Assembly: GCF_002087085.1 (NCBI RefSeq)
Contig: NZ_MWQY01000008.1
Location: forward strand, 124,001 to 188,000
Origin: Marispirochaeta aestuarii
GTDB taxonomy: Bacteria; Spirochaetota; Spirochaetia; JC444; Marispirochaetaceae
DNA: 64,000 bases
Reading direction: 5' to 3'
The translations under genes were made by a program, and so were the position numbers. The notes under the pieces were generated by a model. It was not told the origin of the DNA, did not search any database, and was given only the letters and a program-made list of their open reading frames with translations. Numbering within the stretch: the first letter of the stretch is position 1; the number at the start of each line of letters is the position of its first letter. This document shows positions 1 through 64,000 of this stretch, one piece after another.

Positions 1-11
1 GAGGTCCTACA

Positions 12-521
12 ATGAGGCAGTCTTCATCCGACAACAACATGAATCGCTTAAAGTATCTATCCAAAAAGATCGAGGACGGAGAATCTGTGGTGGCGGGCGT
101 CTGCCTCATTGCTTCGACCTCCCTTATCTTTCTGGCGGCGGTTGTACGGTCGTTCTCGCGGCCCATCAACTGGTCGCTGGATATATCCCTTTTTCTGTTT
201 TCCTGGGCCGTATTTTTCAGTGCCGACGTGGCTTACCGGGACAACAAGCTGGTCAACCTTGATTTCTTTCAGGCCAGACTCTCTGACAACATGCGGCGCA
301 TCCTGTCGCTGGTCATCCATCTGATCATCCTTGTATTCCTGCTGGCCCTGGTCTACTACGGAATCATCCTGGCCTATAAAACCCGGGAACGGGCGTTTCA
401 GGGAATTCCCAACTTCAGCTACTCCTATATAACCATGAGTCTTCCCGTGGGGGCATTGCTTCTGCTTCGTTCCACGGTGGAGAAGATTATTACACTCTTT
501 CGTAAAGACGGGGGTCAGTGA
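12..521 (+). CDS. TRAP transporter small permease (DctQ family)
   Basis: Small membrane subunit of a tripartite ATP-independent periplasmic transporter, which stabilises the large permease in the inner membrane. The 169-residue protein has about four hydrophobic segments (near 28-50, 58-76, 97-120 and 137-155), the usual DctQ size and topology. A GAGGTCC stretch at the window edge serves as ribosome binding site for the ATG at 12. The stop overlaps the start of the large permease, so the two are translationally coupled. The matching substrate-binding protein must lie upstream of the window. Substrate is unknown; the downstream sugar-type enzymes suggest a sugar acid. Confidence 0.9.
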   Translation: MRQSSSDNNMNRLKYLSKKIEDGESVVAGVCLIASTSLIFLAAVVRSFSRPINWSLDISLFLFSWAVFFSADVAYRDNKLVNLDFFQARLSDNMRRILSLVIHLIILVFLLALVYYGIILAYKTRERAFQGIPNFSYSYITMSLPVGALLLLRSTVEKIITLFRKDGGQ

Positions 522-1804
522 TGCTTGTAGTAGCCGTCGTATTTCTGTTTTTCCTGGCCATCGGCATGCCCGTGGCCTTTGCCATCGGCATTTCCGGGGT
601 CATGTTCTTTCTGCAGCACCCGGAACTCCCCTTTACCATGATTGCCCAGCTCCCGGTATCCCAGACCCAGACCGTGCCCATGCTGGCAATCCCGCTTTTC
701 ATATTTGCCGGGAACCTGATGAATGCCACCGGAATCACCTCCAGGCTCGTGAAACTCTCCACCCTGCTTACCGGACATATGAAGGGCGGCCTGGCCCAGG
801 TGAGTGTCGTTTTGAGTACCCTGATGGGGGGAGTCTCCGGATCGGCCACTGCCGACGCGGCCATGGAAGCCCGTATACTCGGTCCAGGCATGCTCAAGCG
901 GGGATACTCCAAGGGCTATACCGCCAGTGTAATCGGCTTTACATCTCTTATAACCGCGACCATTCCCCCGGGAATCGGCATAATCATATACGGTACCGTA
1001 GGAGAGGTATCCATCGGCCGCCTCTTTGCTGCGGGACTCATGGTGGGATTCCTGATGATGGTCGTAATGATGGGAACAGTCGCGGTAACAGCAAGAATCC
1101 GTAAATGGAAGCCCGAGAGGGAAAAAAAGGCAAGCATCAGGGAGATATTCGAGTCCCTGGCCGATACGATCTGGGCCCTCGTATTCCCTATCCTGCTCCT
1201 CGTGGGTATCCGCTTCGGACTTTTTACACCTTCGGAGGTCGGCGCCTTCGCCTGCGTATACGCGGTTCTGGTGGGAGTTTTCGTCTACAAGGAATTTACC
1301 TGGGAACGCCTCAAGGAGACCATGCATCACACCATTCGCGACATCGGTGCCATAATGTTTATCATCTCCCTGTCGGGGATCTTCGGCTACGGCATCCCCA
1401 TAGACCGGGTTCCGCAGATGCTGACCAGGTTCATCTCCGGCGTATCCCTGAACCCCTCGGTGGTACTCCTCATGATAATCGGTTTCCTGATTATCGTCGG
1501 AATGATAATGGAAGGCTCCGTGGCCATTCTGCTTTTGACGCCCATTCTTCTGCCCATGGTGGAGGAACTCGGTGTCGATCCGGTTCACTTCGGACTGATC
1601 ATGTGCTCGGTTATAACCATGGGACTTCTTACCCCGCCCATCGGTATATCCATGTACACGGTCTGCTCCATTCTGGAGTGCCCCACAAAGGAGTATCTGC
1701 GGGAGTTCATGGTCTTCCTGGTGGCCTTCGTAATCTACATTGTGATTCTCGTCTTTTTACCTGATGTGGTACTTTTTGTACCAAGGATACTGTATGGCAG
1801 CTGA
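521..1804 (+). CDS. TRAP transporter large permease (DctM family)
   Basis: Ion-coupled translocation subunit of a TRAP transporter, an inner-membrane protein of about 12 helices. The 427 residues are the family's normal length. Typical DctM segments are visible: an MPVAFAIGISG-like N-terminus, PLFIFAGNLM, GGVSGSATADAA and the C-terminal TPPIGISMYTVCSI. A GTG at 518 gives a 1-residue-longer alternative start; both overlap the DctQ stop. It is followed without a gap by an SDR dehydrogenase, whose start lies inside this gene's last codons. Confidence 0.92.
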   Translation: MLVVAVVFLFFLAIGMPVAFAIGISGVMFFLQHPELPFTMIAQLPVSQTQTVPMLAIPLFIFAGNLMNATGITSRLVKLSTLLTGHMKGGLAQVSVVLSTLMGGVSGSATADAAMEARILGPGMLKRGYSKGYTASVIGFTSLITATIPPGIGIIIYGTVGEVSIGRLFAAGLMVGFLMMVVMMGTVAVTARIRKWKPEREKKASIREIFESLADTIWALVFPILLLVGIRFGLFTPSEVGAFACVYAVLVGVFVYKEFTWERLKETMHHTIRDIGAIMFIISLSGIFGYGIPIDRVPQMLTRFISGVSLNPSVVLLMIIGFLIIVGMIMEGSVAILLLTPILLPMVEELGVDPVHFGLIMCSVITMGLLTPPIGISMYTVCSILECPTKEYLREFMVFLVAFVIYIVILVFLPDVVLFVPRILYGS

Positions 1805-2561
1805 TACAATTGCCGAAGCAAAATTGCTGGCAGAAAAGATTACAATCGTTACCGGCGCGGCCCGCGGAATCGGGGCCGCCATTGCCAGACGCTTTGCCGC
1901 CGCCGGATCGCTGGTTATTGCAGTCGACCTGGAAGAGCCCTCTGAGCTTGTCTTTTCCATCGAAGCGGAAGGGGGACAGGCGGTTCCCGTGGCCCTGGAT
2001 GTAACGGACCATGGTATGGTGGAACGTACCATTCAGCAGCTCGCCGCGGAGTACGCCCCCTGTGACATACTGGTGAACAATGCCGGTATCATCGCCAGGG
2101 AGACCATAGAAAACCTGAGCCACGAGAAGTGGCTTTCAGTAATGGATGTAAACCTCAACGGGGCCTTCAATATGTGCAAGGCGGTTGTTCCCTACATGCA
2201 GGAGCGTAAATCAGGATCCATCCTGAACATCACCTCCATTGCCGGTAAAATGGGCGACATCACCGCCTCCCCGGCCTACGGAACCTCCAAGGGAGCGGTC
2301 AATACCCTTACCCGCTCTCTGGCCCGCCAGCTGGCGGAATACTCCATAACGGTCAACGCCGTTGCTCCCCATGCGGTGGAAACGGACATGAGCGCGGAAT
2401 GGTCACAGGAAAAGCGCAGAGCGGTTATAGAGTCCATCCCCTTGAAGCGTCTCGCCCGGCCGGAGGAGATTGCCGACGCGGCCCTTTTCCTCGTCTCCCC
2501 CGGCGCCCGTTTTATTACCGGAGAGGTACTCAACGTCAACGGCGGAGCATTGATGGATTGA
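1794..2561 (+). CDS. SDR-family NAD(P)-dependent oxidoreductase
   Basis: Classical short-chain dehydrogenase/reductase of 255 residues. Seen: the TGAARGIG nucleotide-binding motif (residues 20-27), NNAG near 96, and the catalytic Y-x-x-x-K as YGTSK near 161. The C-terminus GEVLNVNGG is typical of FabG-like members. The start chosen is the ATG at 1794, preceded by AAGGA at 1783-1787. An upstream ATG at 1764 would lengthen the overlap with dctM and has no ribosome site. It lies in the TRAP operon, so it probably oxidises or reduces the imported compound or an intermediate. The exact substrate cannot be read from the sequence. Confidence 0.9.
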   Translation: MAADTIAEAKLLAEKITIVTGAARGIGAAIARRFAAAGSLVIAVDLEEPSELVFSIEAEGGQAVPVALDVTDHGMVERTIQQLAAEYAPCDILVNNAGIIARETIENLSHEKWLSVMDVNLNGAFNMCKAVVPYMQERKSGSILNITSIAGKMGDITASPAYGTSKGAVNTLTRSLARQLAEYSITVNAVAPHAVETDMSAEWSQEKRRAVIESIPLKRLARPEEIADAALFLVSPGARFITGEVLNVNGGALMD

Positions 2562-2566
2562 ATCCT

Positions 2567-3187
2567 TCACAGTACGCCGAGCTTCGGGAGCCATTCCTTA
2601 AGTCCCTGCATGATCATCTCCACCGCGAAGGTCCCAATAACGATGGAGGTGATCCTGCCGGCGATTTCCGTATAGCGCTCGATGAGTTTTTCGTTCTTCG
2701 GCCGGACATAGTCGTGAACAATTCTCAAGAGCATCATGACCCCTATGCAGATGACCATGGCGACTATTATGGCCAGCACCGCGAGCACGCTCTGCAGTCG
2801 CTGTCCGGCAAGAACGCTGATGCTGATGGTTCCCGGTCCTATCATGATGGGCATGGCGATGGCCCCGGCGATATATTCCGATTCGCCCCTGAGGCCTTCA
2901 ATGGCGGAGTTGCCGTGAAACACGAACTGGATACCGATTAAAAGAAAGATGACCCCGCCGAATATCTGAAACGAGGCAAAATCGGCCTGAAGGAACCTGG
3001 CGAAAATGGCATCTCCCAGAACGGCGAAAATACTGAACACAACGGTGGAAATCAGTCCCGCCCGGACAAGAACGGACAGAAACCTGGGCCGGGACAGCTT
3101 GTTTATTACATCCACCAGATAGACAATTACAAGAAAGGGGTTCAGGAGAATCAGGATTAAAAGAGTTGTCTGGATAAAGGTATGCAT
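2567..3187 (-). CDS. MarC family (UPF0056) integral membrane protein
   Basis: Predicted inner-membrane protein of 206 residues with about six hydrophobic helices. Family hallmarks are the N-terminal LLILILLNPF segment and the central AIAMPIMIGPGTIS motif. Despite its name the MarC family has no established role in antibiotic resistance and its function is unknown. The gene runs against the flanking TRAP/sugar genes and ends only a few bases after the SDR stop, so it is a separate transcription unit converging on that operon. Confidence 0.88.
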   Translation of the reverse strand: MHTFIQTTLLILILLNPFLVIVYLVDVINKLSRPRFLSVLVRAGLISTVVFSIFAVLGDAIFARFLQADFASFQIFGGVIFLLIGIQFVFHGNSAIEGLRGESEYIAGAIAMPIMIGPGTISISVLAGQRLQSVLAVLAIIVAMVICIGVMMLLRIVHDYVRPKNEKLIERYTEIAGRITSIVIGTFAVEMIMQGLKEWLPKLGVL

Positions 3188-3312
3188 ACCGGATCAGTGT
3201 AGCAATCCCCGGATAAGATGTTAAGGGAAGGGCGTTATTTTCCCCTTCTTCGCTTGACCAAGGGAAAAGGGGCATGCTGTAATATTTAAAACTTTCATTT
3301 TAGGATACAAAC

Positions 3313-4122
3313 ATGGCGAATTACCGTTATTTTCTGTCAATTCAGACCCTGCTGCCCGACAATTATCGCAATAACCGGGATTTTATCGACAACATGAAGA
3401 CCCTGCAGGAAGAAGGTTTCGACGGAGTGGAACTGAATATCCGGGATCCCTTCAGTATCGATCCGGCGGACCTGAAGAGTTTTCTGGGCGATTTCGGCCT
3501 GCAGCTCGCCATGTTCGCCTCCGGGGCAACAGCCAAGGGGATGGGACTGTCTCTGGCCTCAACAGATGATAAACAACGCAGCGAGTCGGTCAGGCAGAGC
3601 ATAGCCTTCCTCGAGTTCGCCTCCCGGTTCGGTGCCGGGGTTATAGCCGGCTTCCTGAAAGGGCCCCTGGAGCACAGGAGCCCGGAAAACAGGGAACAGC
3701 TTCGTCAGTCGGTCAGTGAGCTCGCTCCCCATGCCCTGCGCCTCAAGACCCCTCTTCTGCTTGAGGCCATCAACCGCTTTGAATCACCTTTAGGAAACTC
3801 CCTGGATGACACCTTCGACCTGATCGGAAAAGCGGCGAACCCCTACACCTGGATTCTTCCGGATACCTGGCACATGAACATCGAAGAGACCAGCATGGCC
3901 GGAGCCATGATGAAGCACCGGGAACATTTCGGGTCCTTCCATCTGTCGGAGAATAACCGCTTCTTTCCCGGATACGGTGCCCTGGATTTCAAGCAGATCA
4001 TCGAAGTCCTGGACGCCTGCGGCTATACCGGGAAACTGGCAATCGAAGGTAATATAAAAAAGAGCTTCCGGGAGGACGTACAGCATTCCATGCGCTTCCT
4101 GAAGCCACTGCTGGAAAAATAG
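3313..4122 (+). CDS. Sugar phosphate isomerase/epimerase-like TIM barrel protein
   Basis: A 269-residue protein of the xylose isomerase-like TIM-barrel (AP_endonuc_2) superfamily. Supporting segments are the early EEGFDGVELNIR strand, LLLEAINRFE with a likely metal-binding Glu, ILPDTWHMNIEE with Asp/His ligands, and GSFHLSENNR and KLAIEGNI near the end. Members isomerise or epimerise keto sugars with a divalent metal. It is followed 21 nt later by an NAD-dependent epimerase, and both probably belong to the utilisation pathway fed by the upstream TRAP transporter. The exact substrate is unknown. Confidence 0.82.
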   Translation: MANYRYFLSIQTLLPDNYRNNRDFIDNMKTLQEEGFDGVELNIRDPFSIDPADLKSFLGDFGLQLAMFASGATAKGMGLSLASTDDKQRSESVRQSIAFLEFASRFGAGVIAGFLKGPLEHRSPENREQLRQSVSELAPHALRLKTPLLLEAINRFESPLGNSLDDTFDLIGKAANPYTWILPDTWHMNIEETSMAGAMMKHREHFGSFHLSENNRFFPGYGALDFKQIIEVLDACGYTGKLAIEGNIKKSFREDVQHSMRFLKPLLEK

Positions 4123-4143
4123 AAAAGCTTTAAAGGAGTATAC

Positions 4144-5154
4144 ATGAAGGTTCTTGTTATCGGTGGAACCGGCGTTATAAGCCGGGAACTGGTCCGCCAG
4201 CTTGCAGAGGGAGGAATGGAGACCACCATCGTCAACCGCGGACAGCGGAGCGTGGTTCTTCCCCGGGGCGTGGAAACACTGCAGATGGACAGAAACAACA
4301 AGGAGGGCTTTGCGAAGCTCTTTGAAAACAAAAGGTATGACGCGGTCATCGACATGGTAGCCTTTGAGGAGGAGGAAGCCCGACAGACCGTCGATGTATT
4401 CCGGGACAAAACCGACCAGATCATGATTGTCTCCTCCGTGGCGGCCTACGAACGGCCCATCCGACCCGTACCGACCAGGGAAGACCAGGTCAGCCTGTGG
4501 AAGACCGACACAGGCTACACCTACGGCTACAAGAAAGCGGTGCTGGAACGCTATCTGAACACCGAAAGCGAAGCCGGGGTTCCCATTACCATTATCCGAC
4601 CCTCCCTGACCTTCGGCGACGGGGCCCGCAACGTAGGTGCCCTGCGGCAGAACATGGGCATCATCGAAAGAATCCGTCAGGGAAAGCCCCTTGTAATGTT
4701 CGGCGACGGTATTCACCCCTGGAGTTTTACCTTTACCCCCGATCTGGCGCGCATGATGATCCGCCTGCTGGGAAACAGCAGGGCCATCGGCGAAGCCTTT
4801 CACCTGGTGAGCCAGGAACAGAACAACTGGCTGGACCTTTACTACGGCTTTGGAAAACTCGTCGACAGGGAACCGGAACTCGTTCACATCCCCTCTCCGG
4901 TACTCTACCGGCAGAATCCCGCCCTTTTCGGGCATATCTATTTTGAGAAGTCCCACTCCGGCTACTTTTCCAACGAGAAGTACCTCGATGCCACGGGGGA
5001 TGATTTTACCGGCATGAGCCTGGATGAGGGACTGGCTCAGCTGAAGGATTCCTGGGAACGGGACGGCCTCACGGTGGACCCCGAACTGGACGCCCTGGAA
5101 GACAGCATGATAGAGGCGGTCAGCCGGGGATACGAGGCCCTGAACGCTTTATAG
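4144..5154 (+). CDS. NAD-dependent epimerase/dehydratase family protein (extended SDR)
   Basis: A 336-residue extended-SDR protein. The Rossmann motif GGTGVIS is at residues 7-13, the active-site tyrosine and lysine lie in TYGYKKA near 126-131, and a nucleotide-sugar-like C-terminal half contains HPWSFTFTPDLARMM. A strong AAAGGAG precedes the ATG. It probably oxidises, reduces or epimerises a sugar-type substrate, in line with the TIM-barrel isomerase just upstream. It also resembles the atypical RNA-binding-like SDRs related to plant CSP41, so a sugar-nucleotide substrate is not assured. Confidence 0.82.
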   Translation: MKVLVIGGTGVISRELVRQLAEGGMETTIVNRGQRSVVLPRGVETLQMDRNNKEGFAKLFENKRYDAVIDMVAFEEEEARQTVDVFRDKTDQIMIVSSVAAYERPIRPVPTREDQVSLWKTDTGYTYGYKKAVLERYLNTESEAGVPITIIRPSLTFGDGARNVGALRQNMGIIERIRQGKPLVMFGDGIHPWSFTFTPDLARMMIRLLGNSRAIGEAFHLVSQEQNNWLDLYYGFGKLVDREPELVHIPSPVLYRQNPALFGHIYFEKSHSGYFSNEKYLDATGDDFTGMSLDEGLAQLKDSWERDGLTVDPELDALEDSMIEAVSRGYEALNAL

Positions 5155-5182
5155 GAAGGTAAAAGGGTACATCAGTCTGAAT

Positions 5183-5218
5183 CTCCAGGGGGAATTGCCA
5201 TCCGACCGCCCCCTGGAG
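5183..5218 (+). promoter_or_regulatory. Hairpin upstream of mgtC
   Basis: Perfect 10-bp inverted repeat (arms 5183-5192 and 5209-5218, 16-nt loop) with a G5/C5 core and no following T-run. It lies 14 nt before the mgtC start. The only GGAG-type ribosome site for mgtC is inside the right arm, so the hairpin could mask translation initiation. It could equally be the terminator of the preceding operon. Confidence 0.45.
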
Positions 5219-5232
5219 TACATTAAACATAT

Positions 5233-5916
5233 ATGTGGAATGTAATTCTCAGCCAGGAACTGACCCTTCCGGTCATTGCCGTTCGCCTCGTTCTCAGTTT
5301 TATCGCCGGAGGCATAATCGGTGCGGAAAGGGAGCGGCGCACCACCCCCGCCGGCCTTCGTACCCATATACTCATCTGTACCGGGGCGACCCTTCTGATG
5401 CTTGTCTCCATCCATATCGGCTCGGGGAGCGGAGACCCGGGACGAATCGCAGCCCAGGTTGTCTCCGGAATAGGTTTTCTGGGGGCCGGGGCCATCATGC
5501 GCTTTGGCGCGACGGTACAGGGGCTGACCAGCGCCGCCTCAATCTGGGCCATCGCCGCCCTGGGACTCAGCATAGGTGCGGGATACTTCTTTGCCGCCGG
5601 AATTTTTACCCTGCTTCTGCTGATAGCCCTGATAATTCTGGACTGGATAGAAAAACGCTACATGCCCCACAGAGCCTTACGGGCAATCTATATCGTGCAG
5701 AAAGGACAGAATTTCAATATCGATCCCTATCGAAAAACCCTGGAAAAATACAATATTGAATTGAAACATTTCGAAATCTCCTTCTCCAAGGACAAGATGC
5801 AGACCACCCTGAAGCTGGTGGCCAGGGTACCTCTGAACCTGAATCTCGCCGCAATGGCGGAGGAGATAAGCGCCAGGAAGCGGCTTATTAAATTCCGTAT
5901 TAATCAGGATCTCTGA
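5233..5916 (+). CDS. MgtC/SapB family membrane protein
   Basis: A 227-residue protein with an N-terminal MgtC/SapB domain of about five helices. Diagnostic pieces are GGIIGAERERR near residue 30, GLRTHILICTGATLLM, and RIAAQVVSGIGFLGAGAIMR. A cytoplasmic C-terminal domain of about 75 residues follows, as in MgtC proteins. The family is linked to magnesium limitation and intracellular survival in pathogens, but its function in free-living bacteria is unclear. The ATG at 5233 has no close ribosome site; the nearest GGAG lies in the right arm of the upstream hairpin. Confidence 0.88.
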   Translation: MWNVILSQELTLPVIAVRLVLSFIAGGIIGAERERRTTPAGLRTHILICTGATLLMLVSIHIGSGSGDPGRIAAQVVSGIGFLGAGAIMRFGATVQGLTSAASIWAIAALGLSIGAGYFFAAGIFTLLLLIALIILDWIEKRYMPHRALRAIYIVQKGQNFNIDPYRKTLEKYNIELKHFEISFSKDKMQTTLKLVARVPLNLNLAAMAEEISARKRLIKFRINQDL

Positions 5917-6009
5917 TTTCCTTGAAATTTTAATCCATAAAACGACATAAACAAATGCTTTGTACTTTTTCTTTCATGCCAAAATAGTAGGATCATAATA
6001 ACTGAGCTT

Positions 6010-6028
6010 TTTTCACATTAAGTGAAAA
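6010..6028. promoter_or_regulatory. Inverted repeat upstream of the TRAP/tartrate promoter
   Basis: Seven-base perfect arms TTTTCAC and GTGAAAA separated by 5 nt, about 18 bp upstream of the -35 box of the dctP promoter. The position suits an activator or auxiliary operator. The binding protein is unknown. Confidence 0.35.
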
Positions 6029-6045
6029 CATATTTATAAAAAAGG

Positions 6046-6074
6046 TTGACAGGTGCAAAAACGTGAAGTAGCAT
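6046..6074 (+). promoter_or_regulatory. Sigma-70 type promoter of the TRAP/tartrate dehydratase operon
   Basis: A consensus -35 TTGACA (6046-6051) and a -10 TAGCAT (6069-6074) are separated by 17 bp. The expected start site near 6081 falls inside the large palindrome at 6078-6103, so a protein bound there would block transcription. Confidence 0.7.
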
Positions 6075-6077
6075 GGA

Positions 6078-6103
6078 TCTGGATATTGGATCCAATATCC
6101 AGA
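6078..6103. promoter_or_regulatory. 26-bp perfect palindromic operator
   Basis: Every base from 6078 to 6103 pairs with its mirror position; the centre reads ATTGGATCCAAT. It covers the predicted transcription start of the dctP operon and ends 28 bp before the dctP start codon. Its size and symmetry fit a GntR/FCD-type dimer site. The natural candidate is the GntR regulator encoded at the end of this gene set (10622-11284). Confidence 0.7.
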
Positions 6104-6131
6104 AAATCAACCGTTACAAAGGAGTAAGCGT

Positions 6132-7148
6132 ATGTTGAAAAGAATTTTAAAGTTAGCAATGGTGTCCTTGTGCCTGTTCCTCATAACAGGAATCCCTCTC
6201 CTTGCTGAAGGTCAAAAGGATGGGGCAGATGAAAAACCGATTACCCTTAAGTTAGGGCATGTAGCACCTGAATCAGAGCCCTATCATTTAGCAGCAGTAA
6301 AATTTGCAGAGCTGGTTGAAGAGCGTACTGACGGAATGGTCAAGATTAATATCTTTCCTAACAGCCAGTTGGGTGCTCAGAGAGATATGATCGAAGGACT
6401 GCAGATGGGAACCGTAGATATTACTCTTACCACTTCAGCGGTCCTGGCAAACTTTGTCCCGACATCTCAGGTCATCGAGCTGCCTTTTATGTTCAGAAGC
6501 CGTGATCATGTCTACTCCGTAGTCGATGGCCCATTGGCAAAGGAGATCTATAAAGGGGCTGAGGATCAGGGTCTTAAAGTGATCAGCACATGGGAGAATG
6601 GTTTCCGCAATATTACAAATAACGTTCGGCCTGTAAGTACACCTTCTGATATGGATGGAATCAAGATACGAGTTATGGAAAACCAGATGTACATCGATAT
6701 GTTCAACGCCCTTGGAGCAAATCCTGTTCCCATCGCTCGTAGTGAACTCTTCACAGCCCTTCAGCAGGGTACAGTTGACGCTCAGGAAAACCCGATGGGA
6801 CAAATCTACTCCTCCAGGTTCTATGAGGTACAGGATTATGTAACCCTGAGTCGGCATACCTATTCACCTGAAGTCGTTGTTTTCAGTCTGAAGAATTGGA
6901 ATAAAATTCCTTCAGAATACCAGTCGATCATCCTGAAGGCTGCCGAGGAAGCCCGGGATTACTGTCGGAAAATGAAGATCGAAAAAGATGACGAATTTAT
7001 CGAAGGAGTAAAAAAGGAAGGTATGCAGGTTACTGAATTAACTCCTGAGCAGGTTTCAATGTTCCAGGACAAAATGAAACCCGTATGGACCAAGTATTAC
7101 AAAGTGATCGGCGAGGACCTCATTCAGAAGGTTTATAATTACCGGTAA
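6132..7148 (+). CDS. TRAP transporter substrate-binding protein (DctP family)
   Basis: Periplasmic solute receptor of a TRAP transporter, 338 residues. It has an N-terminal signal sequence (charged start, hydrophobic core to about residue 22, then LLAEGQKD). The family pattern is clear: LKLGHVAPESEPYHLAA, VKINIFPNSQLGAQRDM, and ELFTALQQGTVDAQENP, which includes the usual substrate-carboxylate region. AAAGGAG precedes the ATG. It is first in an operon with both permease subunits and a tartrate-type dehydratase, so a C4 hydroxy-dicarboxylate such as tartrate is the likely ligand. Confidence 0.93.
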   Translation: MLKRILKLAMVSLCLFLITGIPLLAEGQKDGADEKPITLKLGHVAPESEPYHLAAVKFAELVEERTDGMVKINIFPNSQLGAQRDMIEGLQMGTVDITLTTSAVLANFVPTSQVIELPFMFRSRDHVYSVVDGPLAKEIYKGAEDQGLKVISTWENGFRNITNNVRPVSTPSDMDGIKIRVMENQMYIDMFNALGANPVPIARSELFTALQQGTVDAQENPMGQIYSSRFYEVQDYVTLSRHTYSPEVVVFSLKNWNKIPSEYQSIILKAAEEARDYCRKMKIEKDDEFIEGVKKEGMQVTELTPEQVSMFQDKMKPVWTKYYKVIGEDLIQKVYNYR

Positions 7149-7166
7149 TCTATAGTACACCAAAAT

Positions 7167-7198
7167 GAAAAAGGGACGATCGTCTTCGTCCCTTTTTC
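7167..7198 (+). terminator. Intercistronic hairpin between dctP and dctQ
   Basis: Perfect 13-bp stem (arms 7167-7179 and 7186-7198, 6-nt loop) whose right arm contains five Ts, 18 nt after the dctP stop. Inside an operon such a hairpin usually stabilises the upstream message or partly terminates transcription, giving more binding protein than permease. Confidence 0.65.
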
Positions 7199-7218
7199 TA
7201 TAAAAGGAGATGCAGTAC

Positions 7219-7719
7219 ATGCATAAGTTTAAGAATTTTGTAGATACTGTGGATAGAGTTGCTACCTGGCTGACATACCTGACGGTGACAGTAATGGTGG
7301 GCATGGTAGCCATGCAAGTCTTCACCCGCTATTTATTACATAATTCATTCAGTTTTACAGAAGAGCTTGCCCGATACATGTTTATTTGGTCCGTTGCTCT
7401 TGGCTCTGCCTTGGCATTGAAAGAAAGAAAACATGTTGCTGTAACTGTAGTTGTCAGCATGTTTCCCAGTAAAATCGAGAGGATAGTCCGATCCATGGCG
7501 GATGCCCTGGCCGTCATCTTCTTCATTTTGCTTCTTGTCTTCGGGATTGTCATGGTATTCAACACCCGCATGCAGACAACGCCTGGATTGGGAATAAGTA
7601 TTGCATTTGTCTATCTGGCTATTCCTGTCTCTGCAGTTATTTTAATTATCGACGGTATATACAACGCGTTAATTGATTTTGCAGGAGAGGAGAAGACATC
7701 CAGCGAGGGGGAAGAATAA
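7219..7719 (+). CDS. TRAP transporter small permease (DctQ family)
   Basis: Small membrane subunit of about 166 residues with four hydrophobic segments. It carries the family-typical FSFTEELARYMFIWSVALG and ALALKERKHVAV. Two in-frame ATGs exist: 7210 touches the AAGGAG box and is too close, whereas 7219 has 9-nt spacing and was chosen. The stop overlaps the ATG of the large permease by one base. It works with the DctP and DctM encoded on either side. Confidence 0.92.
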   Translation: MHKFKNFVDTVDRVATWLTYLTVTVMVGMVAMQVFTRYLLHNSFSFTEELARYMFIWSVALGSALALKERKHVAVTVVVSMFPSKIERIVRSMADALAVIFFILLLVFGIVMVFNTRMQTTPGLGISIAFVYLAIPVSAVILIIDGIYNALIDFAGEEKTSSEGEE

Positions 7720-9002
7720 TGATAGCATTGACACTATTCTCAACATTACTGATTTTTCTTTTACTTCGAGTACCTATTGCAGCCGCATTGGGGCTTTCTA
7801 CTGCGTTAGCAGTACTTCAGGCAGACTTGCCTTTGACGCTGATCGTTCAAAGGATGGTTGTTTCCAATGATTCATTTCCACTCATGGCAATACCGTTCTT
7901 TATTCTCGCAGGAAATGTAATGACCTATGGAGGTGTATCCCGCAGGATTGTAGCCTTTGCGGACACCCTTGTAGGCTGGATGACAGGAGGATTAGGTCTC
8001 GTTGCAACCGTTTCAGGTGTATTTTTCTCCGCCATATCGGGTTCCTCAGCTGCTACAACTGCTGCCGTTGGCTCGGTTCTGTTTCCGGAAATGGAGAAGA
8101 GAGGGTATGACCGATCATTCTCAGCCGCAATAGTCGCGGCTGCCGGGGAAACAGGGATTATTATTCCTCCCAGCGTAGTCATGGTTGTATATGGAGTTAT
8201 TGCCGGTGTGTCTATTGGAGACATGTTTCTCGGAGGTTTCGGGCCTGGCTTACTGATGGGTTTCTCGATGACAGTTCTAATTTACGTTCTATCCCGTAAA
8301 AAAGGACTGCAGAGTACATCGAAATTCGTCGGGTTCAAACAAGTTATAAAGTCTTTTTCAAGTGCAATCTGGGGATTGATGATGCCCGTAATAATCCTGG
8401 GAGGAATCTACGGCGGTATCTTTACTCCAACAGAAGCGGCTGTTGTAGCTGTACTATGGGGCATTTTTGTAGGATTTTTTATCTATAAAGATTTAAAAGC
8501 TGCAGATTTGCCTAAGATCCTGAGAAAATCGGCAATCGGAGCCGCAGTAATTATGTTCATAATGAATGCTGCGGGACTGTTCAGCTGGATTATCACCAGC
8601 GAACAGATTCCACACAAACTGGCACAATCATTTGTAGCAATATCTGGTGGCAGCGAAATAATCTTTCTCATGTTAATAAATGTTTTACTGCTCATTACCG
8701 GTACAATGATCAATGCCTCAGCGGCTATCACAATCCTGGCGCCCATTCTGGTTCCTGTTGCGATGACTTTCAATATAGATCTCGTGTTCTTTGGTGTATT
8801 GATGGTTGTCAACATGGCGATCGGATGCATCACCCCGCCTGTCGGTGTCGATCTGTTCGTTGCAACAACTATATCCGGAGTACCTATAGAAAAAATCGCT
8901 AAAGCGATTTTCCCATTCCTGGTTGTTTTGATTGTCGATTTGATTCTTATCACATATGTGCAGGATATCATTATGTGGCTGCCAAACATGTTCGGTGGCT
9001 GA
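7719..9002 (+). CDS. TRAP transporter large permease (DctM family)
   Basis: Translocation subunit of 427 residues, the family's normal length, with about 12 hydrophobic helices. DctM hallmarks seen are PLMAIPFFILAGNVM, AISGSSAATTAAVGS, GIIIPPSVVMVVYG and the C-terminal ITPPVGVDLFVATTISG. Its ATG shares a base with the dctQ stop. It is followed 32 nt later by the tartrate dehydratase alpha gene, linking transport directly to a hydroxy-acid dehydratase. Confidence 0.93.
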   Translation: MIALTLFSTLLIFLLLRVPIAAALGLSTALAVLQADLPLTLIVQRMVVSNDSFPLMAIPFFILAGNVMTYGGVSRRIVAFADTLVGWMTGGLGLVATVSGVFFSAISGSSAATTAAVGSVLFPEMEKRGYDRSFSAAIVAAAGETGIIIPPSVVMVVYGVIAGVSIGDMFLGGFGPGLLMGFSMTVLIYVLSRKKGLQSTSKFVGFKQVIKSFSSAIWGLMMPVIILGGIYGGIFTPTEAAVVAVLWGIFVGFFIYKDLKAADLPKILRKSAIGAAVIMFIMNAAGLFSWIITSEQIPHKLAQSFVAISGGSEIIFLMLINVLLLITGTMINASAAITILAPILVPVAMTFNIDLVFFGVLMVVNMAIGCITPPVGVDLFVATTISGVPIEKIAKAIFPFLVVLIVDLILITYVQDIIMWLPNMFGG

Positions 9003-9034
9003 ACAATTTTCTTTATGCTTATTAAGGAGTGAAT

Positions 9035-9925
9035 ATGTTCGACAAAGAAAAGTTTACAGAAATTGTAAGCAATTTCGTTACCATGTCGGGGAAAATACTA
9101 CCCGATGATGTTACACAAAAGCTGGAAGAGCTAAAAAACGCCGAAACAGGTGAACTGGCCAAAACAGTATATAAATGTTACTTCGACAATCAGGAACTAG
9201 CACGTAAGCTATCCAGGCCCAGTTGTCAGGATACCGGGGTTATAAATTTCTATGTGAATGCAGGCGAGCATTTTCCCGCTTTAGGCCAGATTAACGATTG
9301 CCTGAAAGAAGCAGTCAGACGTTCGACAGCCGAAGCGCCCCTTCGCCACAATACGGTAGCAATCTTCGATGAAAAAAATGAAGGTACCAATGTCGGCGAG
9401 CGTGCTCCGTATATCCACTGGGAGATTGTTCCCGATAGCGATAAAATCGAAATAAAACCCTACATGTCCGGCGGCGGTTGCAGCCTGCCGGGAAGAGCGA
9501 TCACCTTGATGCCCTCCGCAGGCTACGAGGCTATTGTGCAGTATGTCTTCGATACAATCGTTGATTGGGGAATCAACGCATGTCCTCCTCTTCTGGTCGG
9601 CATTGGAATAGCGGGATCAGTTGAAAATGCTGCAGTTCTGTCAAAAAAAGCCCTGTTGAGGCCAATCGACGAACGTCATCCTAATCCAAAGGGTGCCCAA
9701 ATGGAAAAGGACCTGGAAAAAGGCCTGAACGAACTCGGATTAGGGCCGCAGGGAATATCAGGGAGATCCACCGTAATGGGAGTCCATATTGAAACTGCAG
9801 CGCGTCATCCGTCCACTATTTCAGTGGCTATCAATGTTGGATGCTGGTCCCATCGTTGGGGAGATATCATCATTGATAAGGATATGAATTATGAAATCAT
9901 CTCTCATAAGGGGGCTAAAATATGA
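9035..9925 (+). CDS. ttdA: L(+)-tartrate dehydratase-like alpha subunit (class I fumarase family)
   Basis: Catalytic [4Fe-4S] subunit of a two-component class I hydro-lyase. Along its whole length it resembles TtdA of Escherichia coli more than fumarase, for example [41 protein letters not shown]. Cluster cysteines are likely Cys64, Cys149 (GGGCSLPGR) and Cys183 (NACPPLLVG). Start chosen at the ATG 9035 with AAGGAG at 9024-9029; an in-frame GTG at 9029 lies inside that box. The likely reaction is dehydration of tartrate to oxaloacetate, using substrate imported by the upstream TRAP system. Fumarate/malate or another C4 hydroxy acid remains possible. Confidence 0.88.
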
Positions 9926-10530
9926 AGAAGATCCTGTCAACACCTGTTTCGGCCGAAGACCTCAAGGATATCAAGATAGGCGATATAATATATCTGAACG
10001 GAACGGTAGTAACATGCCGGGACGTTGCCCATCGCCGTCTGATTGAATACGGAAGAGAACTGCCGGTTGATCTTAAGGGCGGGTGCATTTTTCATGCAGG
10101 ACCGATCGTGAGAAAAAAAGGCGACGGAAAGTTCGAAATGGTTTCCATCGGCCCGACAACCAGCATGAGGATGGAAAAATTCGAAAAGGAATTCATCAAG
10201 GAGACCGGCGTAAAGGTTATCGTCGGTAAAGGCGGAATGGCCGAAAAAACTGCAGAAGGATGCCGGGAATACAAAGCCATCCACTGCGTTATACCTGCAG
10301 GCTGCGCTGTTATGGCTGCAGTGGAATTTGAAGAGATTATCGGAGCCGAATGGACAGACCTGGGCATGCCGGAGACACTGTGGATAAGCAGAGTAAAGGA
10401 ATTCGGCCCATTGATTGTTTCTATCGACGCCGAAGGAAATAATCTTTTTGAAAAAAACAAGAAAGTATTCAACAAGAGAAAAGAACAGCAGGTTAAAGAG
10501 ATTTCTGAAAAAGTCAGGTTCATAAAATAA
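9922..10530 (+). CDS. ttdB: L(+)-tartrate dehydratase-like beta subunit
   Basis: Beta subunit of the same hydro-lyase, 202 residues, matching TtdB in order and length: [71 protein letters not shown]. The ATG overlaps the alpha stop by 4 nt, as expected for a stoichiometric complex. In this family the beta domain completes the active site that holds the hydroxy-acid substrate. A terminator follows directly, so this is the last gene of the transport/dehydratase message. Confidence 0.88.
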
Positions 10531-10537
10531 GCCCTCG

Positions 10538-10575
10538 GCCGTGCTTCCAACGAATGAAGCACGGCAAATTTATCT
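10538..10575 (+). terminator. Rho-independent terminator after ttdB-like gene
   Basis: Perfect 10-bp GC-rich stem GCCGTGCTTC/GAAGCACGGC (10538-10547 and 10556-10565) with an 8-nt loop and an A/T-rich tail, 8 nt after the ttdB stop. It separates the operon from the GntR gene. Confidence 0.8.
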
Positions 10576-10621
10576 TTATTCTATGTAACATGTATGATAT
10601 ATTCCATCTCAGGAATAAGAT

Positions 10622-11284
10622 ATGCTTAAACAGATTATAGTATTACCCATACGTGAAAGAGTAGCTTCGGAGTTAAGAAATGCCATTTTCTCCGGGAAGT
10701 TCGGTCCCGGATACGAATTACGACAGGATTATCTAGCCAAGAAGTTCGGAGTCTCCCGTATGCCTGTTCGGGAGGCTTTACATATTCTCTCCGGTGAAGG
10801 GATTGTGGAACTCAGGACAAACAAGGGAGCAATTGTAAAAGAAATCTCCAAGGACTTTGTCAGGGAACACTTTGAACTAAGATTAATACTGGAGTGCGAG
10901 GCAATCGCAAAAGCATGCATTCATGTTAAGGATATCTCCGAACTGGAATATATCCACGCCCAGCAGAAACAAGCAATCGATGCATTGGATGTGGAAGAAA
11001 TCAGCATGTGTAACCAGGCATTTCATATGTTTATATGGAAAAACGCGAATAATAAGAAAATGGAAATGATGCTGGAAAACCTTTGGAATGGATTATCAAC
11101 CGGGATAGTGGTCGCACCCCGCATACATGCAACAGAATCCTACCAGGAACATAGTCAAATGATTGATGCTATAAAAGACAGAAATCCGGAACTGGCTCGG
11201 GATATCATGAAAAAACATATAACGCGCAGCATGGGAAATATGCTGATGGGGATATCCGATCATAAAAACAGCTTAGAAGATTAA
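10622..11284 (+). CDS. GntR family transcriptional regulator (FCD-type)
   Basis: A 220-residue regulator. An N-terminal winged HTH (about residues 8-75: LRNAIFSGKFGPGYELRQ, AKKFGVSRMPVREALHIL, GEGIVELRTNKGAIV) is followed by an all-helical FCD ligand-binding domain with acidic/His metal-site residues. It follows the TRAP/tartrate operon but has its own terminator-isolated unit. It most likely represses that operon through the 26-bp palindrome over its start site, released by the transported hydroxy acid or a product. That link is inferred from position. Confidence 0.9.
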   Translation: MLKQIIVLPIRERVASELRNAIFSGKFGPGYELRQDYLAKKFGVSRMPVREALHILSGEGIVELRTNKGAIVKEISKDFVREHFELRLILECEAIAKACIHVKDISELEYIHAQQKQAIDALDVEEISMCNQAFHMFIWKNANNKKMEMMLENLWNGLSTGIVVAPRIHATESYQEHSQMIDAIKDRNPELARDIMKKHITRSMGNMLMGISDHKNSLED

Positions 11285-11305
11285 ATATTTTTTAACCTGA
11301 AATAA

Positions 11306-11338
11306 TAGAGGTCATCATGTTGTACATGATGACCTCTA
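11306..11338. terminator. Bidirectional terminator between convergent genes
   Basis: Perfect 15-bp inverted repeat with a 3-nt loop (arms 11306-11320 and 11324-11338). It sits between the ends of the GntR gene and the oppositely oriented transketolase-family gene, so it can serve both strands. Confidence 0.75.
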
Positions 11339-11370
11339 AAACTGTCAGCCCGATATTTATTATATCCTGA

Positions 11371-13692
11371 TTAACTCAAGGCTTTACGCAGGGTTTCAAG
11401 CCGTTTATTCCGGTCCTTCACAAAGCGCTCTATGCCGTCGGCTATATGGTCGGGAGAAAGATGGGCCTCCTCCAGGACCTCGTCTATACTGCCTCCGGTA
11501 CGCCAGTTGTTGTCCCAATCGGGACTCAGGGCGTACTCCTCGGAGAACTTGTTGAAGAGCCAGGGCAGCATAAGCGTGCGGGACGAGGTGGTAACCACGG
11601 TGGAATTCTGCTGGTCCGCGGGACTCAGAATGGAGTTTTTATAGGCCTCATCCTGCATCTCGAAGAGCTCGGCGCTGGCGGATACAACGATCTTGACGTT
11701 CAGCCCCCGCCTGTCCAGTTCCGGCAGAGCCTTGATCATGTTGCTCACTGCGCCGGTCCCCTGTACGATGATCGTACCCCCCTTATCCTCTCCGGGCTTG
11801 TAGTCCCGCATAAGGTAGGCGCCTCTGGCGGCCTCGTAGTGGTGGGCCATGCCGATGGCCTTACGGTCGGGAATCTCGATATTCGGCCGGGTCAGGTGCA
11901 GGGCAATAATGGGAACATCCTGACTGAAAGCCGCCGCAAGAAGTACCGGTACGTCGTTGTATTCCCAGGGATGCAGATTGATCACCTTGCCTTTGGGGAA
12001 GAACTGGGTAACCCCGGGGGAGAATACGCCGAAGTGGGTACGGCTGTCCTCGGCGGTTTCCGGTCCCGAGTGGCCGGCAATCCAGAGCACCTTGCCGGTT
12101 TTATACTCACAATCCTGGGCCAGCTGGCTGAAGAGCCGGAAAGGGCCGTAGAGCAGGTACGAAAAACTTCCGTAGGTGGAGGTTGCCCCCCAGAAGCCTT
12201 CGAACTCCTTCTCGGGTTCCTTCGCCATATTGACGGAAGCGAGCCCCGCCAGAATACCGGCATTGGAAAACTCGGTGATCTCCTGGGGCAGCATTATACC
12301 GTCTTCCGTGCCGACCCTCTCGTACCAGCCGTAGCCTTTGGTGTCGCCGTAATCCGAGGCAAAGCCGGAGATATTGGTGGAACCCGATAAATCCGCGGAG
12401 CTGATAATAAAGAGGGGTCTGTCGTACTCCTTTTTACCGAAGGCATTGGCCCAGGCGCCCCACTGGGCGAGGGCTGCGCGGTTGGAGTTCTTGGTCCCCG
12501 GTTTTGCCCACATGTCCTCGGGGTACTTTTTGAAGTCGTAGAGCCGCTTGTCCTTGAAGGGGTTGCCCTTTTTCCCCAGAACAAAGCTTTTCGACACCTC
12601 CGGCACGCTGTCGCCGATTTCAACCAGGCGCTCCGCCAGATAGTCAACCAGAGCCGTGTCCGAGGCCAGCACATCCATGACCACCTTAAGGTTGGACCGG
12701 AACTCCTCCTTCAACAAGGCGGGGTCGGCAGGGGCTTTTCCGCCCATGTTCACGAAATTGACCCCGTATTTATCGGCGAACTCCTTCTTGACCTGCCAGA
12801 AGGCCTCGCTGTTCATGGGATGGGCAGCACCGTGGGATGCATTGTCGTATTTTCCATAGCCCCGGCCTTTGCGGGTTTTGAACCACAGGGCACTGGGGAC
12901 CCGGTCGGGATTGGGAGAGCTCATCATGGCGGTCATTCCCCTGGCCAGGGATTCCCAGTCGCTGCCGTTTTCGGCACCGAATACCCGCCACCCGTGGGGA
13001 GCGAACCAGTCCTCGGGAGTTCCATATACGACATCGCTGGCCTTGTGATCGTCGATACCGTAGTCGTTCCAGTCCACCATGTAGTAGAGGTTATCCAGGG
13101 CAAGGCCCCAGGCGGAATTGGCCGTCTCGTGGGTAGCCCCGGGGGTGAGCCCGCCTTCGCCTTCAAAAATAAATACCTTGGCTCCGTCGACCTTTGCCCG
13201 CTTCAGGGCTACCGCAATACCCGCCGCCGCGGGGCTGCCATGGCCTGAAGGCCCGGTGTTGAACTTCAGAAAGAGGGTCTTGCCGGAGGCTTCGGCATGG
13301 CCGGAAAGTCCTCCCCGGTGACGGAAGCCCAGCAGGTCTTCCCAGGTGAGGATCCTCTCCTGGGGCTGGGTGCTCAGAAAACGTTTGTCCCCGGTTCTTT
13401 CATACTTGAGCTTCAAAGCCTCGTTGAAAACCGCCAGGGAGGTATAAATCAGGGGAACTGTATGCCCGGCACCAAGAACAAAACGGTCGGCAAAGCGCTT
13501 TCCCGGATCCCGAAGATCCCAGCGCATGGCGCCGCTCAAAGTCGTCATCAGAAAGGCATGGACCTTTGACCGGGAACCACCGGGATGCCCGCTCTGACGA
13601 TAGTTCAGAATAATATCCAGCAGCTGATCAATAAGGTCCTTTGTCTTTTCCCAATACTGAAAATCACCTTTAATCTTTTCCAATGAATCCAT
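11371..13692 (-). CDS. Transketolase-family thiamine diphosphate enzyme
   Basis: A 773-residue protein with the full transketolase layout: N-terminal ThDP domain (GHPGGS near residue 36; HRGGLSGHAEASG; NTGPSGHGSPAAAGIAVAL; a GEGG...N ThDP/Mg motif near 178-210 with MVDWNDYGID), a central pyrimidine-binding domain and a C-terminal domain. It is about 100 residues longer than pentose-phosphate transketolases, and its GEGGLTPGATHE differs from the usual GDG-x-x-xEG. A specialised acyloin or sugar-acid substrate is therefore more likely than the housekeeping reaction. It is preceded by its own GntR regulator on the same strand. Confidence 0.82.
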   Translation of the reverse strand: MDSLEKIKGDFQYWEKTKDLIDQLLDIILNYRQSGHPGGSRSKVHAFLMTTLSGAMRWDLRDPGKRFADRFVLGAGHTVPLIYTSLAVFNEALKLKYERTGDKRFLSTQPQERILTWEDLLGFRHRGGLSGHAEASGKTLFLKFNTGPSGHGSPAAAGIAVALKRAKVDGAKVFIFEGEGGLTPGATHETANSAWGLALDNLYYMVDWNDYGIDDHKASDVVYGTPEDWFAPHGWRVFGAENGSDWESLARGMTAMMSSPNPDRVPSALWFKTRKGRGYGKYDNASHGAAHPMNSEAFWQVKKEFADKYGVNFVNMGGKAPADPALLKEEFRSNLKVVMDVLASDTALVDYLAERLVEIGDSVPEVSKSFVLGKKGNPFKDKRLYDFKKYPEDMWAKPGTKNSNRAALAQWGAWANAFGKKEYDRPLFIISSADLSGSTNISGFASDYGDTKGYGWYERVGTEDGIMLPQEITEFSNAGILAGLASVNMAKEPEKEFEGFWGATSTYGSFSYLLYGPFRLFSQLAQDCEYKTGKVLWIAGHSGPETAEDSRTHFGVFSPGVTQFFPKGKVINLHPWEYNDVPVLLAAAFSQDVPIIALHLTRPNIEIPDRKAIGMAHHYEAARGAYLMRDYKPGEDKGGTIIVQGTGAVSNMIKALPELDRRGLNVKIVVSASAELFEMQDEAYKNSILSPADQQNSTVVTTSSRTLMLPWLFNKFSEEYALSPDWDNNWRTGGSIDEVLEEAHLSPDHIADGIERFVKDRNKRLETLRKALS

Positions 13693-13750
13693 TATGTCTC
13701 CTTTCCTTGCTCAGACTTATATTGATGGGTCCCTCGGGACCTCCGGATAT

Positions 13751-14452
13751 TCATGCATGACTGGGGAAATCGTCCCCCATCTGCTTGAGAATGGGCACAT
13801 AGGCGTCCTGGATGTGCTCCCGCATCATGGAGTCGGCCTCCAGGGGGTCCCCTTTAAGGATGACGTCCACCAGCCGCCTGTGCCAGTCTTTCTGTACCTC
13901 CGCCTTCGAGCCCCGCCGCCACTGAACACTGCTCATGAGAAGCCAGAACAGGTTGGCCTGACGCAGGCTTTTGACCAGGGTCTCATGCCCGGTGAGTTTT
14001 GCCAAAAGCAGATGGAACTTGTAATGGGTATCGTAGATTATCTGCTGGGTGTCCTCGGTGTAGGGGGTTTCGTCCAGTTTCCTGGCAATCTCGTACAGGC
14101 CCTGGGCCTTCTCCCTGGTCAGGGTTATGGCCAGGATACGGGCCGCCTGGCACTCCACGGCCTCCCGGAGCACATACATATCCTTGACCTTCTGGGCCGT
14201 CGGAACGGTAACCACGCAGCCCCACTGGGGCCGGTACTCGACCAGGCCTTCCTGCTCCAGCCGTTTCATGGCCTCCAGCACCGGAATCTGACTTGACTGG
14301 GTTCTCTCCGCAAGTTTTCTGCGGGGAAGTCTGCTGCCGGGGGGAAACTCCCCGGTGAGAATCATCTTAAGGATGCTGTTGTAAACCCTTTCGGCGGTGG
14401 TAATAAAAACAGAACCGTCGCCGGCACTCTTTTCTTCGATCGTATTGGTCAT
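13751..14452 (-). CDS. GntR family transcriptional regulator (FCD-type)
   Basis: About 233 residues with an N-terminal winged HTH (ILTGEFPPGSRLPRRKLAE, PVLEAMKRLEQEGLVEY) and a C-terminal FCD helical domain. Start chosen at the ATG 14452. An upstream TTG at 14485 would read through what looks like the promoter (TTGACT, 17 nt, TAGCAT on the minus strand), and no ribosome site precedes 14452, so the message may have a very short leader. It lies 58 nt upstream of the transketolase-family gene on the same strand, and probably controls that gene and itself. Confidence 0.85.
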   Translation of the reverse strand: MTNTIEEKSAGDGSVFITTAERVYNSILKMILTGEFPPGSRLPRRKLAERTQSSQIPVLEAMKRLEQEGLVEYRPQWGCVVTVPTAQKVKDMYVLREAVECQAARILAITLTREKAQGLYEIARKLDETPYTEDTQQIIYDTHYKFHLLLAKLTGHETLVKSLRQANLFWLLMSSVQWRRGSKAEVQKDWHRRLVDVILKGDPLEADSMMREHIQDAYVPILKQMGDDFPSHA

Positions 14453-14466
14453 ATATGGTATATATG
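14450..14466. promoter_or_regulatory. Palindromic site over GntR start codon
   Basis: CATATAT-GGT-ATATATG: perfect 7-bp arms around a 3-bp centre. The site spans the region between the predicted -10 and the start codon of the GntR gene (13751-14452), which suits autoregulation. Confidence 0.5.
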
Positions 14467-14488
14467 CTATAGCAACAGTATCCAAGAG

Positions 14489-15022
14489 TCAAGTTTTCTG
14501 GAATGAAAATGAAAAGGAATGGCCCGGCCGGGGATTCAACAGGGGCCGCCGGTTGTCCGGAAGAATGGTATCCCGCTTTCTTACAGCCCGTTGAAACCAG
14601 GCCCGCACCAGGGCGGCATCTTCGCGCCACAAGTAGAGGTCGGCGAATCCGCTGCGTAAATTATCTGCCAGACGGGGCGGAATAATGTCCCGCTTGACCA
14701 GGGAAGGGCTTCCGGCGGAACAGGTGGGAAGAAGCACACCGAAAAGACCTGTGTGCAGGTAGCGATCTGTTTTCATCAGGGAGGCAAAGATCTCCCGGTC
14801 GACCTGATCGGATGCAGCCGTCTGGGGACCGACCAGGACAATCGTGGCGACGGCGTTCCGGATGTGGTTATCCTTTACCTCGGCTTCCGGCAAGCCTGCG
14901 GTAATCTCGCTGCTGTCGGTACAGCGCAGGCAGTCGCTCCGAATGAGTCGCTGAAACAGCAGCGCATACTCCTGGTCGATCGGTTGGAGATAACAGATGT
15001 GAATTCTGAAGGGTGATATCAA
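14489..15022 (-). CDS. TIR-like domain protein (MTH538/DUF1863 type)
   Basis: About 177 residues. The sequence fits the TIR-like DUF1863 fold: an N-terminal strand FRIHICYL with a following acidic helix, NAVATIVLVGPQTAASDQVD followed by REI, and a C-terminal IIPPRLADNLRSGFADLY with a W-containing segment, as in ThsB-type proteins. The start taken is the TTG at 15022, because GGGGAGGAGAG lies just before it; an ATG at 15058 has no ribosome site. Such proteins act in Thoeris-type defence or signalling, but no ThsA-like partner lies nearby. The 34-bp element at 15086-15119 lies upstream. Confidence 0.7.
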   Translation of the reverse strand: MISPFRIHICYLQPIDQEYALLFQRLIRSDCLRCTDSSEITAGLPEAEVKDNHIRNAVATIVLVGPQTAASDQVDREIFASLMKTDRYLHTGLFGVLLPTCSAGSPSLVKRDIIPPRLADNLRSGFADLYLWREDAALVRAWFQRAVRKRDTILPDNRRPLLNPRPGHSFSFSFQKT

Positions 15023-15085
15023 AGCTCTCCTCCCCTGAAAACTGGTATATACACCCATTTTTCAGTCGGGAGAAGCAAATCGTCA

Positions 15086-15119
15086 ATTGGCCAGGGGGCT
15101 AATGTATGAAAAAGTAGAC
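15086..15119 (-). promoter_or_regulatory. 34-bp promoter/operator element, copy 1 (upstream of TIR-like gene)
   Basis: Matches the element at 16587-16620 at 27 of 34 positions. Conserved parts are ATTGGCC, AATGTAT and AAAAGTAGAC on the plus strand. It ends about 92 nt before the TIR-like start codon, almost the same distance as copy 2 from its gene. It is probably a binding site or promoter for a shared regulator, perhaps the adjacent LuxR-type protein. Confidence 0.6.
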
Positions 15120-15120
15120 T

Positions 15121-15975
15121 TCAAGCTTCCCCTTCGTCGTCCCAGCGGTTATGACGACAGAGATCGATAAGCGCCCAGCGGTTATCCACCCCCATCTTGT
15201 CGAAGATGGAGGCCAGGTGTGCCTTGACGGTTGAACGGGAAATCCCCAGCCGCTGGGACAGCTCGACATTGCTTCCGCCGTAGAGGATCAGAGCCCGGAG
15301 GACCCGTTTTTCCGCGGCTGTTATTCCCCGGGAATCCAGATCGAAGGGTTCAGCCTCCTTCCGGTACCCCTCCACCTCTTCGGTCAGATCAGCAAGCCTC
15401 TCCTGAAACTGCCGGGACTTGCGCTTCTGTTCCCGTTTCAGCCGCCGGATATACGCGGTCTGTCGCCTGGAGAAGGCGACATACTTTTTCAACTCATCGG
15501 CATATATAAAAAAGAGCAGAATTCCAACCAGAAGCAGGTACAGCACTGCATTGATGCCCCTGCCGATACTGTAGTCCGGATCGACAGCGGCGGAGGCCAG
15601 TATTACCGTAATAAAAATGTAGGCCAGATAGACACCGAGTTTCAGTTTGAAACCCCGTCTGAGGAGGCCATGCTTTAAAGCGATAATGAAGGAGACGGCA
15701 TAGAGTCCCAGACCGTAGACCGACTCATAATCATCAAAAACGGCGATGGTACCCACCAGAAGAGGAAGAAAGGTCTGGACCCATCTGGCAAAACCGAAAC
15801 GGAGCCGGGCGGTAAAGAGGATAAGCAGACTGAAAAGGAAGACAAGATAGACCCGGAAATACTGAAGGGCAGCGACAAAACCGGCCCCGGCGGCAATGGA
15901 AAGCAGGTTCACCGCCGCCGCCGCAAAGCCGACAGAGGCGAACAGGTAGCCTATCCGCCTCTGAACAGGACTCAT
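15121..15975 (-). CDS. Membrane-anchored LuxR-type transcriptional regulator
   Basis: A 284-residue protein. The N-terminal half has about six hydrophobic helices (to about residue 165). A charged, coiled-coil-like linker rich in K/R/E follows (about 170-210), then a C-terminal LuxR/GerE HTH (TAAEKRVLRALILYGGSN, LSQRLGISRSTVKAHLASIF). It would sense a membrane or small-molecule signal and act on DNA from the membrane. The start overlaps the stop of the upstream unknown gene by 4 nt, so the two are co-translated. The shared 34-bp element before both units is a candidate target. Confidence 0.85.
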   Translation of the reverse strand: MSPVQRRIGYLFASVGFAAAAVNLLSIAAGAGFVAALQYFRVYLVFLFSLLILFTARLRFGFARWVQTFLPLLVGTIAVFDDYESVYGLGLYAVSFIIALKHGLLRRGFKLKLGVYLAYIFITVILASAAVDPDYSIGRGINAVLYLLLVGILLFFIYADELKKYVAFSRRQTAYIRRLKREQKRKSRQFQERLADLTEEVEGYRKEAEPFDLDSRGITAAEKRVLRALILYGGSNVELSQRLGISRSTVKAHLASIFDKMGVDNRWALIDLCRHNRWDDEGEA

Positions 15976-16526
15976 ACCGACCAGAACCCCCGGATGGATT
16001 CCTCAAGGTCCATGATCTCGTCCATTTCCCGGTGAGGATGGGCAAGGATATCGCTGCGAAGCTGTTCCATGATCTCTTCGGCGTTCCAGACTCCCGCAGC
16101 TACGGGATTGTACTTCGTGTTATGCATGTCCTTGTCCATGTCACGAAGGTATCCCGCAACCATCTGCAGTTTCAAGAGGTTCATTCCCCGGGTAATAACA
16201 CCGGGGTCCCCGCCGCAGAACTGCATGATCGGCTGCAGACGGTGCTCCAGGCAGCAGTCATCCTCTTTTGTGTGAAGAAAAAACTCTTTGGTACCCTCCA
16301 GCTGGGCGAGGACGTAGATGGAGACATGCTGAATCGAGGTCTGCATGGCATGCTCGCAGCCGGCAAGAAAAGGAAGAGCCCCGATCAGTCTGGCGGTTTT
16401 TTTGGCTTCCAGCTTTCTTCTGAACTCCCTGTCCATGTTGAAGGATACGGCCGTGCGTTCCACGATCCAGTGCCAGAGGGCGGCATTGAAGTCCGTACTT
16501 TTTTTCATTGTTTCCATTGCGGTCAT
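15972..16526 (-). CDS. Conserved hypothetical protein
   Basis: Not recognised. It is 184 residues, soluble and mostly helical, with no signal peptide. It has several Cys/His residues (GCEHAMQ, DDCCLEH, QFCGGDP), so a metal or cofactor site is possible. GGAGGT precedes the ATG by 8 nt. It overlaps the LuxR-type regulator by 4 nt (ATGA), which suggests a functional pair such as a sensor partner. The 34-bp element lies about 90 nt upstream. Confidence 0.8.
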   Translation of the reverse strand: MTAMETMKKSTDFNAALWHWIVERTAVSFNMDREFRRKLEAKKTARLIGALPFLAGCEHAMQTSIQHVSIYVLAQLEGTKEFFLHTKEDDCCLEHRLQPIMQFCGGDPGVITRGMNLLKLQMVAGYLRDMDKDMHNTKYNPVAAGVWNAEEIMEQLRSDILAHPHREMDEIMDLEESIRGFWSV

Positions 16527-16586
16527 AAAAATACCTCCGTAATTTTTGTGGGCTCCTCACTATAAAACAAGCGGGTCGACGGAGGT

Positions 16587-16620
16587 ATTGGCCGCCCGGC
16601 CAATGTATACAAAAGTAGAC
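16587..16620 (-). promoter_or_regulatory. 34-bp promoter/operator element, copy 2 (upstream of hypothetical-LuxR operon)
   Basis: Second copy of the element at 15086-15119. GTAGAC lies at 16615-16620, 89 nt before the start at 16526; in copy 1 the same hexamer is 92 nt before its gene. The stretch GGCCGCCCGGCC next to it is also partly self-complementary. Confidence 0.6.
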
Positions 16621-16629
16621 ATACGGGGG

Positions 16630-17595
16630 TCAGTGAAAAAGCAGCACATCCACCGGGCTTCCAGCCTTACTGCCCCGGCATCCGGAGTTGAAGAGGGCGC
16701 AGCCCTGAGCACCGATCAGCCCGGTAACATGATCGGGACCCTCAATATTCAGCGGTTCGGCAGTAAGCAAGCCATCCGGTCCGGAACCGAGACGCACCGG
16801 AACGAGCCTGCTGCAGGTATCGGCACCGCCCCCGGGGGCTTCCGTCAGGGTACAGCGGAGCATAACAGCAGGGTCGCCCCCTCCGTTCAGGCCGTAGAGG
16901 AAGGGCCGCACAAAAAGATAAAAATAGAGAAAAGCCGGTACCGCCCCGGAGGGAAAAGAAAAGAGAAAGCCCGCAGATACCCCCTGATCGGACGTTATCC
17001 GCCCGAAGAGAAGCCCTTTCCCCCCCTCTATCTCGACACCATCACACAGAAGCTCCCGCCCCGGAGCGGCAAGGAAATCCCGCACCTCGGCGGGATCAGC
17101 CCCGGCAACTATGAAAACAGGACACTCCTCGAGCCCCTTCTCCATGGCCCTGCGGACGGACATCCCTTCAGGAAGAATTCCATAATCCACCGGCCAGGCC
17201 CCCGCCCCGTCGAGAAGAACAGAGAACATGTGTCCCAGGGGGCTGTACTGCTCTCCGGGTTCCCGCCTCTCTCCGGGGACTTTGAGTCTCACCCCCTCCC
17301 ATTCAACAGCAAGGAAACCGGCATTGACCATACGTCGCACCATGACCCGGCTGATTCCCGCCGCGGCAAGACCGGCGATTTCGGCGGGGCCGAGCCTGCC
17401 GCAGGGAACAAAATCAACCCCGGCCTTCAGGTAACGGCCTTTTTTCACTAAGCCTGCCACCGGAGGCAGGTCTATGGGGCTCGCAAGGGGCTCCGTCGGA
17501 AAGCGTCCCGCCGCTTCAGAGAGGGGCACCGATTCCGGTCGCAGATCCAGGGACTGGGAAAACAGCAGGGCCCGGAACTCCTTCAGGCTGGTCAC
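16630..17595 (-). CDS. Degenerate MoeA-like protein
   Basis: About 321 residues. The N-terminus (LSEAAGRFPTEPLASPIDLP) and the segment LKAGVDFVPCGRLGPAEIAG followed by LAAAGISRVMV resemble MoeA domains. The usual MoeA motifs are missing or eroded: the substrate domain is shortened, the DGYA motif is absent, and the PGKP and GLPGNPVS motifs are reduced to remnants (SFPSGAVPAFLY). Start is the GTG at 17595, with AGGAGG upstream and a GTGA overlap with the PAP2 stop. The frame stays open to 18063 but that extension lies inside the PAP2 gene. It is probably not a molybdotransferase; function unknown. Confidence 0.72.
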   Translation of the reverse strand: MTSLKEFRALLFSQSLDLRPESVPLSEAAGRFPTEPLASPIDLPPVAGLVKKGRYLKAGVDFVPCGRLGPAEIAGLAAAGISRVMVRRMVNAGFLAVEWEGVRLKVPGERREPGEQYSPLGHMFSVLLDGAGAWPVDYGILPEGMSVRRAMEKGLEECPVFIVAGADPAEVRDFLAAPGRELLCDGVEIEGGKGLLFGRITSDQGVSAGFLFSFPSGAVPAFLYFYLFVRPFLYGLNGGGDPAVMLRCTLTEAPGGGADTCSRLVPVRLGSGPDGLLTAEPLNIEGPDHVTGLIGAQGCALFNSGCRGSKAGSPVDVLLFH

Positions 17596-18506
17596 TTGAG
17601 GGCCTCCTTTTTTGCGGGAGAAGAATAGACCCGGGCCGTGAAACCGGGTACCAGCAGAAAAGCTGCGGCCCCGTAGGCCAGACCGGCCAGAATATCCACC
17701 AGGTAGTGGGTGTACAGATACACCGTGGAAACAACCAGAAGCAGATACAGGGGCAGCATGAGCCGTCCCAGGAGCCTGACATGCCGCAGGCTCAACAGCA
17801 GCCCCAGCAGCCCCATGGCCACGTGGGAAGATGGCAGTGCCGCCCCGGCCATGGTGGAGGGAGTAAAGAGCTGCTTCATGATCATGGTAAAGAGTCCCCC
17901 GGAAAAATGCTCGTACCAGAGGGATCTCAGCTCGGGGTAGAAAAACTTGGGCCCCTCCACGGGAAAGACTATGTACCACATGTACAGCAGGCTGAAACTC
18001 GCGATCAGGGTAAAGAGAGACTCCTCCGCTTCCCGCTTTTTCCCCTGAAAATAGAGAACCCACCAGGGAAGGGTAAGAAAAAAATAGAAGGAGAAATAGG
18101 CAAAGAAAAAGAGCTCGTTCAGTGCCGGAGTCCGGGGAAAGGCTTCAAAAAAGGCAAGCACCGGCTTTCCCCCGAAGAGGAGCTCCTCGAACCGGGCCAC
18201 AGGGGCATCAAAAGCCACGGGGTGAAAAATCCGGGAGAGGCGGATGCTCTGGGTAAAATAGAGAACAAACATCCCCTGGGGGTAAAAGAAGCGCAGCCAG
18301 TGCAGGAATCGGGATGAGGACCTGTCCGCCGCGCGTATCAGCAGAAGAGCCGCCGGTATAGTCAGAACAAACAGGGACAGCATCACCAGGGATACCCCGT
18401 CGACGCCCTTCAGCAGCAGGGCAGCCAGATAGATCAGGGCAAAGAGGGAATTGAGCCCGATAAAGAGCCTGTCCAGAGGCCTCAGAACACCATGTATTCC
18501 CGCCAT
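17592..18506 (-). CDS. PAP2-superfamily membrane phosphatase
   Basis: A 304-residue integral membrane protein with about seven hydrophobic segments. The PAP2 catalytic motifs are present: PSSHVAMG (motif 2, His) and YLYTHYLVDILAG (motif 3, His/Asp), with an upstream K-containing region (GPKFFYPELR) for motif 1. The family removes phosphate from lipid phosphates or undecaprenyl pyrophosphate at the membrane. AGGAG precedes the ATG. It is in an operon with a J-domain protein upstream and a MoeA-like protein overlapping downstream. Confidence 0.85.
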   Translation of the reverse strand: MAGIHGVLRPLDRLFIGLNSLFALIYLAALLLKGVDGVSLVMLSLFVLTIPAALLLIRAADRSSSRFLHWLRFFYPQGMFVLYFTQSIRLSRIFHPVAFDAPVARFEELLFGGKPVLAFFEAFPRTPALNELFFFAYFSFYFFLTLPWWVLYFQGKKREAEESLFTLIASFSLLYMWYIVFPVEGPKFFYPELRSLWYEHFSGGLFTMIMKQLFTPSTMAGAALPSSHVAMGLLGLLLSLRHVRLLGRLMLPLYLLLVVSTVYLYTHYLVDILAGLAYGAAAFLLVPGFTARVYSSPAKKEALK

Positions 18507-18509
18507 CAG

Positions 18510-19304
18510 CTACTCCTGTAAAAAGGCCTCGACCTTCCGCTTCAGCTTGCTCATTCCGGGAAGTTTGGGATAGCTCTTCTCGGCCCCCTTGTAGTTCTGC
18601 GCCGCCATATAGAGGTCGCTCCTTTTCAGGTAGATCTCCGCCATGGCCTTGTATATTCTCGCCCGGTCCTTGTCGGTGTAGTCCAGGTCGGACAGCTCCT
18701 TCATCATGCTCAGGCGCAGTGCGTCGTCCTCGTCCTCCTCTATGGGCCCCCGGACAATCCGCCACAGCAGAATCAGCACCTCGGGGTAAAAATGCTTGAA
18801 GTAGGGTTTACGCTCCTCCTCCAGGGCAATGGTCCTGAGAATCTGGAAGGCCTTGACCGGCATGCCCCGGTGAACATACTCCTCGGCGATAATGAAGGTG
18901 TAGTCCATAAAGTCTTCCCGCTCCAGGTAGCTGCGGATCTCCTCCACCTCACCGAAAAAGGCCTCTTCGTAGACCTCCAGGGCTTCGGACTCCAGGTCGT
19001 GGAGCAGGTCGTAGCAGATCAGCTTGGCCTGGCTCTCCTTGTCCCACATGCGGCTCTTCAGGAACTCCCGGTAGTTGAACTCCTGGACGCCGAAAAAGGA
19101 GTTGTAGGCCCGGTCGTACTGTTCCCGGGTCCCCTCGTCGATCAGGATCTCGTAGGCCTCCCTGAGGAGAATAAAGTGTTCTTCCGGGTTTTCACCGTCG
19201 TTCAAGTCGGGGTGATACTCTTTTGCCAGCTGGCGGTACGCCTTCCGCACCAGCGCACTGGAGGCGTCCCGGGGAAGCCGCAGAATCGAATAGTAGTCCT
19301 TCAC
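18510..19304 (-). CDS. J-domain (DnaJ-like) protein
   Basis: A 264-residue protein. The N-terminal J domain (residues 1-68) carries the HPD tripeptide in EYHPDLND; there is no G/F region or zinc-finger domain, so this is a type III J protein. The remaining approximately 195 residues are helical and TPR-like. Start is the GTG at 19304 with AGGAG upstream. The stop is 3 nt from the PAP2 start. It would recruit Hsp70 to a specific client; the operon suggests a membrane or envelope process, which is inference. Confidence 0.88.
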   Translation of the reverse strand: MKDYYSILRLPRDASSALVRKAYRQLAKEYHPDLNDGENPEEHFILLREAYEILIDEGTREQYDRAYNSFFGVQEFNYREFLKSRMWDKESQAKLICYDLLHDLESEALEVYEEAFFGEVEEIRSYLEREDFMDYTFIIAEEYVHRGMPVKAFQILRTIALEEERKPYFKHFYPEVLILLWRIVRGPIEEDEDDALRLSMMKELSDLDYTDKDRARIYKAMAEIYLKRSDLYMAAQNYKGAEKSYPKLPGMSKLKRKVEAFLQE

Positions 19305-19621
19305 GAAATATCTGCTCCTGTTTCCAAAAGGAGGTTTTTGAAATCCCGTAATGATAGCGAAAAATCACCGGAAAGAGAAGGAGGGGGAACACCGGGTTAG
19401 CTTTCCACAGCCGATGACTCAGTACCCCTTCGCCAAGGTCCGGGGAAGCAGACGGAAAAAAGTCGCTCTCTTCGCTCCGCTCCAATTTTTTCCGCCCGCT
19501 CCCCTCCCCTTGTCTGGAACTCAATCGGCTGTGAGCAGCCCTCCGCTCTTTCCGGCAGTTTTCTTTGAAGCTGCTCCCCCTCGCTTCCGCCCTTCAGGGC
19601 TCCCGCTACCCCCTCGTGGAT
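19305..19621. other. Intergenic region without recognised gene
   Basis: About 317 bp between the DUF6544-like gene and the J-domain gene. It is pyrimidine-rich on the plus strand with short A/T runs. I see no tRNA, no convincing long hairpin and no reading frame with coding character; it must contain the J-domain operon promoter, which I cannot place. Confidence 0.4.
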
Positions 19622-20488
19622 TCAGGGGGCGCCGCCGGTATCGGCGTACTCGTATTCGATTTCGGTAATCTCGCCCCGCCAGTAGGGTTTTTCTCCCCCC
19701 GGAAGCAGCCAGAGGACTTCTCCCGAGAGGGGAATCAGCATGCCCTCCCTCCATTGATAATTGCTCCAGCGTCCCTCCCAGGGAGTGCGCTCCGTTCCGC
19801 CCGCCACCATACGCTCCCGTCCGTCGCTCCAGACCGAGTCTATCAGCCCCTCATCGGTAAAGCGGAAGAGCAGGCTGAGGTCGATTCCTCCATCCTGCAG
19901 GACCGCCCGGGCGCTGGTTCCGTCCACAGCTTCCCAGTGAAGGTTTCGACCCGGCAGCAGGGCCGTGGGGTACCAGGCGGCTTCGGCGAGCCAGCGCATC
20001 AGCTCCCCCCGGGCTATCTCTCCGGATCCCTCAAGCTCAACCAGGGGAATCAGTCCCCCCAGGGAGGCCTTCAGGAGACCTTCGCCATCTATGTAGCCAT
20101 CATGGACCCGGGCATCCAGTCCCGGGAGAATCGAGATCCTGGCGTCCCACAGAAAACCGGGAGGATACACACTGACCCGCTGTTCGGAACTGAAGGCTTT
20201 CCAGTTGCTGCCTTCCTCCGCCATGTTGAAGGTCCCCCGGTGCAGAACCCGGACCCCGGTAAGCAGCGGTACTCCGGGCTCAAGGACAGTGCGAAAGTAG
20301 CGCTGCACCGGTTCGGGAAGCCCCTCGAGCATCTGTGGCCGGTAAAACCCGCTTTCCGGAACCTCCACTGCGCTTTCCATGCCTTCCAGGAGTTTCCGGC
20401 TTTTGTCCTTCCAGCGGAAGCCGGCGATTATCAGACTTCCCGTTACGAGCAGCAGGACTGCTGCGACAGTGATTACCAGATATTTCAT
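19622..20488 (-). CDS. DUF6544-like conserved hypothetical protein
   Basis: A 288-residue protein with one N-terminal membrane anchor (residues 3-24), then a soluble domain. The signature LPEPVQRYFR near residue 57 and the beta-rich remainder (HRGTFNMAE, WYPTALLPGRNLHWE, IPLSGEVLWLLPGGEKPYWR) recall the DUF6544 family, though the family name is from memory. Function unknown. The ATG has GGAGAAGG upstream. It stands alone, divergent from the DUF2161 gene. Confidence 0.78.
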   Translation of the reverse strand: MKYLVITVAAVLLLVTGSLIIAGFRWKDKSRKLLEGMESAVEVPESGFYRPQMLEGLPEPVQRYFRTVLEPGVPLLTGVRVLHRGTFNMAEEGSNWKAFSSEQRVSVYPPGFLWDARISILPGLDARVHDGYIDGEGLLKASLGGLIPLVELEGSGEIARGELMRWLAEAAWYPTALLPGRNLHWEAVDGTSARAVLQDGGIDLSLLFRFTDEGLIDSVWSDGRERMVAGGTERTPWEGRWSNYQWREGMLIPLSGEVLWLLPGGEKPYWRGEITEIEYEYADTGGAP

Positions 20489-20586
20489 TCCACCTTCTCC
20501 AGTCCCTACTTTTGCACCAGGATTGCCTTTCTATCAAGCACTTTTCCTGTTCCCCATTCCCGCCCCTGCAGGTACAATAGAGGCCT

Positions 20587-21294
20587 ATGCAGCAGAGCCC
20601 TCCTTTACGTGAAACAGATCTCTACCCCCCCGTCAAAGCCTGGCTTGAGGAGCTGGGCTATACCGTCCGTGGAGAAGCAGCGGGACTGGATGTGGCTGCG
20701 GTAATTGAGCATGATACGGGAGAAGAGCTTATCGCGGTGGAGCTGAAAAAAGGCCTCTCCATGAAGCTCCTCGCCCAGGCTGTGGAACGGCAGGACTCGG
20801 CGGACGGGGTCTACCTGGCCCTGCCGGCGGAGGGAAGCAGCTTTCCGGAGAAGCTTCGGCCCTACCTCAAGCTTATCCGCCGCCTGGGTCTGGGACTCCT
20901 CCTGGTCCGCTTTTTAAGCCGCCGGGTCAGAATCGATCCGGTTCTGCATCCCGGAAAGGGCGGCATCCGCAGAAACAAACGCCGCCGGTGGGCGATACTG
21001 CGGGAGGTCCGCGGCCGTTCCGGCGACCACACCCCAGGGGGAATCCGGGGCAGGGTTGTAACCGCCTACCGCGAGGAGGCCCTCAGCCTGGCCCTCCTCC
21101 TGAAGGAACACGGTGAGCTCAGCCCCGCGGGCTGCGTCAAACTCGGAGGGCCTGAAAAAGCGGGGAGAATTCTGCTGGACAACCATTACAGCTGGTTCGA
21201 GAAGGTCCGCACCGGGGTCTATCGGCTGAGCGGCGGGGGAGAAGCCGCCCTCGGGGAGTATGCCGACATCGTCCGGCTGATTCGGAAGGAATAA
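20587..21294 (+). CDS. DUF2161 family PD-(D/E)XK-like protein
   Basis: A 235-residue protein. The N-terminal half has a PD-(D/E)XK-type core: DLYPPVKAWLEELGYTVRGE, then DVAAVIE and IAVELKKGLS (the E-x-K signature), followed by AVERQDSADGVYLALP. The C-terminal half is helical and winged-HTH-like (ALLLKEHGELSP, NHYSWFEKVRTGVYRL). The family is predicted to be nuclease-like but has no established substrate. It stands 163 bp upstream of the restriction-modification locus and may be part of that defence region, although its higher GC content matches the core genome. Confidence 0.82.
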   Translation: MQQSPPLRETDLYPPVKAWLEELGYTVRGEAAGLDVAAVIEHDTGEELIAVELKKGLSMKLLAQAVERQDSADGVYLALPAEGSSFPEKLRPYLKLIRRLGLGLLLVRFLSRRVRIDPVLHPGKGGIRRNKRRRWAILREVRGRSGDHTPGGIRGRVVTAYREEALSLALLLKEHGELSPAGCVKLGGPEKAGRILLDNHYSWFEKVRTGVYRLSGGGEAALGEYADIVRLIRKE

Positions 21295-21457
21295 TTCGTA
21301 TCGGAATAATTGGATGTTTATTTATTCAAAAATGACTCAGATACTATGCAGAACCATATGACTACAAATTTGGAGTAAATCACTGTATGATATGGAATCA
21401 TGTAGATAAAAAAAGACATCCTTGATGTAATAAACATACAGGAACAGGAGTATCATA

Positions 21458-23001
<1,544 letters not shown>

Positions 23002-23005
<4 letters not shown>

Positions 23006-24021
23006 GTGATGACAACCGATTTGTCATTTATCGCGATGATAAGCAGGGCGTTCGGGTAGAGGCTCGCATTGAAGAGGAAAGCATCTGGCTGACCCAGCGT
23101 CAGATTGTCGAGCTCTTTCAGACTGCCAAATCAACGGTCAGCGAACATATCAGGAATATTTTTACTGAGGATGAGCTGCTCCCCGAGGCAACTGTTCGGA
23201 AAATCCGAACAGTTCAAAAGGAAGGAAGTCGTGAGGTTTCCCGGGAGCTGGATTACTACAATCTCGATATGATTATCTCCCTTGGGTACCGCATCAATTC
23301 TAAAATTGCTACCCATTTTCGACAGTGGGCCACCCAGAGACTCAAAGAGTACATTGTAAAAGGCTTCACCATGGATGATGAACGCCTGAAGAACCTCGGC
23401 GGCGGGAACTACTGGAAAGAGCTGCTGGACCGTATTCGCGACATCCGCTCCAGCGAGAAGGTCATGTACCGTCAGGTGCTGGAACTCTACGCCACCGCAA
23501 CCGACTATGATCCCAAAAGTGAGGAGAGCCTTCAGTTTTTCAAGATCGTACAAAACAAGCTCCACTACGCCGCCCACGGCCACACCGCCAGCGAGGTGAT
23601 TTATCTGCGGGTTGACAGCGACAAGCCCTTCGCGGGCTTAAGCAACTTTAAAGGCAGTCAGCCCACCCAGGCCGAAGCCATGATCGCCAAAAATTATCTG
23701 AGCGTTCAGGAGCTGCAGGTTTTGAATAACCTTGTATCCGCGTATTTTGATCTGGCCGAACTGAACGCCATTGAACAGCGAGAAATGCGTATGGCCGATT
23801 ATGTACGGGAGCTGGATAACATTCTGGGTTCAACCGGACGCGCGGTCCTGGAAAACTCCGGCAATATCTCCCACTCCCGGGCAGTGGACAAAGCCAGATT
23901 GGAATACAAAAAATACAAAGCCAGGACGCTGGAAAACGTGGAAAAAGAGTACCTGGAAACCATCGCCGCACTGGAAAAACAGGCCAGGAGAGAGAGCCGG
24001 AAAAAGGGCGGTGAGGGATGA
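23002..24021 (+). CDS. RhuM family protein
   Basis: A 339-residue protein of the RhuM (virulence protein RhuM) family. Diagnostic segments are [20 protein letters not shown] with a following HTH-like [30 protein letters not shown], and [17 protein letters not shown]. The last 90 residues are helical and charged. Members are often found inside type I restriction loci but have no proven function. It overlaps hsdM by ATGA and ends in a sequence repeated at the end of the next gene. Confidence 0.9.
24007..24021 (+). repeat. 15-bp junction repeat, copy 1
   Basis: GGCGGTGAGGGATGA covers the rhuM stop and the kilA-N start. The identical sequence ends the next gene at 24816-24830; one further G is shared 5-prime. 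Both proteins therefore end in GGEG. Confidence 0.7.
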
Positions 24022-24830
24022 AAACAAACAAAACGATAATAGTCCTGGACGAAGAAATCCGGGTCACCAAGGATGACTATATTTTACTAACCGACATGCT
24101 ACGCTCCAAGGATGGAAACTTTTTCATCACCGATTGGCTACGAAACCGCAACACTCTTGAATATCTTGGCATATGGGAGAGGGTCCATAACCCCAATTTT
24201 AATTGGGGCGAATTCGCCATAATTAAAAGTCAGGCCGGACTTAACAGGTATAAAATTAGCGTAAAAGAATGGGTGGCCAAAACCAATGCAATTGGAATAC
24301 AGGCTAAAGCCGGACGTTACGGCGGAACCTATGCACATTCTGATATTGCCTTTGAATTTGGAATGTGGATCAGCGCAGAATTTAAAATATATCTTGTTAA
24401 GGAGTTTCAAAGGCTAAAAAACGAAGAGGCTAAGCAGCTCGGCTGGGAGGTTAGACGCCAGCTTACCAAGATAAACTATCGCATTCATAGCGAGGCGGTT
24501 AAAGAAAATCTGATTCCTCCGACGTTGACCAAACAGCAAACCAGCCTTGTCTATGCTACAGAAGCGGACCTGTTGAACATGGCTCTTTTCGGCAAGACAG
24601 CCAGGCAGTGGCGAGAGGAGAACAACGACAAAAGCGGCAATATACGTGATTACGCCAATGTCTCCCAACTCGTTTGCCTGGCCAACCTTGAAACCCTGAA
24701 CGCACACTTGATCCAGCAGAATATGGTTCAGGCGGAACGATTGAAGCTGTTAAACCAGACCGCCATTCAACAGATGCGCCTGTTGACAGAAAGTAACAAT
24801 ATTAAAGAACTGCAGGGCGGTGAGGGATGA
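24018..24830 (+). CDS. KilA-N domain protein
   Basis: A 270-residue protein with an N-terminal KilA-N domain (about residues 5-125: DDYILLTDMLRSKDGNFFIT, WLRNRNTLEYLGIWE, GRYGGTYAHSDIAFEFGMWI). A helical C-terminal part follows. KilA-N is a DNA-binding fold common in phage and large-virus proteins. Here it sits between hsdM and hsdS, as seen in other accessory-bearing type I loci, and overlaps rhuM by 4 nt. The role is unknown: regulation of the locus or an anti-phage function are both possible. Confidence 0.9.
   Translation: MKTNKTIIVLDEEIRVTKDDYILLTDMLRSKDGNFFITDWLRNRNTLEYLGIWERVHNPNFNWGEFAIIKSQAGLNRYKISVKEWVAKTNAIGIQAKAGRYGGTYAHSDIAFEFGMWISAEFKIYLVKEFQRLKNEEAKQLGWEVRRQLTKINYRIHSEAVKENLIPPTLTKQQTSLVYATEADLLNMALFGKTARQWREENNDKSGNIRDYANVSQLVCLANLETLNAHLIQQNMVQAERLKLLNQTAIQQMRLLTESNNIKELQGGEG
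24816..24830 (+). repeat. 15-bp junction repeat, copy 2
   Basis: Exact copy of the sequence at 24007-24021, here forming the last codons and stop of the KilA-N gene. Confidence 0.7.
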
Positions 24831-24863
24831 GGAAGGGAGTCTCACGCGAAGGCGTAAAGAAGA

Positions 24864-24937
24864 TGGAACCACTGAAAACACTGAAGACACGGAAAGGGAC
24901 TAACAATTCTGTGTATTCCGTGTATTCCGTGGTTAAA
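24864..24937. repeat. Long inverted repeat IR-0
   Basis: Left arm TGGAACCACTGAAAACACTG and onward, right arm ending TTCCGTGGTT. It lies between kilA-N and hsdS. Each arm consists of about three 9-nt units of CAC-R-R-AAA type, so the element folds into a long hairpin with small internal loops. Confidence 0.8.
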
Positions 24938-24954
24938 GCATTGGGAGTTATGGC

Positions 24955-26193
24955 ATGAGCGAATTGAGCTTTATAGAAAGGCTGCTGGATGGGGCCCGGG
25001 TTGAATGGAAGGCGTTGGGGGAAGTTTGCGACGTTTTTACAGGTGGTGAGGCTCCAGAAAACAGTATCAAAGGCTCAATACCAACTAACGACTACAAATA
25101 CCCAATTTATGGAAACGGTGCCGAAATATACGGTTACACAGACACCTATAGAATTGATAAAGATGCTGTAACTATCTCATCTATTGGTGCAAATACCGGT
25201 ACCATCTATTACAGGGAAGCATTTTTTACCCCAATTATTAGGCTCAAAGTATTAATGCCGAAGCAGGAATGGCTAATATCAAAGTACATTTTTCATTATT
25301 TGGCATCTCAAACAATTTATAGCAAGAAAAGCAGTGTTCCAAATATGAACGCTGCGGATGTAAAAAGAATCCAAATCCCCATCCCCTGCCCGGATGATCC
25401 GGAAAAATCCCTGAAGATCCAGGCGGAAATTGTCCGTATTCTGGACGCGTTCACCGAGCTTAGCACCGAGCTTAGCACCGAGCTTAGCTTGCGGAAGAAG
25501 CAGTATGGGTACTATCGGGAACGCTTGTTGAGTTTTGAAGAGGGGACCACGAAGGACACGAAAAGCACGAAAGGGGTTGAGTGGAAGACCTTGGGGGAGA
25601 TAATAAAAAAGTCATACTCTGGAGGGACCCCCACGGCGGGCAATTCAGAATATTACGATGGTGGGACAATTCCTTGGTTGAGAACACAAGAAGTCAGATT
25701 TTCTGATATTGAGAAAACAGAAGTTAAGATAACGTCTTCTGCATTGAAAGATACCGCAGTTAAATGGATTCCTACAAATTGCGTTATTATTGCAATTTCA
25801 GGTGCTACCGCAGGAAGGTCTGCGATCAATAAAATACCTTTAACGACAAATCAGCACTGTTGTTGTTTAGAAATCGATCCTAAAAAGGCATTATACCGAT
25901 ATGTTTTTCATTGGGTAAGTTTAAACTATAATAATCTGAAAGGACTTGGGCAAGGTGCTAGAGGGGATCTCAATTCGGGAATCATAAAGAATTTTCAGAT
26001 ACCTATTCCGTATGCTGATGATCCTGAGAAATCGCTTAATGAACAAGCCCGGATCGTCGCCATCCTTGACAAGTTTGATGCCCTTACCAACTCCATCTCC
26101 GAAGGACTGCCCCGGGAAATCGAATTGCGGAAGAAGCAGTACGAATATTACCGGGATATGTTGTTGAGTTTTCCCAAGCCGGAGGAGGAATAA
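24955..26193 (+). CDS. hsdS: Type I restriction-modification specificity subunit (HsdS)
   Basis: DNA-sequence recognition subunit, 412 residues, with two target recognition domains (about 15-140 and 210-345), each followed by a helical conserved region (AEIVRILDAFTELS... and ARIVAILDKFDALTNSI). The first conserved region contains three perfect TELS repeats, analogous to the TAEL repeats that set spacer length in EcoR124-type enzymes. After the first half comes LLSFEEGTTKDTKSTKG, encoded by one arm of the locus inverted repeat; the second half ends [10 protein letters not shown]. The protein looks like two fused half-HsdS units, each followed by the same repeat. Confidence 0.95.
   Translation: MSELSFIERLLDGARVEWKALGEVCDVFTGGEAPENSIKGSIPTNDYKYPIYGNGAEIYGYTDTYRIDKDAVTISSIGANTGTIYYREAFFTPIIRLKVLMPKQEWLISKYIFHYLASQTIYSKKSSVPNMNAADVKRIQIPIPCPDDPEKSLKIQAEIVRILDAFTELSTELSTELSLRKKQYGYYRERLLSFEEGTTKDTKSTKGVEWKTLGEIIKKSYSGGTPTAGNSEYYDGGTIPWLRTQEVRFSDIEKTEVKITSSALKDTAVKWIPTNCVIIAISGATAGRSAINKIPLTTNQHCCCLEIDPKKALYRYVFHWVSLNYNNLKGLGQGARGDLNSGIIKNFQIPIPYADDPEKSLNEQARIVAILDKFDALTNSISEGLPREIELRKKQYEYYRDMLLSFPKPEEE
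25453..25488 (+). repeat. Three tandem 12-bp repeats in hsdS linker
   Basis: ACCGAGCTTAGC repeated three times without a mismatch (25453-25464, 25465-25476, 25477-25488), encoding TELS units. Gain or loss of a unit keeps the frame but changes the distance between the two recognition domains. Confidence 0.95.
25546..25577 (+). repeat. Inverted-repeat arm inside hsdS coding sequence
   Basis: ACCACGAAGGACACGAAAAG and the following CACGAAAGG match the left arm of IR-1 and IR-3. It is read in frame as TTKDTKSTKG at the end of the first half of HsdS. No right arm is present. Confidence 0.85.
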
Positions 26194-26274
26194 TGGAACC
26201 ACGAAAGACACAAAAATCACGAAAAAGAATCTTGAATACTTCTTTCGTGTATTTTGTGCATTTCGTGGTAAAAA
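26194..26274. repeat. Long inverted repeat IR-1
   Basis: Begins at the hsdS stop. Stem of 9+7+7 bp (ACCACGAAA, CACAAAA, CACGAAA paired with TTTCGTGGT, TTTTGTG, TTTCGTG) with 2-nt internal loops. An almost identical copy is IR-3. Confidence 0.9.
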
Positions 26275-26333
26275 AAGAGCAGTATGATCAAAGTGATTTG
26301 TTGTTGAGCTTTCCCAAACCGGAGAGGGATTAA

Positions 26334-26412
26334 TGGAACCACAGAATACACAGAAAACACGGAAAAAGAATAATAAAATTTCCGTGTATTCCGTGGTTTC
26401 CGTGGTTAAAAA
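26334..26412. repeat. Long inverted repeat IR-2
   Basis: Variant of the same element with CACAGAA/CACGGAA units. It is joined to IR-1 by a 59-bp spacer that contains a second short tail-like sequence (reading [15 protein letters not shown]). Confidence 0.88.
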
Positions 26413-26424
26413 AGAGCTTGACAA

Positions 26425-26515
26425 ATGAGCAATAAAAAAAGGACTTATTCTTGCAAGCCAATGAGCTGCTTCAAGATTTCAAGACGCTGATTGAGCAAGG
26501 TCGACATAAGGCGGT
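26425..26515 (+). pseudogene. Frameshifted 5-prime remnant of a DUF1016-type gene
   Basis: Starts ATGAGCAATAAAAAAAGG, close to the start of the intact DUF1016 gene at 26815, and later shares AAGACGCTGATTGAGCAAGG and the following KAVAA-coding bases with it. The start codon and the conserved part are in different frames, separated by a run of seven As. The remnant breaks off in GCGGCGG, where it joins an hsdS tail copy. Only about 30 codons remain. Confidence 0.75.
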
Positions 26516-26583
26516 TGCGGCGGAAGCAATATGAATATTACCGGGATATGTTGTTGAGTTTTCCCAAGCCGGAGGAGGAATAA
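26516..26583 (+). pseudogene. hsdS 3-prime end copy (tail 2)
   Basis: Near-identical to the end of hsdS (26126-26193), reading [20 protein letters not shown] then stop. It is fused at its 5-prime side to the DUF1016 remnant and followed by IR-3 and IR-4, just as the real hsdS end is followed by IR-1 and IR-2. Confidence 0.85.
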
Positions 26584-26664
26584 TGGAACCACGAAAGACA
26601 CAAAAATCACGAAAAAGAATCTTGAATACTACTTTCGTGTATTTTGTGCATTTCGTGGTAAAAA
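26584..26664. repeat. Long inverted repeat IR-3
   Basis: Differs from IR-1 by about one base over its length, indicating a recent duplication of the whole hsdS-tail/IR/IR block. Confidence 0.9.
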
Positions 26665-26723
26665 AAGAGCAGTATGATCAAAGTGATTTGTTGTTAAGCT
26701 TTCCCAAACCGGAGGAGGATTAA

Positions 26724-26802
26724 TGGAACCACAGAATACACAGAAAACACGGAAAAAGAATAATAAAATTTCCGTGTATTCTGTGTTTTCCGTGGTTAAA
26801 AA
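26724..26802. repeat. Long inverted repeat IR-4
   Basis: Near-copy of IR-2; it ends 13 nt before the DUF1016 gene, whose GAGG ribosome site is just outside the repeat. Confidence 0.88.
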
Positions 26803-26814
26803 AGAGGTCAAGCA

Positions 26815-27861
26815 ATGAGTAAAAAAAAGGATGGTGTAAGCAAGACGAGTCCTGCGGATTTACTTCGCGATGTGAAGACGCTGATTGAGCAAGGTCGGTA
26901 TAAGGCGGTTGCGGCGGTCAACAGTGCGCTTACCGTTACCTATTGGCAAGTTGGCAAACGCATTAACGAAGAGGTGTTGCAGGGCGAACGGGCGGAATAC
27001 GGAAAACAGGTTGTGAAGACATTGGCCAAAGAGCTTGTCATAATCTACGGCAGAAGTTTTGAGGCGAAAAACCTTCGGCGTATGATGCAATTTGCGGAGA
27101 TTTTCCCGGATATTGAGATTGTCGTTCCGCTGGCACGACAATTAAGCTGGTCACATTTTTTAGTATTAATTCCTTTGAAATCACCTGAAGCCAGACTCTT
27201 TTATGCTCGCACTGCCTGTGAATCACACTGGAGCAAGCGGGAGTTAAGGCATCAGATTGAGCGCAAAGCCTTTGAACGCTCCGAAATAGCCGATACCAAA
27301 TTGGCTTTGGCAGAAGCAAATCATTTGAACGGCAACTTCAAGGATCCCTACTTTTTGGATTTTCTAGGATTGAAAGAAGGTTACATGGAGAATGAGCTGG
27401 AAAATGCCTTGCTCAAAGAGCTTGAGTTGTTCATCCTTGAACTGGACAAGGGCTTTGCCTTTGTGGAACGCCAGAAGCGTATGATTATTGATGGCGAAGA
27501 TTTTTATCTCGACTTGCTTTTCTATCACCGGAAACTCAAGCGTCTGGTTGCAATCGATCTAAAAATAGACCGATTCAAAGCTGGATTTAAAGGACAGATG
27601 GAGCTTTACCTGAACTGGCTTGATAAATTCGAACGTCAGGAGGGTGAAGAAGCTCCGATTGGGCTGATACTATGTACGGAGGCGGGCACCGAACAGGTGG
27701 AACTGCTCAACATGCAGAAAGACAACATTATGGTGGCAGAGTATTGGACAAGTCTTCCGCCGAAAGAACTATTGGAGGAAAAACTTCACAATGCACTGAT
27801 TGAAGTCCGCGAACGGTTGGCGGAACAAAAGTTATTAGAGGGAGGTGGCGGATATGCTTGA
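26815..27861 (+). CDS. DUF1016/YhcG family PD-(D/E)XK nuclease-domain protein
   Basis: A 348-residue protein. The N-terminal DUF1016 domain contains [20 protein letters not shown] and [16 protein letters not shown], then [20 protein letters not shown]. The C-terminal nuclease-like domain contains [20 protein letters not shown] with [15 protein letters not shown] and [16 protein letters not shown]. The family is a predicted endonuclease often carried in restriction loci and mobile islands. It is flanked by hsdS-tail/IR blocks on both sides, as an exchangeable cassette would be. Confidence 0.92.
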
Positions 27862-27970
27862 TTACAAACCCACCACCGAAGGGCTGCCCCGGGAGATTGA
27901 ACTGCGGCGGAAGCAGTACGAATATTACCGGGATTTGCTGTTGAGTTTTCCCAAACCGGAGGAGGATTAA
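27854..27970 (+). pseudogene. hsdS 3-prime end copy (tail 3), short ORF
   Basis: A 38-codon ORF starting inside the last codons of the DUF1016 gene (ATG at 27854). From residue 8 it reads [20 protein letters not shown] and [11 protein letters not shown], i.e. the hsdS C-terminus ([20 protein letters not shown]). It is followed by IR-5 and IR-6. It is most likely a recombination relic, although a short translated peptide is possible. Confidence 0.8.
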
Positions 27971-28050
27971 TGGAACCACAGAATACACAGAAAACACGGA
28001 AAAAGAATAATAAATTTTCTGTGTATTCCGTGTTTTCCGTGGTTAAAAAA
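27971..28050. repeat. Long inverted repeat IR-5
   Basis: CACAGAA-type version at the end of hsdS tail 3. In this third block both repeats are of the IR-2 type, unlike blocks one and two. Confidence 0.88.
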
Positions 28051-28107
28051 GAGCAGTATGATCAAAGTGATTTGTTATTAAGCTTTCCCAAGCCGGAGGA
28101 GGATTAA

Positions 28108-28187
28108 TGGAATCACAGAATACACTGAAAACACTGAAAAAGAATAATAAAATTTCTGTGTATTCCGTGTTTTCCGTGGTTAAAAAA
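28108..28187. repeat. Long inverted repeat IR-6
   Basis: Starts TGGAATCACAG (one change from the other copies) and ends 10 nt before the GxxExxY gene. Confidence 0.85.
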
Positions 28188-28197
28188 GAGGTTTTCC

Positions 28198-28578
28198 GTG
28201 AATGAGGTTCTGTTATTTGAAGAAGAAAGCTATCAGATCCGTGGTGCTATTTTTGAAGTTTACCGTGAGATGGGTTGTGGCTTTCTTGAGGCTGTCTACC
28301 AGGAGTGTCTTGAGAAGGAACTAAACAAGCAGAGAATTCCGTTTATTGCCCAACCGGAACTTGAGTTGTTCTATAAGGATGAAAAACTTCAACAAACTTA
28401 CAAGCCTGATTTAATTTGCTATGACCAAATCATTGTTGAACTTAAAGCAGTCAGAGAAGTTTGCGATGAACATCGTGCCCAGTTACATAATTACCTGAAA
28501 GCAACAGGGCTTAAACTCGGGTTGTTAGTTAACTTCGGTCACTACCCAAAAGCAACCATTGAGAGGATAGTTAAATGA
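28198..28578 (+). CDS. GxxExxY protein
   Basis: A 126-residue protein of the GxxExxY family; the motif appears as GCGFLEAVYQE near residues 24-34. A PD-(D/E)XK-like core follows: YKPDLICYDQIIVELKAV (D...E-x-K). The family is thought to be nuclease-like, with no known substrate. Start is GTG, immediately after IR-6. It is an accessory cassette between the DUF1016 gene and hsdR. Confidence 0.88.
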   Translation: MNEVLLFEEESYQIRGAIFEVYREMGCGFLEAVYQECLEKELNKQRIPFIAQPELELFYKDEKLQQTYKPDLICYDQIIVELKAVREVCDEHRAQLHNYLKATGLKLGLLVNFGHYPKATIERIVK

Positions 28579-28590
28579 CATTTTATCCTT

Positions 28591-28620
28591 TAGTGTTTTC
28601 CGTGTATTTCGTGGTTAAAA
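28591..28620 (+). repeat. Half inverted repeat IR-7 (right arm only)
   Basis: AGTGTTTTCCGTGTATTTCG then TGGTT matches the right arms of the other copies; no left arm is present. It lies between the GxxExxY gene and hsdR. Confidence 0.75.
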
Positions 28621-28639
28621 TAAAAGAGGTAAAAAATTA

Positions 28640-31600
28640 ATGATTGATTATACAAAACCCATTGCAGAAACAAACAGGTTTATCGTCCTCGACAAATACA
28701 CCAAGGAATGGCAGGTTGCTGAAAGCTATCAAAGTGAAGCCGATCTGGAGCGGGAGCTCATTGAAGACCTGCAAAACCAGGGCTATGAATACCTTCCAGA
28801 CCTGAACTCGTCGGATAAAATGCTGGCTAATGTGCGTAAACAGCTTCAGGTTTTGAATGGCGTAACCTTCCAGGAGGGTGAGTGGAAACGCTTTGTTGAA
28901 CAATACCTGGACAAACCCGGCGATACTCTCATCGACAAAACCCGTAAAATACATGATGACTATATCCATGATTTTGTCTTTGATGACGGCCATATTGAAA
29001 ACATTTACCTTCTGGACAAAAAAAATATTGCCCGCAATAAGGTTCAGGTCATTAAACAGTTTGAACAGACCGGCTCCCAGGCCAATCGCTATGATGTAAC
29101 GATTCTGGTAAACGGTTTGCCCTTGGTACAAATCGAACTGAAAAAACGCGGCGTGGCTATCAGGGAAGCCTTTAATCAGGTGCACCGCTACAGTAAAGAG
29201 AGTTTCAATACTGAGAACTCTTTATTTAAATATCTGCAGCTTTTTGTCATTTCCAACGGTACCGACAGCCGCTATTTTGCCAATACAACCAAACGTGATA
29301 AAAACAGCTTTGACTTTACCATGAATTGGGCGAAAGCCGACAATACCCTGATAAAAGATCTTAAAGACTTTACCGCTACCTTTTTCCAGAAAAACACTCT
29401 GCTGAACGTGTTGCTCCATTACTCGGTATTTGATGTCAGTGATACCTTGCTGGTCATGCGTCCCTACCAGATTGCCGCCACGGAACGTATTTTGTGGAAA
29501 ATTAAAAGCTCCTGGCAAGCCAAAAACTGGAGCAAGACAGAAAGCGGCGGGTATATTTGGCACACCACCGGTTCGGGTAAGACCTTGACGAGCTTTAAGG
29601 CTGCCCGTTTGGCTACCGAACTGCATTTTATTGATAAAGTGTTTTTTGTGGTGGATCGAAAAGACCTGGACTATCAAACCATGAAGGAATACCAGCGCTT
29701 CTCTCCCGATAGCGTCAATGGTTCCGACAGCACCGCCGGTTTAAAACGCAATCTTGATAAAGATGACAATAAGATTATCGTAACAACCATTCAAAAGCTC
29801 AATAACCTGATGAAAAGTGAAGGCAGCCTGCCTGTTTACCAGAAACAGGTTGTCTTTATCTTTGATGAGGCACACCGCAGCCAGTTTGGAGAAGCCCAAA
29901 AGAACCTGAAGAAGAAATTCAAACAGTATTACCAGTTCGGTTTTACCGGTACTCCCATCTTTCCGGAAAATGCCCTGGGAGCGGAAACCACAGGCAGTGT
30001 ATTCGGACGGGAGTTGCATTCGTATGTCATAACCGATGCCATACGGGATGAGAAAGTACTGAAATTTAAAGTTGATTATAACGATGTTCGCCCAAAGTTT
30101 AAAAACATTGAAAGCGAGCAGGACGAGAAAAAGCTCACCGCCGCGGAAAACAAGCAGGCCCTGCTGCATCCCGACCGTATAACTGAGATTACCCAGTACA
30201 TCTTGAATAATTACAGGCAAAAAACTCATCGTTCCCACGCCGGAGCCAAGGGCTTTAATGCCATGTTTGCCGTAAGCAGTGTTGATGCTGCCAAAGCCTA
30301 TTATGAATCCTTTAAAAACATGCAGAAGGAACCCGACGGCAATAAAAAGCTGAATGTGGCCACCATATTCTCTTTTGCCGCCAATGAAGAACAGGACGCT
30401 GTTGGTGAGATCCTTGATGAGAGCTTTGAGGTTTCAGCAATGGAGAGCAGTGCCAAGGAATTCTTGAGCGCTGCTATAGCTGACTATAATACTGCTTTTA
30501 AAACCAACTTTGGTGTAGACAGCAGAGGCTTTCAAAACTATTACCGCGATCTCGCCCAGCGGGTAAGAAATCAGGAAGTAGATTTGCTGATTGTGGTGGG
30601 CATGTTCCTGACAGGCTTCGATGCACCGACTCTGAACACCCTGTTTGTTGATAAAAACCTGCGTTACCACGGCTTAATGCAGGCCTTCTCACGTACAAAT
30701 CGTATTTACGATGCGACAAAAACCTTTGGGAATATCATTACTTTCCGGGATCTGGAACCGGCTACAGTCGATGCTATTACCTTGTTCGGTGATAAAAACA
30801 CCAAAAACGTTGTATTGGAAAAAAGTTATAAGGAGTACATGGAAGGTTTTACCGATATCACCACCGGCGAGGCCCGCCGTGGATATCTGGATGTGGTAGC
30901 AGAATTACAAAGACGTTTCCCAAATCCTGAAGAGATAGAAAAAGAGAAGGACAAAAAAGAGTTCGTCAAACTCTTTGGCGAGTATTTAAGGGTTGAAAAC
31001 ATACTTAATAACTACGATGAGTTTGCCGGCTTGAAAGCTTTGCAAAACGTCAATCTGGATGACCCCGAGGCGGTCGAAGCATTTAAGGAAAGACATTATC
31101 TGGATGATGACGACCTCACCGAGATGAAATCCATTGATGTTCCATCAGAACGCTTGATTCAGGATTACCGTTCTACTTATAACGACACCCGCGATTGGCT
31201 GCGTCGCGAGAAAGACGCTGACCAAAGAGATTCTTCCGGTATTGATTGGGATGATGTGGTTTTTGAAGTTGACTTGCTTAAATCCCAGGAAATAAACCTG
31301 GATTACATTCTTGAACTGATTTTTGAAAACAACAAAAGGAACAAGAGCAAGGCAGAATTAATTGAAGAGGTGAGAAGACTTCTGCGTTCCAGCCTGGGCA
31401 ACCGTGCCAAAGAAAGCTTGATGGTGGATTTTATTAATCAGACTGACCTGGATGATATGGACGACAAGGCAAGTATCATTGATGCGTTCTTTACATTTGC
31501 GCAAGCAGAACAAAAGCGTGAGGCTGATGAACTCATTCGTTCTGAAAGTTTAAATGAAGAAGCCGCAAGGCGTTACATTACATCATCATTAAAGCGAGAG

Positions 31601-31747
31601 TTTGCCAGTGAAAATGGTACTGAATTGAATTCAACTCTGCCTAAAATGAGCCCTCTTAATCCGCAATACAAAGCAAAAAAACAAAGTGTTTTCCAAAAAA
31701 TTGCTGCATTTGTAGAAAAATATAAAGGCGTCGGAGGTCATCTATGA
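28640..31747 (+). CDS. hsdR: Type I restriction-modification system restriction subunit (HsdR)
   Basis: ATP-dependent DNA translocase and endonuclease, 1035 residues. The N-terminal nuclease domain includes [17 protein letters not shown] (E-x-K). SF2 helicase motifs follow: [12 protein letters not shown] near residue 307 (Walker A), [10 protein letters not shown] near 407 (DEAH), GFTGTPIF, and [11 protein letters not shown] (motif VI). The C-terminal helical region would bind the HsdM/HsdS core. GAGG precedes the ATG. It appears intact, so the system may be active. Its stop overlaps the following lipoprotein start. Confidence 0.96.
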
Positions 31748-32046
31748 CAAAAGCATTGTTTTTCCTGGTAGCGGCGATCCTGATACTCTCCATGTTCACC
31801 GGATGCCTGCCCAGGGAAACCCATCTGGCGGGAGAACGGCCCGCGGGCTTTCTTATGGGAATCTGGCACGGCTGGATTGCCCCAATCTCGCTGATAGTCG
31901 GGATATTCAGGCCCGGAGTCCGGGTTTACGAGCCCTTCAACAGCGGCTGGTGGTACGATTTCGGCTTCTACATCGCCATCATTTCCGGTTTCGGGGGAAT
32001 CAGCCTGACCCGTAAAAAGGCATCCGCTCACAGACAAAACCTCTGA
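31744..32046 (+). CDS. Small conserved lipoprotein/membrane protein
   Basis: A 100-residue protein with an N-terminal signal and lipobox (MFTGC, Cys at about 20). A conserved hydrophobic core follows: [39 protein letters not shown], ending GGISLTRKK. Similar small membrane proteins are widespread but uncharacterised. The ATG overlaps the hsdR stop (ATGA), but its base composition resembles the GC-rich core, so it may mark the right-hand boundary of the inserted locus. Confidence 0.8.
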
Positions 32047-32064
32047 TTAGCCTACAAGCTTTTC

Positions 32065-32093
32065 TTGCATTGCGCTCAATACGCATATATGAT
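32065..32093 (+). promoter_or_regulatory. Promoter of the moaA operon
   Basis: TTGCAT (32065-32070), 17 bp, TATGAT (32088-32093). The predicted start near 32100 lies just before the structured leader. Confidence 0.65.
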
Positions 32094-32111
32094 AAACCGT
32101 ATAAAGATTTT

Positions 32112-32205
32112 CTTCGAACCGCCGGACCTGCAAGATATATATCCATGGTACGGCGGTCGATGGGTACAGCGGGAAACTGATGTGCCTCCCGTGATTGGAA
32201 AGGAG
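32112..32205 (+). promoter_or_regulatory. Putative Moco/Tuco riboswitch upstream of moaA
   Basis: A structured leader runs from the predicted start to the ribosome site: a CCGCCG/CGGCGG stem, a CAG...CTG hairpin containing GGGAAA, then TGCCTCCCG and TTGGAAAGGAG. The tupA leader on the other strand shares CGAACCG at its beginning, CCTCCCG near its end and the identical TTGGAAAGGAG. CCTCC can pair with the GGAG of the ribosome site, which suggests control of translation. Assignment to the Moco family rests on gene context, layout and my recollection of the consensus, not on a model search. Confidence 0.6.
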
Positions 32206-32210
32206 AGAAT

Positions 32211-33008
32211 ATCAAAGACCTGTTTAACCGCGAAATAAACTACCTGCGTATATCCATTACCGACAAGTGCAACCTGCGCTGCACCTACTGCATGCCCGAC
32301 GGAGAAGTCCCCCGACGGAAACACTCGGACTTCCTGAGCTTCGAAGAGATTACCCGCATCGCAGAAGTCGCCGTCTCCCTGGGAATTCGAAAGGTGCGTC
32401 TGACCGGCGGAGAACCCCTGGTCAAGCGGGGAATATGTGATCTTGTCGCGATGCTGAAAGCCCTCCCCGGCCTGGAGCACCTTGCAATGACCACCAACGG
32501 GGTACTCCTGGGAAGCATGGCCCGGGAACTCAAAAACTCTGGCCTCGACAGCATGAACATATCCCTGGACAGCCTGAACCCTGAACGCTACCATCGGATA
32601 AGCCGGGTAGGAGACCTCAGCGTTACCCTGGCAGGAATCGAAAGCGCCCGAAGACTCGGCTTTCCCATCAAGATCAACACTGTGGTAATGGACGATACCC
32701 CGGAGGGGGAGATCGCGGCCCTGGCGGAGTTCTGCCGCCGGAACGGTTTCCGTCATCAGCTTATCAACCACTACAGCCTGAGCGCGGACAAGAAGGACAA
32801 CTACAGCTTCGACAGACCGCCGAAATGCTCTGCCTGCAACAGGATCCGCCTCCTGGCGGATGGAAAGCTGAAGCCCTGTCTGCATTCGGACCATGAGGTT
32901 CAAGTAGATATGAACGACATTGCCGGTTCGATCCGGGCCACGATTGAGAAAAAACCCGAACGGGGCGGCATCTGCTCGAACCGCTCCATGGTCGAGATTG
33001 GAGGATAA
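32211..33008 (+). CDS. moaA: GTP 3',8-cyclase (MoaA), non-canonical start
   Basis: Radical SAM enzyme for the first step of molybdopterin synthesis. The N-terminal cluster motif is CNLRCTYC; the C-terminal second cluster is CSACNRIRLLADGKLKPC, and the conserved C-terminal GG is present (EIGG). At about 265 residues it is shorter than the usual 320-340, losing part of the middle. There is no in-frame ATG, GTG or TTG between the upstream stop (32178) and the first cluster motif. AAGGAG at 32200-32205 points to the ATC at 32211, with CTG at 32220 the other option. It is followed by moaC one base later. Confidence 0.88.
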   Translation: MKDLFNREINYLRISITDKCNLRCTYCMPDGEVPRRKHSDFLSFEEITRIAEVAVSLGIRKVRLTGGEPLVKRGICDLVAMLKALPGLEHLAMTTNGVLLGSMARELKNSGLDSMNISLDSLNPERYHRISRVGDLSVTLAGIESARRLGFPIKINTVVMDDTPEGEIAALAEFCRRNGFRHQLINHYSLSADKKDNYSFDRPPKCSACNRIRLLADGKLKPCLHSDHEVQVDMNDIAGSIRATIEKKPERGGICSNRSMVEIGG

Positions 33009-33009
33009 G

Positions 33010-33462
33010 ATGGAACTGAGCCACGTAGATGCCGCCGGCAACGCCCGCATGGTGGATGTTTCCGCGAAACCGAAGGTATTGCGCACCGCCTCCGCCGCGG
33101 GGAGCATCCACATGAAGCCGGAAACCGCGGAACTTATCCGGAAGAACGGAATACAGAAAGGGGATGTCCTTACCACCGCCAAGATCGCCGGCATCAACGG
33201 CGCCAAACAGACGGCAAGCTTGATTCCCCTCTGCCACAGCATCGCCATCGACCATGTTGACCTGGAGTTCGAAGTCTTCGAAAGCGGGGTTCATATCCGC
33301 TCCCGTGCGGTCTGCACGGACAAGACGGGCATAGAAATGGAGGCCCTTACGGCGGTCAGCGTAGCAGCCCTTACCATCTATGATATGTGCAAGGCGGCGG
33401 ACAAGTCCATGCGAATCGGCGAAATCCGTCTACTGGAAAAAACCAAGGAAGAACGGACCTGA
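33010..33462 (+). CDS. moaC: Cyclic pyranopterin monophosphate synthase (MoaC)
   Basis: Second enzyme of molybdopterin synthesis, converting the MoaA product to cyclic pyranopterin monophosphate. It is 150 residues, with conserved KGDVLTTAKIAGINGAKQTA, LIPLCHSI and GIEMEALTAVSVAALTIYDM followed by CKAADK. Start is the ATG at 33010 with GGAGG just upstream; the open frame extends further 5-prime but inside moaA. It is tightly linked to moaA and to the MOSC gene. Confidence 0.94.
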   Translation: MELSHVDAAGNARMVDVSAKPKVLRTASAAGSIHMKPETAELIRKNGIQKGDVLTTAKIAGINGAKQTASLIPLCHSIAIDHVDLEFEVFESGVHIRSRAVCTDKTGIEMEALTAVSVAALTIYDMCKAADKSMRIGEIRLLEKTKEERT

Positions 33463-33467
33463 AGACC

Positions 33468-33908
33468 ATGAGAAAATCCTTTACAATCCTGTCCATAAAC
33501 ATCTCCGAGAAAGCAGGGGAACAGAAGACCCCCGTACCCCGGGCAACCCTGCGCCCCGACCACGGCCTCGAGGGGGATGCCCACGCCAGAAACTGGCACC
33601 GTCAGATATCCCTCCTGGCGGACGAGGACGTGGATACCATGCGGGGCAAAGGGGTTGAGCTCAAAGCCGGAGACTTCGCAGAGAATATAACCACCCGGGG
33701 TGTGGATCTTGCCTCCCTTCCGGTGGGAACAAAGCTGTACCTGGGGAAAACAGTGCTCGAGGTAACCCAGCACGGCAAGGCCTGCCACCATGACTGCGAG
33801 GTTTTCCGCAAGGTTGGAGACTGCGTAATGCCCCGGAAAGGGATCTTCGCCAGGATCCTTGAAGGGGGAGAGATCAGCTGTGAAACTCTCTGTTATTACG
33901 ATATCTGA
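33468..33908 (+). CDS. MOSC domain protein
   Basis: A 146-residue single MOSC domain (RQISLLADEDVDTM, GDFAENITTRGVDLASLPVG, TQHGKACHHDCEVF with Cys/His residues). MOSC domains bind a sulfur- or molybdopterin-type ligand through a conserved Cys. Small stand-alone members are commonly encoded beside moaB/mog and are thought to take part in cofactor handling. Start is the ATG at 33468. The next gene begins inside its C-terminus, so translation is coupled. Confidence 0.88.
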   Translation: MRKSFTILSINISEKAGEQKTPVPRATLRPDHGLEGDAHARNWHRQISLLADEDVDTMRGKGVELKAGDFAENITTRGVDLASLPVGTKLYLGKTVLEVTQHGKACHHDCEVFRKVGDCVMPRKGIFARILEGGEISCETLCYYDI

Positions 33909-34350
33909 CCGGGCATCCAGGGGAGAATACCAGGACCTTTCCGGACCGGCGATTATGGAACTGCTGAGGGACTCCTTTCCCGGGGCCGATATCCGGAGTG
34001 TCATCGTTCCCGATGATGCCGACGCCCTCCTTTCCGCCTTTACAGCCCACGCCGACGCGGACTATATCCTGACCACCGGAGGAACCGGGATCTCCCCGCG
34101 GGACATTACCCCGGAGACCACGGAAAAATGGTGCGAAAAAGCCCTCCCGGGGATCGCGGAGTTGCTGCGGGCCAAATCCTACAAAGAGACCCCCAACGCC
34201 CTCTTTTCCCGGGGGTACGCGGGAATCAGGGGAAGGACCATCGTGGTCAACTTCCCCGGCTCCGTCAAAGCAGTCCGTTTCTGCACCGGACTCCTTGTAC
34301 CCGTAATGGAACACGGAGTGCGGATGCTCCGGGGCGAAGGCCATGGTTGA
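33880..34350 (+). CDS. Molybdopterin adenylyltransferase-like protein (MoaB/Mog)
   Basis: A 156-residue MoaB/Mog-type protein, which activates molybdopterin by adenylylation before metal insertion. Motifs: VITISDRASRGEYQDLSGPA, YILTTGGTGISPRDITPE (the GGTG nucleotide-binding loop) and VVNFPGSVKAV. The start chosen is GTG at 33880, after GGGGGAGAG; a TTG at 33859 is the upstream alternative. It overlaps the MOSC gene upstream and moeA by 8 nt downstream. Confidence 0.9.
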   Translation: MKLSVITISDRASRGEYQDLSGPAIMELLRDSFPGADIRSVIVPDDADALLSAFTAHADADYILTTGGTGISPRDITPETTEKWCEKALPGIAELLRAKSYKETPNALFSRGYAGIRGRTIVVNFPGSVKAVRFCTGLLVPVMEHGVRMLRGEGHG

Positions 34351-35590
34351 GCTCTTCCGTCTCAGCCGTCCTGAGGATGCCCTTGAGGCCCTGCTCTCCG
34401 CCCTTCCCTCCGGCACCTTCCGCCGGGAAACCCTGCCCCTTGAAGAGGCCCTGGGACGGGTCTGTTCTCGGGAGATCCGTTCCCCCCAGGCCCTTCCCTC
34501 CTTTGTGCGCAGCACCATGGACGGTTACGCCCTCAGGGCTGCGGATACCTACGGTGCCAGCGAAGGACTCCCGGCCTACCTGCAGCTCACCGGAGAGGTC
34601 CCCATGGGCGCAGCCCCCTCCTTCAGTCTCAAAAAAGGCGAATGCGCCCTGGTCCACACCGGCGGCATGATTCCCGAAGGTTCCGACGCCGTTGTCATGG
34701 TGGAGCGTACCCAGAAATCCCGGGACGACGAGATCGAGGTCCTCCGCTCCGTCGCCGAAGGGGAGAACCTTGTCCAGATCGGCGAGGATGTGGCGGCAGG
34801 TTCCCTGGTCTTTCCCGCCGGCCACCTGCTGCGTCCCCAGGACATCGGCGGACTCAGCGCCCTTGGAATAGAGTCCCTCGAGGTAGCCGGAAAACCGAAG
34901 GTCGCGATTATCTCCACCGGAGACGAAGTCGTGCCTCCCGGGACCAGACCTGAACCCGGTCAAGTCCGGGACATCAACAGCTACACCCTCTCGGCCCTGA
35001 TTTCCGATGCGGGAGGAATCCCCGTGAAAAAAGGTATCATCGCCGACGACTACAAGCTGATTCTCTCCGGCGCAAAAAGCGCCCTGGAAGAATCGGAGGC
35101 CCTGGTAATCTCCGCAGGTTCATCCGTCTCTGTTCGGGATGTGACCGCCGAGGTAATCGACGAGCTCGGAAAACCGGGGGTCCTTGTTCACGGTGTTTCC
35201 ATCAAGCCCGGTAAACCGACGATTCTGGCGGTCTGCGACGGAAAACCGGTTATCGGACTGCCGGGGAATCCCGTCAGCGCCTTCGTCGCGGCCAGGCTTT
35301 TTCTGCTCCCCCTGGTCAGGAGGCTGCTGGGAACAGAGGAAAACCCGCTGAATACGGCAGAGCGAAGTGTCCGGGCCCGGCTTTCCCGGAACATCGCCTC
35401 CAGTGCCGGCAGATCGGACTATGTTCCCGTCAGGCTCATCCACGGGAAGCAGGAATTACCGGAAGCAGAGCCGGTTTTCGGCAAATCGAACCTGATCTAC
35501 ACCCTGATCCGCGCCGACGGACTTGTCAGCATCCCCGAGGAGGCCAACGGACTGCACCGGGATGACGAAATAACAGTGCGGCTGTTTTAA
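34343..35590 (+). CDS. moeA: Molybdopterin molybdenumtransferase (MoeA)
   Basis: A 415-residue MoeA. All motifs are present: STMDGYALRA, VHTGGMIPEGSDAVVMVE, GEDVAAGS, IISTGDEVV, the SAGSSVSVRD loop, VSIKPGKPTILA and IGLPGNPVSAF. It inserts molybdate or tungstate into adenylylated molybdopterin. Given the tungstate-type transporter nearby, tungsten may be the physiological metal; organisms using both metals often have two MoeA proteins, and a second follows directly. Confidence 0.94.
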   Translation: MVELFRLSRPEDALEALLSALPSGTFRRETLPLEEALGRVCSREIRSPQALPSFVRSTMDGYALRAADTYGASEGLPAYLQLTGEVPMGAAPSFSLKKGECALVHTGGMIPEGSDAVVMVERTQKSRDDEIEVLRSVAEGENLVQIGEDVAAGSLVFPAGHLLRPQDIGGLSALGIESLEVAGKPKVAIISTGDEVVPPGTRPEPGQVRDINSYTLSALISDAGGIPVKKGIIADDYKLILSGAKSALEESEALVISAGSSVSVRDVTAEVIDELGKPGVLVHGVSIKPGKPTILAVCDGKPVIGLPGNPVSAFVAARLFLLPLVRRLLGTEENPLNTAERSVRARLSRNIASSAGRSDYVPVRLIHGKQELPEAEPVFGKSNLIYTLIRADGLVSIPEEANGLHRDDEITVRLF

Positions 35591-35616
35591 GAGCTGTTTT
35601 AAGAAAGGAATCGGAT

Positions 35617-37566
35617 ATGCAACGGCGAATTTATCTGGACGACATCCCTCTGCCCGAAGCCCGGGAGCGGATGTCCAAATTTCTTCGGAACAACAATCTT
35701 GCAGGACCCCTGGAAGCTGAGAAAATTCCCCTCTCTGAAGCTGCGGGCAGAATAAGCGCGGAGCCGGTCTGGGCCTCCCTCTCCTCGCCGGGTTACCACG
35801 CCTCGGCCATGGATGGGTACGCCGTAAAGTCAAAAGAGAGTTCCGGGGCCACGGAAACCTCCCCGGTGCGGATTCCCCTGGGACCTGAAGGTCCCGCTTC
35901 CTACGTCGACACCGGCGACCCCATGCCCCCCTGGGCCGATGCGGTGGTAATGATAGAGAACGCCGAGCTCGTGGACGACGACACAGCCATCGAAATCCGT
36001 GCCGCCGTGGCCCCCTGGACTTCCGTCCGCCCCATGGGTGAAGACCTGGTAGCCACAGAGCTTGTTCTTCCGGCCAATCACTGCCTGAGTCCCGTCGATT
36101 TGGGGGCCATAGCCGGAAGCGGCCACGCCACCGTGTCGGTGCGGAGAAAACCGGTGGTCGTCATCATTCCCACGGGCACCGAACTCATCAGCCCCGAAGA
36201 GGCTGAAAGCCGGGCCATGAAACCGGGGGAGATTATCGAGTACAACTCCCTGATGCTGGCTGCCCAGGTTGAATCCTGGGGCGGGGAGGCCCGGCGCTAT
36301 TCAACGGTTATCGACGATCCTGAGCTGATCCGAAGGGCTCTGGCCCGGGCAGCCGGGGAGGCGGACCTGGTGGTAATGATCGCCGGGTCCTCCGCCGGCA
36401 GCGAGGACTACAGCGCTTCGGTAATCGGAGACCTGGGGGAGGTCTTTGTCCACGGAATCGCCGTAAAACCGGGGCATCCGGTTATTCTGGGTATGGTAAA
36501 GGGTACCCCGCCGGTACCGGTCATCGGATCTCCCGGCTACCCGGTATCCTGTGCCCTGACCGGGGAGATCTTCATCGAACCGATCCTCTCCCAGTGGCTC
36601 GGCCGGAGCGGCAGACAGCGGCCGGAAACTGAGGCCGTAATGAGCCGTAAACTCCACTCCGCCGCCGGAGCCGAGGAGTTTGTCCGGGTGGCCCTGGGAG
36701 AAGTGGACGGAAAAACCGTAGCCGCCCCCCTGCAGCGGGGAGCAGGGGTAATCAGCTCCCTGGTAAAGGCGGACGGAATCCTGCGCATCCCCGCCCTCTC
36801 GGAAGGGGTGGACGCCGGTGAGATGGTCCGGGTCAGCCTGCTCCGGGACCCGGCAGAAATCAGACGAACCATCGTGCATATCGGGAGCCATGATATATGC
36901 CTTGACGTGCTGGCCCAGTACATCGCCGGGCGTTCCTCCCGTTTTACCAGCTCCAACGCCGGCAGTCTCGGCGGGCTTGTCGCCCTTAAACGGGGAGAAG
37001 CCCATGTCGCGGGCTCCCACCTTCTGGATCCGGACACCGGAAACTTCAACGACAGCTACATACGGCGCTACCTGTCAGGAGAGAAGGTGGCGGTCATCAG
37101 CTTTGTCCACCGGGAGCAGGGTCTCATTACCGCCAAGGGGAATCCGAAGGGGATACGGGACTTTTCCGACCTGACCCGGGAGGACCTGCGCTATGTTAAC
37201 CGGCAGCGGGGAGCAGGAACCAGGGTGCTCCTGGACTACAACCTGGAGCAGCTGGGTATCGATCCCGAACAGGTTCCCGGTTACCGGAGGGAGGAGTATA
37301 CCCACCTGGCGGTCGCCGCGGCGGTGCAGTCGGGAGCAGCGGACTGCGGCCTGGGAATCGCCGCAGCGGCCATGGCCCTGGACCTCGACTTCATTCCCCT
37401 GGCCCATGAACGGTATGAGCTGGTTACCCTGGAGCGCTTCTTCGAAGGACCTGTTCTCAAGCCCCTGCTGGAGGTCCTGGAGGATCAGGAATTCCGGAAA
37501 ACCGTCGACTCCATGGCGGGATACGCAACGGCCGATATGGGCAGGGTCCGCAAAATCGAGGCCTGA
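35617..37566 (+). CDS. MoeA fused to a periplasmic-binding-protein-like domain
   Basis: A 649-residue fusion. Residues 1-410 are a second MoeA (SAMDGYAVKS, DPMPPWADAVVMIE, IPTGTELISPEEA, AGSSAGSEDYSA, GIAVKPGHPVILG, IGSPGYPVSCA). Residues 420-649 are a type-2 binding-protein-like domain (HIGSHDICLDVL, FTSSNAGSLGGLVALKRGEA, NRQRGAGTRVLLDY, GAADCGLGIAAAAMALDLDF). The C-terminal part resembles oxyanion-binding proteins and may deliver or sense the metal. Note GSPGYPVS in place of GLPGNPVS. AAAGGAA precedes the ATG. Confidence 0.92.
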   Translation: MQRRIYLDDIPLPEARERMSKFLRNNNLAGPLEAEKIPLSEAAGRISAEPVWASLSSPGYHASAMDGYAVKSKESSGATETSPVRIPLGPEGPASYVDTGDPMPPWADAVVMIENAELVDDDTAIEIRAAVAPWTSVRPMGEDLVATELVLPANHCLSPVDLGAIAGSGHATVSVRRKPVVVIIPTGTELISPEEAESRAMKPGEIIEYNSLMLAAQVESWGGEARRYSTVIDDPELIRRALARAAGEADLVVMIAGSSAGSEDYSASVIGDLGEVFVHGIAVKPGHPVILGMVKGTPPVPVIGSPGYPVSCALTGEIFIEPILSQWLGRSGRQRPETEAVMSRKLHSAAGAEEFVRVALGEVDGKTVAAPLQRGAGVISSLVKADGILRIPALSEGVDAGEMVRVSLLRDPAEIRRTIVHIGSHDICLDVLAQYIAGRSSRFTSSNAGSLGGLVALKRGEAHVAGSHLLDPDTGNFNDSYIRRYLSGEKVAVISFVHREQGLITAKGNPKGIRDFSDLTREDLRYVNRQRGAGTRVLLDYNLEQLGIDPEQVPGYRREEYTHLAVAAAVQSGAADCGLGIAAAAMALDLDFIPLAHERYELVTLERFFEGPVLKPLLEVLEDQEFRKTVDSMAGYATADMGRVRKIEA

Positions 37567-37637
37567 CCCCGGGATTCTGAACAGTACATTTGCATTTCTG
37601 ACTGAAACGTTTATAATTATCAGGCGGAGGAAGTCAG

Positions 37638-38558
37638 ATGGACAGACGGGAATTCCTTAAGATGCTGGGACGCTTCAGCGTCGCCGCCGGCATGGCGGCC
37701 CTGGCGGGCGGAAGGAGGCCTCTCTTCGCTCAAGCAAACGGAACTTCAGCCTGGGATCTGGCTGCCGTCATGGGGGGAGAACCGGGGGATATGTTCGACG
37801 CCGGAATCGCCTCCTTCGGCGGTATGCCGTCCTTTGTAAAACCCGGGCAGTCGGTCTGCATAAAGGTCAACGCCAGCTGGAACGCTCCGCCCGAGCGGGG
37901 AGCCACCACATCCCCGTCCCTGGTTGAGCGGATCGTCCGGCGCTGCCGGGAAGCAGGAGCCTCCCGGGTCTACGTGCTGGACCATACCATCGAGAACGCG
38001 AAGCTTGCCTTCTCTTCCACGGGCATCGAAGAAGCGGCCAGAACCGGCGGTGCACAGATCGTCCCGGCCAACTCCAGGGGCTACTACCAGGAACTCTCCG
38101 TTCCCGGAGCACAGCGGCTCAGGTCGGTTATGGTTCACGAGCTTCTTCTTGAAACGGATGTATTTATCAACGTTCCCATCCTGAAGCACCACGGCAGCAC
38201 CACCATTACCAGCGCCATGAAAAACCTCATGGGGGTAATCTGGGATCGGGGCTACTACCACGCCAACGACCTTCACCGCTGCATCGCCGAGTTTCCCCTG
38301 CTTGTCAAACCCGACCTGAACGTCGTTGATGCCTATACGGTCATGAACTCCGGCGGTCCCCGGGGCTTCTACTCCGGCTCGGACCTATCCGTTCGAAAGA
38401 TGCAGATAATCTCCCCGGATATCGTCGCCGTCGACGCCGCGGCCGCCCGAACATGGGGCACCGAGCCCGAAAAAGTCCGCTACATCGGGCTGGCTCACGG
38501 TTTCGGTCTGGGAGAATCCAATCTGGAGGCCCTGAGAATCAACAGGATACGGGTGTGA
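37638..38558 (+). CDS. DUF362 family protein with Tat-type leader
   Basis: A 306-residue protein. The N-terminus MDRREFLKMLGRFSVAAG is a twin-arginine-like leader (RREFLK), pointing to export in folded form. The DUF362 domain follows: VCIKVNASWNAPPERGATTS, DHTIENAKLAF, FINVPILKHHGSTTIT, SAMKNLMGVIWDRGYYH. DUF362 proteins are associated with iron-sulfur redox proteins but have no assigned reaction. GGAGGAA precedes the ATG and it overlaps the polyferredoxin gene by GTGA, so the two likely form a complex. Confidence 0.88.
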   Translation: MDRREFLKMLGRFSVAAGMAALAGGRRPLFAQANGTSAWDLAAVMGGEPGDMFDAGIASFGGMPSFVKPGQSVCIKVNASWNAPPERGATTSPSLVERIVRRCREAGASRVYVLDHTIENAKLAFSSTGIEEAARTGGAQIVPANSRGYYQELSVPGAQRLRSVMVHELLLETDVFINVPILKHHGSTTITSAMKNLMGVIWDRGYYHANDLHRCIAEFPLLVKPDLNVVDAYTVMNSGGPRGFYSGSDLSVRKMQIISPDIVAVDAAAARTWGTEPEKVRYIGLAHGFGLGESNLEALRINRIRV

Positions 38559-40156
38559 AGCGGACAAAGTCCGCCGGGATGTATCCCGCCCTCAGGATTC
38601 TACGTATTCTGACAGCCGCTCTTGTTCTCGCCGGTTTTGTCGCGGGGATGAGCTTAAGCAGCATCTTCTTTGACAGGATACTTTCTCTGCTTGTATCCGT
38701 CCAGTTCCTTCCGGCTCTCCTGCGGCTGCTGCTTTCCGGCACAGCTCTGGCCATTTCCGCACTGGTTCCGCTTCTTGTAATCGGAGTCCTGACCTTCCTT
38801 GTCGGCAGGGTCTACTGTTCGGTGCTTTGCCCCCTGGGAATTCTGCAGGATCTGCTGCTCTTTCTCAGCAGAAAACTCGGGCGGCGAAACATGCGCCATG
38901 AGCCATCCCGCATGGGTATTCATGCAGCCGTCTGGTCAGCCTCCGTTATTCTTGCCGCCGCCGGTCTGCCCGTCCTGCTCAGTCTGCTGGAACCCTACGC
39001 CTTTTTCGGCAGAATCCATCGGGACGTCTTTGTCCCCCTGACGACCCTTTCCAGCACAGCAATCGTTGAGATATTGAAGAACTACGAGATATACCTGGCG
39101 CCCGTCCCCTTCCGGGGGGAGCTGCGGGCGGTACTCTCCAGCCTTGCCCTTCTTGCAACCCTGATATTTCTGACCCTGCGATGGGGCCGCTGGTACTGCA
39201 ACCGGCTCTGCCCCGCGGGCTTCATGCTGAGACTTTTAAGCATTCATCCTGTTTTCGGCCTGCGGCTCAAACGGGAGGATTGTATAACCTGCGGACTCTG
39301 CACCAGGGTCTGCCGGGCCGCCTGCATTGACCTTGAGAACCATTCCCTAGCGACTGACCGCTGCGTCCTCTGCTTCGACTGCGCTGCAGCCTGCCCCACC
39401 GGAGCCATAGCCTTCCAGCCTGCACGGAATCATTCCCCTGATGTCAGGGATATCTCCCGGCGAAGGGCCCTTCTCAGCGCCGCAGGTACCCTGCTCGCCG
39501 CCGGATCAGCCTGGGCCCTGAGCCCCTTAAAGAATCTGGAGGGACCGCCAGCCCTTCCGGAGACGGATACCGGCAATCCCGAACAGCCCGTCCTGCCGCC
39601 GGGAGCGATATCCCGTTCCCATTACAGCGCCCGCTGCATCTCCTGCCATACCTGCGTATCCTCCTGCCCTACCCACGTACTGCAGCCCTCCTTTTTTGCC
39701 CTGGGCCTGCGGGGATTTCTGCAGCCTGTAATGGACTACCGCAGCGGCTACTGCGAGTGGGAGTGCAACACCTGTTCCACCGTCTGTCCCACCGGGGCCA
39801 TCGCCCCGATTCAGCTCAAAGAGAAGAAGATGCTGCAGATGGGAACGGTAGACTTCATCCAGGACCGCTGCGTGGTATTCACCGAAGGGACAGCCTGCGG
39901 GGCCTGCGCGGAAGTCTGCCCCACCGGAGCCGTGTGGATGGCCCCCTACCAGGGTGAGCTGACCCAGCCCCTGACGGACACGGCTTTCTGTTCCGGCTGC
40001 GGCAGCTGCCAGCACGCCTGTCCGGTGGAAGGAGAAAAGGCAATACTTGTCCAGGGACTTGAAGAGCATGGAAGACGGAAGGAAAAACCTGTCGACCAGC
40101 AGGAGGAAGAAGAACCGGGTTCCCCCGGCGAGGAATTCGAGGAGTTTCCCTTTTAG
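38555..40156 (+). CDS. Membrane polyferredoxin (NapH-like, multiple 4Fe-4S)
   Basis: A 533-residue protein with a NapH-type membrane part: about five helices, and the paired CSVLCPLG and CNRLCPAG motifs. A ferredoxin pair follows (CITCGLCTRVC, CVLCFDCAAACP). A second region starts with a Tat-like SRRRALLSAAG and has four further cluster motifs (CISCHTCVSSCP, CNTCSTVCP, CGACAEVCP, CSGCGSCQHACP). It looks like NapH and NapG joined in one chain and would move electrons between the quinone pool and an external partner such as the DUF362 protein. Start is the GTG at 38555; ATG 38579 is possible. The C-terminus is very acidic. Confidence 0.9.
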   Translation: MKRTKSAGMYPALRILRILTAALVLAGFVAGMSLSSIFFDRILSLLVSVQFLPALLRLLLSGTALAISALVPLLVIGVLTFLVGRVYCSVLCPLGILQDLLLFLSRKLGRRNMRHEPSRMGIHAAVWSASVILAAAGLPVLLSLLEPYAFFGRIHRDVFVPLTTLSSTAIVEILKNYEIYLAPVPFRGELRAVLSSLALLATLIFLTLRWGRWYCNRLCPAGFMLRLLSIHPVFGLRLKREDCITCGLCTRVCRAACIDLENHSLATDRCVLCFDCAAACPTGAIAFQPARNHSPDVRDISRRRALLSAAGTLLAAGSAWALSPLKNLEGPPALPETDTGNPEQPVLPPGAISRSHYSARCISCHTCVSSCPTHVLQPSFFALGLRGFLQPVMDYRSGYCEWECNTCSTVCPTGAIAPIQLKEKKMLQMGTVDFIQDRCVVFTEGTACGACAEVCPTGAVWMAPYQGELTQPLTDTAFCSGCGSCQHACPVEGEKAILVQGLEEHGRRKEKPVDQQEEEEPGSPGEEFEEFPF

Positions 40157-40419
40157 CTTTTCCCGCTTATGGTGCTTTCATATTCCGGAAAATAACGTCC
40201 GATTACCTGCAGATCAAAACTCCTGAGAATAGATTCCTTGGGTTCATGTTCCAGAAGAAACTGAAAGGATTCTTTTATCAGCCGTTCTTTATCCCCGGTA
40301 CCCCCCGTCAGTTTCTGAAAATAGGTATCATCCAGGCGGACCGTATGTTTTGTGACACTCCCGCCTTCCGTGACACTTACAATAAAGGTATTCTGGTTTT
40401 CTTTTCGGACATCGACCAT
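40153..40419 (-). CDS. Small conserved hypothetical protein
   Basis: An 88-residue soluble protein (MVDVRKENQNTFIVSVTEGG at the start; TKHTVRLDDTYFQKLTG; later ESFQFLLEHEPKESILRSFD). Similar small proteins are seen in other bacteria, without function. It converges on the polyferredoxin gene, sharing 4 nt at the ends, and lies 52 nt downstream of the tungstate ABC ATPase on the same strand. Confidence 0.75.
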   Translation of the reverse strand: MVDVRKENQNTFIVSVTEGGSVTKHTVRLDDTYFQKLTGGTGDKERLIKESFQFLLEHEPKESILRSFDLQVIGRYFPEYESTISGKS

Positions 40420-40471
40420 GGCATCCCTCCATCTGCGGACTGGTATCTGCTGCTTTTAGAGGTAAGAACTA

Positions 40472-41497
40472 TCAGTACAAACGTACAGTGGAGGCTTTGA
40501 AGGAGACAAACACCCTGGAACCGGGACTCAAACCAAGTTCCGCGCTGGATTCCCCGGTAACACGAGAGGTAAGGACAAGATTCTCCACCCTTACCGCAAC
40601 ATCGATAAGGGGATGAGCCTGCTCCCTGTTTTTCACCGGCGTAACGGACTCCACCGTCCCGGGAAAGTTGTTCCGGGCCGATGAATGAAGAGCCTCCCGG
40701 GAGAGGATTATCCTGTCGTAGTCCACAACGGCCTTGGTAAAATCCCCCTCCAGGTCCGGACAGTGTATCGATACCCCGTCGGACACAAAGAGCCGCTCGT
40801 CCTTCTGTCCGGGAACCATTCTTCCGGGAAGGATATTCTCCCCTGCGGGAACAACCCTGCCCTCATCCAGGTGGACCAGCCGGTCGCAGATGCGGTAGGC
40901 GAAGGGGAGGTTATGGGTGCTCACGATTATTGTTGTCCCATAAAGATCACGTATGGAGGGCAGAAGCTTTTCAAAACGCCGGACGTTCTCCCGGTCGATA
41001 CTGGATGTGGGTTCATCGAAAAGGATCACCTTGGGTCTCAATACCAGGGCCCTGGCAATGGCAACCCGCTGGATCTCCCCTCCGGAAAGAGCGTTGGACC
41101 GCCGCTTTTCAAAACCCTGGAGTCCTACCACCTCCAGAGCTTCCATAACCTTTTCCCTGATCTCACAGCCGGATTGCTTTCTGATCTTCAGGCCGTAGGC
41201 AATGTTGTCATATACCGTACCGCTCAAAAGCAGGGGGTTCTGGTGCAGATAGACGGTCTGTTCCCGCAGCGCCCTGCTCCTGCTCACATCCCTGCCCTCA
41301 AAGAGAATCCGCCCCTTTTCCAGGGGCAGCAACATGTTCAGAAGCTTCATAAGGGTCGTTTTACCCGAACCGTTGGGCCCCAGGAGCACGTGTATCCTGT
41401 TCTCCTGGAAGTCGAGCTCTTCCACAATCAGGGCCGGCTCCGAGTCATAACCGAATTCTATATTCTCAGCACGAAAAACGGGATTCTCAGACATCAT
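40472..41497 (-). CDS. tupC: Tungstate/molybdate ABC transporter ATP-binding protein
   Basis: A 341-residue ATPase. Walker A is GPNGSGKTT near residue 38, the signature is LSGGEIQRVAIARAL, Walker B is KVILFDEPTSSID. A C-terminal TOBE-like domain (IDVAVRVENLVLTSRVTGES, VFVSFKASTVRLY) is the oxyanion-sensing module found in Mod/Tup/Wtp ATPases. It overlaps the permease gene by 11 nt. Regulation is shared with tupA through the upstream leader. Confidence 0.88.
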   Translation of the reverse strand: MMSENPVFRAENIEFGYDSEPALIVEELDFQENRIHVLLGPNGSGKTTLMKLLNMLLPLEKGRILFEGRDVSRSRALREQTVYLHQNPLLLSGTVYDNIAYGLKIRKQSGCEIREKVMEALEVVGLQGFEKRRSNALSGGEIQRVAIARALVLRPKVILFDEPTSSIDRENVRRFEKLLPSIRDLYGTTIIVSTHNLPFAYRICDRLVHLDEGRVVPAGENILPGRMVPGQKDERLFVSDGVSIHCPDLEGDFTKAVVDYDRIILSREALHSSARNNFPGTVESVTPVKNREQAHPLIDVAVRVENLVLTSRVTGESSAELGLSPGSRVFVSFKASTVRLY

Positions 41498-42170
41498 TCT
41501 TTACCAGGCTGTGGGTTATGATATTGATACCCAGGGCGATGGCCAGCAGAATCAGCCCCAGGGAGATCCCCAGCTCGAACTGCCCCTTGCTGGTCTCCAG
41601 GGCAATGCTGGTGGTCATGGTACGGGTATACCAGCGGATATTGCCTCCCAGCATCATGGACACCCCCACCTCGCCTACGACCCTGCCGAATCCCGCCAGA
41701 ACCGCGGAGATTATGATAAAGCGGGCCTCTATTATCGACGCCTTGAGCACGTCTCCGCGGCGGGCGCCCAGGGTTATCAGGGTCTCATGAAAACGGGGAT
41801 CCATTCTGGAGAGCCCTGAGTAGACAAGGGATGTCAGGACCGGCAGCACCAGGAAAACCTGGCCGATAATGATAGCCCCGGGGGTGAAGAGCAGGTTCAG
41901 CTCCCCCAGGGGACCGGAGCGGGAGATAACGGAAAAAACAAGAAGACCGATAACCACGGTGGGAACCGCCATAAGGGCGCTCAACACGGAGATTATCGGC
42001 CGTTTGAAGGGGATCCTGCCGAAATGCAGAGCTATCCCCAGGGGAATACTCAAAAGGGAAGCGAAGAATGTGGAAGCCAGGGCCAGACGCAGGGAGGTAA
42101 AGGCGATGAAAAAGACCTCCCGGTCGCCTGACACTATCAGACGCAGAGCTTCCGTAAAAATGGAACCCAT
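41487..42170 (-). CDS. tupB: Tungstate ABC transporter permease
   Basis: A 227-residue inner-membrane permease with about five to six helices and the cytoplasmic EAA loop (HETLITLGARRGDVLKASI, then GFGRVVGEVGVSMMLGGNI). The sequence and length fit TupB-type tungstate permeases. It lies between tupA (21 nt upstream) and tupC (overlapping). Molybdate uptake cannot be excluded from the permease alone. Confidence 0.9.
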   Translation of the reverse strand: MGSIFTEALRLIVSGDREVFFIAFTSLRLALASTFFASLLSIPLGIALHFGRIPFKRPIISVLSALMAVPTVVIGLLVFSVISRSGPLGELNLLFTPGAIIIGQVFLVLPVLTSLVYSGLSRMDPRFHETLITLGARRGDVLKASIIEARFIIISAVLAGFGRVVGEVGVSMMLGGNIRWYTRTMTTSIALETSKGQFELGISLGLILLAIALGINIITHSLVKNDV

Positions 42171-42191
42171 GGTACTCCCGGTTCTTCCGCC

Positions 42192-43052
42192 TTAACGGGC
42201 GTCGGGATAGAAGAGCTGTTCGCCGCCCTTCTTGAAATCTCCGATCAGCTGCTGACCCTTCCCGCTGACAATCCAGTCAATCAGGGCCATGGCGCCGTCA
42301 AAGTTCACATGGGGGTGAAGTTCAGGATTGACCGCGATGATGCCGTAGGGATTGAAGAGGGAGGCCTCGCCGTCGAAACACACCACCAGGTCGATGGAAT
42401 CCTTCATGGCGATAAAGGTTCCCCGATCGGCAAGGGTATAGCCCTGAAGGTCATTGGTCATGGTTATTACCGCGCCCATTCCCTGTCCGGCCTCTTTATA
42501 CCAGGAACCTTCGGGGGTAATCCCGGCACCCTCCCAGAGACTGAGTTCCTTAAAATGGGTCCCGGAATTGTCTCCCCGGGAAACGAAATCCGCCTCGGCC
42601 TCGGCTACCAGCTTGAGTGCCTCGGCAGCAGTCCCGGCCTCTCCGATTCCAGCGGGATCATCCTCAGGTCCGAGAACAACGAAATCGTTATACATTACGT
42701 CTTTCCGGTTTACCCCGTAACCGGCGTCGACAAACTTGTCTTCCTGGGCCCGGGCATGGACAAATACAACATCCACATCGCCCTTTTCGCCAAGACCAAG
42801 GGCAGCGCCGGTTCCGACGGCGATAACATCAACGGTGTATCCCGTGTCTTTGGTGAACTCCGGCAGCAGGAAGCCCAGAAGGCCGCTGTTGTCCGTACTG
42901 GTGGTGGTGGCAAGTTTTACCCTGGGATTCTCCGGGGCGGGGGCCTGTTCTTCAACTTTTGGTGACTGGGGGCTTTCAGCGGCGCCGCCTGCAAAAAGGG
43001 ACATGGAAAACACTGCAAACAGCACGACGGCAAGAGTTATTGCCTTTTTCAT
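42192..43052 (-). CDS. tupA: Tungstate ABC transporter substrate-binding protein
   Basis: Extracytoplasmic oxyanion-binding protein of 286 residues. The signal peptide ends SLFAGGAAES, a pattern common in spirochaetes. The TupA signature LATTTSTDNSGLL begins the mature domain; DVVFVHARAQEDKFVDAGYG, NDFVVLGPEDDPAGI and SRGDNSGTHFKELSLW follow, as in TupA proteins that prefer tungstate. Start is the ATG at 43052 with AAAGGAG upstream; a TTG at 43070 is less likely. Confidence 0.92.
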   Translation of the reverse strand: MKKAITLAVVLFAVFSMSLFAGGAAESPQSPKVEEQAPAPENPRVKLATTTSTDNSGLLGFLLPEFTKDTGYTVDVIAVGTGAALGLGEKGDVDVVFVHARAQEDKFVDAGYGVNRKDVMYNDFVVLGPEDDPAGIGEAGTAAEALKLVAEAEADFVSRGDNSGTHFKELSLWEGAGITPEGSWYKEAGQGMGAVITMTNDLQGYTLADRGTFIAMKDSIDLVVCFDGEASLFNPYGIIAVNPELHPHVNFDGAMALIDWIVSGKGQQLIGDFKKGGEQLFYPDAR

Positions 43053-43073
43053 TTGGGAACTCCTTTCCAAATT

Positions 43074-43186
43074 TCGGGAGGTTGCCTGATTTCTCAGCCA
43101 GCCCTTGGACAGCCATACGACTGCCCGGGACCGGTCGCCTTAGATCCGGAGACGAATCCTTAGGCTAACGGTTCGGAGAATGTCTG
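43074..43186 (-). promoter_or_regulatory. Putative Moco/Tuco riboswitch upstream of tupA
   Basis: On the minus strand the leader folds well by hand: a hairpin GCCU-AAG-GAUUCG-UCUC-CGGAUC-UA-AGGC whose internal loop (CCUAAG/UAAGG) nearly matches the 11-nt tetraloop receptor; a 7-bp hairpin GGCAGUC-GUAU-GGCUGUC; and CUGA-GAAA-UCAG with a GNRA loop, then CCUCCCG. A GNRA loop plus receptor and the 3-prime CCUCCCG fit my recollection of Moco-type riboswitches, and the moaA leader shares the same landmarks. CCUCC could pair with the GGAG of the tupA ribosome site. Confidence 0.68.
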
Positions 43187-43197
43187 AAAGGGATTGT

Positions 43198-43203
43198 AGT
43201 ATA
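43198..43203 (-). promoter_or_regulatory. -10 box of the tupABC promoter
   Basis: TATACT on the minus strand. The predicted start near 43190 lies immediately before the structured leader, giving about 138 nt of untranslated RNA. The -35 box is poor (TTTGTT region). Confidence 0.5.
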
Positions 43204-43233
43204 GGAGGATCAGAAAATCAACAAAGCTCTATA

Positions 43234-44355
43234 TTATTTTTCCGCCAGTCGCGGCACCCTGCCGGAAATGCGGGTGACGATCTCGTAGTTTATGGTCCCC
43301 AGAACTTCGGCCTGCTCCCCGGCTCCGATGAACTGGTCAGCCTGCGCCCCGATTATCACCACCTCGTCGCCTTCCTCGACCCTGCCCCTTAAAGGGCTTA
43401 CATCGATAAGGCACTGGTCCATGCAGATCGTTCCCACCTGCCGGCAGCGCCGGCCGCCGACGAGCATCTCGATGCGGTTGCTCAAGGCCCGTGCGAGTCC
43501 GTCCCCATACCCCACAGGCACCGTGGCTATCAGGGACTGACGGGAGGTAATATAACTGTGACCATAACTCAACCCGGTGCCGGGAGAAACCTCCTTTAAC
43601 TGGGTTATCGCGGTTTTCCAGCTCAGAACCGGTTTAAGCTCGTCCACCCGGGGATTGCGGATTTCGGAAGAGGGCTTTAATCCATACAGGGCGATTCCCG
43701 GCCTGCAGGCATCAAAGCAGGCACCGGAGACATCAAAGATCGCGGCGCTGTTGGCCATGTGGGTCTCAAAGTCCCTGAAGTCCGCGGTCTTTTCCACCAG
43801 GTCCCGGAACCGGCCAAGCTGTTCCAGGGAATACTCCGGGTCTCCCTCATCGGCCCGGGGAAAATGGCTCATGAATCCGGCAATCTTCAATCCCGGATAC
43901 CCTGCAATCCTGGCCAGCACCGTGTCGGCCTCCCGGGGGCAGAATCCCACCCTTCCCATGCCGGTATCGAATTTCAGATGCACCCTGATATCCCGTCCCT
44001 GACGAAGCGCCTCCCTGGAGAGCGCCCGGAGCTGAATGTCCGTGGCCACTACAGGCTCAAATCCATGGGCGGCGATCTCCTGCGCGGTATCTCCCAGATC
44101 CGGAGACAGGATAATAAAGCGGGCATCAATCCCGTTTTCCGCCAGCTCCAGAGCCTCCTGCACCTGAGCGACCCCGAAGGTATCCACTCCCCGGGAGACA
44201 AGATGGGATGCCACAATACGAGCCCCGTGGCCGTAGGCATCGGCCTTGATGGCGGGCCATAAAGGCCGACCGCCGGCCAGCTCCCGCAGCAGAGAAAGGT
44301 TGTGGTCAAGATTCTTCAAGGATATGTATACCCTGGTCAGGGGAAGTCTGCTCAT
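43234..44355 (-). CDS. alr: Alanine racemase
   Basis: PLP-dependent racemase that makes D-alanine for peptidoglycan; 373 residues. The PLP lysine is in WPAIKADAYGHGA, the second catalytic Tyr lies in SYGHSYI / CRPGIALYGLKPS, and other family segments are KFDTGMGRVGF, PVGYGDG and GTICMDQCLIDV. Start is the ATG at 44355 (MSRLPLTRVYIS) with CGGAG upstream; the frame is open for another 50 codons without coding character. Divergent from the arginine deiminase gene. Confidence 0.95.
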   Translation of the reverse strand: MSRLPLTRVYISLKNLDHNLSLLRELAGGRPLWPAIKADAYGHGARIVASHLVSRGVDTFGVAQVQEALELAENGIDARFIILSPDLGDTAQEIAAHGFEPVVATDIQLRALSREALRQGRDIRVHLKFDTGMGRVGFCPREADTVLARIAGYPGLKIAGFMSHFPRADEGDPEYSLEQLGRFRDLVEKTADFRDFETHMANSAAIFDVSGACFDACRPGIALYGLKPSSEIRNPRVDELKPVLSWKTAITQLKEVSPGTGLSYGHSYITSRQSLIATVPVGYGDGLARALSNRIEMLVGGRRCRQVGTICMDQCLIDVSPLRGRVEEGDEVVIIGAQADQFIGAGEQAEVLGTINYEIVTRISGRVPRLAEK

Positions 44356-44447
44356 ACTTTGCTCCGTCGGGAACCAAGAATACCATAGACCCCTGCCCGA
44401 GGGGAATAGATTTACAGTCGGCGTTTTTCTGATATGATACTGACACC

Positions 44448-45686
44448 ATGGATACACAAAATCCTGCACTGAAGATCCGCAGCGAAGTCGGCCCCTTGAA
44501 AACAATCCTTCTCCACCGCCCGGGAGGGGAGCTGGAACGGCTTATTCCCAAATACCTGGACGAGATGCTCTTTGAAGATATTCCCTATCTGGCACAGATG
44601 CAGGCAGAACACGACAAGTTCGCCGAAGTGCTGCGGGCCAACGGAGCGGAAGTACTCTATTTTGAAAAACTCCTTGAGGATATCCTTGAGGCCGGGAAGG
44701 TAAAAGAGGCTGTCATCGCAGAAATTACCGCCGGGCTCAGGGTAAACTCAGCACCCTTAAAAGAGGACATCCGGGCTCTCCTTGCAGGGATGCCCCCCAG
44801 GGAACTCACTGCGACCCTGCTTTCGGGCCTTTCAAAGAAAGAGGTGCCCCATTCCGAGGCGGAAAAGAGACTCTCCTTCTACATAAAGGACGAATACCCC
44901 TTCTATATCGACCCCCTGCCGAACCTGTACTTCTCCCGGGACTACGGGACGGTCATAGGTACCCGGCTTTCGGTGAACACCATGAAAGCCCGGGCCCGGA
45001 AACGTGAGAGCATGCTGCTGCAGCATATCGCTGAGCATCATCCCCGCTTCAGAGGCTGCAGACTCTGGCACCGTCACAACGAACCGGACAGCATCGAGGG
45101 GGGAGACATCCTGGTTCTGAATGATTCGGTCATCGCCGTCGGCTGCAGCGCCCGGACCAGCCCGGAGGGAATCGAGACCCTGGCATCCAGGCTTTTCGCA
45201 GAGGACGAAACAGTACGGGAAGTCCTGGTTATCCAGATTCCTTTTACCCGGGCCTATATGCACCTGGATACGGTCTTTACCATGGTGGATGTGGACAAGT
45301 TCACCATCTTTCCCGGCATCGCCGATTCGGCCCATATATTTCGCCTGAGCCCCGGGGGGCAGAAAAACAGGGGGGGAATCCGCATACGCCAGGAGAAGAA
45401 CCTGGCCAGGACTCTGGCAAAGAGTCTGAACCTCCCCGCAGTCAGGCTTATCGCCACCGGGGGCGGGGACACCTGGAGCGCCGAACGGGAACAGTGGAAC
45501 GACAGCACCAATACCCTGGCAATCGCCCCGGGCAAGGTCATAACCTACAGGCGCAACATCCTCTCCAACGAGATCCTGCGGCAGAACGGCGTGGAAGTTC
45601 TGGAGATTGCAGGGTCGGAGCTGGTGCGGGGAAGGGGCGGCCCCAGGTGCATGAGCATGCCCCTGAGGCGCAGTTCTACAGGGTAA
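44448..45686 (+). CDS. arcA: Arginine deiminase
   Basis: Hydrolyses L-arginine to citrulline and ammonia, the first step of the arginine deiminase ATP pathway. It is 412 residues. Guanidino-modifying-enzyme motifs: LHRPGGELERL, PNLYFSRDYGTVIG, EGGDILVLNDSVIAVGCSAR, THL-like YMHLDTVFTMVD and the C-terminal nucleophile in GRGGPRCMSMPL (Cys401). The rest of the pathway (arcB, arcC) is not nearby. The 3-prime end overlaps the opposite SDR gene by 11 nt. Confidence 0.94.
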   Translation: MDTQNPALKIRSEVGPLKTILLHRPGGELERLIPKYLDEMLFEDIPYLAQMQAEHDKFAEVLRANGAEVLYFEKLLEDILEAGKVKEAVIAEITAGLRVNSAPLKEDIRALLAGMPPRELTATLLSGLSKKEVPHSEAEKRLSFYIKDEYPFYIDPLPNLYFSRDYGTVIGTRLSVNTMKARARKRESMLLQHIAEHHPRFRGCRLWHRHNEPDSIEGGDILVLNDSVIAVGCSARTSPEGIETLASRLFAEDETVREVLVIQIPFTRAYMHLDTVFTMVDVDKFTIFPGIADSAHIFRLSPGGQKNRGGIRIRQEKNLARTLAKSLNLPAVRLIATGGGDTWSAEREQWNDSTNTLAIAPGKVITYRRNILSNEILRQNGVEVLEIAGSELVRGRGGPRCMSMPLRRSSTG

Positions 45687-46407
45687 AGCCGCCGTCCACA
45701 GTAAGGATCTGTCCGGTCATCAGATCGGCATCCATGAGCAGACTGACAATAACCTGGGCGACATCGTCGGGGCTGCAGACTTTCTTTAGAGGAGTCCCTT
45801 CGGACATCCTCGCGATATGATCCTCCTTGCCTGAAACCCAGCGGGTGGTGACGATTCCCGGAGCGACGGCATTCACACGCACCTCCGGCGCCAGCACGTG
45901 GGCCAGGCTTCGGGTCAGGGTGCTGACCCCTCCCTTGGACACACAGTAGGGTATGGAACTTCCGGTTCCCAGGGCGGCAATGGAAGAGACGTTGACGATT
46001 GCTCCTCTGTTTTTTCTGAGCTCCGCAGCACAGGCGCGGCTCACCTTGAAGGTTCCCTTGATATTTACATCGAAAATGGAATCCCAGTGCTCGTCCCGGA
46101 CGGCGTCCAGATCTTCCAGAGGGATGAACTCGGTTTTACCTGCATTATTAACCAGGTAATCGATGCGGCCGAAGCTCTCAAGGGTTGCGGCTGTCATCTT
46201 TTTGACTGCATCTTCATCGGCAATACTGGCACAGAAGGATATGGCTGTGCCCCCGGCAGCCCTGACATCCTTTACCGTTTTTTCAGCTTCATCCCGGGAT
46301 CGGGAATAATTAATTACACACGCAACATTCCGCCTGGCCAGCATCAGGGCTGTGGACCGCCCTATGCCGGTGCCTCCGCCGGTTATGATTGCTACTTTGT
46401 TTTCCAT
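45676..46407 (-). CDS. SDR-family oxidoreductase (FabG-like)
   Basis: A 243-residue classical SDR. It has TGGGTGIG at residues 9-16, NNAG in YLVNNAGKTEF, the catalytic YCVSK, and the C-terminal GQILTVDGG. It is closest in look to 3-oxoacyl-ACP reductases, but the family is broad and the monocistronic context says little, so the substrate is unassigned. Convergent with arcA, sharing 11 nt at the ends. Confidence 0.88.
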   Translation of the reverse strand: MENKVAIITGGGTGIGRSTALMLARRNVACVINYSRSRDEAEKTVKDVRAAGGTAISFCASIADEDAVKKMTAATLESFGRIDYLVNNAGKTEFIPLEDLDAVRDEHWDSIFDVNIKGTFKVSRACAAELRKNRGAIVNVSSIAALGTGSSIPYCVSKGGVSTLTRSLAHVLAPEVRVNAVAPGIVTTRWVSGKEDHIARMSEGTPLKKVCSPDDVAQVIVSLLMDADLMTGQILTVDGGFTL

Positions 46408-46667
46408 GGTAAAGCTCCTCGAAAATTCGTAAGGGAAAATTAATCTGACAAGATCTTAGCATGAAAGCAGGGACTACAAAAACCAGCAGACAGCACAGGG
46501 CAAGCTGCATGAGAAAGAGCTCATCTATACAATGCGCACTTTTATACACATACGACGAACATACTGCCTTTACATCCGTGCAAATTTACACAGGCCTTAT
46601 CCCATAGCTCATGACGATCTGATAAAAATCGTGTAAGGTTTTTGTTAGAAACGAAAACGGAGCCGCC

Positions 46668-48383
46668 ATGCTGAAAAAATTCATACGCTACTACCGCCCC
46701 CATCTGAGCCTCTTTGTTATTGATATGTTAGTGGCCTCCGCCATGTCGCTGCTTCTGATCTTTTTCCCCTACATAACCCGGAACCTTCTGCGAAGCTATA
46801 TACCGGAAAGCAATGTTCCCATGATCATCTGGTCCCTCGCGGCGCTTGGTTCAATCTGTCTGTTCATGCTCGTTTTGAATTATATCCGGATAAAATGGGG
46901 ACATATCCTGGGTGTGCGCATGGAAGCCGATATGCGGAAGGATATTTTCCGGCATGTGCAGAAACTCTCCTTTACCTGGTTTGACAACACAAAAACCGGC
47001 CACATCATGTCCCGAATCTCCAATGATCTGAACATGATCGCCGAAGTCGCCCACCACGCCCCGGAGGACCTGTTGATATCCCTGGTGGTATTGATCGGAG
47101 CATATATCTTCATGTTCAGCTTCAGCTGGCCCCTGGCGCTCATCTCGCTGATTCCCTTCCCCTTCATGCTGATCTGGGGAATCATTTTCGGCGGCCGAAT
47201 GCGCTCCGGCTTCCGGAAGGTGAGAAAGGAGATCGCCGAAATCAACAGCACCGTCGAAAACTCGGTCCAGGGAATCCGGGAGGTAAAGGCTTTCGCCAAT
47301 GAAGAGCTCGAAGAGGAGAAATTCCACAATTCGAATACGACCTTCCGCTATGCCAAGGAGAACGCCTACACCGCCATGGCAGGCTTCCACTCGGTAATCC
47401 ATTTTCTCCGGGACTCCTACTATCTCGTGGTCGTGGGCGGCGGAGTGCTGCTTATATTTCACGGGCTTATCGAGGTCTACGACCTGCTCTCCTTTGTACT
47501 TTTTGTGGGGATCATACTGCCCCCCATCGACAGACTGATCAACTTTAATGAGCAGCTGCAGCAGGGGACCGCCGCCTTCGAACGCTTTGTGGAAATCATG
47601 GAGATTGAACCCGACATCGCTGACCGTCCGGGATCAAAAACCCTCGCGGAGCACAGCAGGGAGATTCGCTTCAGGGATGTGCATTTCAGCTATGCCGGAT
47701 CCCCCGAGCCGGTCCTGAAGGGAATCAACCTGACTGTCCCCTTCGGCAGCAAGGTGGCTCTGGTGGGTGAGTCGGGAGCCGGAAAAAGCACCCTGGTTTC
47801 GCTGATCCCCCGGTTCTACGAGGTCAGTCAGGGAGAGATCAGCATCGACGGGATGGATGTGAAAAACCTGACCCAGAAATCCCTCAGGGAGCAGACAGGA
47901 ATCGTACAGCAGAACGTTTTTCTCTTCGACACCTCCTTACGGGAAAACATCATGTACGGCAATCCCCTGGCAACGGAAGAGGAGATGGTCCGGGCGGCAA
48001 GCTGGGCAAACATTCTGGATTTTATTCAAAGTCTGCCGGAGGGCTTCGATACCGAAGTGGGAGAACGGGGAGTAAAGCTGTCGGGAGGACAGAAGCAGCG
48101 TATAGCCATTGCCAGGGTCTTTCTGAAGAATCCCCCCATTCTGATCCTTGACGAGGCGACATCCGCCCTCGATACCGAATCGGAAGCCCTTATCCAAAAT
48201 GCCATGTTCAGGCTGGCGGAAAACCGTACCACCATAATAATTGCCCACCGGCTTTCCACCGTCAGAAACGTTGACAGAATCTATGTAATGAAGGAGGGGC
48301 GTATCATTGAAGAGGGAGCACACTCTGAACTGCTGGCATTGAAAGGGTACTATGAACGATTATATACCCAGCGAAGACTCTGA
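46668..48383 (+). CDS. ABC transporter, fused permease and ATP-binding protein (MsbA-like exporter)
   Basis: A 571-residue half-transporter that would act as a homodimer exporting lipids, drugs or peptides. The membrane domain (about 1-310) has six helices. The ATPase domain has Walker A GESGAGKSTL, signature LSGGQKQRIAIARVF, Walker B ILILDEATSALD and the H-loop IIAHRLST. CGGAG precedes the ATG. It is monocistronic; the substrate cannot be predicted from sequence. Confidence 0.93.
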   Translation: MLKKFIRYYRPHLSLFVIDMLVASAMSLLLIFFPYITRNLLRSYIPESNVPMIIWSLAALGSICLFMLVLNYIRIKWGHILGVRMEADMRKDIFRHVQKLSFTWFDNTKTGHIMSRISNDLNMIAEVAHHAPEDLLISLVVLIGAYIFMFSFSWPLALISLIPFPFMLIWGIIFGGRMRSGFRKVRKEIAEINSTVENSVQGIREVKAFANEELEEEKFHNSNTTFRYAKENAYTAMAGFHSVIHFLRDSYYLVVVGGGVLLIFHGLIEVYDLLSFVLFVGIILPPIDRLINFNEQLQQGTAAFERFVEIMEIEPDIADRPGSKTLAEHSREIRFRDVHFSYAGSPEPVLKGINLTVPFGSKVALVGESGAGKSTLVSLIPRFYEVSQGEISIDGMDVKNLTQKSLREQTGIVQQNVFLFDTSLRENIMYGNPLATEEEMVRAASWANILDFIQSLPEGFDTEVGERGVKLSGGQKQRIAIARVFLKNPPILILDEATSALDTESEALIQNAMFRLAENRTTIIIAHRLSTVRNVDRIYVMKEGRIIEEGAHSELLALKGYYERLYTQRRL

Positions 48384-48531
48384 AAAAAAGTTCAACATCA
48401 AATTTTAACCAAAATATCCTCCCGCAAGGGCTTCACAAAAAAAACAAGCCTTTACGGGGGAGAATTTCATTAATCTTTTTACAAATGACGAAAGTCGAAT
48501 TACAATAAAATCAAAAATAGGAGGCCCGCCG

Positions 48532-49068
48532 ATGGAACTGACCATCAAGGAAATCCCCGCGGCATTCAAAGCCAATATACCCCAGGGGATGCGCCTTTTT
48601 GCCAAGCACGGAAAAGAGGTACTTCTCGTTGAATCTGTTTTCTGTCCCAACGGCCACAACCTGCTGGTGGACAGCGTACGTATTCACGATGAGCCCTCCA
48701 TACGCCTGAATATCAGGCTGGGAAACCAGAAGGGAGTGGTGTTCCTCGACTCCTTCTGGGGAAGCCACGCGAATCTTTTTTCGTTTCTTCCCACGAAGAT
48801 GGAGGCGGACAGCGCAGTGGAAGCCCACTGCCCCTACTGCGATGTTCTTCTTAACGTCAAACAGCCCTGCGAAAACAAGGATTGCGATTCCCGGGAACAG
48901 ATCGCCCTCTATCTTCCGGGACGCAACAACAGGATCTACATCTGTCCCAAGGTGGCCTGCCCCCATCACATGCTGGTGGTGGAGGAGATACCCCACGACA
49001 TTCTGGAAGTCATAGATGAAATCAACTACTTCGGTACCGGTCAGGACGAAGTTTTCGGGGGGATCTGA
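48532..49068 (+). CDS. Conserved protein with zinc-ribbon-like cysteines, upstream of 2-oxoacid oxidoreductase
   Basis: A 178-residue protein, not recognised as a named family. Cysteine pairs that could bind zinc or iron: VFCPNGH near 37, HCPYC near 98, CENKDC, YICPKVACPHH near 140. No membrane segment. It starts the operon, after GGAGG, and its stop overlaps the ferredoxin gene (TGATG), so it probably serves the oxidoreductase, for instance in assembly or regulation. That role is inference from context. Confidence 0.82.
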   Translation: MELTIKEIPAAFKANIPQGMRLFAKHGKEVLLVESVFCPNGHNLLVDSVRIHDEPSIRLNIRLGNQKGVVFLDSFWGSHANLFSFLPTKMEADSAVEAHCPYCDVLLNVKQPCENKDCDSREQIALYLPGRNNRIYICPKVACPHHMLVVEEIPHDILEVIDEINYFGTGQDEVFGGI

Positions 49069-49292
49069 TGAATTACGTTCGAATAGCCGCAGACGAGTGC
49101 AAGGGCTGCCGCCTCTGCGTGCAGAACTGTCCCAACAACTGCCTGGGAATCGGTTCCGAGATAAACCAGATGGGATATCAGGCCGCGGTCTTCAAAAACC
49201 CCAACTGTACCGCCTGCGGAATATGCTTCTACGTCTGTCCGGAACCCGGCGCCGTTACGGTGTATAAGAACGAGGAGCGGATCAATGCATAA
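49068..49292 (+). CDS. vorD: 2-oxoacid:ferredoxin oxidoreductase, delta (ferredoxin) subunit
   Basis: A 74-residue ferredoxin with two 4Fe-4S motifs: CKGCRLCVQNCP and CTACGICFYVCP. It is the usual electron-accepting subunit of VOR/KOR-type enzymes, passing electrons from the ThDP subunit to free ferredoxin. It overlaps the genes on both sides (1 nt and 8 nt). Confidence 0.9.
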   Translation: MNYVRIAADECKGCRLCVQNCPNNCLGIGSEINQMGYQAAVFKNPNCTACGICFYVCPEPGAVTVYKNEERINA

Positions 49293-50343
49293 GCAGCTGA
49301 TGAAAGGAAACGAAGCAGTCATATACGGCGCCCTGCTGGGAGGCGCTACCCACTTTTTCGGCTACCCCATAACACCGGCCAGCGAAATAGCCCACGCCGC
49401 GGCGGCCTACTTCAGGGCCGCCGGCAGAGTATTTCTCCAGGGCGAGTCGGAGGTCAGCGTTATCAACATGATCTACGGTGCCGCCGGTGCCGGAGCCCGG
49501 GTCATGTCCGCCTCATCCGGGCCGGGGGTAGCCCTTATGGCCGAAGGGATCTCCTACATAGCCGGAGCGGAACTGCCCGCGGTCCTTGTGGATGTACAGC
49601 GTGCCGGTCCGGGACTCGGCAACATATGGCCGGAACAGTCCGATTACAACATGGTGGTAAAAGGGGGAGGCCACGGAAACTACCGCAACATAGTGCTGGC
49701 CCCGAACTCTGCCCAGGAGATGTGCGATTTTACCTACAGGGCTTTTGAGCTGGCGGACAAATACCGCATGCTCGTTTTCATTCTGACGGATGCCTATATC
49801 GGACAGATGATGGAGCCCGTCTCCTTCCCGGAAAAAGTACTCCACGGAGAACGCCACCCATGGGCGGTCTATGGAGACTCCCGGAGCAGGGAAAACCTTA
49901 TCACCTCCATCCTGATGAACAGGGAGCTGCTGTCCCGGCACAACCTCCACCTCCAGGAGAAGTACCGGCGCATCGAGAAGGAGATATGCGATTTCCAGGA
50001 AGTACAGACAGAAGATGCCGAGCTGATCTTCGTGGCCTACGGAATCAGTTCCAGGCTCTGTTACTCTGCGGTATCCCAGCTGAGAAAAAAGGGAATAAAA
50101 GCCGGACTGCTGAGGCCCAGGACCCTCTATCCCTTCCCGCGGCAGCGCCTCAAGGAGCTTTCTTCCTCGGCAAAACTGTTTATCACCGTGGAACTGTCCA
50201 ATGGACAGATGGCCGACGATGTGGAACTCGCCCTCGAGGGCCGCAGGCCTCATCTGCTGTACAACTGGATGGGCGGTGTAGTTCCGGAGGTGTCGGAGAT
50301 TATAGCCCGCACCGAGTCCGACATGCAGGGGGTACCGGTATGA
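49285..50343 (+). CDS. vorB: 2-oxoacid:ferredoxin oxidoreductase, alpha subunit
   Basis: A 352-residue alpha subunit (pyrimidine-binding and transketolase C-terminal-type domains). Motifs: GNEAVIYGALLGGATHFFGY with PITPASEI, VMSASSGPGVALMAEGISY, LVDVQRAGPGLG and PEQSDYN. The layout with a separate small ferredoxin and the operon partners butyrate kinase and phosphate butyryltransferase favour a branched-chain 2-oxoacid (VOR) role over pyruvate. Confidence 0.9.
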   Translation: MHKQLMKGNEAVIYGALLGGATHFFGYPITPASEIAHAAAAYFRAAGRVFLQGESEVSVINMIYGAAGAGARVMSASSGPGVALMAEGISYIAGAELPAVLVDVQRAGPGLGNIWPEQSDYNMVVKGGGHGNYRNIVLAPNSAQEMCDFTYRAFELADKYRMLVFILTDAYIGQMMEPVSFPEKVLHGERHPWAVYGDSRSRENLITSILMNRELLSRHNLHLQEKYRRIEKEICDFQEVQTEDAELIFVAYGISSRLCYSAVSQLRKKGIKAGLLRPRTLYPFPRQRLKELSSSAKLFITVELSNGQMADDVELALEGRRPHLLYNWMGGVVPEVSEIIARTESDMQGVPV

Positions 50344-51743
50344 TAGTAAAGGAAAAACCGAAAAGCTTCTACGAGGTCTTTGAACGCAAGGGCCCCGGGC
50401 AGAAAACGACCCATTACTGCCCCGGATGCGGCCACGGCACGGCGCATAAGCTTCTTGCCGAGATTATCGACGAGATGGGTATTCAGGACCGGACGGTGTT
50501 TCTCTCCCCCGTGGGATGTTCCGTCTTTGCCTACTACTATTTTGACACCGGGAATATTCAGTGCTCCCACGGCCGCGCACCGGCGGTGGGCACCGGGGTC
50601 AAACGGGTCCGGGACGATGCGGTGGTCATCTCCTATCAGGGAGACGGAGACCTGGCCGGAATCGGCACTACGGAAATAATCCACGCCGCCAACCGCGGGG
50701 AAAACATGACGGTCATTTTCATCAACAACGCCATCTACGGTATGACCGGCGGCCAGATGGCACCCACGACCCTCAGCGGACAGAAGACCCTGACTACCCC
50801 CGAAGGACGTGACCTGTCCCTTGACGGGGCACCCATCGGCATGGCGGAGGTCATGAATGCCCTTGCCCCTCCGGTGTATATCGAACGGGTGAGTCTCTCC
50901 TCCCCCGCCGGCATAATGAAGACCCGCCGGGCTTTCAAAAAGGCCCTTCAGAATCAGATCGACAAAAAAGGCTTCTCCTTCGTGGAAGTTCTCTCCCCCT
51001 GCCCCATCAACTGGAAGATGGACCCCGTCAGGGCCCGGGAATGGATGAAGGAGACCATGGAGGAGATCTTTCCCCCGGGATGTCTGCGGGACACCGCCGA
51101 TCAGTGCACGCCCCACACCCTGCTGAAACCCCTGAACGACCGGGAGCTCATGGACCTTTTCCGGGTAAAAAAGGAACTGCCCCAGGTGCAGAAACAGGAA
51201 CTGCCCCAGGAGCAGCACATCAAGATATCCGGCTTCGGCGGACAGGGCGTACTGTCAGCGGGAATTCTGCTGGCCAACTGCGTTATCGCCGAAGGCCTTG
51301 AAGCAACCTGGCTCCCCTCCTACGGACCGGAGATGCGCGGCGGAACCGCCAATGCCAGCGTCATTCTTTCGCAGGAGGCGATAGGTTCTCCCGTTGTCGA
51401 CGAGCCGAACGTTCTCATGGCGATGAATCTTCCCTCACTCCTGAATTTCGAGGAAAAGGTGCTCCCGGGAGGACTCATAATCGTCAACTCCTCAGTCGTT
51501 GACCGCAAGGTGAAGCGAAAAGACGTCAAAGCCCTGTATGTACCCGCCTCCGAGATGGCCAGAAACGAAGGATTGATCTCAGCGGCCAATATCGTAATGC
51601 TGACGGTGTATCTGCTTGAGTCCCGGGTTGTGGATCTGGAGACCTTCAAGGCAGTTCTGCCCCTCAGCCTGAAAAAGAAGGAGTTCCTGGATCTTAACCT
51701 GCGGCTCATACAAAAGGCAGAAGCCTTTTATGCGGGCCTCTGA
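50340..51743 (+). CDS. 2-oxoacid:ferredoxin oxidoreductase, beta-gamma fusion
   Basis: A 467-residue protein joining two subunits that are normally separate. Residues 1-285 are the ThDP-binding beta subunit (HYCPGCGHGTAHK, SPVGCSVFAYYYFDT, GDGDLAGIGTTEI, NNAIYGMTGGQMAPTT). Residues 293-467 are the gamma subunit (IKISGFGGQGVLSAG, SYGPEMRGGTANASVI). They are linked by a Q/P-rich hinge with repeated Q-K-Q-E-L-P-Q. The real start is the ATG at 50340, overlapping the alpha stop; the open frame continues upstream inside the alpha gene. Confidence 0.92.
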   Translation: MIVKEKPKSFYEVFERKGPGQKTTHYCPGCGHGTAHKLLAEIIDEMGIQDRTVFLSPVGCSVFAYYYFDTGNIQCSHGRAPAVGTGVKRVRDDAVVISYQGDGDLAGIGTTEIIHAANRGENMTVIFINNAIYGMTGGQMAPTTLSGQKTLTTPEGRDLSLDGAPIGMAEVMNALAPPVYIERVSLSSPAGIMKTRRAFKKALQNQIDKKGFSFVEVLSPCPINWKMDPVRAREWMKETMEEIFPPGCLRDTADQCTPHTLLKPLNDRELMDLFRVKKELPQVQKQELPQEQHIKISGFGGQGVLSAGILLANCVIAEGLEATWLPSYGPEMRGGTANASVILSQEAIGSPVVDEPNVLMAMNLPSLLNFEEKVLPGGLIIVNSSVVDRKVKRKDVKALYVPASEMARNEGLISAANIVMLTVYLLESRVVDLETFKAVLPLSLKKKEFLDLNLRLIQKAEAFYAGL

Positions 51744-52815
51744 CTCCATCTTTGTCCTGGTTATAAACCCGGGATCCACCTCCACCAAGCTGGCTCTCTT
51801 TCACGGGGAGACATGCCTGCAGAATTATACAATCCGCCATTCCGCAGAGGAGCTGAGGCGGTTCTCCTCCGTCGCCGGGCAGAAGAATTACCGAAAGGAG
51901 CTGACCGAGACCTTTATCAGCGACACGCTGCCGAAGGATGCAGAGCTTGCGGCCGTCATCGGCCGGGGCGGACTCCTGGCACCTTTGGAAAGCGGGGTCT
52001 ACTCCGTGAACAGCAGCATGCTGGAGGACCTGGAAAGCGCCCGCTGGGGAGAGCATGCAAGCAACCTGGGAGCAATCCTTGCGGAGGAAATCGCCCGGCC
52101 CAGGGGCATACCCTCCTACATTGCAGACCCGGTTGTTGTGGACGAAATGCTTGACGAAGCCCGCTTCTCCGGCTGCCCGGAGATACAGCGGGTCAGTATC
52201 TTTCACGCCCTGAACCAGAAATCCGCCGCACGCAAGGCCGCAGCCCGGCTCGGCAAAAGCTATGAAGAGCTGAACCTTATTGTAGCTCACCTTGGGGGGG
52301 GGATCTCAGTTGGCGCCCACCGCCGGGGACGGGTCATCGATGTAAATAACGCCCTGGATGGGGACGGTCCCTTTTCCCCGGAACGCAGCGGAGGCCTTCC
52401 GGCAGGTCAGCTTGTCAGCCTGGCCCTGGAGTACCGGGACAGAGAAAAGGAAATCAGAAAAAAGATTGTCGGACAGGGCGGAATGGTCGCCTATCTGGGG
52501 ACCAACGATCTTCAGGCAGCCCTGGAGCGCATAAACGCCGGAGACACGAAGGCAGAAGCCGTGGTCCGCGCCATGGCCTACCAGGTCGCCAAGGAGATTG
52601 CTTCCCACGGTGCAACCCTCAAAGGGCGTATCGATGGAATAGTACTGACCGGAGGAATAGCCTGCAGCGGCTATGTAACGGACCTTATCCGAGAAAGGGT
52701 CTCGTACCTCGCACCCGTGCTTGTAATAGAAGGAGAGCGCGAAATGGAGGCCCTTGCAGAGAACGCCCTTGGGGCACTGAACAGAACCCGGACGATTAAG
52801 GAGTACCGCCGGTGA
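51730..52815 (+). CDS. buk: Butyrate kinase (branched-chain acid kinase)
   Basis: A 361-residue ASKHA-fold kinase. Motifs: VINPGSTSTKLALF (phosphate 1), IGRGGLL, VSIFHALNQKS, VAHLGGGISVGAH (phosphate 2) and VLTGGIACSGYV (adenosine). It makes ATP from an acyl phosphate. Paired with phosphate butyryltransferase and the 2-oxoacid oxidoreductase, it probably phosphorylates ADP with isobutyryl-, isovaleryl- or 2-methylbutyryl-phosphate. It overlaps both neighbours. Confidence 0.93.
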   Translation: MRASDSIFVLVINPGSTSTKLALFHGETCLQNYTIRHSAEELRRFSSVAGQKNYRKELTETFISDTLPKDAELAAVIGRGGLLAPLESGVYSVNSSMLEDLESARWGEHASNLGAILAEEIARPRGIPSYIADPVVVDEMLDEARFSGCPEIQRVSIFHALNQKSAARKAAARLGKSYEELNLIVAHLGGGISVGAHRRGRVIDVNNALDGDGPFSPERSGGLPAGQLVSLALEYRDREKEIRKKIVGQGGMVAYLGTNDLQAALERINAGDTKAEAVVRAMAYQVAKEIASHGATLKGRIDGIVLTGGIACSGYVTDLIRERVSYLAPVLVIEGEREMEALAENALGALNRTRTIKEYRR

Positions 52816-53687
52816 AGCTCGATCAGTTTCTTAAAGTCGAAAGGAAGACGACGGTCGCAGTCCCCTTCCCCGAGGATGATGCAATCCTGAAGACCTGTAA
52901 AACAGCGGCGGATCAGGACTGGGCCAGCTTCCTTTTTATCGGAAATCCGGAAACAATCGAAAAGGCCGCCGCAAATACAGGCCTTAAACCCGGTTCCTAC
53001 AAATGTGAGAAGGCGGAAAATGAGACCGAAGCCTGCGCTCTTACAGCCAGATACATAAAGGAAGGGAAAGCCCAGGTCGCCATGAAGGGACAGGTGCATA
53101 CCGGGGAGTTCAGCCGCGCCCTCTTCTCGAAGGATGCCGGACTGCTGGAACCGGGCAGACTCGTCAGCCACATGGCACTGTGTCAGGTGGCCTCGTATCA
53201 CAAGCTGCTCTTTCTTACGGACTGCGCCATAAACATCAGGCCGGATTACGCGGATAAACTCCGTATACTCGATAACGCCGTCGATCTTGCGAAGCGGCTC
53301 GGCATATCCAGGCCGAAGGTCGGCCTGGTGGCCCCGGTGGAAACGGTAAATCCCAAGATAGACTCAACAACCGATGCGGAGAAGCTTCGCCGTGAATATG
53401 ATCCGCAAAAAGCCCTGCTGGGAGGCCCCTTCGGCCTGGATGTCGCCCTCTCTGCAGAAGCGGCGCGGATAAAAAAGATAGAGAGTCCCGTTGCTGGAGA
53501 CGTGGACATTCTTCTATTTCCGGAGCTGAACTCCGGCAACGCCGTCTACAAAACCCTCACCGTTCTGGCCGGAGCGACCATCGCCGGCCTTCTGATCGGC
53601 CTTCAGGCTCCCGTGGTGCTTACCTCCCGGGCCGACAATGCTGAGACCAAACTACTGTCCCTGAAATTAGGCCTCGCCTCCGTGTAA
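52812..53687 (+). CDS. ptb: Phosphate butyryltransferase
   Basis: A 291-residue phosphotransacylase of the PTA/PTB family that exchanges CoA for phosphate on short or branched acyl-CoA. Segments: AQVAMKGQVHTGEFSRALF, LTDCAINIRPDYADKLRILD, GPFGLDVALSAEAARIK and LLFPELNSGNAVYKTL followed by TVLAGA, all typical of Ptb. ATGA-type (GTGA) overlap with buk. Last gene of the VOR-buk-ptb operon. Confidence 0.93.
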   Translation: MKLDQFLKVERKTTVAVPFPEDDAILKTCKTAADQDWASFLFIGNPETIEKAAANTGLKPGSYKCEKAENETEACALTARYIKEGKAQVAMKGQVHTGEFSRALFSKDAGLLEPGRLVSHMALCQVASYHKLLFLTDCAINIRPDYADKLRILDNAVDLAKRLGISRPKVGLVAPVETVNPKIDSTTDAEKLRREYDPQKALLGGPFGLDVALSAEAARIKKIESPVAGDVDILLFPELNSGNAVYKTLTVLAGATIAGLLIGLQAPVVLTSRADNAETKLLSLKLGLASV

Positions 53688-53731
53688 ATCCGGACACCGG
53701 GGAATGAAGCTGGACCTTTGCGCCAGATATA

Positions 53732-55648
53732 TTACTCCCGGGCCAAAGGTTCAAGAGTCTCAACAGTTTCCTGCTCATTGATTTCGAATATGGCGACCTG
53801 CTCATGCAGAGAGTGCGTTACGGCAACCATCGATTTTACCAGGGCAAGAGACTCTTCCGCATCTCTGCTGACCCTGGTTGCCTCATCGGTCATGGAACGG
53901 GCGGCATCGCTGACCTTCGTGCTGACACTGACAAGTCCTCCGATAGCGTCTATAGCGACCCTTCCGCTGACCAGCATCTCTCGTGACCCGGTTTTTACCC
54001 CTTCGGTGATCCTGCCGATTTCTTCCAGTGAAGATAGTATGATCTCGCTGCTTTGGGACTGAACATCCACCCTGCCTTTAATATCATTCAGAAGTGTGTT
54101 CACCTGTTCTGCGGAACTCGCAATATGGGAAAACGAGGCTTCCGTCTCTGCGGAGATTGCCACAGCCCGTTCAATAGACGCTCTGACTTCATTCAGGTTT
54201 TCAGAAATTGTCCGGGACTGCAGATTGGATACTTCGGAGAGTTTTCGTATCTCTTCCGCTACAACCGAGAACCCCCGTCCTGCATCGCCGGCGTGCGCTG
54301 CTTCTATGGCGGCGTTCATTGCCAGAAGGTCTGTCTGCGATGCAATCTGCTTGATCGTCGTATTTGCATCAATAATCGCTTCTGAACGAGCGCTCAAGGT
54401 GTGTACCGTCTCTTTCAGTTCATCAAGCCGGGACCTCCCGTTACTTGTTACCTGCTGTAAATGGTCCGATTCGACTGCGCTCCGTCCAAGATTTTCTGCA
54501 GTCTCCCGAATGCTTTCGATCAGTGCGGTAATGGAACGATTGCTTTCCTCCACCGTTGAAGACTGCGTGTTGATATTCGTATCCTGTTCTTCGATAGTCC
54601 GTTCGATCTCCTCCATATTCGAGGAAACTGTCGTTATTATATCGCTCTGCCGGGAAATGACCTCTTCTACCTGAGATGAGAGCAGATTAATCTGTCCGGC
54701 GGAATGACCCGTTACTGTCATGGAATCCAGCAGACGGTCTGTACCGGTTAAGGTTTCCTGTGCACCCTTCCGGGTATTGAATACGATGGCCGAGAGATTT
54801 GCGAGAAAATCATTGAAACTTCGCCCCAGAGCACCGATCTCATCCCGGTATTTCGTTTCCAGACGAATGGTCAAGTTTCCATTGGAGACGTCCTTCATGG
54901 CATGAAATATGGACTGAACGGCATTCGTAAAGCGATTACTGTAAAGAATTGAGATCAGTAGACTCACTGCCACAGCCACAAGGGAGGCGGAAAAAAGGAC
55001 GTTTCGCAGCCGATCGCCTACCGAGTCGCTCGTCTCGGTTACAGCATAAATATCATCCGTCAGTATTCCGTCCAGTGCCCCCACCGCCCGGGAGATCGTG
55101 GTATAGGTCGTCTGTAAAGTCCGAGCCGGCTGCTGCAGCACAATGCGGAAATATTCTTCATTGAAGACTGCTGAATTGTCGTTTGATCCCGTTGCATCCG
55201 TTACCGGAGATGAAACATTGCCAAGGGCCTGCCCGACGGAACGGGACAGAATCTGTTGCCTCCGTTCGATGACGGGAAGCAAATTGTTCTCGAATGTTTC
55301 GAGATACGAACCTATGCCGGTGTTTAAAACGAATACCAGGGTCTGTTGGACTTTCGGCATGCCCTTTCGATCAAAACCGCCATTCTCGCTGAAATACGAT
55401 TTCAGGCGGGTATACTCCTGGATTCCTACCTGATTACGGTTTTCAATCAGAGACTGAATATTGTTCTGCACATTATCGACCATAGCAAGGGCGTCACGAT
55501 ACGACAGGATGCGGCGGTTGTCTTCATCGATCCGATCGATGCCCCGGGAGAGAGAGTGAATACCCCAATATCCCGCACCGGCTATAACTACGATAAGCAG
55601 AACTATACTGAGAAAGGCGGAAATCAGCTGAAAACGTATACTTCTCAC
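53732..55648 (-). CDS. Methyl-accepting chemotaxis protein
   Basis: A 638-residue receptor. It has an N-terminal transmembrane helix (about 6-28), a helical periplasmic sensor domain (30-205), a second helix (about 213-233, [18 protein letters not shown]), a HAMP domain (about 235-288) and a cytoplasmic signalling domain with the hairpin tip [20 protein letters not shown]. The GTG start overlaps the rhodanese stop by 4 nt, so it is co-translated with that lipoprotein, an unusual partner that may help with sensing. Ligand unknown. Confidence 0.93.
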
Positions 55649-56160
55649 TCCGTCACCACCGGTAAACCTGCAGACAGCCAGCCCCCGTTCATACCGCCGG
55701 CAAGGGAGACTGCTTCAAACCCCATCATTCTCAGAACTCCGACTACCTGTCCCGCCGCCTGACCGCTGTAACAGGTCACAAGCAGACTCCTGTCTCTGGG
55801 GAGTTCATCCAGGTGATGCCCCACGTCAAACCACCAGATGTTCACAGCTCCCTCGATGTGTCCCCTGGCAAAATCTTCTGCCCGTCGAATATCCAGGACC
55901 ATAACCGGTTCGTTATTGCTTAAACGCTCATGCAGGGCAGAAGGAACAATGATATTTTTATTTTCGTTTGATAAGCCGAGGAAGTATTGCTGCCCGGCCT
56001 CTTCCAGAGCTTCTTCCCCGGCTACAACCTGGGAGAGGAGTTCCAGGATCTCGGTATCCGACATTTCCTGGAACTCCGTCTGAGAACACCCAGGCATGAA
56101 CAGGAAAAATGCAGGCACGGCAAGGAACAGCAGAAAACGTTTACTCATTGAAAATTTCAT
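55645..56160 (-). CDS. Rhodanese-domain lipoprotein
   Basis: A 171-residue protein. A signal peptide ends in the lipobox MPGC (Cys about 25), so it is lipid-anchored. A helical segment follows, then a rhodanese domain with the active-site loop TCYSGQAAG (Cys about 131) and GGMNGGW. Rhodanese domains transfer sulfane sulfur or bind oxyanions. It overlaps the chemotaxis receptor downstream (GTGA). An ATG four codons later is an alternative start; neither has a strong ribosome site. Confidence 0.88.
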
Positions 56161-56183
56161 AGCTCAATTTTACGTGCAGGTGG

Positions 56184-56331
56184 TGATTTTCGCAAGAAAA
56201 TTACGATTTATTCGAATCCGCAGGAGTGGCTGAAGGACCTCAGCCCACACGAGGCGGCAAAGTGGCAGCGTCGACGGTATATGCAAGTCACCAGCGGAGA
56301 AGTTTCAAAAATAGCCTGCGCCTCCGTATAG
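56184..56331 (+). pseudogene. Possible gene remnant (open frame with no start codon)
   Basis: About 48 open codons on the plus strand reading FRKKITIYSNPQEWLKDLSP then HEAAKWQRRRYMQV and a stop. The composition looks coding, but there is no start codon and the flanking genes run the other way. It could be the tail of a decayed gene or chance. Confidence 0.25.
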
Positions 56332-56342
56332 CCAGATATCAG

Positions 56343-56780
56343 CTATGGGTGCCCTCCTGCAATTGCTTCCCTGGCTGCTTTCTCTATTTCATCATCGATT
56401 GCATCATCAAAAGAGAAGGAGTAAATCTTCCACTCGTTATCCGGTTTATAGAACTGGAACTCCATTCTTAAGGGTTGTCGATCATGCAGGGCAAGATACG
56501 TTAAATGCACAAAACGGTCAGCTATACTGACTGCGCCGAGGAACTCCTCACCGTAATACCGGCCTACCAGGCCTTGCACACCTGTAAGCTGGTTCTGCAG
56601 ATTCCGGACAGTATCCGGTGACGAGCTGATCCACCTGTTCGTACTGTAAATGCTCTCCAGTGCTTCAGCATACCTTTGAGAAGCATAGAGCTGAAAAAAC
56701 TTTTCCACCTCGGCCGAATAGTCTGCAAGCAGCAGTGATGCCGACAAAAACATGATCAGTATCGGAATAATCTTTTTCAT
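56343..56780 (-). CDS. Exported small protein of unknown function
   Basis: A 145-residue protein with a clear signal peptide (MKKIIPILIMFLSASLLLA) and a NTF2/DUF3887-like look: an initial helix (EKFFQLYASQRYAEALESIY) followed by beta strands (VHLTYLALHD, RMEFQFYKPDNEWKIYSFSF). Such proteins are usually secreted or periplasmic and of unknown role. The ATG at 56780 has AGGAGGAG upstream; the frame is open for 54 more codons without coding character. Confidence 0.78.
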   Translation of the reverse strand: MKKIIPILIMFLSASLLLADYSAEVEKFFQLYASQRYAEALESIYSTNRWISSSPDTVRNLQNQLTGVQGLVGRYYGEEFLGAVSIADRFVHLTYLALHDRQPLRMEFQFYKPDNEWKIYSFSFDDAIDDEIEKAAREAIAGGHP

Positions 56781-56984
56781 GTGTTTTCTCCTCCTGCGAT
56801 AGACATATTCTACCCGCTTTCGCCGTTCGACGGAATCCGGCCATGGCATGGTTGACCGGAGGAGAAAAATACTCAAGCCCAGATGATATCTCGATGCATT
56901 GCCGGTTCCAGCGGAAAAGCTCCGGCCAAAGTCTACATGCAATACACGGATTTTACCGTGATGTATCCCTGCATCCTCCCTCCC

Positions 56985-58091
56985 TTATATATTTCGAACA
57001 GAGGATGCGTCAGGTATCTCCTTCTCTGCATTACAGTGCTCGCAGTAGGGAAGCAGCGAATGCCGAATTCCGTGGCATTCCGGACATTCCTCAAAAAGCG
57101 GAGTACCGCAGGCCGGACACGAGTAGGGCCTTTCTTCCTCAGCCTTATTCGGAAGGACAATCTTGTTTACCGTCCGCCTGGTCCAGAACAGAAACCTGCG
57201 AGGACCCGTTCGGACCGGATACTCACAGACAGGGCAAAGAAAACGTTCATAGGCTTCACGGTATTGTCTGGTCAGCCACTGGGTCCTGGGAAAAGCTGCA
57301 ACACGAATAAAGTAGATCAGGAGCTTGACCACGGCGATCAGAAGTCCGATCACGAGTACGTACTTGAAATACCGTGTAGGAAAATACTCATGGATTACGA
57401 GAGATACCTTCAGCAGTACCGCTGCTCCGTAACCTGCGAAAAGAGGGAAATAAATGCTGTCGCGTTTTTTTACAATCAGAAACGCTCCGGCAGCCAGAAG
57501 CGGAACCAGTATCAGAAGTTGCAGCATGGCAAGACGTAAATCATGATTTTCCTTCAGCCGCTCATACTCGCTTCTGGCGGGTTCACGCTGACCTTCGATT
57601 TCTTTTTCCAGATCCAGTCTTTCGGACTCTAATCCCCGCTTCTGATCCATGAGTTCTGAAAGCTCTTCATTGTACACCTGATACTTCTCCTGGCTGTCAA
57701 GAAAACTTTCGAGGCTCTCGGACAGATTGATCTGCTCTGCTTCGGGCAGCACAGCCGATTCTTGCACTGTGACTTTCTGTAGTTCGATCAGCTGATTGAT
57801 GGTTTTCTGAAGATTCTGAGAACTGTCGCTTACAATCTGCATCTCCTCCCGCTTACTGGCTATATCGCGATCAATTTCCGCAATGCTCTCCGCAAGCCTC
57901 CCCTCCTGCTCCACAAGGGCCTGATCAACGTATTCTTTTTCTATCTCGCTATACCGGGGACCCTGTATCGACTCAATATCCCCGACAAGAAATCCGAGAA
58001 CCCAATATACGAGTATGGCCAGAATCACTGTAAAAAGACGTATCGAGAAGCGATGAATCCAGGGACCCCTGGGCTTTGGTGCTGTTTTCAT
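56985..58091 (-). CDS. Membrane protein with coiled coil and C-terminal zinc ribbons
   Basis: A 368-residue protein. One N-terminal helix (about 15-37) is followed by a long coiled coil (about 50-190, rich in E/K/Q with LESERLDLEKEIEGQ), three to four more membrane helices (about 190-275), and a C-terminal cytoplasmic part with four CxxC pairs (CPVC, CPAC, CPEC, CEHC) forming zinc ribbons. AGGAGGT precedes the ATG at 58091. Not recognised as a named family; it resembles spirochaete envelope or secretion-associated proteins. Confidence 0.8.
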   Translation of the reverse strand: MKTAPKPRGPWIHRFSIRLFTVILAILVYWVLGFLVGDIESIQGPRYSEIEKEYVDQALVEQEGRLAESIAEIDRDIASKREEMQIVSDSSQNLQKTINQLIELQKVTVQESAVLPEAEQINLSESLESFLDSQEKYQVYNEELSELMDQKRGLESERLDLEKEIEGQREPARSEYERLKENHDLRLAMLQLLILVPLLAAGAFLIVKKRDSIYFPLFAGYGAAVLLKVSLVIHEYFPTRYFKYVLVIGLLIAVVKLLIYFIRVAAFPRTQWLTRQYREAYERFLCPVCEYPVRTGPRRFLFWTRRTVNKIVLPNKAEEERPYSCPACGTPLFEECPECHGIRHSLLPYCEHCNAEKEIPDASSVRNI

Positions 58092-58341
58092 TTTACCTCC
58101 TGCACCAGGAAAGTATATATCTATAAATGAAAACATGAATACCATGCAGATATTTCCCGGGGTTCTTCCAGGATACACTGCTTTTGAAGGACTGCTCCGG
58201 CTTTTTCGTCTCGTTGCTCACTAATCCGGAAACCATGGCTATTGACTATCCTTTATCACCAGCTTGACATGTTTTGTCATTCGGTTATCTACTTTTGCAT
58301 ATACGCCCAGAGAACCTGAAGCCCATGAGTTTACAAAGGAA

Positions 58342-60678
58342 ATGATACAGTTTATGAACAGAAACACCATATCAAGTATCGAAAAAGCTTTCCTAAAAGA
58401 AACAGGTACGTCTGAAAACTCCCCGGACCCGTCCTATATAGTTGTTGATAATTTTCCTAAACTGGGGCTGTTGACTTCCCTGAGATTTCTGGAGTGGGCT
58501 TCGGAAAACCCCCGGGGAATCATCAGCCTTCCCACAGGAAAGACACCGGAGTATTTTATCAAATGGACGGCACATCTGCTTGATGTCTGGAACGAAAAAC
58601 CGGGGATAGCCGTACGTGAAAAGTACGGGCTCGCCGGTGTAAAAAAACCTGACCTGAGAGGTTTACGCTTCGTTCAAATCGACGAGTTTTATCCCATTAA
58701 TTCCGGTCAGCACAACAGTTTTTACAATTATGTAGTCAACTATTATATCAAAGGTTTTGGCCTGAATATGGATAATGCTCTGCTGATTAATTCAGACGAG
58801 ATTCCCCTCGCGGAAGGCAAACATTATTCAGAGATCTTTCCGGACCTGCGGGTCGATCTTTCTCTGCGGTATCGGGAATGCAGGAGCTCGCTGGAACAAT
58901 TACAGCAGCGATCGATATTCATGATCGATCAGTGGTGCAGTGATTATGAGAAACGGATACGTGATTTGGGAGGCCTGGGATTTTTTATGGGCGGCATCGG
59001 ACCTGACGGCCATATCGCTTTCAACACCCGCGGGTCCGATCAGTATTCCACCACACGATTGACAGAGACTAATTTCGAAACCCAGGCGGTGGCAGCCTCC
59101 GACCTGGGAGGGATTGAGATCTCTTCCAACAGGCTGGTAATCACCATCGGTCTGGAAACCATCACCTGCAATCCGGACACGGTGGCTATTATCATTGCAG
59201 CAGGCGAAGCTAAAGCCGGAATCGTGAAAAACTCTATCGAGAGCCCCATAAACAATATTTATCCGGCCACAGTCCTTAAAAGACTGCACAACAGCAGGTT
59301 TTACCTGACCAAAGGGGCCGCATCGAAACTCAGCGACACGATGGACGCCTACTATGGAGAAGGAGACTGGAACCCGGAAAAATCCGACAGAGCAGTCGTT
59401 GATCTATGCAGAAAGAATAATTCCTATGGCCATCATATATCCATCGAAGATCTGCGGCATGATCGGTATTGTCGTCACATACCTTCACTGGACAAGAACA
59501 CAGTGCCTTCGGTTCAGAAGAGTATCATCGAAAAAATAGAGCGGGGACTGGGACAGGAAAAAAACCAGGTATTCCTCCATACCGGACCGCACCACGACGA
59601 TATCATGCTGGGGATACTGCCCTACATAGCAACCCATATCAGCGAAACATCCAACCAGTTCCATTTTTCAATCCTGACGTCCGGGTTCACCGCTGTAACA
59701 AATCAGTTTATCATCACCGCACTCACCGACACGATCAGTTTCATTGACGACGGACTTATCCAGATGATAGCCTATCCCGATTTTTTTAAAGTCGGGTATA
59801 AACATAAATGGGACAAGGATGTATATCACTATCTTACCAAGGTAGCTGCCGGGGAAGAGTACGAACTGCGTCGCGGCCTGTGTCACCGAATCGTACGGGC
59901 AGTGGTGGAAATATACAGCATTAAAGACGCAGAGCACCTTAGAGAAACACTGAAGAATGTCATCCATCTCTTACAAAACAGCTACGACGGGGAGAAGAAC
60001 CCTCCTGAAATACAAAAACTGAAGGGTATGCTGCGGGAATTCGAGGAGGAACTGGTCTGGGCGCATTTCGGCGTGCAGGTAAAAAATGTTCATCACCTCA
60101 GGCTGGGATTCTATACCGGAGATATGTTCACCGAACAGCCCGAACAGAGTCGTGACGTGGCCCCCATTCTGGACATGTTGAAAGAGATTCATCCCACGGT
60201 CATCAGCCTGGCCTTCGATCCCGAAGGCAGCGGTCCCGATACACATTACAAAGTACTGCAGGCCATCGCCGCCGCACTACGCGAATGGAGCAAGAAAGAG
60301 GACCTTTCCGACCTTCGGATCTGGGGCTATCGTAACGTATGGTACAGGTTTCATCCCGCAGAGGCTGACTGCATCATTCCGGTTTCCCTCGATGAGATGG
60401 CAGTAATGGACAGCCTGTTTAGCAATTGTTACCTCAGCCAGGTAGATGCATCGTTCCCCAGCCACGAGCTTAACGGGAAGTTCAGCCATCTGTCACAGAA
60501 AATATGGGTCGAACAGTTAAAAGATATTCAACTGCTCCTTGGAAAAGACTACTTCTATCAGAATGAGAACCCGAAAATCCGTTCAAGTCATGGAATGATC
60601 TTCCTCAGGGAGATGAACCTGGAGGAGTTCCTGACATACGCCCGCAAGTTGGAAAAATCCATCGACGGAAATTTCTGA
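58342..60678 (+). CDS. Glucosamine-6-phosphate deaminase-like domain fused to PIG-L/LmbE deacetylase-like domain
   Basis: About 778 residues in two parts. The first (about 1-340) is NagB-like, with LPTGKTPEYF, the active-site VQIDEFYPI and GGIGPDGHIAFNTRG. The second (about 395-775) is PIG-L/LmbE-like, with the zinc motif in HTGPHHDDIMLG and a late SLAFDPEGSGPDTHYK. Together they suggest sequential deacetylation and deamination of an amino-sugar phosphate. The start is uncertain: ATG 58342 is too close to AAAGGA, ATG 58354 is 13 nt away, and TTG 58264 coincides with a TTGACA promoter-like box. Confidence 0.88.
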   Translation: MIQFMNRNTISSIEKAFLKETGTSENSPDPSYIVVDNFPKLGLLTSLRFLEWASENPRGIISLPTGKTPEYFIKWTAHLLDVWNEKPGIAVREKYGLAGVKKPDLRGLRFVQIDEFYPINSGQHNSFYNYVVNYYIKGFGLNMDNALLINSDEIPLAEGKHYSEIFPDLRVDLSLRYRECRSSLEQLQQRSIFMIDQWCSDYEKRIRDLGGLGFFMGGIGPDGHIAFNTRGSDQYSTTRLTETNFETQAVAASDLGGIEISSNRLVITIGLETITCNPDTVAIIIAAGEAKAGIVKNSIESPINNIYPATVLKRLHNSRFYLTKGAASKLSDTMDAYYGEGDWNPEKSDRAVVDLCRKNNSYGHHISIEDLRHDRYCRHIPSLDKNTVPSVQKSIIEKIERGLGQEKNQVFLHTGPHHDDIMLGILPYIATHISETSNQFHFSILTSGFTAVTNQFIITALTDTISFIDDGLIQMIAYPDFFKVGYKHKWDKDVYHYLTKVAAGEEYELRRGLCHRIVRAVVEIYSIKDAEHLRETLKNVIHLLQNSYDGEKNPPEIQKLKGMLREFEEELVWAHFGVQVKNVHHLRLGFYTGDMFTEQPEQSRDVAPILDMLKEIHPTVISLAFDPEGSGPDTHYKVLQAIAAALREWSKKEDLSDLRIWGYRNVWYRFHPAEADCIIPVSLDEMAVMDSLFSNCYLSQVDASFPSHELNGKFSHLSQKIWVEQLKDIQLLLGKDYFYQNENPKIRSSHGMIFLREMNLEEFLTYARKLEKSIDGNF

Positions 60679-60724
60679 GCATGTACAAACCAGGACATCG
60701 CGGACTATCAGCTGACCACATCCT

Positions 60725-60934
60725 TTACAGTTTCAACTCATCCTTACAGGTCATGATATCCCAGACCTTCCGGTCCTTCGTATCTGCATAACCGTCTATA
60801 TCTTCAGATTTGAGCCATTGAGAGGGACCCAGGCGGAATGTAACGGGCTGCGCTTCCCATATTCTGCACTCAGCCTCATTCTCAAAGCACTTTGACGTAG
60901 AGACACCTGTCATCGCCATCGTCATAATAATCCT
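60725..60934 (-). CDS. Possible small protein overlapping GNAT gene end
   Basis: A frame reading PVTFRLGPSQWLKSEDIDGY and ending WDIMTCKDELKL, about 70 codons if it begins at an ATG inside the GNAT gene (near 60934). The part outside the GNAT gene (60725-60881) has coding-like composition. There is no clear ribosome site; it may be a relic. Confidence 0.25.
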   Translation of the reverse strand, partial: RIIMTMAMTGVSTSKCFENEAECRIWEAQPVTFRLGPSQWLKSEDIDGYADTKDRKVWDIMTCKDELKL

Positions 60935-61361
60935 TCTGCACCGCTTCCAGGATATAACCCTGTTTTTCATGAAATCTGCGGGTGGGGGCATAGAGCATGC
61001 TCGAGGAGGTTTCGATATATGTCTTCCTTCCCCCGAGCGTTCTTATGTGGTCTTCGGTCTGTTCAAGCAGCATCCCGCCGATACCCCTTCCCCTGAGCCT
61101 GTCATCGACGGCAATCCAGTAGATGTCCCAGCGGTTGAGGGTCATCGGTATGGGGCCGTAGCAGATATACCCGGTAAGACGGCTTTTTTCCCGAGCGGTC
61201 ATGAAATAGTAGCCGCTTTCATCGCCCTTTTTCAGTGCTTCCTGCACCAGCTCCAATGCCACATCGATCTCCCGGGCTTGAAAATAACCCGAGGATTCGA
61301 GAACTTCCCGTATCCGTTCGTCATCACCGGGAAGGAGCTCTTTCCTGATTACGATATTCAT
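60882..61361 (-). CDS. GNAT family N-acetyltransferase
   Basis: A 159-residue acetyltransferase. The acetyl-CoA-binding loop is RLRGRGIGGMLLEQ near 93-106, with preceding strands YICYGPIPMTLN and DIYWIAVD and a C-terminal FHEKQGYI. The start overlaps the stop of the ATP-grasp gene upstream by 4 nt. It is last in a four-gene set with two ATP-grasp ligases and a lysine-aminomutase-like enzyme, which suggests it caps an amino group of the pathway product. Confidence 0.88.
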   Translation of the reverse strand: MNIVIRKELLPGDDERIREVLESSGYFQAREIDVALELVQEALKKGDESGYYFMTAREKSRLTGYICYGPIPMTLNRWDIYWIAVDDRLRGRGIGGMLLEQTEDHIRTLGGRKTYIETSSSMLYAPTRRFHEKQGYILEAVQKDYYDDGDDRCLYVKVL

Positions 61362-62341
61362 CTTGTCCCACCCGAAGATGCTACAATCCGTTCAATCATC
61401 TCTTGGTATGATACACCCGCTTTCGCAGCCGCTTCAGGAAAACCCGCTCCGGGAGAAATGCAGGGGTTCGCGTTGACCTCCAGGACATGGGGCTGTCCCG
61501 TTTCATCCATCCGGAAATCAACCCGGGCATACCCGTTCAGACTGAAGAGGCCTGCGCATTCCCGGGCAATCGCGGTGAGCTGCTGCAGCATGGGATCGTC
61601 GTCGGAACCGAAATCAAAACTACGCAAGGAGTTCTGATACGATTCACAGGATTCATCCCATTTCGCTCTGTAATCGAGAAAAGGATTGTGCTCATCTTTC
61701 CCGCTGTAGATGATCTCAGAAGGAGGGAGAACCTCCCATGAGTCTTTTCCGTCGGAGAGAAGGGCGATATTTATCTCCCGACCAGACAGAAACCGCTCGG
61801 CGAAAAAACCCCTTCCCGACGCCGCGAGGAGTTCATCGAGTTCTTCTTCCCGGGAGACCTCGACAACGGAATCCGAGGTCAAACCTGCCGAGCCGTGTTC
61901 CCACACAGATTTGACAATGTACCGCCCCGGGAAAAAAGTGCCTGCAGCAAGCCCGCCGGCCTCATACCAGAAGGGAGTCGGAATCCCCTGTCGAAGCATC
62001 ATCCTTTTTGAAATTATCTTGTGAGAGGTCAGGTAGAGAGCATCCGCGCTGCAGCCCGTGTAGGGAATACCCTCCTGTTCAAGGATGTGGGGAAAGAGCG
62101 ATATGAACCGGCCTTCTCCCGCAGAAGGGTCGAAAAGATTAAAAATCAGACTGCCCCGGTGTGTTCCCAGGGTTCTCCGGAATTCAACCAGGTTCATGTC
62201 GGCCTCGAGTTCCCGGGTTTCATACCCGAGCTCTTCCAGTGCGGTGCTTACCGTTTCCGCCTGGTAGAGGGTATCCTGATCGTCGGCGCCCGCCATGCCG
62301 GCGGGCCGGCAGAAAAGGATTGAGATTTTTCTAGAATTCAT
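61358..62341 (-). CDS. D-Ala-D-Ala ligase-like ATP-grasp protein (second)
   Basis: A 327-residue ATP-grasp enzyme. It has lid and core motifs: IPYTGCSADALYLTSHK, RYIVKSVWEHGSAGLTSDSV, AERFLSGREINIALL, LNGYARVDFRMDETG and HVLEVNANPCISPG (metal-binding E/N). It probably joins two amino acids or an amino acid and an amine with ATP. Start taken at ATG 62341, overlapping the upstream gene by 11 nt; ATG 62359 is possible. It differs clearly from its neighbour, so the two likely act in sequence. Confidence 0.88.
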   Translation of the reverse strand: MNSRKISILFCRPAGMAGADDQDTLYQAETVSTALEELGYETRELEADMNLVEFRRTLGTHRGSLIFNLFDPSAGEGRFISLFPHILEQEGIPYTGCSADALYLTSHKIISKRMMLRQGIPTPFWYEAGGLAAGTFFPGRYIVKSVWEHGSAGLTSDSVVEVSREEELDELLAASGRGFFAERFLSGREINIALLSDGKDSWEVLPPSEIIYSGKDEHNPFLDYRAKWDESCESYQNSLRSFDFGSDDDPMLQQLTAIARECAGLFSLNGYARVDFRMDETGQPHVLEVNANPCISPGAGFPEAAAKAGVSYQEMIERIVASSGGTR

Positions 62342-63422
62342 GCAGAACGATTTTTCCATTGTGCTCTCTTTCAAGGGCGGAAGTCATGATCTCCCTGATC
62401 AGCGCTTCATAGCTTATCCCTGAAAGACGACACAGGATCGGCAGATCGGAATCGACAGGATGAAGACCGGCGAGGGGATTTACCTCGATAAAACTGGGCC
62501 GGTTCTCCGCATCCAGCCGCAGGTCGATCCTGCCTCCGTCCCTGCACCCCAAAGCTCTCCAGGCGGCAAGTGCAAGGTCCTTGCATGCTTCTCCCAGCTC
62601 CCCATTAACCAGGGAATACTCAACCAGTTCACGGTAGTTTTTTTTCGTTTCATATGAGTAAACCACCCCCGACGACTCTCCCTGAAAAACCACTTCCATC
62701 GGCGTCAGCGCTCTTGCCCTATCGCCGGTACCGAGGACCCCCACGGTAAATTCCCGGCCGGGAAGAAAGGTCTCCACGAGAACGGGCTGCCGGAATTCGA
62801 CCAAAAGATCGCTGCAGAGCTCCCGCAGTTCCCCTTCATTGTGAACCAGAGATCTGCTGCTGATTCCCTTACCGGTTCCCTCCGCGGCAGGCTTCACGAA
62901 CAGTGGGAAAGCGAGGGAATGCCCGTCCAGGTCCGAAAGGGTTTTAACCACGATGAAATCGGGAGTCGCTATCCCCAAATTTTTAAGAATGTGCTTCGCT
63001 ATCCCCTTGTGGAGGGTGATTCCGAGAACCAGCGGATCAGAAAAGGTATAGGGGATTCGATAGGCATCCAGGAGGGCGGGTATCTGGGCCTCTCTCCCCA
63101 GACCGTGCATGCCTTCAGAGATATTGAAAACAATATCCCATCGTTCACCCGCGGCGAGCTTTCCGACGAGGGATTCAATTCCTCCTATCCGGACCGGGGC
63201 ATAGCCCAAAGTGCGCAGGCTTTGCTCCAGGGCATCGATTGTTTCAGGAGAATCCAGTTCCGCCGTCTCTTCCGGACTGTAATTCCTCGCAAGGTATTCC
63301 GCCTGCAGGTCGTAGGTGAGACCTACGCACAGTTTTTCCGGTCTTCTCTTCTCAGAGCCTTCCGACCAGAAGTCTGTAGAACTGATATCTATCGGCCTAG
63401 AGGCTGTCGTCAGGATACTCAT
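62331..63422 (-). CDS. D-Ala-D-Ala ligase-like ATP-grasp protein (first)
   Basis: A 363-residue ATP-grasp enzyme. It has VFNISEGMHGLGREAQIPAL, PYTFSDPLVLGITLHKGIAK, LFVKPAAEGTGKGIS, VETFLPGREFTVGVLG, and the metal site RIDLRLDAENRPSFIEVNPL. The NISEG and ATP-site motifs are those of Ddl-type ligases, but it is not a standard Ddl. Start at ATG 63422 with AAGGG upstream, inside the end of the radical SAM gene; ATG 63437 is the alternative. Overlaps at both ends suggest strict co-expression. Confidence 0.88.
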   Translation of the reverse strand: MSILTTASRPIDISSTDFWSEGSEKRRPEKLCVGLTYDLQAEYLARNYSPEETAELDSPETIDALEQSLRTLGYAPVRIGGIESLVGKLAAGERWDIVFNISEGMHGLGREAQIPALLDAYRIPYTFSDPLVLGITLHKGIAKHILKNLGIATPDFIVVKTLSDLDGHSLAFPLFVKPAAEGTGKGISSRSLVHNEGELRELCSDLLVEFRQPVLVETFLPGREFTVGVLGTGDRARALTPMEVVFQGESSGVVYSYETKKNYRELVEYSLVNGELGEACKDLALAAWRALGCRDGGRIDLRLDAENRPSFIEVNPLAGLHPVDSDLPILCRLSGISYEALIREIMTSALEREHNGKIVLHEF

Positions 63423-64000
63423 AGGTTTTCCCTTCATAATTTCTTAGAGTCAGTTTTCCGTTAACCGTTCCCTGAATGTAGTCAGGACTAATAGGAATCT
63501 TTCCGCCTCCCCCAGGAGCATCTATGACGTAGTGGGGGACCGCGTATCCCGAGGTAAAACCCCTGAGGCTGCGGATGAGCTCTATCCCCTCTCTCACGGT
63601 GGTCCTGAAATGGGCCGAACCTGCAATGGGATCGCACTGGTAGAGATAGTAGGGCCTGACCCTGATTATCATCAGCTTATGGAAGAGATTCATCAGGGTC
63701 TCTGAATTATTATTGACCCCCTTGAGAAGAACGGTCTGACTGCCCAGGGGAATTCCAGCGTCCGCCAGACGACTGCAGGCTTCGCTCGACTCCGGAGTGA
63801 TCTCATCAGGATGTGTTGCGTGAATACTCATCCACAGCGGATGGTACTTTTTCAGCATCCTGACAAGGGATTCCGTAATCCGCTGGGGCAGGACCATTGG
63901 GACCTTCGTTCCCAGCCGTATAATTTCCACATGCGGAACTGCCCTCAGACTACTCAGAAGATACTCGAGGCTCTTCTCGGGCAAGGTCAATGGATCTCCG
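63397..64000 (-). CDS. Lysine 2,3-aminomutase-like radical SAM protein (KamA family), partial
   Basis: The C-terminal about 200 residues of a KamA-family protein; the N-terminus with its radical SAM CxxxCxxC lies beyond the window. It has GDPLTLPEKSLEYLLSSLR (cut by the edge), HVEIIRLGTKVPMVLPQRIT, GIPLGSQTVLLKGVNN, RVRPYYLYQCDPIAGSAHFR and YVIDAPGGGGKIP, the family's C-terminal pattern with the SAM/PLP-site residues. Such enzymes move an amino group to give a beta-amino acid. It is the first gene seen of the cluster with two ATP-grasp ligases and a GNAT. Confidence 0.92.
   Translation of the reverse strand, partial: GDPLTLPEKSLEYLLSSLRAVPHVEIIRLGTKVPMVLPQRITESLVRMLKKYHPLWMSIHATHPDEITPESSEACSRLADAGIPLGSQTVLLKGVNNNSETLMNLFHKLMIIRVRPYYLYQCDPIAGSAHFRTTVREGIELIRSLRGFTSGYAVPHYVIDAPGGGGKIPISPDYIQGTVNGKLTLRNYEGKTYEYPDDSL

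What the first reader, a model, noticed from the sequence alone, without database searches (positions are those of the whole stretch)
14489..16620. TIR-like protein and LuxR-type membrane regulator share a duplicated 34-bp promoter element
The same element (27 of 34 positions) lies about 92 nt before the TIR-like gene and about 89 nt before the operon of an unknown Cys/His-rich protein and a membrane-anchored LuxR-type regulator. The matching distance suggests one regulon. A TIR-like effector controlled by a membrane sensor, next to a conserved unknown partner, would be a candidate undescribed defence or stress module.
Basis: partly seen in the sequence, partly recalled or inferred. Interest (0 to 1): 0.72.

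Follow-up and report, generated by a model that had tools for sequence, protein, structure and literature searches.

The report
Self-regulated spirochaete membrane-sensor operon with TIR
A DNA switch sequence really is duplicated in front of two neighbouring transcription units in a marine spirochaete; it looks like the binding site of a membrane-anchored regulator that controls its own operon, and in two species also an added TIR-type (immune-like) protein, but comparison with other genomes does not support a conserved three-gene defence module.

Summary
The duplicated element is real: 27/34 identical, at 16587-16620(-) and 15086-15119(-), and these are the only two copies in the 4.2 Mb genome. 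Its core is a dyad, ATTRGCC-N4-GGCCAAT. In all three Marispirochaeta genomes this dyad occurs at the same two places: before the operon of the unknown protein (P3) and the membrane LuxR protein, and directly after the LuxR stop codon. Other spirochaete clades carry different dyads of similar size at their P3/LuxR promoters, also confined there. The best reading is that the element is the operator of the LuxR protein, which autoregulates its operon and, in two species, probably the TIR gene.

P3 belongs to an undescribed Spirochaetota family (no Pfam, NCBIfam or PDB match). It usually lies next to a multi-TM protein whose output is a LuxR HTH or a histidine kinase, so P3 is probably a co-component of a membrane sensor.

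The TIR protein is a diverged ThsB-like TIR that keeps the catalytic glutamate and is under purifying selection. It co-occurs with P3/LuxR in only 2 of 148 relatives; the third Marispirochaeta has the second operator but no TIR gene. The regulon claim is strengthened; the conserved defence-module claim is not supported. No binding or activity was tested.

The parts
16587..16620 (-). Element copy 1, upstream of the P3-LuxR operon; core dyad ATTGGCC-GGGC-GGCCAAT at 16587-16604
15086..15119 (-). Element copy 2, between the LuxR stop and the TIR gene; core dyad ATTAGCC-CCCT-GGCCAAT at 15086-15103
16559..16564 (-). Probable -10 box (TATAGT) of the P3-LuxR operon, 22 nt downstream of the dyad; no good -35 box, as expected if an activator overlaps -35
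   Evidence: read from sequence; same spacing and box in G002
15972..16526 (-). P3: unknown 184-aa helical protein of an undescribed Spirochaetota family (conserved H85, D89, R96, GGD, D129, D133, YNP, W147)
15121..15975 (-). Membrane-anchored LuxR-type regulator: about 5-6 hydrophobic segments, coiled linker, C-terminal GerE HTH; start overlaps the P3 stop (ATGA)
14489..15022 (-). ThsB-like TIR protein, probable TTG start (alternative ATG at 15058); Glu77 aligns with the ThsB catalytic Glu85
   Evidence: PMC10022894 for E85

Best explanation
The element is the operator of the membrane-anchored LuxR-type protein encoded between the two copies. P3 and the regulator form a translationally coupled sensor operon: the multi-TM domain, probably with P3 as a cytosolic co-component, senses a membrane or small-molecule signal; the C-terminal HTH dimer then binds the 7-4-7 dyad next to the -35 region and changes (probably activates) transcription of its own operon. 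In two Marispirochaeta species a ThsB-like TIR gene lies behind a second copy of the operator and so has been recruited into this otherwise self-contained regulon. Shown by comparison: conservation, confinement and placement of the dyad, the P3-membrane-domain pairing, the TIR family and its catalytic Glu. Inferred: that the LuxR protein is the binder, the sign of regulation, the role of P3, any NADase activity and any defence role of the TIR.
For: Element confirmed and unique to the two sites. Perfect dyads occur only at these two places in G000 and G001; in G002 the second place is perfect and the P3 site has one mismatch, with no other match at 1 mismatch. Palindrome core conserved while flanks diverge. 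In G025, G087 and G109 a different dyad, ATGACAC-N4-GTGTYAT, occurs twice upstream of P3 (one G109 copy degenerate), and the exact matches genome-wide are only there. In G111 and G078 the dyad TATAAC-TTTA-GTTATA lies in the divergent P3/LuxR intergenic region and nowhere else. Perfect 7-bp-arm dyads with spacers 2 and 4 are enriched before P3 genes (7 and 6 of 41, about 1 expected). The recognition-helix stretch STVKAHLASIFDK is identical in the three Marispirochaeta LuxR proteins and different elsewhere. P3 has the membrane-domain gene within 600 nt in 40 of 49 cases. TIR dN/dS 0.18.
Against: No binding or expression data. Only three Marispirochaeta genomes. The left 16 bp of the element is not conserved between species. 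Promoter boxes were read by eye, and the -10 of the TIR promoter is weak. In G001 the second operator precedes no recognised gene, so its persistence is not explained by TIR control. The 41 upstream regions are not independent (several pairs are congeneric).
Confidence: 0.68

Rival explanations
1. The two elements are not operators but repeat ends of a mobile or recombining cassette that carries P3 and LuxR: direct repeats flank the unit in all three Marispirochaeta genomes, and the unit lies at a different place in G001.
For: Copies flank P3-LuxR in all three genomes, including G001 without a TIR gene; flanking genes differ between G001 and the window.
Against: In other clades the dyads are not flanking: two tandem copies upstream (G025, G087) or one in a divergent intergenic region (G111, G078). 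No recombinase gene in the unit. The first copy keeps a fixed spacing to a -10 box. P3 not found on plasmids.
Confidence: 0.1
2. A true three-gene defence or stress module: the membrane LuxR/P3 pair senses infection or envelope damage and induces the TIR, which depletes NAD+ or makes a cADPR signal.
For: ThsB-like TIR with conserved catalytic Glu (PMC10022894), kept under purifying selection, behind the same operator as the sensor operon; relatives of the TIR on viral contigs.
Against: Three-gene co-occurrence in only 2 of 148 relatives; neighbours scanned are metabolic and regulatory genes, not defence genes; no STALD-type ThsA detected (but its control was silent) and no homologue of the partner protein that accompanies TIR relatives; VDWEI has become VDREI.
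Confidence: 0.15
3. The site is bound by a different regulator, for example a general or envelope-stress factor, and the P3-LuxR pair is merely one of its targets.
For: No binding data; LuxR HTHs are not the only proteins that bind 16-18 bp dyads.
Against: Dyads are confined to the P3-LuxR locus in each clade examined and change together with the recognition helix.
Confidence: 0.1

Closest known systems
Transmembrane transcription regulators (TTRs: one-component membrane-anchored regulators such as CadC and ToxR; survey PMC10269533)
   Same: DNA-binding domain and membrane domain in one protein; the survey reports Spirochaetota as enriched in TTRs
   Different: C-terminal LuxR/GerE HTH behind a multi-TM domain instead of the N-terminal winged HTH of CadC/ToxR (from general knowledge); accompanied by an unknown soluble protein; same membrane domain also fused to a histidine kinase
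Co-component signal transduction systems (VtrA/VtrC, ToxR/ToxS; PMC9214523)
   Same: Membrane-bound regulator and an adjacent small partner in one operon, possibly one receptor
   Different: The partner here is a helical protein of an unrelated, unassigned family, predicted soluble; no periplasmic heterodimer expected
Thoeris ThsB (TIR; PDB 6lhy, 9b7d, 8wcf)
   Same: ThsB_TIR domain above the Pfam cut-off, catalytic Glu aligned with ThsB E85
   Different: No ThsA-like neighbour seen and no STALD protein detected; VDREI motif; no PADLOC hit at E 0.01; placed behind the operator of a membrane LuxR regulator
LuxR/NarL-type operators
   Same: 16-18 bp dyad near -35, HTH of GerE type
   Different: Sequence of the dyad (ATTGGCC...) and its clade-specific change; not tested by binding

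Membership tests
Transmembrane transcription regulator (one-component) | DNA-binding domain and TM segments in one polypeptide without receiver domain | tested here: met
   GerE at 219-272 and about 5-6 hydrophobic segments in the first 165 residues; no receiver domain in Pfam
Transmembrane transcription regulator (one-component) | Acts on promoters while membrane-bound | not testable with these tools
   needs localisation and footprinting
Co-component system | Conserved adjacent partner in an operon with the membrane regulator | tested here: met
   40 of 49 P3 genes within 600 nt of the membrane-domain gene, mostly overlapping or less than 20 nt apart on the same strand; distances correlate r=0.75 (shared phylogeny not removed)
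Co-component system | Partner physically forms the receptor with the regulator | not testable with these tools
   no complex prediction available
Thoeris defence system | ThsB-type TIR domain | tested here: met
   Pfam ThsB_TIR 27 bits against cut-off 21.2; PDB ThsB E about 2e-5 with the family profile
Thoeris defence system | Catalytic glutamate of the TIR | tested here: met
   Glu77 invariant in A2 and A8 and aligned with the ThsB Glu reported as E85 (PMC10022894)
Thoeris defence system | ThsA effector (SIR2-SLOG/STALD or macro/TM) encoded with ThsB | tested here: inconclusive
   No ThsA-like gene among the neighbouring genes scanned with Pfam; STALD not found in three Marispirochaeta genomes, but the control also found none; macro-type ThsA not searched
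Conserved three-gene TIR-P3-LuxR module | The three genes co-occur across genomes | tested here: not met
   P3 in 37, TIR in 4, both in 2 of 148 relatives

The most novel reading that the evidence does not exclude
P3 and its multi-TM partner are a previously undescribed Spirochaetota receptor class whose output is exchanged between DNA binding (LuxR HTH) and phosphorelay (histidine kinase), and which in Marispirochaeta has recruited a TIR effector, giving a membrane-triggered TIR response.
Probability: 0.25. Interest if true: 0.7.

Novelty: new variant of a known kind. Interest (0 to 1): 0.45.

Why it matters
P3 is a conserved protein of no known family tied to a spirochaete membrane sensor that comes with two alternative outputs; the operator mapped here gives a direct handle to find what it senses. 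The TIR gene suggests how an immune-type effector may be added to an existing signalling regulon by lying behind a copy of its operator, a step that can be tested directly.

Tried and rejected
Two P3 alignments were too divergent for a genome-contig scan; a tighter one gave only five loci, which named G001 as Candidatus Marispirochaeta associata JC231. P3 against the PDB by sequence and by fold (TM at most 0.31 among the rows listed) gave nothing credible; a weak DUF5685 signal (3 of 32 members, best E 0.02) and weak terpene-synthase or ferritin folds were not trusted. The search for STALD is uninformative because its controls were silent. The palindrome-spacer test also shows a peak at spacer 9 that probably reflects terminators. 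A dif/Xer-type cassette reading was considered and set aside because dyad position follows the promoter in other clades. Literature searches for Marispirochaeta, a spirochaete LuxR-TM system or LuxR control of TIR defence found nothing describing this, in open-access text only.

Full report
What is there. On the minus strand the order is: element copy 1 (16587-16620), P3 (15972-16526), membrane LuxR protein (15121-15975, its ATG overlapping the P3 stop), element copy 2 (15086-15119), TIR-like gene (14489-15022, TTG start with a strong Shine-Dalgarno sequence; an upstream ATG lies at 15058). The elements agree at 27 of 34 positions. The chance of this is negligible: no shuffle matched, and shuffled upstream regions never exceeded 23 of 34. 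There is no third copy in the genome.

What the element is. Its right half is a dyad, ATTRGCC-N4-GGCCAAT. In the three Marispirochaeta genomes the dyad is found at the same two places each, before P3 and directly behind the LuxR stop; the other one-mismatch hits are few and no more frequent than for the control pattern. G002 is syntenic with the window and has the TIR gene; G001 (Candidatus Marispirochaeta associata JC231, named through) has another neighbourhood and no TIR gene, yet both dyads. Copy 1 ends 22 nt before a TATAGT box that is kept in G002 and has no good -35 box, a typical place for an activator.

Other clades. G025, G087 and G109 carry ATGACAC-N4-GTGTYAT, two tandem copies before P3 (one G109 copy is degenerate); exact matches genome-wide lie only there. 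G111 and G078 carry TATAAC-TTTA-GTTATA in the intergenic region from which P3 and LuxR diverge, the only match in each genome. Before 41 P3 genes, perfect 7-bp-arm dyads with spacer 2 or 4 are in excess (7 and 6, about 1 expected; congeneric genomes are not independent). The Marispirochaeta LuxR proteins share one recognition helix that differs from the other clades. The simplest reading is that the LuxR protein binds the dyad and regulates its own operon. This is inferred, not shown.

The P3-membrane pair. P3 homologues are in 37 of 148 relatives and 31 of 393 Spirochaetota sampled evenly, nearly all in the same class, with one further family outside it. 40 of 49 P3 genes or gene fragments have the membrane-domain gene within 600 nt. 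In most, the C-terminus is a GerE HTH; in six P3 loci (L069, L092, L115, L118, L120, L121) it is a histidine kinase, of HisKA_2/HWE type where typed. Neighbouring genes are otherwise unrelated. P3 has no Pfam or NCBIfam family, no PDB relative and a helical model of moderate confidence (pLDDT 74). That P3 stays with the membrane domain whatever the output suggests a role in sensing rather than in the response; this is inference.

The TIR gene. It matches Pfam ThsB_TIR above the cut-off. Its family profile finds ThsB in the PDB, and the model (pLDDT 75) resembles TIR domains with Foldseek probability about 0.99 but modest E-values and TM-scores of 0.4-0.5. Glu77 is invariant and aligns with ThsB Glu85, the catalytic residue (PMC10022894). 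Between the window and G002 it evolves under purifying selection (dN/dS 0.18; P3 0.03, LuxR 0.09). TIR relatives occur in G027 and G137 without P3 and on five viral contigs; in G027 and four of the viral contigs they sit next to a small partner, membrane-bound in most, of which Marispirochaeta has no homologue.

Verdict. The shared element and the single regulon stand and are strengthened. A conserved three-gene defence module does not: TIR with P3 in 2 of 148 genomes. The likely story is a widespread, self-regulated spirochaete sensor pair to whose regulon a TIR gene was added in one genus.

Noticed in passing
L138:2908-4016, L139:1-1175, L140:2854-4034, L141:2213-3474, L089:6188-7364: ThsB-like TIR genes on viral contigs and in G027 travel with a small partner (157-238 aa, membrane-bound in most; motif WKLYVQLTTRKA...P; no Pfam or PADLOC family): a candidate undescribed TIR pair.
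   Followed up: partly
15104-15119 and 16605-16620; L103 upstream of P3 and after the LuxR stop: The left part of the element differs between the window genome and G001 but is nearly identical between the two copies within each of them (not in G002), as if the copies evolve in concert.
   Followed up: partly
L103:8280-8448 (G001): The second operator persists in G001 although no TIR gene follows; a -10-like TAATCT and a terminator hairpin lie behind it, so a short RNA or a lost gene is possible.
   Followed up: partly
L079, L081, L084: In family f26 some P3 genes stand near a hexokinase-type gene, two of them without the membrane partner.
   Followed up: no
L128 (G000:C6:193399-193416): One-mismatch dyad between a rhomboid-like gene and an rlmE-like gene; no more than expected by chance.
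   Followed up: partly
L097, L098: Paralogues of the membrane LuxR protein without a P3 neighbour.
   Followed up: no
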